Positions 1-64,000 of a stretch of 64,000 nt of DNA are shown one piece after another. The stretch is from Chalara sp. BL73 (taxonomy: Eukaryota > Ascomycota > Leotiomycetes > Helotiales). The notes beneath the pieces are model-generated. The model had not been told where the DNA came from and did not search any database. It saw nothing but the letters and a program-made list of their open reading frames with translations. Positions within the stretch are counted from its first letter, which is position 1. Each line of letters opens with the position of its first letter. The stretch covers positions 1,240,001 to 1,304,000 of the forward strand of contig CAKJVC010000150.1 of NCBI GenBank assembly GCA_918026815.1, in the 5' to 3' direction. The translations under genes and the position numbers were made by a program.

Positions 1-2
1 TT

Positions 3-705
3 TCATCAACAGCTATACTTGTCGTGGCATATGACTTGCTGGATATCGATGGAATTGAAGCAATGATAGCAAGAACTCAGCAGTGTCTTAACAGGTCCAT
101 TGATGTTCTAATCGATAACGTAGGCATCCCTAGAATCGAGACATTAGACTGCACGATGGATATGACCATATGGCAAAGGTGATCTCGGTTTATCTCACCG
201 CATCAGTCGCATTATTCTCGGCTCTTTTACCATCGATACCTGCATGTCACTGTGGCACTATAATGAGCATGGGGAGTAGGAGCACTGCAATGGACCTTCC
301 GCGCTCGAGTGCGTACTCACCGCCTAAGACTGCATTGCTTCGGTTCCATCAGAACATTGACCTCGAATTGGGAGTAAGGGGAGTAAACAGCTTGTATATC
401 CAGCCCGGCAACGTCGAGACAAGCAGTCTAAACCAACCTGAAATAGCTGAGCAGGCTAGTATATCCTGCACTGAAGGCATACAGAGAACGTTGCGTAGCA
501 TGCATGATTGCCCAAAAAAAAACAACCAGAAGTAGTAGCAGATACTTGTGTCCGCCTTATCACGGAAAAGAGTGCAGTACTTCCCAGTGGTCGCTACATA
601 GACTTAGATAGAGGCGTTGAGGAAATTATTCACGACATTGAGATGGAAGAGGTGACTGAATCTTCAAAAAAGACGTTGTATAGATTACACATAAAGACTA
701 CGTAA
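3..705 (+). pseudogene. Short-chain dehydrogenase/reductase (SDR) pseudogene, 5' end outside the window
   Basis: Three reading frames in succession match one SDR protein. Frame 3 from the window edge to a stop at 180-182 contains DVLIDNVGIPRIETLD, the NNAG-type segment after the Rossmann core. The frame opening at 170 contains SAYSPPKTALLRFHQNIDLEL and IQPGNVETS, the catalytic YxxxK region (the active Tyr and Lys are still visible) and the PG motif. The frame from 508 gives a C-terminal SDR tail (CVRLITEKSAVLPSGRYIDL). The second frame change falls in the A-run near 511-519. The first might be an unrecognised intron, but no good splice pair was found. I infer a decayed or mis-assembled NAD(P)-dependent oxidoreductase; substrate unknown. 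Confidence 0.75.
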
Positions 706-2211
706 TTGATAATATCGCCATAGCTTCAGTTTCAACGAGATCAAGCCTCAAAACATAGTTAAGCAGTAATTCCAATGGCCAAGCAACGTCTAATTCTATG
801 AGAACACTGGTGCCCTAACTTCGATACTTTCTCGAGCGGGGGTGATAGCCGCACATTTGACTGTTTGAAAGATGAATGTGGGCAGCCTTTACGCATTTGA
901 GGCTCAGCTGTGTTTGAGCGCTTGGCTTCTGAAATATTACTTACATCTAGCTGGTGCACTCTCGTTCGAGTCGAATATCTTGGAGAGAAGCACTTCATCC
1001 TTTGTTTGTTGATTCAAATAATACTACCGATATTTCGAACATTGCAAAGGATATAGACTCTCTCCAACATAATATTTTCGTACATGATCGACTGCGACAA
1101 GCCTATCGGCAGGAACAGCGCTTCCATCACAAATTGCTAGCGCATCGTCCTCAATTGTGTTTTTAAGCGGACGCCAAACACTGACTGAATTAGCACAGAG
1201 CCCAAATGGCGAAAGTGAGTATGCTATAGTTGAACTTGATGATGCGGAGCCTCTGCTTGAGGAGTTCGTCAGCCCAAGCTCCCATGTGATGCTTCACGCG
1301 CTTTGCTGCACTCGACTGGCTTTGATCTAGAAGCTGGTTCAACCAAGTTTATCGAAATATCTATGATTTTACTTACCCATATGGACTGCGTTAACTGGCC
1401 TGAGAAATAACGTTGGGTCATCGAGATTGATGGTAACGCCAGGGCGAGCGCTCCATTTTGCAATGAATATGAACTTGTATCAGCCCCGCGGTGGCCGATT
1501 TGAAACTCCACTAGATGACGGGTGATAAGTGGGCAGCAAATTTCCCTACTAAATCTGGATGTAGAGTAAGTTGAGTTAAATAATACAGTAGACAGGTTCT
1601 AACCTTGATTCGTCTTAGTATTCAAGATATGCCAAATTTATGTCGCCGAAGTATGTTGAGAAAAAGTCTTCAAATATTGCATCAGGAGACAACATGCTCA
1701 CGATACGAAATACAGCCATCGCAACTGGAGGAGCTGTGCTCAGTGGCAGGTTGAACGCCATGTGCATTGGTCTCTCGTAAGGAAAGGCGGCATAGTCTTT
1801 GGAAAAATAAGTCAATGACTAATTGTGGTCCATTCTACGAACGCTTCAGGTCTGTTAGCGTTTCTCCTAATATCGGCTGAGATTCAGAAAGATATCCCGT
1901 GAGCCCAACAAGAAGCAACGGTAGCACATTCACTTTTCCCGGGATAGATCTGCTCAAGTTGACCGACAAGTGAGACTATTCCTGAGAAATATGACGCAAG
2001 AGAAGGCTGGCCCCTTCATCTTCGTCGAAAGGCTTCAAATAAATGCTTCAGCGCACCTTGTATATAGACTTAAAGTCTCGAGTCGTGACAAGAATGGAAC
2101 CATGAGCAGAAGCCGGCCAGTAGCGATTTAGGAAATCGAAACAGTCGGCGTTGTCAATATGAGGAGCTAGTTCCCATCTATTTCCGATGCACAATAAGTT
2201 TGTTATGTTAC
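706..2211. other. No intact gene recognised
   Basis: Only short ORFs under 90 codons occur here. Stretches near 1220-1500 on the plus strand look faintly coding when frames are switched, but I could not assign a family. They may be debris of the same decayed genes that flank them. Confidence 0.4.
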
Positions 2212-2455
2212 TCAACGCTTACTAACCAGAGAGGAACTCACTGTATGTGAACCATTGCCGAACTTCGTCCACATCAGTTGCAATGTCTCTGGCTGTGTTG
2301 GAAATGAAATCCTTAGCAAGCTGTTGGTCTTGCTGTACATTACGGCGAGCTGACATTCTTCTGCAGCGGTAACCCAAAATACGAATCGGAAGAGATTTTG
2401 ATTCTTGTAACAGAGCTCCAAGGCGGTCTGGGTCTTGCCCACCCGCCATTCCGTG
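2212..2455 (-). pseudogene. NB-ARC/STAND ATPase remnant (P-loop region)
   Basis: The minus-strand frame reads VGKTQTALELCYKNQ followed by FRFVFWVTAAEE. This matches the Walker A helix and the FWxxA strand of fungal NB-ARC receptors (usual form GGxGKTxxALEYxY...FxxxFWxxA). Continuity then moves to a neighbouring frame, which carries ATDVDEVRQWFTYSEF, the part normally just after. There is no room for the remaining NB-ARC or repeat domains. I infer a truncated, frameshifted NLR fragment. Confidence 0.55.
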
Positions 2456-2540
2456 AAGTGAGCAGGATTGCTGACTAGAGCTACTTAGGGAAAGGATCTT
2501 CTAAAGGTTCCCTAACTCGAAGCCTCGTCCATAGAATATT

Positions 2541-2993
2541 CTATTTCGTGGCCATTGGGCAGAAAATACAGTATCGGGAGTTTTGTAGGAAATATTCAAA
2601 TGTGGAGTTCTCGTGTAATATAGGATGGGAGTCGCCGAGAAATCTCAAATCTGCCGCAATAGCCTCACATTCAAACAACGATGCTTTGCAGAATCCGACG
2701 TACAGCTGTTCATTCAGACGGGTATTGGCTACGTTGGAACCGTATTTTCTCTTCAGTTCATCCCACAGAATTGTGCAGAAGTGGCACCCTTCAAGCGAAG
2801 ATGATTCAAGAGACTGAACATTGTGGAATTGCCACCACTCTCCTTTCGTTGTTTCCCATACACGGCGGGAATTCATTACCGGCTGCTTAATCGGGTAAAG
2901 CGAGAACATCGATTCCAGACAAGGCGATGATTCGCAAATGGCACTGCAGAGGTTGCAGACGCGATGAAGCTCTGCTGTTTCTTCGGATTCCAT
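2541..2993 (-). pseudogene. N-terminal fragment of a HET-family protein
   Basis: A 150-aa ORF begins MESEETAELHRVCNLC and contains SLESSSLEGCHFCTILWDEL. The CxxC...GCxFCxxLW pattern is the N-terminal region that precedes the HET domain in many Leotiomycete/Dothideomycete HET proteins. The ORF stops before any HET domain (no xLSYxWG or WIDAxCIxQ follows). It is therefore a remnant or an unusual short protein. It lies next to an NB-ARC remnant on the same strand. Confidence 0.5.
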
Positions 2994-3270
2994 TTCGGGT
3001 TGTACAATTTGGTCACATCGATTTCAGCCAAAAGAAAACTACGCCTAGCAAGGATCTCGCTCTTGATCTCAACAAGAGCGGCTGCATGTGAGCTGTGGTT
3101 GGCAGAAGGAGGGACCTGGTTTCTAAGCCGGAGCTGGAATACACTAGTCTATGAGTCTGCCAAAATATGTAGAAGGAGCGTGCTGTGAGAATTAAGTCGA
3201 ATGCAAAACCGGAAACCGATTCTGTAGGCGACTGTATAAAATCATGTGGCTGAGAGCATTGCCGCAGGGG

Positions 3271-3449
3271 TGTTAGAAATAGGATCTATTGGCTAGAGGA
3301 TCAATTAGAGGATCTGTGAGAGTATCACAACAATAGAATACAGGCCTATTAATAGCGTTACGGTTATTGTATTCTATATAGTTAGAGGCCGTAATATAAG
3401 GTACGAGATTTTAGCTTCTTGGCCTACTTATGTAAGCCTATTCCTGACA
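3271..3449 (+). repeat. Solo LTR-like repeat, TGTTAG family (copy 1)
   Basis: Begins TGTTAGAAAT and ends CCTGACA. It is collinear with 10739-10911 (shared ATAGAATAC, AGCGTTACGG, TTACTTA.GTAAGCC) and with the 3' half at 46990-47096. The TG...CA ends suggest a small Ty1/copia-type LTR. No target-site duplication is visible. Confidence 0.55.
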
Positions 3450-3597
3450 ATGTGGTCTTCAACACCCAGCCTCCATGCCACCGTGGATCTTTTTTCTGCA
3501 CTAAAACCCAACCCTAAATAAGCAAGAAATTGCGTGGAGGCTCTATTCCAATACAAAAATCAGATGGAGCATATGTTAGTGCAAGAACAGAGGATGA

Positions 3598-6120
3598 TTA
3601 GTATATTTCTAGCTGTTCGGCACGTCCCTCATGCATCATCTCTCCATCCATCATGCCGTGAAAGTAACTCTCGCCAACAAGTTGCCACTTTTTCCCGCTC
3701 GAAACGTTTGCGACGTCGTCCATGCCTCGCTGGCGTCGTAATAGGAAAGGTACCTGAGTGCCGGGAATGATAAACACCACGTCGCCGGCCTCGGAGTATG
3801 GAGGTACCATCCCCATATACCCACGCTTAGTAATAGCAAACCTACGCTCTCGCGTATGCGGCCCCGACGCGTTGGCAAACTTACCGCCGTCCAGTGCATA
3901 TCTTGAAATAGAACTGTCAAGGATCTCTTGCGCTTCCGGGCTTATGTTAGAGTTCTGCGGGTTCATATCTGCTCCGTACTCGGACAATGTCTCGATAAGT
4001 CGTTCCATTGCTTGATAGTACACGAAGAAATTCGCCTCGGCAGGTCGAGTACCAGTTGGTGTTCTATCGCCAATGAGCGTCCTCCAAAAAGCTTCAGCCA
4101 GACGGATTCCCGTAGGATAAGGCTGGCTCCTTGCCCTCCCCAAGGCCATATCTCGACTCTCTGCATAGTTTAAGAAGCTTCCGGGGAACAAGGAAGTCTT
4201 GGGAACGCCGTTTTCTGACACTCCGAAGAATTGAGGACCTACTTCGTGGATATGATCCACTCTGATGCCATTAATAGTGAGCGTGATGCCCTCAGGTCCT
4301 AACAGCATATTCGGCTGTTCATTGATAGTACCCGAGGAGCGATACGGTGACGCTGTGGGGTGGCGCCAGTACATTCCAGCCAATCTCCGGCTACTCCAAT
4401 CTGGAACCCAGGATGTCTGAAGCTCACAATTACGATAAAAGCCAATACCTGCGAGATGAAGTATGCGTGAAGGATATTCTTGTCTTAGCAGATATTCGGC
4501 TGTTTTTAAGAATGGGCGCTCGATTGCGGAGTTATAATCCGGCATGATATCGTCAGAATCCACCGCTGCACTGATTCCTTGTACAGCAAATACATTGTCT
4601 CGAGGGTCTGTGGCAATGGAGTTAATGCTGGCGATTAGAAGGTCAAAGAGTTCCATTGACTGGTTGCGCTGAATGCCCTCCCTAACTCTCCCCAAGGTCG
4701 CTATCTGCAAGCCTGCGTCCATAGGGGGTGGGATGAAGCTCCGCCAATATATCTTCGATATATGCCATACAGTGTTCGGATCGTGGTGGAAAAGAGCTTG
4801 CATTATCGACGAAAAGTAGTCCCATGTAATAATTTCTCCTCCATACGATACAATAACTCTTTTAGAAACTGCAATCTCTTGAATAATCCAACATCTGGCC
4901 CAATAATCATGTTTGATAAGATTTGTTAGGGCAGGCCATGCAGGCGATTCAATATTCAATTCCATTAAGGAGAGTGATGCTCGTTTGCCAGGATCATCGA
5001 AATCCATCCGTCGACGAAGATGCGCGAGAAATCCTATGGCATCATTAGCATCTGGAGCATGACCAAGCCATATAATGGTGTGGTATGAGGAACTGTATAT
5101 ATTCCTCATCAATTGGACTTGAGAACTTTTCTCATTATCGTCGCCTTGATTTATGCAGATGGAGTCTATCCATATGAACCTAGTCACTAGAGAAGATGCT
5201 CTATCGTGCACGATCTCGTAGACTCTTTCGGAAACGTCGAGACATCTCCCATTCAGGACGAGCGCCTTCAAAGCTCGTCGCGCACCCCAAGTGTAGGAAA
5301 TTGTTTCAAATTCTGGTGCCTTATCTAGGCGAACGTGTACTAGCTCGCAACGAACCGGGCTCAATAGTGTCCACTTAGAGAGCCTCAAGAGACGGATCTC
5401 TCCATTTTCAAGGGCGGAGTACTTGTACTTCTTTAGTTCTGCCACAAGGCTTGCGGTCGTCACGTCTCTGTACGCAACCAGAGACGCCATGCACTTGAGA
5501 TAAAAGCGAAGACAAAAGCGCACGGCGGTGGCAAAGAATTGCCAGAGTTTGCGGAGGCAGGCAAGGACTTTCGGCCCGGCAAAATTCCAGGCTTTTGCCG
5601 CTCCAACGTTGAAAGTCTCCCGTGGATTGTCGATTAAACAAAAAAACAGGGTTCCAGTCAGACCGATGAGCTGTAAAGCGGGATACACAACCAAAAGAGT
5701 CTTTACGCAGAAACCCCACACGACACTTATGTTGCGGAATACCAAGGACATGAAAACGTAAGATACCAAGTCGGACGCATTGATGTAAAATTGAGTGATT
5801 AGATCATCATCAGCATCATCACGGCTGATAAGCCGTCGGAGTGTAACGGCAGCCTTTCGCCACGATGATTGTCCAAATAAGAAGAGGTACAAATGACAAA
5901 CAACGAAGACTATCCAAGCCGGCATGTAGTATCCATACAAGCCTGGCTTGGACAAAAGCCAAGCACAGACTTTGGCCATGACTGTGTCTCGCAACGCAAA
6001 GAAGGTTGCTTTAAAGCCGAGCAATAGGAAGACGATCAAGACTCGTAAAGTGGCAGGAAGTTGTGTGATGAATGCACCTGCCGCTTCTTGATCAGGTTCT
6101 CTACTGTTCAGCGACGCCAT
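3598..6120 (-). CDS. HET-domain protein with N-terminal membrane segments
   Basis: Single 840-aa exon; ATG at 6120. The N-terminus is strongly hydrophobic, with likely membrane helices near residues 22-43, 60-82 and two or three between 105 and 155. The HET domain follows from about residue 261 (FETISYTWGARR), with FIWIDSICINQGDDN, the IYSSSYHTIIWLG strand and WARCWIIQEIAVSK, all in the usual order. The C-terminus carries the common HET-protein end module (GDVVFIIPGTQVPFLLRR, then a GESYFHGMMDGE stretch). HET proteins trigger incompatibility or programmed cell death. HET itself is a TIR-related fold. The membrane anchor is uncommon and implies action at a membrane. The gene appears intact. 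Confidence 0.88.
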   Translation of the reverse strand: MASLNSREPDQEAAGAFITQLPATLRVLIVFLLLGFKATFFALRDTVMAKVCAWLLSKPGLYGYYMPAWIVFVVCHLYLFLFGQSSWRKAAVTLRRLISRDDADDDLITQFYINASDLVSYVFMSLVFRNISVVWGFCVKTLLVVYPALQLIGLTGTLFFCLIDNPRETFNVGAAKAWNFAGPKVLACLRKLWQFFATAVRFCLRFYLKCMASLVAYRDVTTASLVAELKKYKYSALENGEIRLLRLSKWTLLSPVRCELVHVRLDKAPEFETISYTWGARRALKALVLNGRCLDVSERVYEIVHDRASSLVTRFIWIDSICINQGDDNEKSSQVQLMRNIYSSSYHTIIWLGHAPDANDAIGFLAHLRRRMDFDDPGKRASLSLMELNIESPAWPALTNLIKHDYWARCWIIQEIAVSKRVIVSYGGEIITWDYFSSIMQALFHHDPNTVWHISKIYWRSFIPPPMDAGLQIATLGRVREGIQRNQSMELFDLLIASINSIATDPRDNVFAVQGISAAVDSDDIMPDYNSAIERPFLKTAEYLLRQEYPSRILHLAGIGFYRNCELQTSWVPDWSSRRLAGMYWRHPTASPYRSSGTINEQPNMLLGPEGITLTINGIRVDHIHEVGPQFFGVSENGVPKTSLFPGSFLNYAESRDMALGRARSQPYPTGIRLAEAFWRTLIGDRTPTGTRPAEANFFVYYQAMERLIETLSEYGADMNPQNSNISPEAQEILDSSISRYALDGGKFANASGPHTRERRFAITKRGYMGMVPPYSEAGDVVFIIPGTQVPFLLRRQRGMDDVANVSSGKKWQLVGESYFHGMMDGEMMHEGRAEQLEIY

Positions 6121-6639
6121 GATTTCCTTTCAGCAACAATGTCGATACTAAGTTAATATTTTTGTTAGTAGAGAGGCTCTGCTCCGACGTGTCATGAAGG
6201 TGTCTCCTTCTGAAATGACGGCGCGATATGACCAGAAAGTGGAGAAAATTGGAGACATCCGATGCTGCCATCTGGAATACGAGCGGGGAGGTAGTGGGTG
6301 TGGCGGTAACCTCGGCCGCTTGCCTAGTCAAGTGGCGTAATTAGCCCGATACCTGAGGACTATATATAGCATGTAGAGCCCATGACACTGGCGCTGTTAA
6401 CACCATCTAGATGCTTCTCGAAATGCATACTCGACTTGCTCTCGTCTGATCGGCCCGGGGTCCACCTTTCCATCGCTCCTCCCACATTTTACTAGCTCTC
6501 AAGCAATTCCAGTTTCCCACTAACTACACCCTACAGAAGCTAATTACACACTTTACAAAATATCACGCGTTTTCAAAAATTTGTTCTGAGCTGTTGGTTC
6601 GTTCCCTAGTACAATTAAGTGGTGGGCTAGCACAAGTAT

Positions 6640-6813
6640 TGTCACGTCGCGTGCTCCCAAGCACACGTGATCTATATTAGGCGAGCTCCCCGAGCTCCTC
6701 GTGTATATATAGCCTGCTCTCCCCGAGCCCCCTCTTCCTTCCTTAGCTATAGATTCTCGAATAGTACCACAGCTGCCCTCTGTATCTGTAGATCCACAGC
6801 TCGTGCCGTGACA
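6640..6813 (-). repeat. Solo LTR, TGTCACG family (copy 1) with 5-bp target duplication
   Basis: 174 bp with ends TGTCACG...CGTGACA. It is flanked on both sides by AGTAT (6635-6639 and 6814-6818). It is the reverse complement of 41302-41474, sharing the TATATATA core and the GATCTACAGATACAGAGGGCA tract. The duplication shows it inserted as an LTR retroelement and was then reduced to one LTR. Confidence 0.85.
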
Positions 6814-8100
6814 AGTATTCGACTAGTACCAGCAATGGTATGGCACAAATTACAGGCTGGCATAAGTGAAGTGGTCATCGCCATCAGAATAATACACCCT
6901 GAATTAGTGAGCGGTGCCAGCGATCACTCGTACTAGCCCCCTATTTAGATAGGAAGTTAGCATCGGAATGCTATAGGTGGCACCAGGCCGTCACGCTTAC
7001 ATAATGGTGTTTTTATTCCACGTGACCCTTTGACGGCTCAGCTTATTCGGAGCTGGAATTGTGCTAATGATGTAGCTTTGAAGAGGGCGCCAAGCGCCAG
7101 CACGATGGATCCACGATGCTACACGGCTGAAAGCAGGTGTGCTTGCTTTGTGGCTAATCCTTACATAGTTCCTGGCGAACACCCAAGCTTTTAAGCGATG
7201 CGCTGCTTCCCAGGAACCTGTTTGTTGGTTTTGTGCCAACACGCGTCAGGTAAAGTAAAAGTTTAAGGGGCTGGAGAATTCGTCAGCACTGACACAAGCT
7301 AAAAGTAGGTGGCTTGGTAAGCGAAGGATAGACTCAATTGGTGGAGGTAAATTGGCAAATGTACATAGCAGGCCGTCACCCAGTACCAGATGATGCTACA
7401 AGACGCTATAGATGCAGTACAGTTAGTTCTGTGTAAAATGATGTTTGTTTTCCTACAACAGTATAAACAAATGTAAATACAAAGGTGGAAGGAGCCACCA
7501 AGAGTGCTCATATTCGGGTCCGTGCCCTACTGAGTCATGTCGTTCCTATCAATACATTTAGAGTTTGACTATTTCAGCTAGTTGATGATCATACTTGGAC
7601 GGTCCAAACAATCCCATCAGAATTTGCGTTTGGATCACCGATATGTATGCAAGCAACAGAAACGGGCCTCAAGCTCTGTGCGCAGGCGCACGCCGGCGCA
7701 AGTAGCCATGTATAGCAGTCATAATAATTACGTAAATAAGCAAGCACAGGATATCTCTGACCTCTTACAAGTGACGGATTTGGGCGTAAAACATAATACT
7801 AATTTGCTTCGAAGGCGCGGTATGTCCTATTATGAGAATTTCGACCGACTCAAAATATGTAAATATCTATCTAATATTGCCATGGTCCATCATATCATTG
7901 ACCAGCATTTCCCCGGCCAAATTACTAGTAGTGGGGCTCCTGTGGTGAGGCGGAAATGCCGTACCCCTTATTGGTGAGTTAAGGATTATGGACCCACGAG
8001 ACGGCTTCTCCACTGCTAGTTGATTGAGTCTGTACTACAGTACATATGATATCTCTCCCGAAACATTCGAAAGCAGTCATTCACCATTACATCTCGAAGA
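6814..8100. other. Gene-free stretch
   Basis: No protein family recognised. A 131-codon ORF at 7582-7977 has no recognisable domain, is basic and low in hydrophobic order, and is probably chance. The last ~100 bases are presumably the promoter of the gene at 8101. Confidence 0.4.
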
Positions 8101-9511
8101 ATGGACACCTCTACGTTTAGTGCTGAGTATCTGGCCGAGACGAAGCAGGACTACTTGCGAAGGCTCCACATTGCAATCATTATTTTCGCAATCGTTTTTG
8201 TTGCGACGAGACTCTTAATAAGACACAGATGGGGAACGGGCATTGCGATCGATGATTGGGTTCTTGTTGTTTCCGCTGTAGGTAGCATTCTTTTCGCGGG
8301 AGCGAAACCTTGTTTGGATAGCCTGGTAACTGATTTACTTGCATAGGCTTTTTTTCTCGTTGTCGCGGCTTTCAATGTAGTGAGTAGGTTACCCGAGGGA
8401 AAAAAAGGGCCATCTTGCAACGGGAACCCTAACATTCAGAGATAGTGGTTAACCATGGAGTGGGATTACATTTAGTGGCGGTGTCGGCGGATGACCTTTC
8501 TGTTGTACTGCAGGTATACACCACATCTATTACCACTAGCCCTTTCATGCACTAATCTATCATATGTTGCAGAGCCTCGTGGCTGGCGAATGCGCTTACG
8601 GAATGACGATCGCTTTAACTAAAATCTCTATTCTACTGATGTACTACCGCATCTTTCCCGTCAAATCTATGAAAAGAGGAGCTGCGATCCTTGGCGCTAT
8701 TACCATCGCGTGGGCTATCGCCACCTTGTTAACTGCCATTTTCCAGTGCACGCCAATCAAAAAGGCGTGGTTGCCGACACTGACCTATGGTTATTGTGTC
8801 AACCTCAAAACGTTGTTTATTGGAAATGCAACGCCGAATATTATCACGGATATTGCGATTCTGACCCTGCCTATGCCGCAGGTTTGGAGGCTGCATACGA
8901 GTGTATCAAGAAAAACCTCGTTAACGATCACGTTTCTTCTGGGAAGTTTGTGAGTATTTTCTCCTTCCTTTTTCAAAGGTAGAATCTTATTAGTGGAAAT
9001 GAAAGTGTTATTGCCGCGAGCATATACCGCCTTGTCGCCCTCTTATCCCTCGATATCTCGGACTTTACATGTAAGATATTCTTTCCACTATCTCTCTCTA
9101 CCTATCTTTCCAAAACTAACACGCGCAGACACAACATCAACAGCTAGCTCCTGGACCGTAGTTGAAGCAGCGGCTGGCCTGGTATCCGCCTGCCTCCCAG
9201 CCTTCGGTCCCATCTTCCAGTTACTTAAACAGAAATTTGGCATCCGGACCATCTTGTCTTCGAAAAAGAATTCAGCCTCAGAACCCATCGACCTCATGAC
9301 CATTGGGGGAGGAAGGTGGAAGAGCAGTGGCAAGGGATCCAGCAATCAGAGTCGACCGGGTGCAGAAAATTTTGTTCGACTCGAAGACGGGACAGTGAGC
9401 CAGCATGACGTGGAGATCCAGAAAAGAAATGCGAGTGTGAGTTCTGAGCCAATCGAGCCGAGCGAGAGAGAGGATAGCGGGGATGAGCTCCCGTTGAACA
9501 AGAAGCTATGA
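8101..9511 (+). CDS. Fungal rhodopsin-like 7TM integral membrane protein (PTH11/SAT5-like family)
   Basis: Six exons fit: 8101-8277, 8347-8379, 8442-8513, 8573-8949, 8994-9070 and 9129-9511, giving 372 aa in frame throughout. Landmarks are GIAIDDWVLVVSA (start of the conserved domain), ECAYGMTIALTKISILLMYYRIF, ITDIAILTLPMPQVWRL and SSWTVVEAAAGLVSACLPAFGPI. These are the signature blocks of the fungal-specific 7TM family (Pfam Fung_rhodopsin). Seven hydrophobic helices are followed by a polar tail of about 100 aa. The family sits in the plasma membrane and is implicated in sensing, but ligands are mostly unknown. The short exon 2 (33 nt) and the acceptor at 8441 are the least certain joins. 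Confidence 0.85.
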
Positions 9512-11338
9512 TTATTTAACTATCTCCAGGAAGGTTGGCGCATGAGGCTGGATTTGGACTGAAGTAGGGAAGATATGTATTTACGACCGGCGTTATGGAG
9601 GTAAAGAGACGGGGAAAACCGCAAGGACCAAAGACTCAGTCAATTGCTAAGATTTGAAAAGCCATTGCGAAATATCATCGCCTGTATTGTACCAGAATCC
9701 AGTTTGCCATTTTAGATGAGACGGGATCGGAATGAAGGAAGCTAACTATACCATATAATTTTGGACAAATACTGAAGACTTACTGATTAATCTAAGATTA
9801 TTCACTCTTGGCCTAGAATTCTCCACCGTGGGTTGTTTTGGCCTGTACGAAAGTATTTCAAACGGGGCTGATAAGGTATGCCGATCCCACCAACTTAGCT
9901 AGGTATGCTAAGTCCCCTGCAAGCTGTCTCACTCGCTTACCTTAAAAGCCTTCCCAGCCACATCAGCCATTTCCCAGCACCAGGTACACGGACCATTTGC
10001 ACCCCTTCGAAATCAACCAACCAGGCGGAAACCTAAATCCCATACTGAAGGAACGGTCATGGCTCAAACTCCGTGCTCAAACCAAGCTTCTCGTCAAAAT
10101 CGCACACGACGCGCGAAGCCACGTTGTCGAAGTTGTCTCTTGCGGGCTCGTGGCTCCTAATGATCTTCGCGAGATAGATAGCGTCAAGTCCTACTATACC
10201 TTTTAGCACCCCGGCCGCTGTAGCTTAAGGGCACATGCCTATAGAATGCCTGCGGTCCGTGGAGTACTCTATGCTGTCCTGCACAGGTCGGTTCACAATT
10301 CCGGCGCGAAATTCGATGGTTTGAGTAACCGACATCCCTGCAAGGCGAGATTCCCGTGGTATATTGCCAAGGTGCAGGAATTTCAGCACAGGATGATTGA
10401 ATCCCTCTTGAAGTTTGAGAGCTTTAAATTTGTACCAAGTTTTTAATTAATATATTCATTTTTTGTCCACAAGTCTTACGTTGGCTCACTTAACTAGGAA
10501 TCGCAGTGAATACTGTGCTAGGCCAAAAACGTGCTTTGTACTGTAATGTTAATGGTATTATATCACGTTTTATAGGGGACACCCGAACCTCGCTACGCTC
10601 GAATAAGAGTTTCATAACGAGGCAAGCCCCCAAACTTCGCTGCGCTCAGAAAGCGTTATTTGTATGTATATATACTACGAAATCTCCAAAGACTTTGTGA
10701 AGTTTTCGGGGCCACGTGACTCCAATCAAATCCATAAGTGTTAGAAAGTGGATCTCACAACAAGAGAATCAATTGGAGGATCTACTGTAGTATCACGTCG
10801 ATAGAATACGGGCTTATTAGGAGCGTTACGGATAATTTATTATCTACAATGAAGGCCATAAATATATAGAGAAGAGCTCCTTAGTTTACTTACGTAAGCC
10901 GATGCCCGATAGTGTCAGAATATAAGTGACTCTTGGTAATACTGGGTGTGGCGCTTGCAGTTTTTGACAGACAGGAAAGCAAGAGATGATCACGTGGTAA
11001 CAGTGATATTGACAATCAACTTAGGTCAGTATATAAAAAATTAATGTAAATTACACTGCTTACACCGTTGACTCGACCTACATATTATACATGACCCCCA
11101 TTTCAAGAATTTATTTAAATTATATTTTGTATGTAATTATCGTATACCAACTAAAGGAGAAAGTTACTGGCCTATAGTGTAGCAAAAAACACTATTAAAA
11201 TCAGATTAGCCTCATTTGCCCTTGACGTCAATGTTCTCGGCATTCATTTTAATACTCGGTGTTTGCCTTATTCCTTGACGATACTAGTATTCCGTCGAGA
11301 ATCTGCGTCAGGTGGACACTGTTTTGACAAGGGCTGTG
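9512..11338. other. Gene-free, partly AT-rich stretch
   Basis: No coding family recognised. A TGTTAG-family LTR sits at 10739-10911. 11030-11170 is very AT-rich. The 10240-10320 area vaguely resembles tRNA A/B boxes but does not fold into a convincing tRNA. Confidence 0.4.
10739..10911 (+). repeat. Solo LTR-like repeat, TGTTAG family (copy 2)
   Basis: Begins TGTTAGAAAG and ends GCCCGATA. It is collinear with 3271-3449 over its whole length, in the same orientation. Diverged end and no target duplication, so it is an old copy. Confidence 0.55.
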
Positions 11339-12268
11339 TTATACTTTTGTAGCGAAAACCATCACAACCGGAAACTCAATTCTCACTTTCTCTCCTTTCA
11401 GTGCAAGCTCCATGTTATGCCAAAGGCCCCGGATTTCGGGCTCTGGGATACGGGGCATCCATGTACCGAAATACCCTTTCAGCCAGTCGATCCCTTGCAC
11501 GTCGCACCACTGCTCGTCACCATCTTCCCAGACCTTCTCCTCTCCGTCCCTAACTCTGCTCTCACCGATTCGATCGTTAAACACGAATGACTCAAGCTTC
11601 CCGTGCGCGTTGATGTATATCCGTTTAACAGCCTCCCATTCTGCTTTGGGAAACTCAATACCTTCCAGTGCCGTGTTGCAAAGCCGAAAGGCATGATCAA
11701 ATAACGCACCCTTAGCCTTCGTCGAATGTACACCCCAAATGTCCTTCCATATCTTCTGAGCCAAGTCGTTGTCCAATATCTGCGGCACACCGTAGTGCGT
11801 CAGGATGAGCGTCCCACCAGGTTTGAGTTGCCTGAAAAATTCTTGAAGAGAGGCAGTGGTGTTAGTCCAGTGAATGCATTCACAGGCAGTGATCAAGTCG
11901 ACCGTTCCTGACTCTACAGAGCTCTTTTCAGCACTCTCCTCCAGGAAAACGAGCTTGGACTCAGACATGTGTAATTCGTCAACCAAAGCCTTTCGGGCAA
12001 GAACGACGTAGCCGTCATTTGGGTCTGAGACAATGACCCGCGTAAAGCGAGGAGCAAGTTGTGCAGAGACTACACCGCAACCAGCCCCGACGTCGTGCGC
12101 AGTGGACCAAGCTATTTGAGGTTTTGTAGAATGGTAATGATAGATGCGGTTGAAGAAAGACGCCGGATAGGCAGGACGATAAATAAGGTACTCGTTCCAG
12201 TGGACCCCTTGATTAGCTGAGAAGCCAAACTCCCCAGCTCCTACTCCGGCCTTTTCTGTGATGGGCAT
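11339..12268 (-). CDS. SAM-dependent class I methyltransferase (trans-aconitate methyltransferase-like)
   Basis: I chose the ATG at 12268 (MPITEKAG), giving 309 aa; the frame is open upstream to 12343 but without another ATG. Motif I is DVGAGCG at residues 59-65. The acidic end of strand beta-2 lies in VIVSDPND, motif II in VDLITACECIHWT and motif III in LKPGGTLILTHYG. This is the order of Methyltransf_11/25 enzymes such as yeast Tmt1. It transfers a methyl group from S-adenosylmethionine to a small acid or metabolite; the actual substrate cannot be read. Length is normal and the gene looks intact. It neighbours an acyltransferase fusion on the opposite strand. Confidence 0.82.
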   Translation of the reverse strand: MPITEKAGVGAGEFGFSANQGVHWNEYLIYRPAYPASFFNRIYHYHSTKPQIAWSTAHDVGAGCGVVSAQLAPRFTRVIVSDPNDGYVVLARKALVDELHMSESKLVFLEESAEKSSVESGTVDLITACECIHWTNTTASLQEFFRQLKPGGTLILTHYGVPQILDNDLAQKIWKDIWGVHSTKAKGALFDHAFRLCNTALEGIEFPKAEWEAVKRIYINAHGKLESFVFNDRIGESRVRDGEEKVWEDGDEQWCDVQGIDWLKGYFGTWMPRIPEPEIRGLWHNMELALKGEKVRIEFPVVMVFATKV

Positions 12269-13284
12269 TTTGGGGCAATGTGTGGGCCAGTTGATAGCTG
12301 TAAATAAAGGAAGCTTAGGTCTCGTTATACTCAGCAATGCCACAATAGCAGCGTACCCAGGAGTTGATGTAGGCCTTCAACGCTGCTGTAAGAACTCACA
12401 TTAAACCATTTCATTCAACCTAGTCCACTATTGAAATAGGGACCATCTAAAATCTTAACTACTTAAGCCTCTTTTAGAGTTGATGGAACAGGTGTAATCG
12501 ATGAGATTGAGTTAGAGGATACAGCTAAGGTGGAAATTGCCGTGCCGTATGTGGATTAGCTTAAATGGCTGAGATTTAGGTGGCCCTTCAAAGATCGAAC
12601 AGCTCATGTGAATGCTAGTGCTGTAATGACTGCCGATCTATAGATGCGCGGTGAAGGTAGTGACTATTCTGCTGTCAATATTTTGATTAGAAGGCCAGTT
12701 GTGTTTCGGAATGCAAAGTGGTGCGGTTCCATGCATGCCTTAGATGCTATCCGTCTCAATCAATTTCAATTCCAGTGTCCTCCTGCAAATGTAACATACT
12801 TGTTTTGGCCGCCACTGACGTGGCCAAATTTCTCGGTATTAATTTAACTAGATGGATAGATGCAAGGGGGGGGGTGACAGTTATCCAAAACGTGTGTTAC
12901 ATTCCGCCAGGAAGCTTACACATGTGTTTCTAATGTGTGGTATGTAGATTCGTATTTGTGTGCCGCGTTCTTGTTACGTTCTGTATAGATGTAATTTGTG
13001 CTAATCATGAGCGCGCCTACATTTTTGTGTACGTTTCTTAACCTGCAGTCGTATTCAATTGATTTTATTAATTACTATCATGCTTCTGGATATGAAATCC
13101 AAATATATCCGTTGTTATCCGTGCCCTTGCCATTACTCTTATATTCATTATCTCTACACCCAGCAAATAACAGATTGTGAGGCAATGTGACAGAAAAAGC
13201 TCTTCGATGTGAATTGCACCCAATATCAGATGATCAGCCCCTGCAGACCAGAAACCAAAATACATTGATTGCACGTCATAGAAA
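12269..13284. other. Intergenic region between convergent/divergent metabolic genes
   Basis: No gene recognised. It separates the methyltransferase (minus) from the acyltransferase fusion (plus), so both promoters lie here. A G8 run occurs at about 12868. Confidence 0.45.
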
Positions 13285-15651
13285 ATGAACAAATCGTTCG
13301 AGATCCAATGTCCTCCGTTCGACCTTAGACTTTCGCATTGGGATAGAATTTTTCCACATTGGGGCAGAGTTTTTCCACCAAGCCATGCGAAGCGAATCCT
13401 TTGCTTTTCTCTTCCTCAAAAGGCAGATAAAGAAAGGATAATCAGTCATCTCCATATCGCTCTCCACCACACTGTTCAAGACATACCATTCCTGGCTGGA
13501 TCGATAGTACCGTTTTCTCCAGAGGAAGGAAACCACCCCTGGCTCTGCAATATTGTCCCCAAAGGAGCCGCATGTCTCGATGTAAAGGATCTTTCAGATA
13601 AGCTCAGCTTCGCTGCACTAGTGGAAAGCAACTTTCCACACGACTTGCTGAAAACTGATGAGCTCTACTCACCGCACAAAGTCGTTCATGTTCAGCATAA
13701 CCCTGGGGATGTCTGCCGATTCCAGGCTAACTTTATCGATGGAGGCTTGTTGATAGCTATCTCGGTAAATCATATTGTCGCTGACGGCCGCGGAGTAACG
13801 GAAATTATAAAAATATTTGCTGAGCACTTCCGCAAAGCACATTCAGGCGAGCTTGATTATCCTTTGGAGATGACTAAGGATGTGTATCGCCTCAACAGAA
13901 CAGAAATTGTCACAGGGAATGGCATTCCAGGTTCAATAGAAGCTCATGCCGCCTGGACCTCGACAGCTGCCAACACCCACTCCCAGCTTGTGGACATTGA
14001 GACCTCCTGCTGCCGTATGTATCGTATTAGCGCAGAGGCTCTCATAGCCCTTAAGGACGCGGCAACCTTAACATCAGCTGCATCTAATAGTTGGATTTCA
14101 ACCAACGATGCCATATCTGCATTTATTTGGCGCAGTATTATGGTCGCGCGTCATCGTGCTGGGCTCCTCGGCGCTGATAAAGAGGTCCATATTGCTCAGC
14201 CCGTCGATTGTCGGGCACGGCTTGGCCTTGAAAAACCTTATTTCGGCAATGTTCTCTACATGACCCAGAGCACCTTGCCGTTCTCTGATCTAGCCGATCC
14301 TAGAAGTGGACTTCCTGTTGCAGCACAAATTATTCGTGCCGAAATCCAACTCGCAACGGCAGAACAATTCAGAGACATTGTCAGCTATGCCGAGCGAACT
14401 AAACATGAGACACAAACTCGAATGAAGATCATCGACGAGATATCCACTGCTGGAATCATTTTGACCAGCCATTTCAAATTCGGGCTTCATGAAATTGATT
14501 TTGGTCCAGCCTTTGAGGGACGGCGTGTCAAGGCTCTTCGTTTTCCTGCTCAGGGTGCCATAGCCGGTGCTGTGATCGTGCTTCCCAAGTTACTGGATGG
14601 AAGCTGCGAGTTCATGATCACCGAACAAAAGCGTACAATTGATTGCTTTGCTGACGATGAGATCTTCTGCCGGTTTGCAGCCGAGAACAGGAATGCAACA
14701 AAGCCTTCGCTTGTAAAGTATCATCTTTCTCCACCTCCTTTTGAATACGAAGTCAAGTCGGCCTTGAATGTCCAAGAGATTGCAGGAATGCTTGCGGCTA
14801 CCCAGGTAGAAAATAACTTCATCGCAATCACGCCACCCGCCTTAAACATTACCACCATGCAGGCACCTCACATAGGAACTATCAAAGTTATCGAGCTGAA
14901 TCGTCCGGAGGCGAAGAATGCTATCTCACTGAAAATGCTCCGTCATTTGAACGAGGAAGTGGAGCAAATATACCATGAGCGGGACGTCAGCGGTACGAGA
15001 GTCCTAATTCTAGCAAGTGCTTTAGAGGATGTCTTTTGTGCCGGGGCTGATTTGAAAGAGCGTATGGCCATGGGTATTGCAGAAGTTGATGAGTTCATGG
15101 CTTTGTTCCGCAAAACTCTTTCTATGTTGGCGGCGCTACCCATTCCAACTATTGCTGTAGTCTCCGGAGCTGCCCTTGGTGGCGGGCTGGAGCTGGCTCT
15201 GTGCTGTCACTTCCGCATCTTTTCATCCAATGCAACTGTCGGGCTACCCGAGACTAGGCTTGGCATTATACCTGGCGCAGGTGGAACATATCGACTCCCA
15301 CAGATTATTGGAATTTCGCACGCTAGAGATCTCATTTTGACGGGCCGCCGTGTCGGGGCATCAGAGGCATTCTCCATGGGGCTATGCAATCGTTTGGTTA
15401 ATACTGATGAAGGAGAAGGCTCCAAATCATCAGAAAGAGCACGGTGTTATGCATTACAAGCCGCTATTACGTTGGCCACGCAGATCTCCAGCGGCGCACC
15501 TCTCGCCCTTCAAGCTGCTATGACTGCTCTCTCCTATGGCTCTCCAATAGCAGAAAAAGCCGCGTACACGTCGTTGCTAGATACTACGGATCGTTTCGAA
15601 GGTCTCTTATCATTTAATGAAAAACGCGCGGCAGATTTTGTCGGAGAGTAG
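13285..15651 (+). CDS. Fusion protein: HxxxD acyltransferase + enoyl-CoA hydratase (AUH-like)
   Basis: One uninterrupted 788-aa ORF. Residues 1 to about 480 are a fungal transferase-family (Pfam Transferase, BAHD-like) acyltransferase. Catalytic HIVAD is at 163-167, and the DFG motif at 405-407 (DFGPAFEGRRVKALRFP) matches the DFGWG structural motif. Residues ~530-788 form a complete crotonase domain: CAGADL (585-590) and ALGGGLELAL (630-639) build the oxyanion hole. Glu636 and Glu656 (in LPETRLGIIPGAGG) correspond to the two catalytic glutamates of AUH, 3-methylglutaconyl-CoA hydratase. The C-terminus (DRFEGLLSFNEKR) is also AUH-like. A ~50-aa linker joins them. I know no standard enzyme with this pairing. 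Possibly it hydrates an acyl-CoA and transfers the acyl group onto a secondary metabolite. Confidence 0.88.
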   Translation: MNKSFEIQCPPFDLRLSHWDRIFPHWGRVFPPSHAKRILCFSLPQKADKERIISHLHIALHHTVQDIPFLAGSIVPFSPEEGNHPWLCNIVPKGAACLDVKDLSDKLSFAALVESNFPHDLLKTDELYSPHKVVHVQHNPGDVCRFQANFIDGGLLIAISVNHIVADGRGVTEIIKIFAEHFRKAHSGELDYPLEMTKDVYRLNRTEIVTGNGIPGSIEAHAAWTSTAANTHSQLVDIETSCCRMYRISAEALIALKDAATLTSAASNSWISTNDAISAFIWRSIMVARHRAGLLGADKEVHIAQPVDCRARLGLEKPYFGNVLYMTQSTLPFSDLADPRSGLPVAAQIIRAEIQLATAEQFRDIVSYAERTKHETQTRMKIIDEISTAGIILTSHFKFGLHEIDFGPAFEGRRVKALRFPAQGAIAGAVIVLPKLLDGSCEFMITEQKRTIDCFADDEIFCRFAAENRNATKPSLVKYHLSPPPFEYEVKSALNVQEIAGMLAATQVENNFIAITPPALNITTMQAPHIGTIKVIELNRPEAKNAISLKMLRHLNEEVEQIYHERDVSGTRVLILASALEDVFCAGADLKERMAMGIAEVDEFMALFRKTLSMLAALPIPTIAVVSGAALGGGLELALCCHFRIFSSNATVGLPETRLGIIPGAGGTYRLPQIIGISHARDLILTGRRVGASEAFSMGLCNRLVNTDEGEGSKSSERARCYALQAAITLATQISSGAPLALQAAMTALSYGSPIAEKAAYTSLLDTTDRFEGLLSFNEKRAADFVGE

Positions 15652-16577
15652 GGTTCATGTACTCAGGATATTGGAATATGAATTTGTAATTGCACACTAG
15701 GTGCAGGAATTGAGTGCACAGGGACCACGTAAAAATTACAACTAATATTATAAAAAAATTAAATACTTGGAACTTTAACATATACGGCACGCAGTAAAAA
15801 TAACAATTACTTACTTTTTTAACAGTTAGTAAAATTTCGAATCGAATCAACTTTCTGCCCGAGATTTATTATTAATAAATGCCAAGAAACGTTTTGTCAA
15901 ATGGCTTTCACATCCCTGTGTGGGGTACAATTGAAACGGCACCTATTAGCGTACCCACATGTTCCCACTACTTTCTTTGGCCCGATTCCTTTTGACAGTC
16001 CTGTTATCTAGCACACCGTTCTTCCGACAAAGTTCCTGAAAAGTACCTCCTCCAACTCAATATTGTGTCGAATCTGTTGCGGGATAATAATTCAGTGGTG
16101 GAGCGCGAACACTATTACAAATTTTTAATCAGTCCCAAATGTTGAGACCAGTAACGACAAATTTCTTATATTCTTTCCATGACATCACACTTGTTGATCT
16201 ACTTTTGACCAGACAGTACAGTACGGTAGGGCCCAATTGCGAAGGGTTGGTATTCCCTGTCTGCTAGCGTGACAATATATGCGTAGTTATAAAGTGACAG
16301 GACAAGAAGTACGCATCCAGAGTGCCCTAAGGAAATTAGGCAGACAGGGGGTTCAAACTTTTTATACTGTACTTTACTTTGTAAGCACGAAAGCACCCAG
16401 GGACAGCCAGGCAAGGTTCGATCGATACAAGCATGTGTGATGTCGCTGCATAGCACACAGCACCCATGAGGTCAACGTTCAAGAACCGATGTGGTTTCTG
16501 TGGATACAAAGCCAATTCATTCTGCTCACAATCTCAGTCACACGTGACAAAGAGCCTTTTGACCCAGCCAATGGCTC
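15652..16577. other. Intergenic, AT-rich at its start
   Basis: 3' regions of two convergent genes. Nothing recognised. Confidence 0.45.
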
Positions 16578-18485
16578 TCATTCCAGCATCAAACTCTCAC
16601 AGTTACTTTGGTTGAAAGCTTCTCCGTACATAATACCGTGGATATACGCGTCTCCGATCAGTGACCCATATCCTCCGATCCGTTTTCTTATAATCAGTGG
16701 GACCTTTGATCCTTCAAGCAGCCAAACCTCATCGTCCTGCCTTATATCCCCAGAAGCCAAGCCAATATATCTCCTTCGCTTCGTTCGGATCATGCGTCTA
16801 TACATTACATACTGTAGTCGCTCCTGGAAGCTCGCAGGTGGCTTTTTATATACTAGGAGTGCCTTAACTAGGGCTAATTCCGTGAAGAAAATCTGCAAGA
16901 AGCCTAACCCAAGTTTCTGAAGAATCCGATTCGGCTTTTTAGCTTCATTCCACTTGATAAATTCATTCCTGAGGCACTCCTTGCCTTCTTCTTGTTTCTC
17001 CTGCTTTGAAAGATTCCCAGTAGCTAATGTTTGCCAGAAGGTGTCTTCAATAGTCTCGCCACTGTCGTAACTGTCGGTTCGTGTACGAAGCTCAGCCACG
17101 CTTTCCCAGGTCGACAAAGTGTGCTGCACCTGGTAAATGCTTCTAATACAGCGGCCGATGGAAAGGCCTATGCTGCTCGGCATGTAGTGTCCCTCGTACA
17201 TGTCGCCGACAGCGACGACGGTATCGACGATGTGGCCTCTTGTTGCCAAAACGGTCGGCTGATGTGGCGGAATGAACCCTGGTTCGTAGGAAGTGCTGTT
17301 TGTAGCGCAGAATGGTTCTGATATCCTATATCCTGCCTCCTCTCCGTTGGCCAATGAACTCGTTTCACTTCCAAGGATTTGTCGAAGTTTCTCGGATTGA
17401 CCTTCTGTTGGTACGCTCCAGTCTGGCACCCATGATGGTAAGGCTTCGATGCCTGGCATGTGTTTCAATGCTGGCAAACTGAGAATATCCAGATTCTTAT
17501 CATGCAGAGTTATGGTCCGCGCAACGCTAGTGTATATGGTTCGATAGTCCTGAGTGTAGTCCACTTTAACTTCAGCCTGCGGCTTTGTTGACGTCTCTGT
17601 CAAACCCAAGAACGCGTAGACTTTATCTTTTGGATCTGTAGCTCCACAGCGGCGATGGCGTAGGAGCAAGCCAAGGAGAGTACATCCTCTTGCGCGGTAG
17701 GTGGCAGCCTCATCCGCTATAGGTATATGATAGCTAACCGCCGGATGTGATGTAAATGCAAGTTTTGTCTTGAACGCAAAGTCCATCCCCTGTACTAGAT
17801 CGGCCCAGCCCACACTGCAAGCCCCCAAAAAGAGTGCAGCTTTCTTCGCAACTGCAGCCTCTTGGACGATCCAGGAACGCTTGAACCATTGCGCCTCCAA
17901 TAGCGACAACAATGATACATAGTCGGGGCTCAACAGCGACGGCAGTCCGTACCTCGCCAGATCGTGGCTATTGAGGACGTCGATCTTGGGGACACTTGGC
18001 CCAGCGATTGCCGCTGCATCTTTCAGTTTCCCTATCAATGAGATTGCAGCCTCAGAATTGCAGTTCTTAAGTCTCCCTCCCAACCAAATAAGAACGCCAC
18101 TGCACCCTTCGTATATCCGACGCATAAGTGGAACCTGTATGTTCTTTTCCTCTGTGCTCGTTTGGTCAATACATATGGCATCAATCCACAGCTTCCTGGC
18201 CACCTCCTTACGACGGAAAACGCGCAAGGCAGCGTGTAAGTCTGGCCTCAAGGCAAAGGTACCGTTTCGCAGACACCCTTCCTCATGGATAGGTATCTCC
18301 ATTTCAGCATCTTGCTTACCCCAACAGTAGGAGAGTGCCTCATATGTTTTGTTGTCGGATATTGCTTCAAGCTTCCTTGTGCTAAGTTCGCATTGGATCT
18401 CGTCCGCGTCCCCTCCAGGTAGTAACGTAAGGATACGGATAGAGTCTCCTCCGACCGGTAGTGGACTATATTGAAAAGATTCCAT
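16578..18485 (-). CDS. HET-domain protein (635 aa)
   Basis: Single exon, ATG at 18485. The HET domain starts at residue 48 (YEALSYCWG), followed by KLWIDAICIDQTSTEEKN (98-115), MRRIYEGCSGVLIWLGG and WFKRSWIVQEAAVAKKAAL, then the conserved RRCGATDPKDKVYAFLGL block. The C-terminal module (SGDIRQDDEVWLLEGSKVPL, IGDAYIHGIMYGEAF) is the usual end of this class. There are no membrane segments and no breaks. Known role of the family: cell-death trigger in heterokaryon incompatibility, often activated by a partner protein. The partner here cannot be told from sequence. Confidence 0.9.
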   Translation of the reverse strand: MESFQYSPLPVGGDSIRILTLLPGGDADEIQCELSTRKLEAISDNKTYEALSYCWGKQDAEMEIPIHEEGCLRNGTFALRPDLHAALRVFRRKEVARKLWIDAICIDQTSTEEKNIQVPLMRRIYEGCSGVLIWLGGRLKNCNSEAAISLIGKLKDAAAIAGPSVPKIDVLNSHDLARYGLPSLLSPDYVSLLSLLEAQWFKRSWIVQEAAVAKKAALFLGACSVGWADLVQGMDFAFKTKLAFTSHPAVSYHIPIADEAATYRARGCTLLGLLLRHRRCGATDPKDKVYAFLGLTETSTKPQAEVKVDYTQDYRTIYTSVARTITLHDKNLDILSLPALKHMPGIEALPSWVPDWSVPTEGQSEKLRQILGSETSSLANGEEAGYRISEPFCATNSTSYEPGFIPPHQPTVLATRGHIVDTVVAVGDMYEGHYMPSSIGLSIGRCIRSIYQVQHTLSTWESVAELRTRTDSYDSGETIEDTFWQTLATGNLSKQEKQEEGKECLRNEFIKWNEAKKPNRILQKLGLGFLQIFFTELALVKALLVYKKPPASFQERLQYVMYRRMIRTKRRRYIGLASGDIRQDDEVWLLEGSKVPLIIRKRIGGYGSLIGDAYIHGIMYGEAFNQSNCESLMLE

Positions 18486-18849
18486 GTTGGTGGGGGAAAA
18501 AACTGTGTTCCATATTGGATGGGCTCAGACTTGTCATAAATTGCTGCAGATGGAGTCGTTATCTACTTCTATAGGTGCGGGGTTGACCTGAGTGTCTTCC
18601 ATTGGCCAACTATGTGTCAATATGTCATCGTGTATCCCTCTTAAGGCGTAGGACATTGGTTATTTGTTTTTTTTTTCAGCTGAAAATAGTGGTCTCCCGT
18701 CAGGTTGGCATCTGTAGTTTGATTGGAAACAAAGGATCGTGGGGTTAGTTCGGGGCTTGGCAGACTGACAATCGCTGAGCAACCAAACGACAGTTTAAAA
18801 TATCCTCACCATCTCTTCAAACCGTCATCATTTAAGAAAGCGCATCAAC

Positions 18850-19460
18850 ATGAATATCGAACAGGGCGATATTCCCATGAGTTCTTCATTGTCTGCAACG
18901 CCGACACCCAGTTCAACTCAAGCACCTATCTCTATCAAAGACAGCCTGCCCAGCTATGGAATCTCTCTCGAGGTTGCTGAGAAGTGGAGCCTCGAATACA
19001 ATCGCGAAAGCCTCCCACTTATGTAGGAACACCTTTTTTGGAAGCTTCTGAGAGATATTGCAAGCGATGCCGATCCAGCGGGTGTGTGGAATCCATAATT
19101 AAGAGCCGTATGAAGCAGGAAAGGGCACGCTCTCGCGCTGGTTTTAACAGCACGAGGTTTGAGATTATGCTATCTGGCCCCAAGCTCTTTCGTCAGAAGC
19201 GCGAGAAGCTGTATTTTACGTCAGAACTTGCCGAGCAGCACACACTACACAGTTTTGAGGCTTTCATGACATATTGCATTCTAAGGGTCATAAGCATTTG
19301 TCAGGAGGGCAAATCAAAACGTCGACAACGGAGCACTATAAGTCCCAAGCCAAAGAAACCTGCACCTCAAAGAGTGTCAAAGTCACTTGCACAACCTGTT
19401 GGAGAACTTGGCAGACGGCGAAACCTTCGGATTCAACAACAGAATACGCACAGGTAAGCT
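18850..19460 (+). pseudogene. Degenerate coding-like segment, family not recognised
   Basis: An ATG at 18850 opens a plausible 58-codon N-terminus (MNIEQGDIPMSSSLSATPTP). It ends at a stop, after which similar-looking coding text continues with several stops. An overlapping frame stays open from 18984 to 19457 (157 codons, Lys/Arg-rich C-terminus). I recognise no domain. It may be a decayed gene or chance. Confidence 0.25.
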
Positions 19461-21610
19461 TTGGATCGGATTGGCTGGCGGTATGCTAACGCAGCTTGGT
19501 TAAATACAGATCGAATTAACCAAATTCAACCCGATATCATACCCTTCCTCCTTTGGAAGTCGGCTACTTGATAAGACTGCTTCCCTTTAATATACCAAAT
19601 GTTCTGCCCTGTGGTAATCGAACTGCTCGACGACTGCCTCAAGCATGCCGCTTCATCTGCGACATTGATCATAAATTTGAATGGCACCCTAACAAAGACA
19701 AGCCAGGATTGAGACACGGTTAGAGGAATTGTGGCAGATGGGGCGCAGAGGCACATTAGGGGAAAACCAGGAAAAGGAATTTCAAATTTGCTAGGCCCAC
19801 AAAATAAGCAAGAGATACACAATTAGAGAAGGTTATAAGGAGGTACCAGATGTCTTTTTACTGGTGGCCATTGAAGTCTAGGCACGAGAGTGGAAGAAGT
19901 CCATTTGAGATGTGATATTGATCTGGCTCTAGAGCAACTAATTCATGGGTTTTCTGTAAGGAGCGGATGAAAAATAAGCCGCAGCATACACAAAGATATA
20001 TTTGGTCTAATTTTGTGACATTGAGGGCCATGAGAATTAAGAGAAATCGGTCCCTGATTTCAAAACTGTCTACGAGATGCGACAGATACAGCTAGAGAGA
20101 GTTGGGGACACCCCTGATAATCCTAGGAGCCAATTCAATCTTGGAAGCAATACAGATTTTGGTTGAAAGATTCCCAGGATTGTTGTAGCTCCTACGATTA
20201 GTTCGATCAAGCCTTGAAGTTCTCCACTCGGCGCCAAAAAATGGCATTTTAACTAGCAGCCATTATCGGATCCTGGATTAACAGCCCAGAATGCTTCAAA
20301 AGTGGATGTCGTGTTCATGTCAGTAACCAAATTCGCCCAACAGAGCCTTGAATTGATGAATCGCGACATTGATATGATTCTCGTGTTCCGGGTCTTTTGG
20401 CAATATTGATGGCTTGCCTTTTCAAATGTGACGAGTGCCAAGGTAATCGATCATGCCAAGATTATGCAGCTCAAAACGCGGGGTAAATAGTGATGGCTGA
20501 TGCCACCATAAGCCACTTTTTGTATGGGGTATAAGGCTTAGGTAGAAGAACGACGAGCCCAGCTCTCGTTCCTAGCTATACTAAATAATCATTATTGTCT
20601 ACGGCCTTACCACCCTGGCCTCTTATCAGGAAGGTCCACCTTTAATACGAGATCAGCTTCAAAATCTCCACCATCACGAAGACCGCACTTGGCGAAATAG
20701 AGAAGGTTTCATGAGTTTGTATTAGTCTTGTGCGGTGCAAAAGATTTATAACAGACCTATAAGTTCAATGCTTAAATTGGTAGTGGCTATTCAGCTACTC
20801 CGATGATCTTTTCCTTGCTTTCTCTCTGTAAATGTCATTCCATTCCGCCGTTAGAATTCATTGCCGCTTAAAATGCACCCTGAACCTGCCAACCTGCTTC
20901 ATAATGCATCAGGCCCGTCAACACCAGCTATCTTAACACGGTCAGCGCTAAGACGCTAAGTACAAACCGAAATGGTAACCTTACTTACAGAACTACGGGT
21001 CTTTACAACCATGCCGACCACACTTCTATACTTTGTTTTCAATTTTTTATATATATTTTTTAGATGACCTGGCTAATAAAAGATATGCCCTACGGCTAAT
21101 AATCCTTCAACTTAGCACTGTCTCCCAAGGAGGCGGTAAAAACTCGTAGGGAGAGCCTCCAGGTGTTTCGATCTGCGTCGGAAGCGTTTCTTTCATTATT
21201 CCAGCAACGACGCGGAGAACCCAGCAGTGTTAGCAGGTTCGCCTCTGGATATACATTCGATCCTAGTTTATACATCATCCGCGTTTCCACCGTGCAGGAG
21301 GAGGGAAGGGGCTTAAGGTAGGAGGAGCCAATCAACTTATTAGATTACCCAGCAATTTCAGACGAGAACTTCTTTAATTCTTCTCTCGTTATATCTGTCT
21401 TGATCTACCCTGTCGCTCCTGTTAGGCGGCCAGCTTAGTGGATTCACTTTTCGACACTTTGATCACGAGCGCTCTTGCATGCCTTGTCTAACGCCAAAAA
21501 GGATCGGTGATACTTTTATTGTACCTTGAGCAGATTTAATAGTGTGCTATAAAACGTAGGACATGAGACCACTTTGCTTGAATAAGATCAACACTGTTGG
21601 AGAGTGTACA
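19461..21610. other. Gene-free stretch
   Basis: Only short ORFs, none with a recognisable family. No LTR or TIR structure seen. Confidence 0.4.
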
Positions 21611-23011
21611 TCAATCATCACCTGATACCACATCGGATCCCTCACTACTATATTCCTCGGGTGCGGATGGATCTAGTTCACCCGTTTCCCTAAAGCGATT
21701 CAAGCAAGCCCGGAGCTTGGATTCCTGCGCTATAGTTAATTTCTCGATGTACCGGGAGACTTGCCGCTGGGCGGAAGATTGATCGTTCTTCCGATTCGAC
21801 CTCGCCGTGGCCGCACCTACTCCCCCCCTCTCTCTCCTCCTCTTATCTCGCTTCTCCTTATCTTCCTTTACGAAAGCTCGCCAAAGCTGAAGGAAATCTT
21901 CATTTCCAACACGTTCCAGATATCGATCGGCAGCGTCGGCGTTCTTGTGCCTGTCTAGGTGATAGATACACAAGAGAAGAATGCCTACTTCGTTGATAAC
22001 GTTGCAAGATCGAGAGATGAGAATTGACACTTGCGTAGAGCTTGGTGTTAGCTATATATGAGGGTGCAATCAAAGGGATTTAGTTCTCACGATTCTGGTG
22101 GTGTAGAATCTCTTCCTTCTTTTGGGAATTTTGGAAAATAGATGCTCCCAAGACAGCTAAGCCCACTGCGCTGACGGCTAGGCCTGCTGGGTTCGCAACC
22201 GTGAGGACTGTGGGCCATGCTCCCGCTGTAAACAACGTGCCGACCGCTGTGAGTGACCAAGGAGCTGCAACGACCTCGCAGGCCACAACAGCATTCGTTA
22301 AAAGGCCGGCGGCGACAATACCCTGCGTGGTGCTAATGCTCTCTGTTTCTGTTATGCGTGCTGTGAGGTAAGTTTCCAAAATGTGCTCGTCTGTAAGCAT
22401 CGCCTGTGCCGCGAGGAGGGTAGCACCGTAGCATGCGCCAACGGCCTGGACACAACACATAGACAAATCCTTCTTATTGAGATGGGTAATGGCTGGCAGC
22501 AAGAAGTAAGCAGTGTTCCATCTTATGGACTGTTGCGAACAGGAATCTTGTTTCTCACCTCGAATATCCTTTATCCGGTTAAGAGTCTCCTCGATATTGT
22601 CTTCAACCTCGCCTATTACTGTGCTGTAGGAATTTCTGAGCTGTTCCAGGTCAGGAGCGTCCTGCAAATGTCAGCAAGCATGATTTCCAAACGCTAGGGG
22701 GTATATTGGTGAATTGTAAATCTTACCCTATTTCTGACCGTTCTCAAGAAGTTGCCCCCCACTGATACGCCACCAGAGCCAAACAGTGTGATTATTTTGT
22801 TGTTGATATCCGCCTCTGTTCGGGCACTGGCGTTCCTCTTATCCTTTAACTGATTCATCTGGTAACCGGCAATGTTTATGCCAGCTATCATAGCAAACGC
22901 TAGGGCAATTGCCCTAGACGTTGTTAATGATTGTCCGGGGCCTTTCGCGTGTTCTATTTTTGTGGAAAAGTTAATAGGAAATTTCTACTTACCAGCCCGG
23001 AATGTGGTCAT
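21611..23011 (-). CDS. Hypothetical protein with a long Gly/Ala-rich hydrophobic block
   Basis: Four exons join in frame: 22993-23011 (MTTFRA), 22727-22953, 22091-22661 and 21611-22029, giving 411 aa. The introns are 39, 65 and 61 nt with GTAAGT, GTAAGA and GTGAGA donors. Order of features: a hydrophobic helix at about residues 17-30 (ALAFAMIAGINIAGY), a predicted amphipathic helical stretch (EDNIEETLNRIKDIRG), a cluster of small hydrophobic residues ending in a ~60-aa Gly/Ala/Val block (from GIVAAGLLTNAVVACE to GLAVLGASIF), and a charged C-terminal third with an Arg/Lys run (KEKRDKRRRER) and an acidic Ser-rich end. No known domain. The helix-hydrophobic hairpin-helix plan would fit a membrane-interacting protein, but that is inference. 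Confidence 0.55.
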
Positions 23012-23081
23012 CTTCCTTCACTTCAATGTCGTTAAGATACTGTGGCCCATTGTCCAATGCCGTTCTGAATATGGCCTCCAC

Positions 23082-23489
23082 TCAGCAGCTGAGCGTGTGA
23101 TTACTTGCAGGAGAAATTCCGAGAAGCGACCTAGTCGTTACTCTGTTAATATACTTCCTCTTGCTGGGATTCATAATGCACCAGCACAAGTCTTTGATGC
23201 TTTTCTTGAGAGGGATACTGCTTTTTGTTGATTCCAACTGAACCTGAAGTGGAAAAAACATGTTAGTATTGTCAACATAGACCGGTAAATTTTTGTAGCA
23301 TACGAAAGCGACTTCTTCATCTCGGATAACGACTTTCTCCGTTCTCAGAGGCAAGTGACCGTCAACTTCCTTTATAAATCTGTCGAACTTCTGCGTAAGT
23401 TCGTCACTACGAGGAGTCGATCCTCGTATCATGAAGTGATAGTTCTGAAACGTAGTGGGTATCGGGTCCTCAAATAGTGAGAGCGGCAT
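23082..23489 (-). CDS. Small hypothetical protein
   Basis: ATG at 23489 (MPLSLFEDPIPTTFQNY), open to 23082 (135 aa). A very good intron (donor GTATGC, branch CTAAC, acceptor TTCCACTTCAG; 60 nt, in phase) lies inside it and would remove about 20 codons, giving RDEEVAF joined to VQLESTK. An alternative 3' splice near 23110 would change the last residues. No family recognised. It ends only ~70 bp before the next gene on the same strand. An additional 99-codon ORF with a hydrophobic start lies just upstream (23523-23822) and could be a further exon. Confidence 0.35.
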   Translation of the reverse strand: MPLSLFEDPIPTTFQNYHFMIRGSTPRSDELTQKFDRFIKEVDGHLPLRTEKVVIRDEEVAFVCYKNLPVYVDNTNMFFPLQVQLESTKSSIPLKKSIKDLCWCIMNPSKRKYINRVTTRSLLGISPASNHTLSC

Positions 23490-24976
23490 GACAGGCGTCT
23501 CTTCAATAGATCAACTTGAGTATTAGAATAGAGAGGTTTGGGGGGGTTGAATCATGGACCGTGGTAGTTTCCAAGCCTTTGTAATCGCTTGGCCATAGAA
23601 GTCAAGGTTGTCAAGAGTTCTTAGGAGGACGTGGAGCGGCCTACCGTATTTATTAGTCCCCCGTCGAACCCTTGAACCGCAGAGGCGTTGAATGTGAGGC
23701 TCTGCTCCCGAAAGGGCGAGCAAAGAAGGCAAAAGTGCAGCTGACAGACCAGGCAGAATGTATTGGCTCGATCTGGTATCCATTGCTAGCACCACAGCTA
23801 GCAAAATATACAAGGCAGCCAATGCGGGGCATCTCTCCTAGCGGGTTAGTAATACAGACTAGGAGCAGCCAGCATTGGATAGTTATATTGAATGCAGATG
23901 CAGTGTCACCCCAAAGTGAAATTTTGTAGAATTTAGTATCGAATCAAATTTTGAATAATTGGATCGTCATAAAAAAGAGGGGGCCATGACTTGACTGGCC
24001 ACGGAGGCAGAAAAGGCCAAAGATCGACCCAAAACTGAATTCGACAATAACTTCAAGTGCCCAATGAAGCAATTGATAAGCTACAAATTTATAAACAAAG
24101 ACCAAGACCCTGGACAATACGCAAGCAAAGAAAAGTCACCGCGCTCCACTTCGGAATCCAGGTCCGCCTCATTTTAATCAGCAAGCGAACAAGCTAAAAG
24201 AAGCATACCGAGGCATTGTCAAAAACGTTTGAGACGCACGTACAGCCTACTATGAATGGAGAGAAATAAAGACTTCATTCCCCCCTCCCTCAAGGTTGAT
24301 AGTCTATCATTCCCTTTCCCGTGTGCTGTCAATCTTAAGCGTGGTTACTTTGAAAGCCCTGTTTCTGACAAGGAGACATTATTGTGGCCAGGTCGAACTA
24401 ATATGTCGATATGGGGAACAATGGCTAGGACACTCTACCCTACTCCTAAGTTTTTGAGTCATGTTTAGACTTTATCGGCCACTACTTCAGAAATCTGAGA
24501 TTCAAACACTATCCTCCGACTCCCTATCTATTTTCCTACACAAACCCAATTCCTATCCCCTTGGAAGTGCGGTGTTCTTTTAATTTTAGTACCCTCTCTG
24601 TGGGTATCTCCCTGACACACGTTGGGTTACGTCCAGTAACCGGTAAAGGTCTCTGAACCATTGGCAACAAGAAATAGTTTTCCTACAAAATTTATGTGGT
24701 TCCGGATAGTGCTATGATCTATCCGAGCCCCTTGCAATCCTGTTGGATATGTTCGGCATATTCGGTATTTCGTTGAATCCCGTTGTTTATCTTGACTTTC
24801 CAATGGAATAGCACAGCGCCGACTAAATAACATCCGTGAAACTAAGAAGTCAGATTAAGATATATCCGGTAGTTAGGTAACTCCATTTGCATTTTATGTT
24901 ACAGCGCTTTAAACATAGGCTTTTTGTGACCTTCTAAACTAAATTCCACCGTATTTGATTATTTGAACTATGTAAA
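23490..24976. other. No gene recognised with confidence
   Basis: Contains the weak ORF at 23523-23822 noted for the preceding gene and several chance ORFs. No repeat boundaries seen. Confidence 0.35.
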
Positions 24977-25342
24977 CTATGTTGATGCTTCTTGGTTCAA
25001 ACCTCTGACCAAAAGTCCTCTGGGAATCGTATATGTTGACTTTATTAAAAACCAGTTCGCCTGCGTTAGCACCAGCACCATTCCGAAAAATGCAGATGCC
25101 CAGTTCATATTTTCTTCAGTGACGGGCACATACGTGGGAAAGCAAATAAATATGGCGGCGACGACCATCCAGCACATTGCAACCACATTAACAGTCATCC
25201 CTACCCTTCTGAGGTTGAAGTAATGCTCTGGGAGCGCAGCGCGACCCTTCAGGATAAGAAGTGCTATTGGCATGTTGTAGCTTGAGGCTCGGGAAAATAT
25301 AAAGCACGACTTCACGAGCTCGCCACTTCCCCAGATAACCAT
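24977..25342 (-). pseudogene. C-terminal fragment of an amino acid / GABA-type permease
   Basis: The 121-aa frame reads SSYNMPIALLILKGRAALPE, HYFNLRRVGMTVNVVAMCWM, then FPTYVPVTEENMNWASAFFG. This is the characteristic last third (TM10-12) of fungal APC-superfamily GABA/choline permeases. The usual ~380 residues before it are absent in every frame upstream. It is a 5'-truncated pseudogene on the minus strand. Confidence 0.75.
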
Positions 25343-26158
25343 TTAGCTTGTCTCGGTGTATTATTAAGGACGGTATACCTTGTTACCGGCCACTAATAAG
25401 ATTCGAGGGGTTAAATAATGGATAAAATAGCGGTGTTGTTCCATCCACTCCGCCATGCGCGTTCTGGGGCGACACATTATGTACCCTGTAAGAACCAGTG
25501 CGGTGGTTCCAAGGTATAGCGAGTTTGAAAGCTAAATATATATGTGGTAATTTACGTCTCGTGGTAGTTATATGTTCACTGTGGCTCGAAGCCTAGCAAG
25601 CACTATCGTCCGGTCAAAAACGAAACGGCTACTGTATATGCGTTATATGCAAAGTATGCCGCCTTAACCTGTGGTATAAAAAGACATGGGTTTACAAAGG
25701 TGGTAGGAGAAACATCCCTGTGAATGCACTGAACCGAGAAGCCCCCTCACTTCGATTGCAAAAGCGCCGGCTAAATGAGATAGAGTGTGGTAACTCCGTA
25801 TGAACACACCCCGCGATAAAAATGGATACCGTTGAGTTAAGGCTATACTCTCCACATTGTCTTTTCATTAAGTGGTTGATGTGGGAATTCTCTCGGTATA
25901 AATTGATGCGATCACATTCTAGGAGGCGCTTAAATTGCCATTGTCACCAAATAGTCAATTTATGAAAGCTGAGCCATCTCGGTGTGAAATGATACGATCG
26001 ACGCTAAAAAGCGTCAAGTTAGCAACTAGTTTCCCATACTCTATACCTTCTGCCTCAGGCGCTTTGTATAAATTATGAACTACATTCTCCAATACTACCA
26101 AGTCTAAACAGCATCACCCTTTCCAAGCTTACTATTACTGTCTCTGATTTTGCCTGGC
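25343..26158. other. Intergenic; promoter of the MFS gene at its right end
   Basis: No coding family seen. Confidence 0.4.
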
Positions 26159-27845
26159 ATGTCGAAAAAAACAACAGGGATAGCTAGACATGATCTCAAT
26201 GTCAACGATGTTGCGGCTACCTCGGAAGTGTCCCGTTTGCTAGCCGAAGATAAAACGCCTTGGTACCAGGAGGAGAACCTGAGAAGGCTTTATGCCTTCC
26301 TAGTACCAGCCGCTTTAGGCGTTGAGATTACCACAGGCATGAAAAAGAAAAGCTGGCAGATTTTTCCAAAACCTAACGAGCTCTTTAGGCTTTGATGGAA
26401 GTGTCCTTAATGGCCTCCAGGCTGTCGACAAGTGGCAATCGCACTTTGGGTACCCTGAAAAAGCAACTCTGGGTCTCATTTCAGCCTCTATGTCTATCGG
26501 TTCTGTCGCTGCGGTGCCTGGTATTCCATATCTAAATGATCGCTGGGGTCGAAAATTCAGTGTCATCTTGGGATCCATTATCGTCGCTATCGGAGTAGTC
26601 ATTCAGAGTGCAGCCATCAATATAGGAATGCTTATTGCTTCCCGCACTATCATGGGCTTCGGCCTAACCATCTGTCTATCAGGCGCTGCTCAGCTACTTG
26701 CCGAGTTGTGCTACCCTAAGGAACGCGCAATCATCATTGGTTGCTTTCAGGTATCGTGGTATGTTGGATCTATCTTAGCTGCAGGTTTGACCCTTAGTAC
26801 CTACCATTGGCCAACAGACTGGAGCTGGCGACTTCCCACAATCTGTCAGATCCTGCCGTCGATCCTCCAATTAGGCTTCATTTGGTATGCACTTTCCTCT
26901 TGATTCATACTCAATAATAGATATAGTTGACATGTGATATATAGGTTCGTACCAGAGTCACCGCGTTGGCTGATCTCTCGGGACCGTCATGAAGAAGCTT
27001 TGGCAATTTTGATCAAATACCACGGCGAGGGTAATCAAGACTCAGCATTCGTGGCAGCCGAGTACCTCCAAATCAGTGAAACTCTGCGCCTCGAAAAGGA
27101 GGCGTCTACACACCCCTGGCGCGAGTTGTTCACCAGTAAGGCTAACCTTCGTCGCGTGACAGTCGCCTTTTGCGTTGGCCTCTTCTCTCAATGGGCTGGC
27201 AATGGCCTAGTGAGCTATTATTTGGCCAAAGTGTTGGCTACCGTCGGAATTACCAATCGTCTTAGGCAACAGCAAATCAACCTCTCACTCAGCTGCTGGA
27301 ATCTTGTCACTGGCGCCACGGCTGCCAGTATTGGTACAAACTTTCTACCCCGCCGTACTCAACTGCTTATTGGGTTTGGCTCTATGTGCGCTATATTTTC
27401 CTGTTGGACTGGGGCGTCTGCAGTCTTTGCCTCGGATAACGCCAACAACTCGGCCGCCATTGCTGTCGTGGCCCTGATCTTCATTTACTACGCATTTTAC
27501 AATTTGATGATGCCTTTACAGTATCTATATGTATCCGAAGTCTTTCCGTTTCTCCAGCGTTCCAAAGGAATCGCAATTATGCAATTGTCCAACAAAGGAG
27601 GAACTGGCTTCAACCAGTTTGTGAACCCAATTGGCCTCGATAGCCTTAAATGGCGATATTATCTTGTATATGTTGTTCTTCTCGGTGTAGAGACTTTCAC
27701 TATTTGGCTCATCTATCCTGAAACAAAGGGGGTTTCTCTGGAAGAAGTGGCTGTGGTCATGGAAGGTGGAAACGCAAACGTGGAGAGGGTGGAGAACGAT
27801 AAGAAGATTGCGATGGCGTACGAGCATGAATACCAGCGAGTCTGA
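26159..27845 (+). CDS. MFS sugar/hexose-type transporter
   Basis: Three exons: 26159-26336, 26389-26884, 26945-27845; 524 aa. Motifs: FDGSVLNGLQAVDKWQSHFG in TM1-loop, LNDRWGRKFSVILG (MFS signature between TM2 and TM3), RTIMGFG, PESPRWLISRDRHEEA after TM6, and YPETKGVSLEEV at the C-terminus. These place it in the sugar porter family (lactose/hexose permease-like). It acts in the plasma membrane as an H+ symporter or facilitator. Intron 1 must use a GC donor (CAG|GCATGA) with branch ACCTAAC and acceptor CTCTTTAG; no GT donor restores the frame. The gene seems complete with 12 expected helices. The substrate cannot be assigned. Confidence 0.87.
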
Positions 27846-28785
27846 TGGTGATGTAGGAGAATCCTAGACACAGGAATTACAAACAAATTTCTATTTTCAA
27901 CCCCCTTTGACCAACCTCGGGCCAAGCTATATACATGCTACGATGTCCTGGGCTAGAACGCTCCAGAGTCTCTCTTATGATAAGCTTTTAATATATTCTA
28001 CTTGTACTTGTGAATCGACGACTGCGAGCAGTCCCATAAGCGAGCCGGTTATTTTTATTGGAAATGCACATACTTCAAAATAGTTAATTAATTCTCAACC
28101 CAAGCATGATGTGCTGAGGTTGGTAAACACATTTGACATAAATTAGTCTATTCTTACAGAATATTGCTCTTCACTTGAAATTGTGGGAAAGGCAATCTGA
28201 ATTTTCAAGTACGGACATAGGGTCATGAAAAACATAAACGAGGTTATTCACAAGCGAACGAACAGTGCTTGGTCGCAGTTACCTGCCGAGTCTTGTTATG
28301 TAGTGCTTAAAACTTTATTGACTTGCACTAACTTTGGTATGTAGCGAGGTAGCATATATGTGTTGCACTAGTATTGTCCTCCTATAGGACTTTTCGACCA
28401 ACGTGTATCGCTTGCAAGAACACAACAGACCTTTCTATTTCGAGGTTTGAACTTTCACTCAGAACGATATTCGGGCCCAGGTATAACCTCGCGCAAAAAG
28501 CCACGCGCTTCTCATCATAGACCCCAGGAGGTTCGCAAAAGTAAGAGCGGGTGCTTCTCGTTTTGTACCTACGCCCTACCGCTCAGCACGAATGCCCCGA
28601 AAGTTGAGACTCGTACTGGATCAAAATGTAGGACATGCAAACATGGCAAATTTTATATATTCACTGAGGCTAAACTAGCTTAATGCCAATCTTCTTGGAG
28701 CATCTAAAATCGGTGACCATCGACCAAATAATCCCAAAAATAGCAAGCTATAGAACGTCTCTTTGCATCACACTGGTAAATCTCT
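27846..28785. other. Intergenic between convergent genes
   Basis: Nothing recognised. Confidence 0.4.
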
Positions 28786-29724
28786 CTACAGGTTTAACGG
28801 AAATTTCTTTAGAAACTCTTCCAAGGTGGTGAGCTGGCCTCGCACCTGCCCAGTGGACCAAGATATCAGTTCTGATTGCTTCGGGCCATAATAGCCAAAC
28901 TCATCAATAAACAGCATCATTTCCGAAACAGCTGCGGCAGCTTGTGGCGGTAAAAATCCACGGAAAACGTCATCAGGGATTTGGACATACTCCACAGTCT
29001 TCCCCGTTACCGTACTCATGACCTTAGCAATCTCAGCAAGGCTGTACAGACCAACCGCACCGGATAGCACCTTTCCAGCATACTGGTCTGGATCTGCCAA
29101 GATTGCGCCTACAAATTTGCCCGTATCGCTCACGATGTCGATGAGAGGAAACGGAGTATCGGGTCGGACCACATTGGAGATTGCGTATGTGCCATCGCCG
29201 ACAGGGTGCGGGGCCATGGCCCCCTTGAAGTTCTGCATAAAGCTCGCCGGCGCAAAGAATGCACTTTTGATAGGCAAACTGCGGATATATCGCTCAACTT
29301 CGGCTTTGGCATCAAAATGTTTGACGTGCTGGAACTTGCCCCCGGAAATCTGACTCGCGGATGGAAGCGTGCTCCAGATAAGGTATTGCACCCCAGCTGC
29401 GACCGCCGCATCTGCCAAAGCTTTGCCTTGCTGAAACTCATCCGTTTGGCCGCTGGCGCTTGCTTCAACCATCTGGCCGGTGAACCCAAAGACAGAGTGG
29501 ACCTCATGGAAGGCAGCCTGGAGGGATCCCGCATCAGTCAGATCCGCTCGCATAATTTCGACCCCTTTTTCTTTCAGGGCTTGTGCTGCAGGCTTCGATG
29601 GGTCACGTGTCAGACCCCGGATTTGAAATTTCTGGGAGAGCGTTGGATCGTTTAAAACATAGTCGACCACAGAACCTCCCTGGTTACCTGTGGCACCGAT
29701 CACAGCAAGAATAGGTAGCCCCAT
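28786..29724 (-). CDS. NmrA-like NAD(P)-binding protein
   Basis: Single exon, 312 aa, ATG at 29724. The N-terminal dinucleotide-binding loop is GATGNQG (residues 10-16), followed by RGLTRDPSKPAAQALKEKG and VEIMRADLTDAGSLQAAFHE. This is the standard beginning of NmrA/HSCARG-type atypical SDRs. QYLIWSTLPSA and the FMQNFKG segment are also typical. These proteins bind NADP(H) and act as redox sensors or isoflavone-reductase-like enzymes; the catalytic YxxxK is not conserved in this branch. It is divergent to an MFS efflux gene across an 817-bp gap, so the two may share control. Confidence 0.88.
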   Translation of the reverse strand: MGLPILAVIGATGNQGGSVVDYVLNDPTLSQKFQIRGLTRDPSKPAAQALKEKGVEIMRADLTDAGSLQAAFHEVHSVFGFTGQMVEASASGQTDEFQQGKALADAAVAAGVQYLIWSTLPSASQISGGKFQHVKHFDAKAEVERYIRSLPIKSAFFAPASFMQNFKGAMAPHPVGDGTYAISNVVRPDTPFPLIDIVSDTGKFVGAILADPDQYAGKVLSGAVGLYSLAEIAKVMSTVTGKTVEYVQIPDDVFRGFLPPQAAAAVSEMMLFIDEFGYYGPKQSELISWSTGQVRGQLTTLEEFLKKFPLNL

Positions 29725-30191
29725 AGTGAAACTTTGGAACGACTGCAGAGCGTAACAAACTCAATAAACTCGATTGTAAATAAACAATGAAAATGAAAAT
29801 GAAGGTGGTTATTTCCTGGACGAAGCATCCCAACCTGCTCATCGATTTGGGCTATTCTTATATATTATTAGGAACGTACGACATTGCCCTTTTGTGTATT
29901 TTGCTTGACCTGTCAGTGATGCCAAGTCATCTCCGATCATGATAGATGCCCCAGAGCCGGGATCTGGGGTTGTCGTATCAATACGACATGCGCTAGGCAC
30001 GTGCTCCTATTATAGCGCCGTACCATCAAAGGGGTTTTATTTGGTCTACAACAGCTTGGTTTCGCTCGCTCGGACGACAAAATTGCCCTATCTCCGGCAT
30101 GAGAGCTCTTCAACTAGAATCCGAGATGGCTGTTATGCTTATTCTTACCCTCTCCCTCGAACGTCTTTTGTTGAGGTTTGAAAGATGTCCG

Positions 30192-30206
30192 TTGTCCGGC
30201 GGACAA
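30192..30206. promoter_or_regulatory. 15-bp palindrome with CCG-N-CGG core
   Basis: TTGTCCG-G-CGGACAA is a perfect 7+1+7 inverted repeat in the shared promoter of the NmrA-like and MFS efflux genes, ~336 bp before the MFS ATG. CCG/CGG half-sites are what fungal Zn2Cys6 regulators bind. A related CGGCGGACGAA occurs at about 30368. Function is inferred. Confidence 0.4.
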
Positions 30207-30541
30207 ACCCAGGCCGTGGCGTTCCCTAAAAGTTGCTTATTGGCCCAACACGTCCACATTTCTTCATGGTCATCAGACGACTTTCCAGCACCGATCAATC
30301 AATCCCAATATTTGGCGTTGAAGTGGTGTTTGCCAGGGATCTAGTACCCCAGGTTATATGCAGCGCTCGGCGGACGAAACCCCTACGCCAAATATTTCTT
30401 CTTTTTTACGTGAACCGCGTTTACTTCCTGTCCCACTTTAGATTACATAAATATGGAGTGCTTCAACTATTCCATCCATCCCATAGCCAAGCATCCTAGA
30501 CTTTAGCTTCTCGATATCTAGTCAGGTTCTTTGGTCGCAGC

Positions 30542-32380
30542 ATGGAGAAAGAGGACGCCTTGCCGCATGTTGGGGACGCGAAGTCTGCGGATTTCACGAC
30601 TTCCTCAAATGGCGATCCCATCAAGATTCCAGAGAAGAAGGCGGAGGGGCAGAAAGGCGATGTGGAATATCCAACTGGATTACCGCTTGCATTTATGATC
30701 CTCGGACTCTGTTTGGCTGTTTTTGTCGTCGCCCTCGGTGGGCTTCCATTTGCGAGCGGCAAAGGAAGCAATGACTGACTGGTAAATAGACAATACGATC
30801 ATAGCTACTGCGATTCCCAAGATTACCGATCGCTTCAACTCCCTGGATGACGTAGGTTGGTATGCAAGTGCCTACCTGCTCACGACAGGTGCTTTCCAGC
30901 TCCTCTTTGGCAAATTCTACTCCACCTTCTCGAAGAAATGGGTCTTCATAAGCTCGATTGGACTCTTTGAGCTGGGTTCGTTGGTCTGCGCTGCTACTCC
31001 CTCCAGCATTGGCCTTATCGTCGGACGTGCAGTCGCAGGTCTTGGATGTGCCGGTATTTTTTCCGGCGCGTTGATCATTCTTGCGGATATTGTTCCGCTT
31101 CATCGCAGACCTACTTACATGGGGGCTATTGGCGGCATGTATGGCATCGCGAGTGTTGCTGGGCCATTACTTGGGGGGCTTTTCACAGTGGGTTCCTCCC
31201 ACCACTCCCAGCTTCCCGCTGACCTAATATTGAACAGGATAAAGTAACTTGGCGCCTCTGCTTCTATATCAACCTCCCAATTGGTCTCATCACTGTTGTC
31301 GTCATCGCCTTTCTGTACCACGGACAGGAAGATACAACTTCAACCAATATAGGCTGGGTCGCCCGCCTCAAGACTTTCGACATCATCGGCAATCTCTTCC
31401 TAATGCCAGCAATCATCTCTCTCTTCCTCGCGCTTCAATGGGGCGGCTCGAAATATCCCTGGTCAAATGGCCGCATTATCGGCTTGCTCGTCGTCTTCGC
31501 CGTCCTCATTATCTGCTTCATAGCAGTGCAATTTCTGCGGCCCGAACAAGCCATGGTCCCACCCCGCCTCATCAGACAACGCAGTATTTGGGCCGCGTGT
31601 GCATTTTCATTCTGCATGGCAGGCGCATTCTTTGTCCTCTCCTACTACCTCCCCATTTGGTTCCAAGCTGTGAAAGGTGTCTCTGCTCTTCGTTCTGGAA
31701 TCATGAATCTCCCACTCATCCTTGGTGTTGTTGCTGCGAGCATGATTTCTGGGATTGGGACGACGGTTCTCGGGTATTATACGCCGTTTATGCTTGCGAG
31801 TACAGTGGTAATGAGCTTGGGGTGTGGGATGATCACGACTTGGACGACTGACACGAATCATTCTGTTTGGATTGGTTGGCAGGCCTGTGCGGGGTTGGGA
31901 ATTGGGATGGGTATGCAATTATCTCTCATCGCCGTTCAGACAGTTCTACCAACTGAAGATATCCCTGCGGGCACAGCGCTCGCGGTCTTCTGCCAGACAC
32001 TCGGAGGCGCCATCATTGTCACGATTGCGCAGAGCATATTTCAGAATGGTTTGATTCAGAAGCTGAAAGAGAATGTCCCAGGATTGGATCCAAGGATCGT
32101 ACTTGGGGTCGGCGCTACTGGTATAAGAAGAGTCATTGATGGAGATTTGATAACGGGTGTTGTGGAGAGCTATAATGGGGCGGTGGTTAAGGTTGTGCAG
32201 GTTGCCGTTGCGGCGGGGGCACTGACAGTGATTGGGGGTGTGGCTATGGAGTGGAGGAGTGTAAAGAAGGAGGGTGCGATGGTTACAACTAAGGAAAATC
32301 ACGGCGAAGAAAAGGGCTTTGATTTCGAGCGAGGGGAGGTTGAGACGGAGAAGCAAAGCCAGGCGAAAACTGGGAGTTAG
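30542..32380 (+). CDS. MFS multidrug/toxin-efflux transporter (DHA2, 14-TM type)
   Basis: Three exons: 30542-30737, 30790-31187, 31238-32380; 578 aa. After a ~45-aa hydrophilic N-terminus come [20 protein letters not shown] (motif D1 of the 14-TM DHA2 family), [39 protein letters not shown] (motif C-like), [20 protein letters not shown] and [13 protein letters not shown]. Then the second half follows with [17 protein letters not shown]. The C-terminal ~50 aa are charged ([18 protein letters not shown]). Members export toxic or secondary metabolites and drugs across the plasma membrane by proton antiport. It is divergent to the NmrA-like gene. Introns are 52 and 50 nt with normal GT-AG ends. 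It is complete. Confidence 0.9.
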
Positions 32381-32535
32381 TCGTTCGGGCCGTGTCACAG
32401 GACCACATCTGTCAGACCTGTAGTTAAACCTTGTAATAAGGAGGCAATAGTATCGAATAGGGTATTTGCAATTGATTTTCATGCTGGAATAGAATCTATC
32501 TACGGAATGGTAAATAGGGGTTACCATGCCAAGAG

Positions 32536-33157
32536 ATGACTGGCAAAAATCAACCAATAGGCATGGCCGTTTCACACAATTCTACAGCATCTACGGCGTC
32601 GATACCAGCAAAAGAATGGGCCTCTCAACGTATCACGAATGAAACGGCTGCCCTCGAATTCGCCCGAGAGGACACCACCGTCCCAATGCCCAAGGTCATC
32701 GAGACAGGAGAGAGCGAAGATGGCGCGTACCTCACGGTGGAGCGTGTCAATGGCATTGAACTTGGTGAGGTCGATAAACAATACCGCCAACCGCCTGTAT
32801 ACCGTTACATCCTCGATGGCCATCAGAAGAAAAACTGCGGGTCCAGCCAAGCCGTAGCGAACGAGAATACTGCTACCTCTATTAGAGAGGCGATGCTCCC
32901 GCAGCTTGCGAACCTGAGATCGTCGTGTCTGGGTTCAACGACTTTATTATCCCGCCACCTTGGGTGACCGAGTATGATCGGAAGGCAGAACTGATCCCGA
33001 AGATCCATGGCCAACTAAGTTTTGTTTTGTGTTATGGCAACCTGTGCCTGGAATCTGATATGTGACTCGGAGACGTTGGAAATGGGTCGAGTGATCAACT
33101 GGGAGAATGCCGGTTTTTACGATAATTAATTTGGGTACTTTTGGGCTGTGGACAGTA
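32536..33157 (+). pseudogene. APH-like aminoglycoside/choline-kinase-family phosphotransferase pseudogene
   Basis: Frame pieces in order: RITNETAALEFAREDTTVPM, PKVIETGESEDGAYLTVERV, then in another frame FIIPPPW-like VIPPPWVTEYDRKAE, LSFVLCYGNLCLES (degenerate catalytic HGDLxxxN), and INWENAGFYDN (degenerate D-WE-AGF loop). This is the fungal APH fold, but it is split over frames with stops and lacks intact catalytic residues. Decayed. Confidence 0.65.
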
Positions 33158-33597
33158 ACTGTTACTGTGGCTTGTATAGGAATAAGGATCAACTTGCTAT
33201 GCTTGTTGCTTTTTTTAAACAGGCGGTTTGTGTATATAAAATAAATGATCGGTGAGCTTGTGCGGTCGACCCGCTTGTGAACTCGCTATCTAGATGCCAA
33301 ATACTTCATATTTGAATTAAAAATAACGCTTCCCATAAAATGGCAAAAGTTGATCGCAACGAGGGGGTACACGGCCGTATTCTATATGTAAAATCATTTT
33401 TAGCTTTGTGTCTGGTGGGCGCGAATTTAATGCAGGGTCGCTACCTCAAATTGACCCCGCACGGCCTGCATAATCATTATGCTGTAGTTACACGGCTGTC
33501 AGGCGTGCAGCCGTGTGGGGCCTTTCCGTATTCTGGGGATGCTCGGAATATATAAAAGTCCGACTCCGAAACGAAAGTGGAGGCTTCGATGGGTCAT

Positions 33598-33663
33598 CCT
33601 CCATATATACCTTGAGCGTTTTCACTAATCGCCCAGATTCCCAGACGCGACGACAAAATTTTA
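33598..33663 (+). repeat. Dispersed repeat fragment (pair with 56311)
   Basis: About 65 bp shared with 56311-56372 (CCATATATACCTTG.GCG..TTCACTAATCGCCCAG..., then GACAAAATTTTA). Part of an unidentified dispersed element. Confidence 0.5.
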
Positions 33664-33836
33664 TCGTTATATACAGAAAAAACAGAGTACTGGTATTTAT
33701 TAGTCTTTGTTAATCAAGTTTTTAAAAAGTAATTTCATTGGTTTATTATGTTGTAAAACTAATTTAAGTTTCATTTTTATACTTTTACTACTATAACGGG
33801 TAAACCCACGCTTGAATAATTAAGAGGTTAGGTTAG

Positions 33837-34022
33837 TGTTGGAATGCACGTACATAGTTCCACGCGATCCACCGGATCCAGGAATTGTGGGTCTCCTATC
33901 ACCTATATTTACCTGGCAATAGGCCGTAGCTTAGAAGAATGAATCAACAAATACCAGAACCACGCCAGCAAGAGCGTAGTTACAGCTACTACGCCCTTTG
34001 CTACGTGGTATGTATTCCGACA
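33837..34022 (+). repeat. Solo LTR, TGTTGGAAT family (copy 1) with 5-bp target duplication
   Basis: 186 bp, ends TGTTGGAAT...ATTCCGACA, flanked by GTTAG at 33832-33836 and 34023-34027. Copia-type terminal bases. Collinear with 39980-40164. Confidence 0.85.
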
Positions 34023-34320
34023 GTTAGGTTAGGCACTCGGCCTTACGTAGAAGTAGTTCGATTAACTCAAAGAGGAAAAGTTCGATTTAAGCGACCTGCC
34101 TTCATCAAACATTACTACCCCGACTCTCTTCCTCTCAACACCACCGACCTAAATAAGGGGCGGTCATATATTAGCGCCACTTTGAACTCTAGGTATATCT
34201 GTTCGTTTTTTTCAGGCCCAAAAAGGCAAATTTGATGCCCGCGGCCTTCCAGACAACTGCCATTTGTCGCCTAACCTTATCCACGGAACCGCCCTTCAGC
34301 TTCTCCAGATGTTCATTCTA

Positions 34321-37300
34321 CTATACTGTCGTCAAGCTCCAATCTGCTGCTTCATTTAGTGGAAGATCGTCCACCCATGGAGTATACAACGGCCGTAGGT
34401 GAGTATTCCAGCCCTCGGAGTGTTTCGCGCCACGCCGGCGCAAGGCTTCGGCGATGCTTCTTCGGTCGTCTACCATGGCCCAATCCAGGAGCGTGTAGCC
34501 ATTCCCATCTTTAATAGATGTCTCTATCTCTTGAAATTCTGACAAAGTCTTAACAGCTACCTCATTTCCAGATTTTGTGGCTACGTGGAGAGGTGTATTT
34601 CCGTACTTATCTTGTGTGTTAATGTCGGCGCCCAATGCTTTGAGAATGCGGATGTACTTTCGGACTCTATCACAGCTCATTTTCCACAGGATATACCCTG
34701 GAGAATCGTAGAGATCAATATCGAACATCATCTCATCTTCTTCGTCATCATCTTCGTCATAATTTTTCACTGGCTTGTACTTTGTTGTGTTCCATTGGCA
34801 AACTCGATAAAGTGGGGTTTGTCCGCAATGATCCTTCTGGTGGATTTTGATCCTTAAGTTCTCAGCATCACCCCCAATTTCCTGCAATACAAAGTCGATG
34901 AGTTCTGTATTCCCACTACTCAAGGCAAGGTGGAGTGCATTGCGTTTGAACATATCTAACGAGTGTATATCAGCGCCAGATTGGAGCAATGACTGCGCAC
35001 ATGACCGAGACCCAGAAGATAAGGCGTAATGAATGGGACAGTTTCCCAAGCCGTCTCTCAGATTAGGATTTGTACCAATCTCCAGTAAAACCTTAACTGC
35101 GGGCCAATTTCCGAAGATTGCGGCATAGTGAAGTGGCGAGCGGCGGCTTTTGTCAACCACGTCTATTTTCCATCGGAGGAGTTTCAAACACTGTCGAATA
35201 AAGGCATCAGACTGCCACATGGCCAGTAGATGCAACAGATGTCGGCCTTGCTGGTCTTTGCCATACTTGTGGAACGGCTGGTTCAGAAAAAGTAAGACAA
35301 TTGATCCATGACCCTCTTCTGCAGCGACGTGGATTGGGAGTCTTTGGTGTTTGTCTCGTATCATGTAGTCGGCTCCAGCTTTGAGAAGTGCTTCGCAAGC
35401 TGGCTTGTTGCGATGCTCCGCAGCAACATGAAGTGCCGTCTTATCGTAGAGAACCTTGTGATTAAGCCACTCGGCTGGCTTATGTTTGACCAATGAGGGA
35501 ATTGATTTCCAGTGGAATTCACTTGCCCAATGTGCAAGAGTTCGGCCTTTTTCATCTGGGAAAGAGTCATCGACACCAAATTTAGTCCTGAGTTGCTGTA
35601 CAATCAATTCCCAATCTTGCTGTGCACACAACTGCAATAATCTTGTCCCGCTGTTGTTTTCGTGAAAAAATTTACTCGGGAGGATTTCAAGGACGTTGCG
35701 CAAGCCATCCCCAATACCATGGAAGGCATATCTCTCAAGTAAATTCATGCCGTCTGGCTCGGGTTGAAGTGCTTCCAATGGGCGGGTCTGCAGAATCACT
35801 TTTTCAATTGCTTGCCATTGCAAAACACTCGCCGTGTGCAGGAAAGACATCTGTGGCCGCTCCTCATTCAGACTGTTGGGATTCCGGGCCAAGTTTCTGT
35901 GGAACCAGTTGGACGGCATGTCCCACCTGGAAATCAGCTTCAATGCCACAGACTCGTACAGGCCATCGTGGAAAAGTTGGTCTAAGTACGTGCATGAGTT
36001 CTTATCTTGAACATTGACATCGAGGTCTTTCCGACTTAGAAGACTTTGTGCAATCGTGAGCATATTAGCCTTTGGAAGGCACCAATGGAGGACTGTCCAC
36101 CCATCCTTTCCTTTAGCGTTGATATCAGCCCTCGGATCGTCAACCAAGGACTGGATAATATCAGTGCTTGCACTGCCCTTGCATGCAAGATGAATGGCGT
36201 TATCGGCCATTGGCTGCCCTCCATAAAGACTTAATGTAGTATTATCCTGGGCAAGTAAGAGCTGCAGAGAATCTTTCCGATTTTCGAGTGCCGCCCAGGC
36301 GAGCGGTGTCCATCCACAGCTATCGGTGCCATTTATGTTCTGGCCACGGTCAATGAGATTTTTCACCACGGCTGGGTGGTCCCCGATGCGCATCATTAAG
36401 TGCAAAGGGGGCACACGCGAGAACTGATCAATGGAATTCCAGGGCATTCCTCGATGAATCTTCGCTTTCCCTAGTAGCATGGCCACTAGGTGAGAGAAGT
36501 ATGACTGCCGAAGTAAGGCAAAGCGTGTGAGAGAGGCCACTACTTCAGGAGAGGATCCACCTTGACTGCAATGGTAATTCCAGTGCGCTACACAGTACGA
36601 AAAAAGGCTGTGATTTTCGATATGAAGAAGCCCTCGACGCTTACGTTGCCTCAACTCGGACAATTTTCCTTCACTGTCTGAGTTTCCTTGTGAGTCATTG
36701 CCGTCGTCATATTTGCTCAAGTCGATATTACCCAACTTTTTGTTTCCCTTCAAAGCCTTCGCTAAAGCCTCCCTGATTTCATCCGTGAGGACTTCTTGAG
36801 CAATGTTGCGGAGGCGACCAAAGTCGCGGAAGCTGAGGATGATGATGCAAGCCTTAGCAAGTTCAGCATCAATATCACACTCCCGGATGGAATACCTGGA
36901 AAGTATATTAGAGTTTGGGGGTGAAAATTTTTGAGGCGAAGACGTTAAAAGCTCTCTGATCGTTGAATGTGTGAACCGAACGGATCGATCAGGCTCCACC
37001 TTAAGGAGGTACCCAAAAGCCTGATCAAACTGAACTTCGAAATTGAACCCCAAGGACTCTACAAGATCTGCCCAAGACCGCTGGCCTGCTCCAATTGCGA
37101 CAGCATGCTGTAACTCCAGGACACTGAGTGGCTTCCGGGACCCGAGCACCCACGTAAATCCCTGCTTCGCGACCTCCTGAGAATCCTCCGGAATCCGCTC
37201 AAGAAGGGAGCAATAGTATGCTGTTGCTTCCTTTGAAATCTTCCGGAGGCTTTCCAATCGAGTCTTGATTACTTGCGGTGACCAATAGGACACCCCACAG

Positions 37301-39272
37301 TAGAAATTCTTCCAAGCAAGAGAAGCTTGCAAAAAGTTACCCTCAGAGAGTTGTATGAATGTCTCCTCGATCTCGGTCTGGTGCTGCCACGGGATGACAC
37401 CATCCGTACAGAGATCTTCCACCTTCGTAGTAATGAATCGGTGGACGTCCTCTCCCGTATCACCACTACCATGCATTTCGAGCTCGATACAGTTGTGTTT
37501 GAAGCGCCGAGAGTAAGAACTTACGCGATCAGAGAAGACCAGTTTGACTTTATGAATAATATCTTGCTTAATAATCTCTCCGGTATGCTTGAGTAATGCA
37601 TCTCGAGAATCCGTGGTAAGCTCATCAGTAGCGTCAACAAAAATCCAGAAATTAACATCTTTGCTACGTTGAAGGATTGTTGAGAGACTGTCCCTCAGCG
37701 TATCCGTACTAATCTCACCGAGACTCTCCTGCTCTTCGCTGATTCTGGCAGTATACTGTTCCAAAGTGGAATCGTCAAGATAACGGAAAAGTTCCATTTT
37801 CTGCGACAATATCTGATGAAGGATCGAGCTTAGAAAGTGGAAATAGTTGTTTCGCAGCGGGTCATTCGAGCCACAGAAGAAGAATACAACCAAATATTCG
37901 TTTTCCTTTGTCACTTTACATCGTTGAAGCCAGCGGCGTTGGGTTTCAATCAGATATCTCATCAAAGTCGTTTTTCCCACACCCGGGATACCAGATATCC
38001 ATAAGACCTTATTCGTAGAGATATCCCGCCAGTTTTTGAACGACTCATTAGCAGTGATCCATGTGCAGGTCCCTGGACATGGTCGAGAAACCTGGCGAAG
38101 TAGGATGTCAGGGTCAAAGCTTTTGAGGCTGTCGAGAAACGTTGATCGTGTGGAAGTGTTGTCTGCTTTGCGTTAAAGTCTTCCATCAGAGTCTTATTAG
38201 CACAGGAGGCTCACAAGGCTGCCGTTTCTCCAGAGCATCATCAATGAGCTCTCTAAGGCAGTCGAGTACCAGCTGAAACTTCTCACTCTTCTCGTTGGAG
38301 AATCGACACATAGACCGGTGATCTGCTTCAATTGGTATTGGCGTCTCATTGGGGAGCAGCAGAATCGCCGAGTCCTTGTCAACAACCTTAGAGTGTCAGT
38401 CATGCGTACAACAAATGGGGCAGATAGCAAATACTAATCCTGGAACCCCTTTTATTTTCAATCGTTCATATATGGTGAATATGCGGAGAGACTGGGATCG
38501 CTCAACAAATTGCAAGCAAATCTCACCCAGGCAGGAAGATTTAGGCTGAAGGTCTTGCAATAGTTGTGTCCTTATAGAACCAACCGTGAATACGTCGGCC
38601 ATCGTTCCAAAGATCTTACCCCAGAAGGCTGCATCTGATCCACGATGCGGTGTACCCATGAACATAATCCCAAAAGTGTCGCGGCTAATAGAAAAATATC
38701 GGTCTGCCTTTTCATGCGCAATTATCAGAGCCTTTTTCAGGACGATGCCACCGAGGCTATGGCAAATGATGATTATCGGTCTCTCTGCGTCGTGGCAAGC
38801 TCTCTTCTTAGCCCTGATCCTCTCCAGCAATGACCTAGCATAATCATCAATTCTGGAGGCAGTCCCCGAGAACGCCACTTTCGAGTTATAGCCATACGAG
38901 AAGATTCTTGCTTGCTCCAGAGCCGATGGAAGGAAATCACGCAGCCAAAAAAAGTCGTTTTCAGTCCATGTTTTCTCTATGTGTCCATTAAGACCATGGA
39001 TAGCGATGATACTGATAAGGCTATGTCAGAAAACGTGGTGGTTATTACCAGGCAGGGCGGAGGACCCACTCAATCTTCGTCGTGAACCCCCTCAGCTCGC
39101 CAGGCCAAAGTTCTTTCAGGCCATAGAGATCCTCATCCTCAGCTGTCACTTGGATCTCTGATGATTGCTCCGGAGAAGACAGTGCGGTCACGGAGGTCTT
39201 TATCGACTTATCAGAGCCTAAATCTCGGCGGACTCCCGACTTTCTACTGAACTGCTCCCGAAGACGATCCAT
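34321..39272 (-). CDS. NLR-type STAND receptor: alpha/beta hydrolase - NACHT - ankyrin repeats
   Basis: Four exons join in frame: 39049-39272, 38435-39011, 38215-38386, 34321-38162; 1604 aa (introns 37, 48, 52 nt). Residues ~75-300 are a lipase/SesB-like alpha/beta hydrolase: IAIHGLNGHIEKTW near its start, nucleophile elbow CHSLGG with Ser160, and FMGTPHRGSDAAFWG. The NACHT domain begins near 375 with P-loop GIPGVGKTTLM (K388) and a Walker B-like FWIFVDATDEL. A winged-helix-like region follows, then a long C-terminal half of ankyrin repeats (for example GWTPLAWAALENRKDSLQLL, RSPLHYAAIFGNWPAVKVLL, GNTPLHVATKSGNEVAVKTL). Fungal NLRs of this plan detect non-self or stress and activate the N-terminal hydrolase to kill the cell. 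The gene looks intact. The first intron is very short and should be tested. Confidence 0.88.
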
Positions 39273-39979
39273 GATTTAAAATTCTTAGATACAGCACGTG
39301 CTTGGAAGCACTGACAGGTAATAATGATGTCGCAGAATCAACCTACAGTATGCCCAACTTCGGTGCTGGTGGTTCTCTTTCTACAGTAGCGGGGCGCCAG
39401 CCTTCTATTCTCGCTTGGCTTGCCAATGAACGAACGACCAAGGCTTCTTTTCAACCTTGAGGCGATCTTGCATGATCAAGCACTCTTGACTGGATCCACG
39501 TGTTTGTCCCTACATCAGCGCTGCTCTACGAATGGCTTGGTGTTGGTGCGATCGACGATGCACTAACCGAGCTACCACAACTTCAAAAATGGGTATCTAC
39601 AGCAAATCAAATGCTATTAACAAGGTGATTGGTTCTATCGAATCAGGAAAGTATAAGAATGCCAACTAAGCAGTGTATGCCTTTAAAGCGGACTTTGCGT
39701 CGATTGGGAATAAAAAAAATTAAAAAACTGTGGATAAAAATGTCACAAACGCGTTTTTGCGCCTGCTCTACTAGCAAGGAAATAAAAGGCGGCATAGCAT
39801 CCTATCGGTAGGGGATTGCTGATAGGACCAAAAAGCACTCTCTACATAAGGCGAGGTGCCTATTGACGTCTTTAGGCTGTCTATTTTGAGCCTAGTTCGC
39901 CAGAATAGAGCTAGCGAGTCCGTAAAAAAACATGTCAATAAACGGTGTAAAATCTAATTTTACTTATTTGAACTAATAT

Positions 39980-40164
39980 TGTTGAAATGCAGGTACATAG
40001 TTTCACGTGATCCATCAGATCGCAGGAATTGTGGGTTTCCTATCACCTATATAACTACCTAGTAATAGGCCGTAGCTTAGAACAATAAACGAATACCAGA
40101 ACCACACGAGCAAGAGCGTAGTCACAGCTACTACGTCTTTTGCTACGTGGTGGGTATTCCGACA
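39980..40164 (+). repeat. Solo LTR, TGTTGGAAT family (copy 2)
   Basis: 185 bp, TGTTGAAATG...ATTCCGACA, collinear with 33837-34022. No target duplication visible (AATAT versus CTTGG), so it is older or rearranged. The two copies flank the NLR gene in the same orientation. Confidence 0.75.
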
Positions 40165-41081
40165 CTTGGATTGTAGCGGGAAAATACCACGGTCGTAGTT
40201 ATACCGTCGATGGCGTTGAAAGCCGCTTCAGCTATTCTCCCCTGCTCCATCACGAATATTGACCTGTCTTTGAATTTCGGGACTATACAGTAAGGAGCGA
40301 TTGCGGCTTCGTGTCTGTAAACTATAAAACTTTAATAATTCTTACTGCCAAGACTCTTTGGTCAGCCATGATGACCACCCTGCATCATATTATTTGTTGT
40401 GGGTCAACTATTACGGCAGACCAGTGTCGCTACCTGTATAGAAAGATGTGTTATATTAACGTCCTTCCCTGGGTGGCGAGAAACCCACTGTGCCGAGAAT
40501 AACGATAGGTACTTTAACTGTTGGTATCACTGGCTTACCTTCCACGGGGCAAAAGGCGCAGCTCTACTTTGTAGGCCACGCTCTTGCTCTTGATGGATAT
40601 GGTAATGATTGTTGTTGTATTAGGTTCTACTCTAGATTCCTACAAAATGGGGGTTGTGCGGACCACGTGACCTGGTGGGTCGTATGTGGATCCGTAAACC
40701 CCTACTTCCTACATTAACTTTAAGCAACTCTAACTCTATGCACACACCGATATTTTTTATAGCTTTGTATAAGTCGCGTTTTATAGCTATCCCTAAATAC
40801 AATGGACTTTTGTATTTAAAAAATTGTGCTCGCATCGTCGTTTCCGCACTTGATTTGCGGAAGGTCCTTTTTTATAGCATAACAAAGCTTTTTCACCACA
40901 GCTTTACTATCGAGCTCTTATCACCTTTAATACTTAAGAAAGAGTTTTATCCGAGCTTTAGAGTCTTGCTACTATTCTGGGAATCATTATAGCCGTTGCG
41001 GCTGCTGTGGAACGCAAATTCATGCAGGGTCGCCACACGGGTCGGTACCTCCGATCAGAGCGACCAATTAATTTGGGATAC
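40165..41081. other. Gene-free stretch
   Basis: Repeat-derived appearance; nothing coding recognised. Confidence 0.35.
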
Positions 41082-41301
41082 TATCTCCCCCCCCCCATAA
41101 TATTTCCTCATTCTAGGGTCAGAAACAGAGGGTATTGCAAGGCTCAATACAAGGTTCGTAAGCTACAAGTCGAGATTATTACAAAGGTTGTATTAAAGTA
41201 GTAAGCCAATATAAATCTACAAATCCATAAGTCCCACTCTATCTTGTAAGTCCTCCTTCCGCGTCGATTACAGCCTGGCAACGGTCCCACTAACTACCTA
41301 C

Positions 41302-41474
41302 TGTCACGGCACGAGCTGTGGATCTACAGATACAGAGGGCAGGGTGGTACTATTCGAGAATCTATAGCTGAGGAAGGAAGAAGGAGCTCGAGGAGAGCAG
41401 GCTATATATACACGAGGCGCTCGGAGAGCTCGCCTAATATGGGTCACGTGTGCTTGGGAGCGCGCGACGTGACA
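41302..41474 (+). repeat. Solo LTR, TGTCACG family (copy 2), nested in the Tc1 element
   Basis: 173 bp, TGTCACG...CGTGACA, flanked by CCTAC at 41297-41301 and 41475-41479. Reverse complement of 6640-6813. Inserted near the left end of the Tc1 copy. Confidence 0.88.
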
Positions 41475-41888
41475 CCTACAAGTGATTCAATATAGCTGTC
41501 TGGTACAGCTTCTCAAGTACTCTAAAGGATAGAACGTAGTTGATCCAGAAGAATCGTATTGATGGCGTAATACGACTGCCAATAGTTCTTTTTGAATCTA
41601 ATTCTTCATCCAGTTCCAAACGTGCTTAATAAGACTCAAATCAGGAGACCACGGAAGCTATAGTAGCACTTTGATGCCCCGTCGACGTAAAGCAGCTTGA
41701 GTGAAAGCAGAACGGTAAAAAAAAAAAAAACGTTATCGTGCTAAAACGTACGCTCAGAATGCTTTCGTACTAAAAGTTCGATCCCAAACAATATGTATTC
41801 GTTGTAGCGTTTTGAATTGACCGATTTCCATTCCTTTTCCTAAAATACAGCTGGTCTTTTTTTCTTTTGATACATTGTTCCATGAAAC

Positions 41889-42539
41889 TGTAACAAACAG
41901 AGGGCGGCAGGAGGGACTGCAATATAGCAAGTGAGGGCACGTATGCTATAATGACACGCGACTGGCAATGCAAAAGCAATAGTATTGTATTGATATGAGA
42001 TGTAGGCCTTTGAATCTATGAAAAACTCAAGCTTACCCTCCCTCAAGGAGTTCTGGCTTCTTTTTATATCTTTCGCTCCTCGACTGTGTTTTAATCTTTC
42101 CCTACAGTATCACCAAGCTTGTGACTTTAGTATCCCCGAAAGTACTCTAACAGCTGAAGCTCACGGCAGTCTAGGTCATACGCCTTTGTAGCGGCTGCAA
42201 GCCTGTAGCTGTCACGGCCCTAGCCCTATCTCGCTTAGAGCCCCTTGGGGCTCGGCCCCTGACACCACAGGACCTCGCTTACACTGGCCCCTGGCCTGTC
42301 TCCTGTATATAAAGCGCTGCTTTCCTTCCTTTCTTCTGTCTGTAGCTTGTTCTCTTTGTTACAACAATTGATAGTAGTTCACACTTTTGAGTCCTTCTTC
42401 CTGAGATCTACGGATCGAGATCCCTGTTCGCCTTGAGTTGTTGGAGTAGCTGCTGTAGCTGAAACCTTAATTTCTCCCGTAAGGACTTTTATTCCATATC
42501 CGGGGTCTCGAACTGGTTTGACGGATCCTGGCTGTTACA
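41889..42539 (+). repeat. 651-bp LTR-like insertion nested inside the Tc1 transposase
   Basis: Ends TGTAACA...TGTTACA with a GAAAC duplication at 41884-41888 and 42540-42544. It interrupts the transposase between WMF and the following (W)GT-MYxKKK text. A TATATAAAG box at about 42306 would fit an LTR promoter in plus orientation. Either a solo LTR or a small non-autonomous element. Confidence 0.75.
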
Positions 42540-43187
42540 GAAACATCCAAGCAGGAGCTTTACTATATTTGTGTTGTAAATTGGTAGGATCGAACCGATC
42601 AGAGCCGCCTTTTTGTACAGTTACGTACGAGGTTGTATGTGCTCTTTCTATAGCCCACACTTCGTCGGAGAACACGATATTCATTATTTCTTTTTTCGTT
42701 ATACGCTTTCCTATTTTGCGAATTCAAGTCGAAGATCCCAAACGTCAGGATTATCTGAAAACCATTTTCGGTAGCTCGTACGACGACAATAGCTTAGTTG
42801 GCGAGGAACTGTAGGAAAAGCTTTGTATCCGGCGTAAATGTCGGTTGCCGGATCAATAACACGAGGAAGCTTTCCTCCAAGTAAACCGCTTGTGAAAAAG
42901 TGATTTTTCAAGCCACAATTGCAGTCGATTGTGTTCAGGAGTCATGAGAAAGTTTTTACGCCCGCAACGTGATTTGCGAGGCATACGTGGTTGGTTTTTG
43001 GCGTAGAATATTTGATCTTTTGTAACGTTTAACTCTCGCTAAATAGTAGTATAACGGACTCGAAATCGAAAAGCTGTTTAGATTTCAGTCCTTTTATCTC
43101 TAGTTGTAGGAGTATTGTTAAAGCGTTAAGGATCCATTATTGATTAGTTGTTGTTTGTATCAATATTTTGCAGTATAGATTAGTTAC

Positions 43188-43265
43188 TGAAGGTTGGATG
43201 GGTCATGTGACTCTGTCACATGACTCAGGGATGAGGCATATCCTCATCCCTTGATTCAACCTTCA
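43188..43265. repeat. Three-stem foldback sequence
   Basis: Outer arms TGAAGGTTG (43188-43196) and CAACCTTCA (43257-43265) enclose two perfect hairpins: GTCATGTGAC/GTCACATGAC with loop TCT (43202-43224) and GGGATGAGG/CCTCATCCC with loop CATAT (43228-43250). It lies within the 5' part of the Tc1 copy. A separate insertion (MITE or LTR start) is possible. Confidence 0.6.
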
Positions 43266-43506
43266 ACAATCAGATCACATTCAACCCAACAGGCAACTGC
43301 GTAGCAATTACGTGGTGTTGCCACGGGTAGAGTGATCCGACAGTTGTAGAATACCATACAAATTCCAAAAAAAAAATCGGGAAAATTTTTCTTTGCTAGT
43401 AATCAAATCATCTTTGATTTCATTGGCTTATGAACCTTATGTTGAACCTTGCAATACCTTCTATTTATGACCCTAGAATGAGGAAATATTAGGGGGGGGG
43501 GGGATA

Positions 43507-44248
43507 TAATAGTGCTGAAAGACCCCGCACCCCCTATAAAAATTACAATATAACGTTAATTTCACTTTAGTTGATTATTTGCCAAGCTTGTAGCCGTTCG
43601 GGACTGTGGCTGACGCGATCTAGCTTATCTGGGCGACAGGGCAGAATTTCCTTGCGTGCAGAGGTTGGCTTCATATTTTGTGTCATCCACCTTTGCTTCC
43701 CTTTTGATATTTGGGATGAAATTGACTATTCTGGCTTCTTGAATTGTGTCATTCTCGTTGTGCTTCCCATACTGCACGGTACACTCTGCTGTACTCTACG
43801 TGTATACTTTGGAGCAACCGCATAGCCCAGACTACGAGGGACAGATGGGTTCTACCACTTATCACGATACTCTACATCTCAGCGACAATAATTTATGGCT
43901 CAACCGCGCATGGGCTCCCGTAGTGACCGCCTAGCGATTGACTAGCCTTGTGTGCTCACGGTCCATACACAACCATGCCACGATTCCCGCGAGGCTGCGT
44001 TCAGCTGAGTCTCTTTGACTGCCAGCCTCGATCCAATGTTCTCTCCAAGCTCAACAAACAACTATGCCGATTTGTCGACTCAACATCAACCGATAATCCT
44101 CTTCCCTTCCAGCCTCTCGAATCCTGGTCGAATCTCTAAAGCAACTCAAATGACCTCCGAGTAGAGTCGAGGCTCTAGGCCTATCGGACGTCAGCAGCAC
44201 CTTGCTCTTCGGCAGCATATTCGTGGGCTACTCGGCTCTCTCCGAGCT
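43507..44248. other. Intergenic; likely promoter/5' region of the HET gene
   Basis: No family recognised. Confidence 0.4.
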
Positions 44249-46069
44249 ATGGAGGAGCGACTTACCCTCCCTCACGGAGTTCGCCGCCAGCAACAGCCTC
44301 CTCCGCTTATATCAGCGCCTGCAAATGACTTCATCCCTTTATCGGAGCTCAACACTGCCGTGGAACAGCACATCTACACACCTCTAGCCGAGGATGAGAT
44401 CCGGATTGTCCTGGTCAAAGCCGGCGGGAAGGACGACCCTTTGGAATGTTTTGTTCGCAATGTCAGCCATAAAGCTCCGGGACGCCATGCTGCTCTATCA
44501 TACGTCTGGGGTAGTCAAGGCAGCCCCAAGACGGTCTTGTTAAACTGCTACGAGTTTTTCGTCACGGAAAATCTTTATGAGGCTCTTTTACATCTGCGCT
44601 CAGAGTCCGAACTCAGAGTATTCTGGATAGACGCTCTGGCCATCAATCAAGCCGACATCGCGGAGAGGAATTCGCAAGTTGGAAAAATGGCATCTATCTA
44701 CTCATCCGCTTACGTGGTTCTCATTTGGCTCGGGGCTCAAGAAAAGAGAACTGAAGAGTTACTGAAGCTTGCACACGAAGACATGGAGGCTTTCTACAAG
44801 CGTCTAGCATCACCCGCCTCTCCAGATTGGCTCGAAGATAGCGTAGCCTTGATGAAAATACCGAGTCACCCTTATTGGACGCGATGCTGGATATGGCAGG
44901 AAATTCACTTTGCCAAACATGCCTTCGTAATCTTTGGGTCGTCCCAACTGGAGCTCACGACTCTTTACACCATTTGGCAATGGTTCCAAGAGGAGTCCTC
45001 CAAGCTCACAAAGGTAATATCCCCAGGAGCCCAAAATGAACACGTTCTAGCCCTTTTCCCTATATTCATGATGGGTTTCGCCAACTTGGAAAAGGTACCA
45101 ACCACCTCGCCAACCGGAGGCCGACAAGACCTCACAGTCGAGAAATGGTGCAAGATGTACGTCGACATGCAAGCAACGGACCCACGAGACTTGGTCTTCG
45201 CCTACTTTGGTTGCTTCCCGGAACATCTTCAAGCCAAAATTGATCTGGATTATGGCAGAGAGGCGGCTGAAGTTCTCGAAAAGATGACACGTCTTGTTAT
45301 TGAAGAGACTAAGTCACTTGACGTCCTGTTTACACCAACACCCGAGAGGATCTCCAGGCAAACTGGTTATTGGAATGTACCCAAAGCATCCTGGGCGATT
45401 GGTGGCAAGATTGGGGAAGGCGGACTTCTTATAGGGGGTCATATCTCCTTTTCTTATCCGATCTTCGCGGAGTTCCCAGCACCGACCATACTGCACACCA
45501 AAGGATTCACCCTAGGCACGGTTGGGAAAGTTAACTTATCCTTTTCAGAATTCCTTTATCCTTCAGATCCCAACGTCGGAAGATTTAATTCTATTCCAAG
45601 ATGGATGGTCGAAAAGTGGTCGCGAGCTGAACGACTAGCCAAAATGGATGCTTACTGCGAGCATTCGTTTCGTTCCTTCAATTTGGAATTCTCGGAAGAC
45701 GACAAACAAAAATTGAAATCGTTATATCGCTCTGGAAAGCTCACTGCATCGCCAAACGTCAATGTCGATGCCGTACAAATGGGCATGCACCACTCCCAAA
45801 GTACACGGATGTTCTTGGTTAATGAGATGTGCGCTTTTGGGGACAAAGCTGTTGCTCCAGGAGATAGAGTATGCGTCCTGCTGGGGGCATCCGTCCTTAC
45901 AATCCTTCGTCCATGTGGCGAGAGGGCGGCGTATCGTGTAGTTGGCGCAGCATGTACTCCGAAAACCTGGGATAGCGACGGTCTTCGTGATGTTCATGCG
46001 GCTCTGATAGCGTCGGGTGACGACGGTTCAGTTGTAAATAGTCTGCTAGAGGATTTCCTCCTTGTTTGA
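44249..46069 (+). CDS. HET-domain protein (606 aa)
   Basis: Single exon, ATG at 44249. HET landmarks: HAALSYVWGSQ (residues 80-90), RVFWIDALAINQADIAERNS (123-142), MASIYSSAYVVLIWLGAQ, and YWTRCWIWQEIHFAKHAFVI, then the DPRDLVFAYFGCF block. The end module (GDKAVAPGDRVCVLLGASVL, YRVVGAACT) is the standard C-terminus. It is soluble by appearance. ALAINQ replaces the more usual AICINQ. A family-typical role in programmed cell death after non-self contact is inferred. The gene is intact between two transposon-rich tracts. Confidence 0.9.
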   Translation: MEERLTLPHGVRRQQQPPPLISAPANDFIPLSELNTAVEQHIYTPLAEDEIRIVLVKAGGKDDPLECFVRNVSHKAPGRHAALSYVWGSQGSPKTVLLNCYEFFVTENLYEALLHLRSESELRVFWIDALAINQADIAERNSQVGKMASIYSSAYVVLIWLGAQEKRTEELLKLAHEDMEAFYKRLASPASPDWLEDSVALMKIPSHPYWTRCWIWQEIHFAKHAFVIFGSSQLELTTLYTIWQWFQEESSKLTKVISPGAQNEHVLALFPIFMMGFANLEKVPTTSPTGGRQDLTVEKWCKMYVDMQATDPRDLVFAYFGCFPEHLQAKIDLDYGREAAEVLEKMTRLVIEETKSLDVLFTPTPERISRQTGYWNVPKASWAIGGKIGEGGLLIGGHISFSYPIFAEFPAPTILHTKGFTLGTVGKVNLSFSEFLYPSDPNVGRFNSIPRWMVEKWSRAERLAKMDAYCEHSFRSFNLEFSEDDKQKLKSLYRSGKLTASPNVNVDAVQMGMHHSQSTRMFLVNEMCAFGDKAVAPGDRVCVLLGASVLTILRPCGERAAYRVVGAACTPKTWDSDGLRDVHAALIASGDDGSVVNSLLEDFLLV

Positions 46070-46735
46070 TATATGCCAAAGGTCCCATACTCAGCTCAGT
46101 AACAGCGTTCTGCCGATTTCACAAGCCAAGTCTTCGGTCTCTGGGCCTTCTATTCTTTCGAGCGGCGCCCCTGTTTACGATGAAGGGAAGAGAGAGGGAC
46201 ATTCCTACGTTTTGATATGGCATCGTATCTTCGAGGCTCTCCCGGCAGAAATCCCTCTGCAAGGGCTTCACTGGCGCGGTCGGTCATGCCAACTTAATGC
46301 GATGATGGGGATGGAGAGGCGGCAATGAACGGGTCGATTGAAGCGGCGCGGTAAAGGCTCTGGGACTTGGCGTGTAGGGGCACGCAATGAGTCGCCATGG
46401 GTGCGGAGGGTATAAGTAGGAGACTCGGGCCGTGGTAAGAAGGGTAGAGATTAGTCTTTGTATTAATATGAGTTGATTTGTGCCACACTGCTCTAGTACT
46501 TTACACGCTAAAATAGTCTCTGCAATTTCATTTTTCGAATATTTTTAAATAAGAATGAATTGTGCTAGTCTCAAACTTGACCTATGTATACTAATTACAG
46601 TTGAATCGTCATATGTAAAGTTTTATAAGTTAAGTAAAGTAGTAGTTGAGATATAAAAATACCAAGACCGTGATTTTTGGTGTGTTTTCGAGCTGGCTAG
46701 GTTGATGATGTGGCCAGCTAAGTGATCAGGTACGT

Positions 46736-46982
46736 TAATTGCTAATACGGTTATGTAAGTGACATTGGACACATGGAATAAAATCCCATTATTTAATGCG
46801 TTTAAGGCACCAATGCTTCAAGTGAAACAGAACCAATCCATTCTTGGATTTAAGGAGGCGTCAAAGCGTACAAAGGAGCAGTATACATAAGATATTATCT
46901 TCTTTTTCTCTCTGTGCAATAGAGGGTCAAAAGGGTGCAGGTACCTTTATAGTAGTTAGTAATTGCTACTTGATTTCTAGTC
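46736..46982 (+). repeat. ~248-bp direct repeat, left copy
   Basis: Collinear with 53486-53734 in the same orientation (shared TTCTTGGATTTAAGGAGGCG, GAGCAGTATACATAA, GTAATTGCTACTTGATTTCT). By eye roughly 80-85% alike. It is followed directly by a TGTTAG-family LTR 3' end. Brackets the effector/NLR pair. Confidence 0.75.
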
Positions 46983-46989
46983 TGTCTTG

Positions 46990-47096
46990 TAGGAGCGCTA
47001 TAAATAATGATATTATCTACAGTTCCAAGCCGTAAATATGTGTGTGACAGAGATTTTCTAGCTCCTTGGCCTACTTCCATAAGGCAATTCCTAACA
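46990..47096 (+). repeat. TGTTAG-family LTR, 3' fragment (copy 3)
   Basis: Matches the 3' half of 3271-3449 and 10739-10911 (AGGAGCGCTA, TTATCTAC, GCTCCTTGGCCTACTT) and has the clean end CCTAACA. 5' half missing. Confidence 0.55.
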
Positions 47097-47225
47097 AAGA
47101 GGCTACTGGGCACGGCAGCACCATTCTTTCTTTCTCCCCTTAGCTTAGTAATAGAACCATACAACTAGCTATCGAGGCGTCTGTATTTGAATTCGTGACA
47201 TCAGCCTTGTAACGTCAGAGTTGTA

Positions 47226-48128
47226 GCTTTATTGAAAGCCGTTTATCGCGGCCAGACTGAACAGCTGTTTCGAGAAAGTTCAAATACGGTCGCCAGGGAA
47301 CATTTCATATTTGTACAGTCGTGCTGTCATGGTTTAGCATGTGACCACCTCGCGGTGTTCCCTAATTGGGACTAGCAGGCTATAGTCTAGGAACTTGACT
47401 TTGCCGCAGCTCCTGGGTTTTTACTTTTCTCCTTAGTTGAGTATTTTTATACTAAAGCAGCTACAAACTTCCTTTCCAGGCTTGCAGGACCGTATTCGTG
47501 ACACTTGCCCCAAAAAAATGACGCTCACCAAAAAAGAACATTATCGTCTTATAGGCTGCAAATAGTCTGCTTCCGTTAAACCCAGAAAAAGTACTAAGAG
47601 CTACACCGAAAGCCCCCGCTCAATTATGTTCCAGAAGCCCGACAAATGAAAATTGATTTTTGTCCGCAAAACAAAGTACTGCAAAAATTTGCAACGCCAG
47701 TGTCAGCAAAAGCTTTTACGTCGTTATATAATCTGGTCAAACGGGATGCTTATACGCTTAATTAAACGAGTATACAACGCTTACAGAAGCATGTACAAAA
47801 GTTTGGTAATGCCACCTAGATACCTTTTGCCGAGCGTGCTTCCCTTTATGATGAAAATCAATTTTTGACTAGAATAAACAGGCAAGCCAAAGTTCGCCGA
47901 TCGACCACGTCAGTAGTATTTGGGAAAGCGAAAGTGATGAACTATTAAAACATCGAGGAGACAAGAGCAAAACATGCTGCGACAAAGGTCACTAAAAGCA
48001 AAGGACAATATGATCGGAAGCGGGAAAAGTGCTGCGCTAGAGGCAGGTGAGCCAGAGCCAGAGCCAGAAGTGGCGCGGGTGATCGAAGCGCCAAAGCCAT
48101 GGAGAGCACCGGCGGCGCGGATGTACTG
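47226..48128 (+). mobile_element. pogo/Fot1-type transposase remnant (C-terminal part), interrupted by a solo LTR
   Basis: Coding text reads LLKAVYRGQTEQLFRESSNT before the LTR and resumes after it with KMTLTKKEHYRLIGCK. Then come LLPLNPEKVLRATPKAP, FTSLYNLVKRDAYTLN, AKVRRSTTSVVFGKAKVMNY and a Glu/Pro tail (GEPEPEPEVARVIEAP). This is the C-terminal tail typical of Fot1-like fungal transposases. Several stops and at least two frame changes. Only the 3' part of the element is present. Confidence 0.78.
47325..47503 (+). repeat. Solo LTR, TGTCAY..TTCGTGACA family (copy 1)
   Basis: 179 bp, collinear with 60764-60942 and 61024-61205 (shared GGGACTAG, ACTTGACTT, TTTCCAGGCTTGCAGG, TTCGTGACA). Flanks CGTGC/CTTGC are a near-perfect 5-bp duplication. 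It splits the pogo transposase remnant. Confidence 0.8.
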
Positions 48129-48239
48129 AAGCGCAGGTTGCGGGTGATTAGATTACTGCAAAAGGAATAGAAAGTTATTGCTCCGCTCTTTAGTTCGAAT
48201 GGGTTTCTTGAATGTTATCTACTACTAATATGTCCATTC

Positions 48240-49712
48240 TCAAGAGAAATTGAAGCTGGCTGTGCCCCCAGTGACTTGCGTTCCAGGTATCACGTTACGA
48301 CCAGAGATGGGACCATTGAATACGGAGCCGCTGTACAAAGTCCGCCCTCGGTTGCTCTCAGTGACACTAGCAGGCTGAAGAAGGCACTGTTGTTGCCTTT
48401 TCGTAGCATCATTTTTTTCCTTCCATGCATCTTGGCTCTCTTCAACCATATTATACCAGAGCCAAAGCTGATTATGTACTCGAACATAGCCAGCGTCCTT
48501 TGCAGTCTTGAACTTTGTCATCCCTGTGTGCGTTGCGTGGATGCCATTGTTCGGATACGCGGTGAGAATCGCCGATTGCTTCGGTACTATCTGCAAGAGC
48601 TTAGCGCCCGACTTCGATTGAGAAAGAGTATAGTTAAGCGATTTTATACCTCACCAAGTCCAGCGCGTCCAACTTCCTCATAAAAGCAAAAGATGTTAAT
48701 ATATTTGCTGTCGTTTCTGCTTCGGTCATCAAGCATGGTATGAAATTCTTGTTGAACCGCGGCGAGCATCTCAGAGCCTGGCTGCAAGACTCCTACAATC
48801 TCAGAATTAGCTTTGCGCAGCAGGTTTGAGAGTTTCGAGATTGGGTGTCCCCAATTTGCAAGATTTGACCCGAGGTGTGGAGTGCCCATGAACGCAATCG
48901 CAACGGTGCTTTCGAGCAGGTCCTTAACATGCCCCTGAGCCGATCCGCGAGAGACAAGAAGGGCCTGCCCTGGTGTATTAATAGACCAGCGGCTAGTAAA
49001 TATCCTGGTATATGACTCGCCTGCTCAACAACCAATCCACCAAGGCTGTGCGCAACGAAGATCAAAGGGCGAAGGTTCTGTGACTTAAGTCAGCCTGCGG
49101 GTCCTAGTGACCAACTTCCAACGAAATATATCGGCTACTTTGACGACATCTCTTCACGGCTTCTTTGACTCGCATGCAATTCCAAGAAAGCCATTGCCAA
49201 TTACATGCACGATTGGTCATAAATAGCGCTACAGAATGTCTTACAGAATCTGTCCTCTTTCTCCGCATGGCCAGATCCTCAGCCAGAGCTTTCCCATGGT
49301 CTCTCAGTGTGCCGTTTCCCGCCGTGCTCAATCCTCGAATAATGTCGGCATCGTAGCCAAACGTGATGATTCGCGCCTTTGGGAGATCTTTTGCGAGTAG
49401 ATCCTTTGGCCAGAATACCTTGGCGGTTTGGTCGGTCCAAGTGGTTTCGCGATTGCCGGTTAGACCGTGGATAAATACGATGCTGGATTTGTTGGTTAGC
49501 AGAGCCGACAAGGAGTGGTAGATCGCTTACTCGATAATGTTATCAGTGTTGTCGGATAATGTTTGAAGACCATAATCTCCAACTGTCGAGAATAATTCAT
49601 CCCTTGGCAGGTCGGGATGGGCATTCTGGGCATCCCCACCGCCTTTTAGCAGCCCGGTGTCGGCTTTAGTATCAGGCGCCGTTAGGCGTACTAGCTTCTT
49701 GAAGAAAGACAT
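48240..49712 (-). CDS. SesB-like alpha/beta hydrolase effector with C-terminal amyloid-type motif
   Basis: Five exons in frame: 49531-49712, 49245-49482, 49021-49077, 48650-48964, 48240-48590; 380 aa. Hydrolase core: IVFIHGLTGNRETTWTD, nucleophile elbow VAHSLGG (Ser151), AFMGTPHLGSNLANWG, and a His candidate in NNGIHATHTGM. The last 26 residues (355-380; 48243-48320) form FNGPISGRNVIPGTQVTGG...FNFS, almost the same as residues 7-32 of the divergent NLR. Architecture and context match fungal SesB lipases, which end in a prion-forming motif and are switched on by a cognate NLR to damage membranes. The intron at 48965-49020 uses a GC donor (CAG|GCGAGT). The intron at 49078-49244 is long (167 nt). 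The exact motif class (sigma-like) is inferred. Confidence 0.87.
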
Positions 49713-49951
49713 TATATAAATTAACTGTGATCGTGAAAGCTACACCGGACGCTCATCAACATAATCAAATCGACTGATGTGAAGCTGCGAAACGTGATGG
49801 GCTGAAGACCGCCTAACTCTGCCTCAGCTGCGGCTGCGCCGCTGCCAAGCGCAGTTCGCATTTGCCCTCAGCTCCAATTTGACATCCTCATCACTTCAGT
49901 CTAGGAACTGCAAAATATATCTGTGTCCTGCGCCATTGTTCGAGGGCAAAG
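49713..49951. promoter_or_regulatory. 239-bp bidirectional promoter between effector and NLR
   Basis: This is all the DNA between the two start codons, so both genes must be driven from here. GC-rich centre (CAGCTGCGGCTGCGCCGCTG near 49828). No TATA box stands out. Co-regulation is inferred. Confidence 0.6.
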
Positions 49952-52900
49952 ATGCCACGCTTAAGCGAGTTCAATGGAGCCATTACCGGCCGCAACATCA
50001 TTGCTGGCTCGCACTTGGAGACTGGCGCTACCATGAACAACTACTTCGGAGGCTATCCTATAATACAGGGTGGGTCCACTATCGTAAGCCATACGATCAG
50101 CCACGTTTATGCTAACGTCAACGCCGCAGACGCATCGAGCCGAAAACGCGAGCCCTTCTCCACCGTCCCATTTCCCCCAGACCATGATTTCGTCGACCGC
50201 CCTGGGATTCTAGCGTGGATCCACGACAAGTGCGCGGGTCCAGGCGCTCGCGCAGCGCTCGCCGGTCTTGGCGGAGTAGGGTATGTCAACGTCCACTTCT
50301 TGGTGGTATGGTTTCTAATGTGACAAAGAAAGTCGCAGCTTGCTATCCGATACGCCCATAATATCCGCGATGTGTCGCCGCAAACATTCGTCTTTTGGAT
50401 GCATGCCAGCACCAAGGCCCGGTTCGAAGAAGCCTATAGAGGCATTGCGGATAGACTCGAGCTTCCTAGGCGAAATGATCCAAAGGTTGACGTTTTGCGG
50501 CTGGTCAGCGACTGGCTCTGCGACGAGACACATGGAAGGTGGATAATGATTTTGGATAATGCAGACGACATTGAGGTATTTTATCTATCGCGAGCACACA
50601 AGAAAGATGAATCTTTTGCTACAGCATCAGCACGGCTAGCGACTTACCTCCCTCAAAGCCGTAACGGATCGATTCTGATTACATCTCGAAGTAAAGATGC
50701 GGCGGCCAGGTTAGCAGGAGATTATAACAACATCAAAGAAGTTCGTGCAATGGACAAAAGCCAGGCTCTTTATCTCTTCCGGAACAAGCTGCAAAGCGCG
50801 TCAAACGAAGAAGGCGCCGCTGATCTCCTTTATGCTCTCGACTATATACCTCTCGCTATTACTCAAGCGGCGGCGTTTATTAACCGGCGAGGTCGAATGA
50901 CGGCATCTGGCTATCTAGATGAGTTTCGAAAGAACGATAAGAAAAAAGAAAGCTTCCTTAGCTGGGATTCGGGAAATCTTCGTCGAGATGAGAGCGCATC
51001 GAATTCAGTAGTGTTGACTTGGCAGATATCGTTTGAATGTATCCGAGAACAGAGGCGCTCGGCTGCAGACCTGTTATCGCTCATGAGCTTTTTCAATCCG
51101 CAAGGAATTCCGGAATGGATCCTTAGAAAGCATAGTGGGAGTGTGGCAAAGACTGGAGATGAAGCTGAGGATAAAAGCGCGTTTGACGAGGACCTTGACA
51201 CCTTGCAAGCTTATTCTCTTATAACAACGACGGGCGACGGTAGTATGTGTGAGATGCACGCTTTAGTGCAGTTCTGCACGCGAGTCTGGCTTTCTACTTT
51301 CAGCAATCCAAAACAATGGGACCGAGAGTTTCTAGGATTAATAGCAAGAGAATTCCCCTCCCCGGACTTTAAGAACTGGGCAAAGTGCCAGCAGCTACTT
51401 CCACATGTTGAATCGTTATATGAAAGCGAGCTGACCGACCATGAGTCAGTAAAGAAGTGGGCTCTTGTGCTCAACGAAGCTGCATGGTATATACAGACCG
51501 CCCTAGGGAAATACAACGAGGCGGAGAAACTGACCCGGCGAGCGCTGGAAGGGCGCGAGAAGGAGCTAGGTGAACAGCACCACGATACGCTGACGAGCGT
51601 AGGCAACCTGGCGTCGGTGCTACAAGACCAAGGAAAGTACGACGAGGCGGAGAAGCTAAACCGGCGAGCGCTGGAAGGGTGGGAGAAGGAGCTGGGTGAA
51701 CAGCACCCCGATACGCTGACGAGCGTAGGCAACCTGGCGTCGGTGCTACAAGACCAAGGAAAGTACGATGAGGCGGAGAAGCTAAACCGGCGGGCGCTGG
51801 AAGGGTGGGAGAAGGAGCTGGGTGAACAGCACCCCGATACGCTGACGAGCGTAGGCAACCTGGCGTCGGTGCTACAAGACCAAGGAAAGTACAATGAGGC
51901 GGAGGAGCTGACCCGACGAGCGCTGGAGTGGCGCGAGAAGGAGCTAGGTGAACAGCACCCCTATACGCTGACGAACGTAGGCAACCTGGCGTCGGTGCTA
52001 CAAGACCAAGGAAAGTACAATGAGGCGGAGAAGCTAAACCGGCGGGCGCTGGAAGGGTGGGAGAAGGAGCTGGGTGAACAGCACCCCGATACGCTGACGA
52101 GCGTAGGCAACCTGGCGTCGGTGCTACAAGACCAAGGAAAGTACAATGAGGCGGAGGAGCTGACCCGACGAGCGCTGGAGTGGCGCGAGAAGGAGCTAGG
52201 TGAACAGCACCCCTATACGCTGACGAACGTAGGCAACCTGGCGTCGGTGCTACAAGACCAAGGAAAGTACAATGAGGCGGAGAAGCTAAACCGGCGGGCG
52301 CTGGAAGGGTGGGAGAAGGAGCTGGGTGAACAGCACCCCGATACGCTGACGAGCGTAGGCAACCTGGCGTCGGTGCTACAAGACCAAGGAAAGTACGATG
52401 AAGCGGAGGAGCTGACCCGGCGAGCGCTGGAAGGGTGCGAGAAGGAGTTGGGTGAACAGCACCCCTATACGCTGACGAACGTAGGCAACCTGGCATCGAT
52501 GCTACAAGACCAAGGAAAGTACAATGAGGCGGAGAAGATGACCCGGCGAGCACTAAAAGGGCGGGAAAAGGAGCTTGGTGAACAACATCCTTTTACGCTG
52601 ACGAGCGCAGGGAACCTGGCGTTAGTGCTACAACATCAAAGAAAGTACGACGAGGCGGAGAAGCTGGCCCGGCGAGCACTAAAAGGGCACAAAAAAGAGC
52701 TTGGTGAACAACACCCTTTTACGCTGACAAGCGTAGGCAACTTGGCGTTAGTGCTACAACTCCAAAGAAAGTACGGCGAGGCGGAGAGGCTAAACCGGCA
52801 AGCACTGGAAGGGTGGGAGAAGGAGCTGGGTGAACAGCATCCCAAAACGCTGACCTCTGTTTACAACCTTGCTTATCTTTTGCACAAGCGCAAGCGGTAT

Positions 52901-53176
52901 AAAGAGGCTTCAAGCCTCTACCGCAGAGCATGCGACGGCTACAAGCAGAAGCTCGGTACCCAGCACCCAACTGCCATTGCATGTCTCAGTAATTTTTCAG
53001 CTATGCAACAAGAGGCAGAACAGGAAAGACTCGGACAAAGCAGGATGTTAATCAACAACAGCAAAGCGGCGCATAGAGAGACACCGACTCACGGGTTTAC
53101 TAGTCTGGCTAGCGGCGGAACTGCCACGGCCCTAGAGGTCACGTGCACCCTACATTTGATCATTGATATCCATTGA
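49952..53176 (+). CDS. NB-ARC-TPR NLR receptor with N-terminal amyloid-type motif
   Basis: Two exons: 49952-50280 and 50329-53176; 1058 aa. Residues 7-32 (FNGAITGRNIIAGSHLETG...) match the C-terminus of the divergent hydrolase. NB-ARC follows: P-loop GLGGVGKSQLA is created exactly by the splice, FVFWMHASTKARFEEAY, Walker B WIMILDNADD, RNN-like NGSILITSRSKDAA, GLPL-equivalent DYIPLAITQAAAFI, and a winged-helix region with MHALVQFCTRVWL (MHD-like). From residue 505 there are 11 full and one partial 42-aa TPRs of the kinesin-light-chain/TPR_10 type. The ligand-sensing TPR array is thought to release the nucleotide switch, letting the N-terminal motif template the partner's tail. The C-terminal ~20 residues abut a retroelement. 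Confidence 0.9.
51512..52897 (+). repeat. 11 tandem 126-bp units encoding TPRs
   Basis: Each unit encodes one 42-aa repeat starting Y(N/D)EAE. Two unit types alternate (HPDTLTSV / HPYTLTNV). Units 4-5 (51890-52141) and 6-7 (52142-52393) appear base-for-base identical. Units 9-11 are more diverged, as array edges usually are. Confidence 0.92.
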
Positions 53177-53180
53177 ACAG

Positions 53181-53450
53181 ATGTCACGCCACAGATGCGA
53201 ATGCCCATTGGCTCGCTTAGCTAGACCCTGGAGATGGTCACGTGCTACCATGGCTATATAAGGGCAATTTCAGTGGCAGTTACACAGTTTCTCTTTAGTT
53301 TAGAATCTTCGTATTTGATACCTTACAAACAGCTATCACTGGCGCCTGTATTGGGATCATGGCAGGAACCACGCCGAAACCAGCAAACAGCAGGCAGGAG
53401 AGCAAGCAAGGTTCGCTCTACACGCTATTAAAGAGAAAGATATGCAGAAA
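53181..53450 (+). repeat. Possible LTR plus start of a gag-like ORF
   Basis: TGTCACGCCACAG... with a TATATAAGG box near 53253, followed at 53359 by an ATG reading MAGTTPKPANSRQESKQ, which looks like the start of a retroelement Gag. No PBS or further coding part seen. Begins 5 bp after the NLR stop codon. Confidence 0.4.
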
Positions 53451-53485
53451 TATTTATAGTATATAGATACTGTATAGTTTGTACC

Positions 53486-53734
53486 TAATTGCTAACACGG
53501 TTATCTAAGTGACATTCGACACAGTGAATAAAAAATCACATGATCTAATGCGTTTAAGGCACTAATGCTTTAAGTGAAATAGAGTAAGTCCATTCTTGGA
53601 TTTAAGGAGGCGTCAAAGCATAAAGAGGAGCAGTATACATAATATATTTTCTTCTTTTTCTCTCTGTACAATAGTGGGTCAAAGGAATGCAGGTGCCTTT
53701 ATAGTAGCTAGTAATTGCTACTTGATTTCTAGTC
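53486..53734 (+). repeat. ~248-bp direct repeat, right copy
   Basis: See 46736-46982; same orientation. Its borders do not show TG/CA ends or a target duplication, so the element type is unknown. Confidence 0.75.
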
Positions 53735-54644
53735 ATGGGATATTCCTGGCATTACATAAGAATGTGCCTTGGAGCATGCGATAGTGAAGAGCTGTGGCCT
53801 TGTCACCTTATCCTTAGCCCTATTTTCGAAAATCTGGTTAGCCTTAATTGGCCTGGTTCTGTGGCTAACCAGAAATTTCAATAGCGTTCAGGCAAAAGCC
53901 AATTTTGCGAGCGACCGTATCGACATCTTAAAGCGCTTACTCCTAACCATGTTCTGGCGAAGATATTCTACCGCGCAGCGTCTTGAAAAGGGAAGGTCCG
54001 CATAGGCGGAGCTCCGCAGAGAATGGCTGTAAGCAGCAACGGATGGGAGATATAGTAGATGAGTAAGAGGCAGGATCCGCCGAATCATATCACTACACCC
54101 TGATCGCCATCGAGGCGAGGAAAGCGGCGGCGCGAGACGTTGGGCGATGGAATGGCCAATGGGCCTCTCAGTGGTGGAAAACAGCTGAGAAGGCTTCACG
54201 CGTTCTCCTATCTTCGTTTCCTGTGTGCCAAGGGGTCGCAAATAATGGAATTGGACTTGTGAGAGCGGGCAAACTGGATACGGGCTGAAGAATAACGTCA
54301 ATCCTTTAGCATTTCTCCTGCAGGCGAAATTATATGACTTTTTCCTGAAGAAGCTGTTTTCGATCTTCGGCTTGCGACGTGAACTGGCGGCGGCTGTAGA
54401 ATTTCATCTTGTAACTGCTCTGCTACTTAGAAATCCGATCTATTCAACGATGACCACTCTCCGAACGCGTGGTATCCATTTCTGTCGGATGAGCAGGTTG
54501 CGTAGCGCCATTCGACTTTTGATCTTGTCCTCGATGGTAGGCAGGATGGGGTTGCGGTATCTGGTGTTGATTAAAGGATGGAAGGGGGAAGGCAGACGAG
54601 GTATCTATTCTCTAAAGGCTGTATATCTATTATTATTGACGGCG
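53735..54644. other. Gene-free stretch
   Basis: Nothing recognised; it lies 3' of the glycoprotein gene. Confidence 0.4.
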
Positions 54645-55731
54645 TTATAGCCAAGGTAATATGCAAAACCCCCAGAAAACCATAAGTGTATAAACTGCTG
54701 TACTCATCCTACCTGCACCGTCCGACGTATCGCCTGCTACCGTACCGCTCGAGAAGCCGATCGTGGGTGTCCATTCAGGTTTAGATTGTCCCGATACAAG
54801 AGCATCCGATCGCGCAGGGTCGAGCTGGCCAACGAACTCGATTGAGATCTCTCCAGCTAATCTTGATACCGGCTTAATAGTAGAATCGGTACTTGCTTGG
54901 AAAAAGCCTTTGATAGTAAAAAAGGCTGTTTGATTGCTGAACTGTCCGGAAAGTACGGGGTCCGTTACGTTAAGCAAGTTATAATTACGACCAGCATCTT
55001 TTTCGTACAGTAATAGTGCTCCCCACCAAGATTCGGTCGTGTTCGTACATTGGCTCATGTTAAATTCGACGGAAACTATCCCCTTGTCGGCTGACCCAGC
55101 GAGAGAGTAAGAGGTATCGGACAAATATGTCGTCGTCAAATTCCACTTGGGAGAGCTAGCTGCGTCGGCGTCGTCGTATCTATTCTTTTTCGGACTACCA
55201 ATATACATTGTCAGCCAGTCCAAGTCACGTCTAGAGTGGCAAGAAGCGAAGATACCTAATTGATTCCAGGTTAAATATAAAATCATTTACTTGACCGGAA
55301 TGGGGTGATTGGTAGCCCGCGGTTGGCGTAAGGTTGAGGTTTTCCGGCCATGATTTAGCTAAGAGCATTACTGGATTGTCTCCTTTATCATACCCATTCG
55401 GCTTCACGATAGCGACGAGTGAATCGAAAGAGACGACAATGTCCCGATCTCGGAAATTCGTACACACTTTATCATCCTCACTGGTACTCCAATCTTGGGA
55501 AGACAGGCGGAAACTGGTGGTGCCATTGTAATATCTCTCAAGTGTATCAGCCTGCGTCCAAGGTTCAATTCATACCGTATATACTCACGATCCAGTATAT
55601 GCATAAAGATAATATGCTAGGTCAGTGACATTTTCCGGACGCCAATTTAGTTTTGGATCTGGATCCCAATATTTATCTTCCCTTGCTAGTGCCGCGGTGA
55701 CCAACAATAGGGTCCATATAAAGTAGAACAT
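54645..55731 (-). CDS. Secreted, probably GPI-anchored glycoprotein of unknown function
   Basis: Three exons: 55589-55731, 55296-55534, 54645-55255; 330 aa, starting at MFYFIWTLLLVTAALA, a clear signal peptide (a longer in-frame start at 55767 would bury it). Many N-glycosylation sequons (NVT, NGT, NLT, NMS, NTT, NQT). The C-terminus ends in a small-residue stretch (GDTSDGAGRMST) followed by a hydrophobic tail (AVYTLMVFWGFCILPWL) with no charged residue after it, as in GPI-anchor signals. No enzyme motif recognised. It is probably exposed on the cell surface or wall. The second intron needs a GTCAAG donor and is the weakest join. Confidence 0.65.
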
Positions 55732-56310
55732 ATTATGCGTTTGTTCTGCAGGAAGCAAAAGTGTCAAAGTTGCTGGGAGCTGGGATCGTTAAGTACTCCA
55801 CGGTACATGCCCAACTTTAGGGGTTGTATAAAAGTACATGGGCTATTCTCCAAGAAAAGCCAAGAAAGCCAAGCTCAATCCTTGGACAAACAAAGCTTCA
55901 CCGGCCTACACAATACTCCGTATTACCCGAGATTGTAAGACGACAAAAATATCCCCACAGACTACTATGGCGCATGCCAATTAGAACAATCTACTATTAT
56001 GGAATGCTGGGTGGGAAGGCTTATGTATACTTAAGAAATGGCCCGGACGAGTATCCCGTGACGTATCCCGTGAACCCGGGTGGTGGGAAAAGGCTCGGGA
56101 ATGATCTCTCGAGTGCAGCATCTTTTCGCTCTAAGGAAGGCAGCGACAAGTTTTTCTACTGTATTCTGTATAAGAGCTTAAAATAGATGATGTTATCTAT
56201 TTCTTGGAGGAACTCTGCCTGACCCGGCGCCCATTAGGCGAGGTGCGGGGCAGTCAATTGGCAAGCACAGGGTTTACACAAGGCTCCAATTTGGGACCCA
56301 TGCATCTCCA

Positions 56311-56372
56311 CCTCCATATATACCTTGCGCGCCTTCACTAATCGCCCAGGTTCCAGACACGACAAAATTTTA
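56311..56372 (+). repeat. Dispersed repeat fragment (pair with 33598)
   Basis: Matches 33598-33663 in the same orientation. Confidence 0.5.
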
Positions 56373-56419
56373 CGTGAGAGACAACTCCGGTCGGGCCCCG
56401 CTGTCCGTACTCGGCCGCG

Positions 56420-56717
56420 AATTACTTTCTTGAAGATGTAGTTCGAAAACTGCTCAAGACAGAAGGGGTGGATCCAAACTCTAGAGACGGCGCTAGGATG
56501 ACTCCGCTAGCGCATGCCGTCGCGAAGGGGGAGCTTTGGCGGGGTCGAGATTCTGCTTGTTGACGAACGAGTTGACCCTGCTATCCTGGATAATGAAGGC
56601 CGGAGCGCTTTGGGCCATGTTAAGAAGGAGTACAGTAGGAGCCGGAAAGTAATACTCATCCGCAGGAGGATGGGTTTGCATGATAATAGTAATGGTGAAG
56701 TGAACTCGGGTGACTAA
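56420..56717 (+). pseudogene. Ankyrin-repeat gene remnant
   Basis: VVRKLLKTEGVDPNSRDGARM then TPLAHAVAKGE in one frame, continued after a frame change near 56530 by GVEILLVDERVDPAILDNEG and RSALGHV. Two ankyrin repeats of the fungal type with no remaining gene around them. Confidence 0.65.
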
Positions 56718-57139
56718 GAGCGCTATTTGAACGAATCTGACGAAGACGAGGACACAACCCCGGAACGAAGTGTGGGTGAGGTTTTGCGTTCATAAATAAA
56801 AAAAGGGAACGGAGAAAAGGACGAGAGAGGATAAAAGAATCCACTGCGGGAAATCGGATGGACGACAGAAGCTGAGTAAGTCCGACCAGCACAGAGAAGT
56901 ACAAATCCCCCGTTTCGCCCTATTTCATCTAGCATCCAAGAGAGCTCAAAATTTCGCTTAGTCTTGGAGAATTAACGATTTTATTACAATCTGGAGTTTT
57001 CTGTTACAATGTTATTAGTAGAAATGTGACCTACGGATGAACCAGAACACTGCTTCATCAAGCACTACCGGTGCCGAACTAAGCCAATTCCGACCGATAG
57101 GCTTGGCCATTTCACAACTTGCATCTTTCAGAGAGTTGG

Positions 57140-57540
57140 AGCGCAAGTTCTTCGCCGGTCGGCGGGGTTTTTCCAGAGAGAAGAACCTCCCTTTGTATAA
57201 AACACAGTTATGCTCCCCTTCTTCGACAACATTAGCATAAAGACTAGGCTCTTTTATCCCATATTCGTAGAGATTATAGCCTTTTCTTTCCAGAAGACTT
57301 GGCCATGCATTGACGTTCTCTCGAGGATTACATAAGTAACTGCAGCCGTTGATTGCTATCTGTAGGGAGGTGAAGCCGGCATACCAGCCACCCTACTTGT
57401 ATAGATGGTGGATATTGAAGCCGGCACGCAATAACATCTTTATTCTTGTCTGGTTATAACACACGCTAGCTGCTACATCTGTGAAGATGTTGGACCGGTT
57501 GACATTGATAGAATTCTGATTCTAACATAGCCTCTATCGC
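57140..57540 (-). pseudogene. Possible ankyrin-protein remnant
   Basis: Minus-strand reading gives FTDVAASVCYNQTRIKMLLR, AGFNIHHLYK, a stop, then GGWYAGFTSLQIAINGCSYL and further open text to 57140. Helix spacing recalls ankyrin repeats but the consensus is poor. Confidence 0.3.
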
Positions 57541-57796
57541 GTAATTTCAATAGTAGTGTCGTCACTGTGTAAACCAAGGTTAAGAGCCTTATTCCCAACC
57601 CTACCCGAAGCGCCAGACAACACTGGTCCTACCCTCGACCGAAGTCGCCCAGCTAGCTCTATAGTCAGCTCGCCATCGCCTCTGGAGCATTTCAGATATT
57701 GACCCACATATTAGACGACGAATTGAATGGAGACTCCCAACTTGAGCAAACATAATCGCGAACTAAAAAATTGGGCATATTAACACTATTTCATAT

Positions 57797-59551
57797 TCAT
57801 GGAAAAAAGTAATTTTGACCAGAAGGTGCTTCAAGCCGCCAACCTGGCGTAACGGGCGTCACCGGTGTCGCGGGAGTCACCGGAGCTTCATCCATCCAAA
57901 CCCCGCTGGACACAGTTGACGGTGGGACGTCCTTTATATCAATATTCAACACGGGACACTCTATGGCGTGAGATTCGAGCTCGATGGTTCTATTATTGAT
58001 GGAGACTAGAAGGTCGAGATACCGCCCTCCAATATGGACACGCAGATGATCCGTGAGCCTTGTGATTCCTGGCAGCTCGTCCCGAACGTTGCGCCATTCC
58101 ATTGACTCCACCAAATTCCTTTGCAAAATCAGAAATAGTAGACGGGCTTCGAACGTTCTTTTATCGATGACCAAGCAGCGTGGCGGGTCTCCCCGACCCC
58201 GGCCCCGAAAGTCAAACAGTACGCCGAAGTCAAGGCTCGTGCCCCCGATCGAAGCAATAAACGAGTACGCGACGATAGTCTTACTTGACAGGGGCCTGAA
58301 ACAGGTTCGTGTCTGGTGGTCCCAGGATCCCGCTGGGATCTCACTCTCGGTCCTTATCTTGATGTCGCTGTAGATCGGCATATGGAAAGCCGGCAAATAT
58401 CTCATCTGCACATCCACGCTCAAACCCGGGAGCTGGGCAGTGGTCAGTATACAGAACGTGTGAGTTCTAGTACTCCTGTGAAACTCCCGGTCGCTCTCAG
58501 GGAACTTCCCAAGGACCGGGGCCGTTTCACGAGCCAGTAATCCCGGCCCAATCTTTTTCAGATAAATACCGATATCATGAACAGCCGTTCTGCTACGGAG
58601 TTGCCCTAAGCGCAGTACGTATCTGCTTACCTGGTCAACATCGGGCCCACCCTTCGCGACTGGAACCCGCAGCAGATATGTTGATATCTGCAAGCCTTTG
58701 TTGGTAAGTGCATACGCGGAAATCGGTTCATCATCAAAAGGATGAATGTCATGACATTCGAAAAACTCCGCAGGAGACGAGGCGAGGAGGGAACAGCGCG
58801 GCCACTGAACTTGAAGATGGTCAGGCTGCCATGCAAACAGACTCAGATCTACCCCCTGTCGGATTATCTCCTCTTGCAGCCGACGGAACGCCTTCAAACC
58901 TTCGCCGTAGATCAGTGGCATATTGACATCGAATAAGCCGAGAAGACAATAGGCAATATCCTCAACTCGTGTTGTGACGCGCTGGGAAGCCCATGCCATC
59001 CTCTGAGCCGTTGAGAAGGCCTTAACAGACACTGATCCACGTATAGCAATGTCGGGGATGCCCGTGATTCTTGAAATGTCGGCCGAAAAGTCACTCCTAG
59101 ACCCTCTGTGGTTCCATTCACGATCATAGAACTGCACATTTGTCGGCGCCAGTAATTCTTGGAGGGTCCATCCGCGAGTGAACCAGCGACAATTGGGTAA
59201 CCCATCCTGGATTTGCGTCTCCTTTGCCAAGTCGGCTAGATGAACAAAACAAATCTTGGATTTCTGATACCATCGAAACATGGAATTAATGGACTCTGTG
59301 AGCTCAGCGCTGCTAGTCTTGTCGATGCAGCATGTATCCGCCCAGACGAACTCTATGCCGTGATTTAGGGCGAGGCTGCAGGTCTCTGTGACTTTAGCAT
59401 AGCCCCCTTTCGTAGGTAGATAGGGCGAGGACATGTCTTGAAGGGTTACTTCCTCCCCGGGATCCCAAGTGTGTGATAAAATGGCATATTCTGGGAGATT
59501 GGACTCGTTGAAATCGTAAAACTTCAGAGATTTTGCCTGAATGAGTCTCAT
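57797..59551 (-). CDS. HET-domain protein, HET + C-terminal DUF8212-type class (584 aa)
   Basis: Single exon. ATG at 59551 (MRLIQAKSLKFYDF) is the family's usual start; the frame extends 12 codons upstream without an ATG. The order is YAILSHTW (22-29), VWADTCCIDKTSSAELTESI (69 on), MFRWYQKSKICFVHLADL, WFTRGWTLQELLAPTNVQFY, then ITGI...RMAWASQRVTTRVEDIAYCLL and MPLIYGEGLKAFRRLQEEII. This is the best-known HET-protein layout (tightly conserved in Pezizomycotina and often preceding NLR modules elsewhere). Here it is a stand-alone protein with a ~280-aa variable C-terminus and a Pro/Thr-Val repeat tail (TPATPVTPVTPG). Intact. Likely cytosolic cell-death regulator. Confidence 0.9.
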   Translation of the reverse strand: MRLIQAKSLKFYDFNESNLPEYAILSHTWDPGEEVTLQDMSSPYLPTKGGYAKVTETCSLALNHGIEFVWADTCCIDKTSSAELTESINSMFRWYQKSKICFVHLADLAKETQIQDGLPNCRWFTRGWTLQELLAPTNVQFYDREWNHRGSRSDFSADISRITGIPDIAIRGSVSVKAFSTAQRMAWASQRVTTRVEDIAYCLLGLFDVNMPLIYGEGLKAFRRLQEEIIRQGVDLSLFAWQPDHLQVQWPRCSLLASSPAEFFECHDIHPFDDEPISAYALTNKGLQISTYLLRVPVAKGGPDVDQVSRYVLRLGQLRSRTAVHDIGIYLKKIGPGLLARETAPVLGKFPESDREFHRSTRTHTFCILTTAQLPGLSVDVQMRYLPAFHMPIYSDIKIRTESEIPAGSWDHQTRTCFRPLSSKTIVAYSFIASIGGTSLDFGVLFDFRGRGRGDPPRCLVIDKRTFEARLLFLILQRNLVESMEWRNVRDELPGITRLTDHLRVHIGGRYLDLLVSINNRTIELESHAIECPVLNIDIKDVPPSTVSSGVWMDEAPVTPATPVTPVTPGWRLEAPSGQNYFFP

Positions 59552-60334
59552 TCTGTAAGGGCTGACTAACGGCGTAAAGGCAAGCACCTCTAAGCGGGAT
59601 TGTGCTGTGTTGAGAAGTTAACGCATTTGTTATACAGAGATTCGGGACCATGAGTCTAGTGATGAAAAAAAAAAAGATTGAGATGTAGGTTGGTGAGGCT
59701 GTGCGTGAGCGAGGAGCAGCTCAGTCATGCGGATTACGGAGGCTTAGCAAATTAGTTTTGTTGCCGCCTTCTCATTGGCCTCTCCACGATGTTATCCCTG
59801 CGAGGCGAAAATCCCGTAGTATACTGCCATTGTGCGAAAATCTCAACACTGAACGGTTGGATCATTTGCAAAGTTTGGGATATTGGGGTTGTAATCTATG
59901 TTTGTAATTGGTTTCCAAACTCTTCTGAACCTGTTAAAGTGGCTTAATTGTTGACGATCGGAATGATATTCTTTGGCTACTACGTTCTTTCTGTACTAGA
60001 TATAAATAGCTACATAATCTCAATTAATCTAACCTTCAAGGTGATAGTAGTATACTTAAGCAGCCTCTAAATCAAGCGCTTTTCCAAGCATTTCAACCTA
60101 TGATAAAGTAGGAAATCGCACAAGAAATCTGCGAGCCAGATATAAGGTCGACTACCGTTGCCCCATTTATGGAGTGTCAGCCATAATGTAGATTATCAGC
60201 ATTTTCTTCCTCAGGCATATTTATTAAGCTCCCAATTATATCTCCAGTGGTTGCAGGAATTGAATCACCAGTGTGTAATGTTCGGGGTAGCCTTCGGCCC
60301 CGTACCTAGGGCTCGTTGGTTGGTATAGTATATT
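59552..60334. other. Intergenic
   Basis: Promoter of the minus-strand HET gene at the left end. Nothing else recognised. Confidence 0.4.
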
Positions 60335-60437
60335 TGTCACGACACGCGCTGTGGATCTACAGATACAGAGGGCAACGGTGATATCATACGAGATAACAGA
60401 ACCTCCCTGGTGGCTTCAATAGCGCCAGGATTTGGAT
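60335..60437 (+). repeat. Diverged/deleted LTR
   Basis: Starts TGTCACGACACGCGCTGTGGATCTACAGATAC as the TGTCACG family does, but its right half differs and it ends TTCGTGACA. Only 103 bp, no target duplication. Internal deletion or a chimera of two LTR families. Confidence 0.5.
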
Positions 60438-60763
60438 TCGTGACATTACGGATCTTACACTTCCAGAGTAATGTCCACAATAAACCCTGCCACATAATAT
60501 TTATATTACGTAACGCGGCTCCTGAATGGCCAAGGCGAAGCTCGCTTGGGCTCACTGCCAAGACGCTCGAGGCTCTACGCGATTAGTCATCACATCGGGA
60601 AGCTTTATATTACGCGAAGGTTTCCTTTGTACTTAGAATTCAATTCAACCACTTTACCTGTATTGACCTACAGCTCTACGATCTACAATACACTCTCTGC
60701 TACGCTCTATAGAATTCACGTGTACAACGCAACAAAGTATAACTGAAAATGCTAACCTGGAGT

Positions 60764-60942
60764 TGTCACGATTAGCACGTGACCGGTTCGTGTGTATTTC
60801 TTAATTAGGACTAGTGGCCCATAGCCTGGGAGCCTGATTTAGCCGACAGCTCTCCAGCTCTACTTCTTCTTAGTTTAATATTTTCGTAATTGAAGCGCCT
60901 ACAAAGCGCCTTTCCAGGCTTACAGGGCCGTGTTCGTGATAG
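60764..60942 (+). repeat. Solo LTR, TGTCAY..TTCGTGACA family (copy 2)
   Basis: 179 bp, TGTCACGATTAGCACGTGACC...TTCGTGATA; collinear with 47325-47503. The last bases are mutated and there is no target duplication. Confidence 0.75.
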
Positions 60943-61023
60943 ACCGTGTAATTTATTCGGTATTTCCAAAGCTTTCGAGTTTAAAACTGCTTCATTTCTT
61001 GAAAGCATAAAAAGAGAAGTTGC

Positions 61024-61205
61024 TGTCACCGTTGGCACATGACCAGCTCGCCTGTGTTCCTTAATTGGGACTAGTGGCCTGTGGCCTGAGAACTTGACTT
61101 GGCCGACAGCTTCCGAGATTTTACTTTTCTCTCTTTAGTTTAGTATTTTGGTATTGAAGCACTTACAAATCGCTTTTCAAGGCTTACAAGATCGTGTTCG
61201 TGACA
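61024..61205 (+). repeat. Solo LTR, TGTCAY..TTCGTGACA family (copy 3)
   Basis: 182 bp, TGTCACCGTTGGCACATGACC...TTCGTGACA, flanks GTTGC/GTTGT (4 of 5). Same orientation as copy 2, 81 bp downstream of it. Confidence 0.8.
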
Positions 61206-62167
61206 GTTGTTATAGTTTTCTTTCGTTCCGTAATGGAACTCAGAATTTCCAGAGCCGTCTTGGATATTGTGTCGAGTAGATATTTGGAAGGGATCACTGG
61301 GTTAGGAATTCTTAACTGGCCCCATACCTCCGGTCAACCATCTACAGAACTCGCCATCCCACAAGGTTATGGCTGGAGCGGTTAGGCCAGCCTCCCTACT
61401 GGTGGCGGCGACACTCACAGCCAGTTACCAAGATTATTAATTTAGCACAATTCGTAACTATGTTTTCCTGCCTAAATCATTTCTTGGTCGCGCTGTCAAA
61501 GCCTGCCCCTTTAGACAAGGAAAACTAGCTTTATTTGGTAGGAAACAGGTGCGTCAGGCGTAGTCAAAACAGTTGCATCAAGCAGTGTACCAGAAAGGAA
61601 GACCATTGCTGGCTCTACGGCAGTTCGGCCTAAAAGTTAGTGTACAAATAGCGACTGCTGACGATTCAATGTTCGATTGCACGGTATTGGGGACTTGATA
61701 ATTTGAATACGAGCTGAAAAGCACATCCTTCATGAGGAAATATCGCAAGCATTGCGGGCCAACTCACTACTTGTTGGGTACTAAGTTGGGTCAAGAATTA
61801 AAGAAGTCACGGGCAGAGGCAGTGAGAGACTATTTTGGATGGAAAATTGATGGTAGGAGTGCATGCGACAAGAGAAGAGCAGCCTTGTGTTTAAGCAATC
61901 GAACGGCGTAGCATGAGTAACCGATGATCATCTCTCTGCAGAGCGTATCTCTTTAACGACCACTGTCGTTTAACCCTGCAGACTAGTAAGCATATATAAC
62001 CAATTAAAGAGCTTGAATTTATCTGAAGACTTCAATTTTGACTTTTATGAGCTTATTATTGAGCTATATTCTTACAAATACTACCTAAAACAGTCACTAG
62101 CATTGAAAGGAAAATTTGGCATACTTTACAGCCCCATCAGGTACATTAGATAGTAGTAGTAACGTGA
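61206..62167. other. Gene-free stretch
   Basis: No coding family or repeat border recognised. Confidence 0.4.
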
Positions 62168-64000
62168 CTAATTTACGCGGGTTGGACGGCATTGGCGGTT
62201 AAAGGGATAAAAAGCCAACCCGATCTCTTTAGATAAACAAGTTTCAATGTCTGAAATTGCAGGATCTGGCCTGAAGTTTGATGGAAGGCTCGCCAACTTT
62301 CGTCGCAGACGGACATCCTCATCATCGATTGCCACAATGTATTGAATGTCCATAACCTGGTTGCCAAGCCTGTTTTCACCGCCATCATTAATATTGGCTT
62401 GAGGTGGGAGACCTGGAGATGAAGGCATTGAAACCTCAGGCGAGGAAAGCCGAGATGACGCTAAGCTCGGTACTGGAGATAAAGATGTGCTGGAGGTGTC
62501 AGATTCGGTAGCTTCCTCAACAAGCATCTCAAGCGGCTTCGGTACTTCTTTGATTAGCTCGATCGGATGGAAAGGCAGCGGGGCGTAGGCTTCGAGAGAC
62601 TTTTCCAGTTGTGAGCAATGTTCCTTACGAGCAAGCAGCGTTACGGCAGACTCGGCGTATGAATCGTCTGGGAGGAGCTCAGGCTCATCATCGCAGTCAG
62701 GAATTGAGCTACGGATGTCTGCAAAGATAGCGCGAATAGGTGTGAAAAGTAGGTATCCATCGTTCCAACCCCAAAGCATACCAATGACGTTATTATTGTT
62801 GTCGAGAATCCAGGCCCCGGAGTCACCTTCGAACAGAGTTTTGTCCCTGGAGTTGCATCCCGAGACAAGCATAGCCCACTCGACCGTGATAAGCCCATCG
62901 CGGCCTTTGATCTTTGCGGGAACTGCATTGATGACCCCTTCTCGGAAGCCACTTGTAGAGCCGACATAGTAAGCTGGGTTTCCTCCCTGCGGACCCGTAG
63001 CTCTTTGGCATCGTATTCCAGCCCCCAAAGGTGTGAGCTTCTCATTAGACAAGTCATCAACACTTAGTTGGTGACACCTCTGATACCTGTGTGCGTTTAT
63101 TCCTTCCCTCGAGGTTTTGACCTGGATCAAAGACCAATCCATTCGATGCTTGACAAAACCTAGCTCTGGGTAGCGAACGGTCGATTCTCGGACGATGTTG
63201 TGATCACTCATGCGCTCGATCGTACCTAACTCGAAATATTCGTCTGGTTTAGAAAGAGCCGAGTCCCATTTCTGATACAATTCTAGCAGCTTCATATCAG
63301 TAGGCTGTAGCAGCTCCTCGTTCGCACTGAGCACGTCGACAAAGCGCGGCCCCGATTCGGAAATCTTGTGCTGAAGCTCTTCCAATTTTTGCGCTATCCT
63401 CTTCCGCATGAAATGTAAGTCTCCTAGCGACGGCGAACTGACTGAATCTGCACGTGTTGTACATGAACACTTATGCATCGGATAGACGAAGTGGCTGACG
63501 GAAAGCAGGTACGGGCAACCATTCGCTAATATGTACCCACCGGTGGAGGCCGAGACGCACCCGCAGTTGCTCATTCCAATAGGTGCGCCCATTCCTGGTC
63601 TTTGCCAGTGCCGTCGGAAGTGTGGAAATGGTACTTCATCGTTGGGGAGGCTGTCCGAGCTGTGGCCACCAACCAGGTGGTGCATGGTGCCCACGGAAAA
63701 GCATACATCAATTAAGGTGCAGCGGTTATCCTCACATATCGTTGTAATTCTCTTCTGGATTTTGTCTCGTACAGTCCCGGACTGATTGCCGGAGCTACAA
63801 AACCTTATGACGGGTATAGGTGTACCATCGTTATTGGATTGGCGGACTAGTATAGCTGACCAAGTGTCTCCGATGGGTAGACCCTCCACGACGCCATCAA
63901 GTTGAGGGAGAATATATTTCGACCATGTGGTGATTGCAGAGCCGTCTTCCTCAAGATCTACGTTGAAAAATGTTGATGTATTTGCGTTTGAGAAATAGGA
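62168..64000 (-). CDS. Trypsin-like serine protease-domain protein, N-terminus beyond the window
   Basis: The frame is open from the stop at 62168 to the window edge, 610 codons, with no ATG in the first 37, so the gene starts outside. A chymotrypsin-fold triad can be read: His in LLSVSHFVYP (codon at 63491-63493), Asp in HRMDWSLIQV, and Ser in LFEGDSGAWIL, followed by VIGMLWGWNDG as in the last strands. An insertion of ~110 aa with a helical stretch lies between His and Asp. The C-terminal ~170 aa are Ser/Pro-rich and look disordered. Fungal proteins of this type occur alone or as effector domains of NLRs. Whether this one is secreted cannot be told because the N-terminus is missing. Confidence 0.72.
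   Translation of the reverse strand, partial: SYFSNANTSTFFNVDLEEDGSAITTWSKYILPQLDGVVEGLPIGDTWSAILVRQSNNDGTPIPVIRFCSSGNQSGTVRDKIQKRITTICEDNRCTLIDVCFSVGTMHHLVGGHSSDSLPNDEVPFPHFRRHWQRPGMGAPIGMSNCGCVSASTGGYILANGCPYLLSVSHFVYPMHKCSCTTRADSVSSPSLGDLHFMRKRIAQKLEELQHKISESGPRFVDVLSANEELLQPTDMKLLELYQKWDSALSKPDEYFELGTIERMSDHNIVRESTVRYPELGFVKHRMDWSLIQVKTSREGINAHRYQRCHQLSVDDLSNEKLTPLGAGIRCQRATGPQGGNPAYYVGSTSGFREGVINAVPAKIKGRDGLITVEWAMLVSGCNSRDKTLFEGDSGAWILDNNNNVIGMLWGWNDGYLLFTPIRAIFADIRSSIPDCDDEPELLPDDSYAESAVTLLARKEHCSQLEKSLEAYAPLPFHPIELIKEVPKPLEMLVEEATESDTSSTSLSPVPSLASSRLSSPEVSMPSSPGLPPQANINDGGENRLGNQVMDIQYIVAIDDEDVRLRRKLASLPSNFRPDPAISDIETCLSKEIGLAFYPFNRQCRPTRVN

Follow-up and report, generated by a model that had tools for sequence, protein, structure and literature searches.

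Two divergent genes lie side by side in the window, the whole 64-kb stretch of Chalara sp. BL73 DNA that was analysed: a predicted gene for a SesB-like alpha/beta hydrolase and one for an NB-ARC-TPR receptor. Their start codons are 239 bp apart, as a sequence-only reading of this DNA had described, and the encoded proteins carry a common motif, here termed the FNG motif, at the C-terminus of the hydrolase and the N-terminus of the receptor (Table 1).

Table 1. Features of the hydrolase/receptor locus, with positions counted within the window
Feature	Position	Strand	Details
SesB-like alpha/beta hydrolase gene	48240..49712	-	predicted gene model; 380 aa; 5 exons: 49712-49531, 49482-49245, 49077-49021, 48964-48650, 48590-48240
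C-terminal FNG motif of hydrolase	48243..48320	-	residues 355-380; conserved in 29 other hydrolases
Shared spacer between divergent start codons	49713..49951		239 bp; putative promoter
NB-ARC-TPR receptor reading frame	49952..53176	+	predicted gene model; 1038 aa; exons 49952-50069, 50130-50280, 50329-53176
N-terminal FNG motif of receptor	49970..50047	+	residues 7-32; kept in 9/10 relatives
TPR-coding tandem array	51507..52854	+	126-bp unit, 10.7 copies, 89% matches
Dispersed repeat	53122..53364		243 bp; near receptor 3' end; TGCCA/TGGCA ends, GGAAC either side

Although the hydrolase gene looks split in a six-frame list of reading frames, a pseudogene was rejected: splicing of its four introns, which have plausible splice sites (three GT-AG and one GC-AG, the latter at 49020-48965), yields a protein 86% identical over its full length to a relative (P0001). 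The protein matches DUF676 with 33.9 bits in a Pfam scan (cut-off 20.3) and harbours the nucleophile Ser151 and the histidine His285, which are near-invariant among 49 relatives and have a putative catalytic role; these features identify it as a SesB-like hydrolase. In the structure model of its orthologue P0001 the core is confident, and the tail blocks have pLDDT values of 43-57.

The receptor frame contains two introns (50070-50129 and 50281-50328), and splicing of the second completes a Walker A motif, GLGGVGKSQ. With this motif, the TPR repeats that follow it and an NB-ARC match of 22.9 bits, just below the Pfam cut-off of 23.5, the protein has the make-up of an NB-ARC-TPR NLR. TPR and DUF7779 score above their cut-offs, and precomputed annotation places PF00931 in six of ten relatives. 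No Pfam effector domain was found N-terminal to the nucleotide-binding region among the best 25 of 36 families. The Pfam scan, the search for relatives and the shuffle test described below used an earlier receptor model of 1058 aa, in which the first intron was kept.

The 26 residues at the hydrolase C-terminus (FNGPISGRNVIPGTQVTGGTASFNFS) and receptor residues 7-32 (FNGAITGRNIIAGSHLETGATMNNYF) agree, by hand count, at nine of the first 13 positions, as had been noted from the sequence alone. Their local alignment spans 27 columns with a score of 63, and the hydrolase without its tail reaches at best 38 against the receptor. The motif follows the pattern F-N-G-x-I-x-G-R-x-V-I-x-G ... GGT-x-N-F-N-F, and a comparison of profiles finds the same motif at the effector C-terminus and the NLR N-terminus with a probability of 97.2%. 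In the 58.7-Mb Chalara sp. BL73 genome an FNG motif probe yields exactly two matches, the hydrolase and the receptor sites (E values 2.6e-10 and 0.119); other FNG probes were less sensitive, and a Monosporascus-type motif probe found nothing in this genome. The viral contigs scanned contain stretches that fit the FNG pattern, none of them a relative.

The motif is also found in related proteins. Among the receptor relatives that keep it, eight were recognized by the pattern and one (P0122) by eye. Diverged hydrolases retain 12-26 of 30 motif residues (at least 21 in 20 of 24 proteins), with catalytic domains 44-50% identical and linkers about 12-38% identical. In the clade of the Chalara hydrolase, conservation is lower in the motif (19-24 of 30 residues) than in the catalytic domain, where identity across three fungal classes amounts to 88-94%. 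Both partners occur on contigs of equal length in three other species, belonging to Tricladium, Talaromyces and Zopfia, and in Talaromyces they bear the consecutive locus tags BHQ10_009463/4. This co-occurrence and the conservation of the motif in relatives uphold the earlier view of divergent NLR and effector genes linked through a common terminal motif. Seven of the ten receptor hits have no partner among the 120 hydrolases listed; for the hydrolases P0002 and P0003 the search brought up no receptor with an FNG motif. A search with the FNG tail alone, comprising 22 candidates, gave 13 SesB-like hydrolases and eight HET-domain proteins (P0134-P0141) and nothing else, in keeping with an NLR/effector motif.

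The amyloid signalling motifs on record for fungal NLRs, as far as the available literature text goes, are HRAM, PP, sigma, PUASM and GDQN. The sequence-only reading had suggested a link to sigma, which the comparison does not support. None of 25 FNG instances matches the Pfam models NACHT_sigma (PF17106), Ses_B (PF17046, equivalent to PP) or HET-s (PF11558), and the profile probabilities are 0.05-0.10% against three sigma stretches from the Chalara sp. BL73 genome and 0.16-1.13% against a set of five PP sequences chosen by eye, whereas the hydrolase, HET-protein and receptor versions of FNG match each other at 97-99%. An assignment to sigma or PP was rejected on these results. The motif search that had been proposed as a check was run for sigma and PP, with no match, and on the HRAM side it covered the Pfam HET-s model only, likewise with no match. 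FNG also lacks the sigma submotifs GxGxQFN and GGTQNINT, as well as the RHIM-like PP pattern FxGx(x)NxGLQLxGxNxGxL, which is pseudopalindromic around Q. By reading of the published patterns, it differs from PUASM (FxGxGxQxxGxGxF) and GDQN (NxxxGxQYxxxGxGDQNxVS).

This sequence evidence favours placing FNG in a motif family of its own over treating it as a variant of sigma. The motif was not found in the available text of the fungal amyloid-motif literature and is apparently uncatalogued; the HRAM1-5, NLR34 and 2022-supplement profiles may already include it. That FNG is a divergent member of a catalogued family (HRAM1-5, PUASM, NLR34 or another profile of that supplement), in which case the motif itself would not be new, is unlikely, albeit a reading to be taken seriously. 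NLR34 in particular is an unassigned ascomycete motif of 28 aa, known from 29 NLRs (PMC9815663), but according to the accessible part of that 2022 survey it lacks effector-side neighbours, which FNG has. The missing Pfam matches, the lack of profile likeness to the sigma and PP sets and the ill-fitting PUASM and GDQN patterns likewise argue for a separate family.

The receptor end previously placed at 53176 is where the open frame stops, inside the dispersed repeat, which appears to be a solo-LTR-like insertion; it is not the conserved end seen in five of the ten relatives. The repeat replaces the final residues of the receptor, and the conserved basic tail of those five relatives lies downstream of it in another frame. 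Of the earlier claim of a “complete amyloid-signalling cell-death module”, the pair and the motif stand, completeness has to be qualified given the replaced receptor end, and amyloid formation and cell death are predicted. The loss of the tail could mean that the module is decaying and the pair non-functional in this strain, which we consider rather improbable: the motif, NB-ARC, DUF7779 and TPR regions of the receptor are open, the hydrolase is intact across its five exons, and the annotated proteins of five of the ten relatives also lack such a basic tail.

We think it likely that the locus is a two-gene fungal immune module, in which the FNG motif would link receptor to hydrolase by amyloid templating. 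By analogy with NWD2/HET-S, PNT1/HELLP/SBP and HET-eN/SesA/SesB, the receptor would perceive a cue with its TPR array and oligomerise, and the clustered N-terminal motifs would nucleate a cross-beta fold. This fold would template the otherwise unstructured C-terminal tail of the hydrolase. The hydrolase would then assemble as an active lipase/esterase signalosome, with cell death as the probable outcome. The pair probably works like NWD2/HET-S of Podospora anserina, where NLR and effector genes are also adjacent with the HRAM motif at the same ends; that system uses a HeLo pore-former that carries the motif twice and a receptor of the NACHT-WD40 type, compared with a single motif copy, a hydrolase and an NB-ARC-TPR receptor here. 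In the sigma system of Nectria haematococca (HET-eN/SesA/SesB) a SesB-type hydrolase likewise stands beside an NLR, with the motif at the effector C-terminus and the NLR N-terminus, and the available text describes NB-ARC and TPR receptors at sigma loci as well (PMC3321046). In the PP system of Chaetomium globosum (PNT1/HELLP/SBP) a single motif serves effectors of two types, including a putative lipase (PMC5485727, in the part available); the other type is HeLo-like for PP and HET for FNG. PUASM and GDQN were added later on the same logic, and the accessible text reports them with PNP_UDP and SesA effectors, unlike FNG (PMC9815663, PMC12261475).

Alternatively, FNG might act in homotypic docking or co-localisation and join receptor and hydrolase without amyloid. 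The motif is short and glycine-rich, with prolines on the effector side, its second half differs between receptor and effector versions, and amyloid formation is only predicted. Yet its position, length, glycine/asparagine/aromatic composition and low charge (net +1 and 0), as well as the gene layout, match the amyloid precedents, where, in the portions available, sigma or PP motifs are described on lipases of the SesB type and on NB-ARC or TPR receptors (PMC3321046, PMC5485727); we regard a mere docking role as improbable. A chance likeness between two low-complexity protein ends can practically be dismissed: two of 500 shuffles of both full-length proteins reach the score of 63, but none of 20,000 do when the first 60 receptor residues are shuffled against the last 40 of the hydrolase, and the genome-wide probe and the conservation in hydrolases, receptors and HET proteins also speak against it.

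Beyond the proposed amyloid-templated pair, we consider it an even bet that FNG represents an unlisted amyloid-signalling family and an exchangeable address code, by which NB-ARC-TPR receptors reach two unrelated outputs, hydrolases of the SesB type and standalone HET (TIR-like) proteins, with tails swapped and the module passed horizontally across classes. If so, at least some standalone HET proteins would be amyloid-switched NLR outputs, and a further motif family on two effector types would mark such motifs as swappable wiring labels of fungal immunity. The HET link weighs most. Finding an NLR-type tail on HET proteins makes HET activation by an NLR-passed fold testable. HET-domain genes number more than 100 in some species, the function of most is called mysterious, and the HET domain alone is enough for cell killing, according to the available text of PMC10197012; in the accessible part of a 2012 search, HET/NLR pairs were not found. 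The motif probe, within its sensitivity, detected no FNG tail on the HET genes of the window, which were therefore rejected as FNG partners. The hydrolase at 34321-39100 was ruled out as a second effector acting in trans; the order there is hydrolase, NACHT and then an ankyrin reading frame.

FNG-tailed hydrolases form two separate clades, and the clade of the Chalara protein is nested among differently tailed hydrolases; tails therefore seem to have been exchanged between effector lineages. Since catalytic domains in this clade are nearly identical across three classes, the sequences suggest horizontal transfer of the hydrolase; the locus would then exemplify immune modules that pass between distantly related fungi. 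Co-evolution of cognate motif pairs is unsupported: with four pairs, six of 24 permutations score at least equally, and the Chalara hydrolase tail scores 78 against the Zopfia receptor and 62 against its own. This differs from the within-cluster motif similarity reported for sigma in the text available. Among named organisms, the closest relatives of the two genes include members of the Leotiomycetes, Tricladium and Bisporella.

Divergently arranged in the genome of Chalara sp. BL73 (58.66 Mb in 199 contigs, the window being fungal), the SesB-like hydrolase and the NB-ARC-TPR receptor have start codons 239 bp apart and share a 26-residue motif, termed FNG, which forms the hydrolase C-terminus (the "tail") and receptor residues 7-32. 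The two ends align with a score of 63 across 27 columns. Shuffling the receptor end never gave this value in 20,000 trials, and shuffling both whole proteins gave it in 2 of 500. A composite FNG probe detected two places only in the whole genome, the hydrolase (E 2.6e-10) and the adjacent receptor (E 0.119). A receptor-type probe found the receptor plus one weak stretch within its following exon, the tail of our hydrolase matched itself alone and a Monosporascus-type probe had no match, so the sensitivity of these searches is limited and more diverged FNG copies may exist. The shared terminal motif of the sequence-only reading is confirmed, and an amyloid signaling module is its best explanation, with every step beyond the genes drawn by analogy.

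The hydrolase harbours a DUF676 match exceeding the curated Pfam cut-off. Across 49 aligned relatives, Ser151, the probable nucleophile, hardly varies, nor does His285, and the gene model, GC-AG intron included, is supported because relatives align over their full length. An AlphaFold2 model of the Tricladium orthologue (49 sequences) has a mean pLDDT of 79.9; values exceed 90 through most of the core and drop to 43-57 by blocks over the last 47 residues. Among solved structures, the esterase BlEst2 (6wpx, E 2.8e-6) comes nearest in sequence to the family profile. In the receptor, removal of the second intron completes the sequence GLGGVGKSQ. The Pfam scan, relative search and shuffle tests employed a 1058-aa receptor model with 20 residues more than the corrected one; NB-ARC scored 22.9 bits, slightly below its cut-off of 23.5, and DUF7779 and TPR exceed theirs. 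The TPR region is partly a tandem array, and its highly similar units are a likely source of copy-number variation.

Features of the hydrolase/receptor pair and its surroundings (window positions)
Feature	Position	Strand	Remarks
Hydrolase gene	49712-48240	minus	five exons, 380 aa; one of four introns GC-AG
Receptor gene, NB-ARC-TPR	start 49952	plus	1038 aa; two introns, 50070-50129 and 50281-50328
TPR tandem array	51507-52854		126-bp unit, 10.7 copies, 89% matches
Long frames across the TPR array	51211-51894, 51471-52553	antisense	look artefactual, array-derived
Dispersed repeat	53122-53364		243 bp; TGCCA/TGGCA ends, solo-LTR-like; GGAAC on each side, 5-bp duplication
Second SesB-like hydrolase, then NACHT P-loop and ankyrin reading frame	34321-39100	minus	probably an NLR with effector in cis
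Four HET-domain frames	3598-6120, 16578-18485, 44249-46069, 57797-59587		over Pfam cut-off; immunity-gene cluster

The SesB-NACHT-ankyrin gene lies 9 kb from the trans pair, and both known wirings, cis and trans, thus occur inside 64 kb. At the sensitivity of the composite probe, none of the four HET frames in the window carries an FNG tail.

Among the top 120 hydrolase relatives listed out of 990 matches, 25 have FNG by pattern. A tail-only search, restricted to candidates of similar length with common 5-residue words, yielded 21 proteins from 22 candidates, namely 13 hydrolases (nine already listed, four new) and eight HET-domain proteins. Ten receptor relatives were obtained from 46 candidates, eight with FNG by pattern and P0122 by eye; the P0130 receptor model seems to have a wrong start. 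The consensus reads F-N-G-x-I-x-G-R-x-V-I-x-G-x-x-x-(x)-x-G-G-T-x-N-F-N-F. Compared to ours, 24 of 29 tailed hydrolases show 44-50% identity in the catalytic domain, about 12-38% in the linker and 12-26 of 30 motif residues (at least 21 in 20 of them). The reverse pattern is found in hydrolases P0001-P0004 and the partial P0008, with 88-94% domain identity and 19-24 of 30 motif residues.

Published fungal families comprise, in the accessible parts of the sources, HRAM1-5 (PMC4518210), PP and sigma (PMC3321046), and PUASM 1-2 and GDQN (PMC9815663, PMC12261475). A link of FNG to sigma or PP was not supported by the models and sequence sets of these families. A Pfam scan of 25 FNG instances at E 10, in which HMMER filters limit weaker matches, returned only two unrelated families, one instance each (E 0.14), and the sigma and PP models found two and one over-cut-off places, respectively, elsewhere in the genome. 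Profile comparison of FNG with sigma (three sequences) and PP (five, picked by eye) gave probabilities of 0.05-1.13% (pairwise E 0.02-0.76); hydrolase, HET and receptor FNG sets matched each other at 97-99%. Text searches with FNG motif strings brought up no fungal NLR paper. By what could be tested against Pfam, sigma and PP, FNG appears not to be a catalogued motif, and it could already be listed among the HRAM or NLR34 motifs or in supplements. The FNG family, its occurrence on HET proteins and its exchange among effectors look new.

All eight FNG-tailed HET proteins (P0134-P0141) have a HET domain over the Pfam cut-off, and in seven the motif lies at or near the C-terminus, P0138 having an additional acidic stretch. 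Seven stem from metagenomes and one from Ophiobolus disseminans. A 2012 study sought HET/STAND pairs and found none (PMC3321046). A 2022 survey started from 19 effector profiles, HET being one of them; in its available text the effectors linked to its motifs are pore-forming, PNP_UDP or mixed, and HET is not named (PMC9815663). FNG-like tails on HET proteins were not found in the accessible literature on HET domains and amyloids. As its genome yields no third FNG match, this host appears to have the hydrolase as its sole FNG effector.

A hydrolase-domain tree was built from 94 of 125 rows, dropping 4 short domains, 18 absent tails and 9 unusual tails; four tail labels were reassigned by hand and the borderline P0096 received its own. 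FNG-tailed hydrolases form two well separated groups, and the starred branches require at least two changes. In a 46-row subset chosen after inspection of this tree, our hydrolase falls within a starred 19-row set alongside 13 hydrolases with another tail type, GRD. FNG monophyly was rejected in the subset (log-likelihood 87.8 lower, AU p 2e-132), and a single clade of ours plus all GRD rows was disfavoured (26.0 lower, p 0.039) because other tails nest inside. The split of FNG rows across the tree implies two or more exchanges or acquisitions of tails, whichever their direction.

Several other short C-terminal tails, e.g., GGGxxFxGNVxAGRDF and GGNVITGxxNNxxGGKxxxGNxFQGPVxF, are seen in P0005-P0022 and other SesB-like hydrolases and may be further uncatalogued signaling motifs; no Pfam amyloid motif appeared in 49 hydrolase relatives among the best 25 of 32 families. 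By eye, the SesB-like hydrolases L037 (C129:1345115) and L038 (C129:903938) of our genome carry other tails (TGSGTAIGIGSQNVQGGF; a sigma-like GSGTQNLNTG stretch), which seem placed between hydrolase and nucleotide-binding domain, and the NB-ARC paralogue at C7:1271876 has a PP-like N-terminus.

Both partners reside on equal-length contigs in Tricladium varicosporioides (P0001/P0125), Talaromyces amestolkiae (P0004/P0123) and Zopfia rhizophila (P0065/P0127), an indirect indication of pairing, with a short distance known only for the consecutive tags of T. amestolkiae. The remaining seven receptor matches had no partner among the 120 best hydrolases listed. Across four pairs including ours, 6 of 24 permutations scored at least as high as the cognate arrangement, and our tail scores 78 against the Zopfia receptor and 62 against its own. 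Thus, cognate FNG motifs are not more alike than permuted ones, whereas within-cluster similarity is reported for sigma in the available text (PMC3321046).

The clade of our hydrolase and P0001-P0004 shows 88-94% pairwise identity across Leotiomycetes, Dothideomycetes (Phaeosphaeriaceae) and Eurotiomycetes. In the yardsticks, which may include paralogues, identity is 77-89% among relatives from five Penicillium species, a range below that of our clade, 71-84% among four sister-group Dothideomycetes and 75-85% among five from the second FNG clade. Over the NB-ARC region, the receptor shares 91% identity with its Bisporella relative and 79% with that of Talaromyces. The hydrolase of this clade is, on sequence grounds, a candidate for horizontal transfer between three fungal classes.

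Finally, the receptor frame terminates within the dispersed repeat, which disrupts the last codons and leaves the FNG motif, NB-ARC and TPR unaffected. A genome search yielded 41 matches (ours, 39 others spanning 117-219 bases at 78-91%, and a single 30-base match), and the copy number of at least 40 is a lower bound because 40 of 106 candidates were scored. A basic receptor tail, present in 5 of 10 relatives, is readable downstream of the insertion in a different frame.
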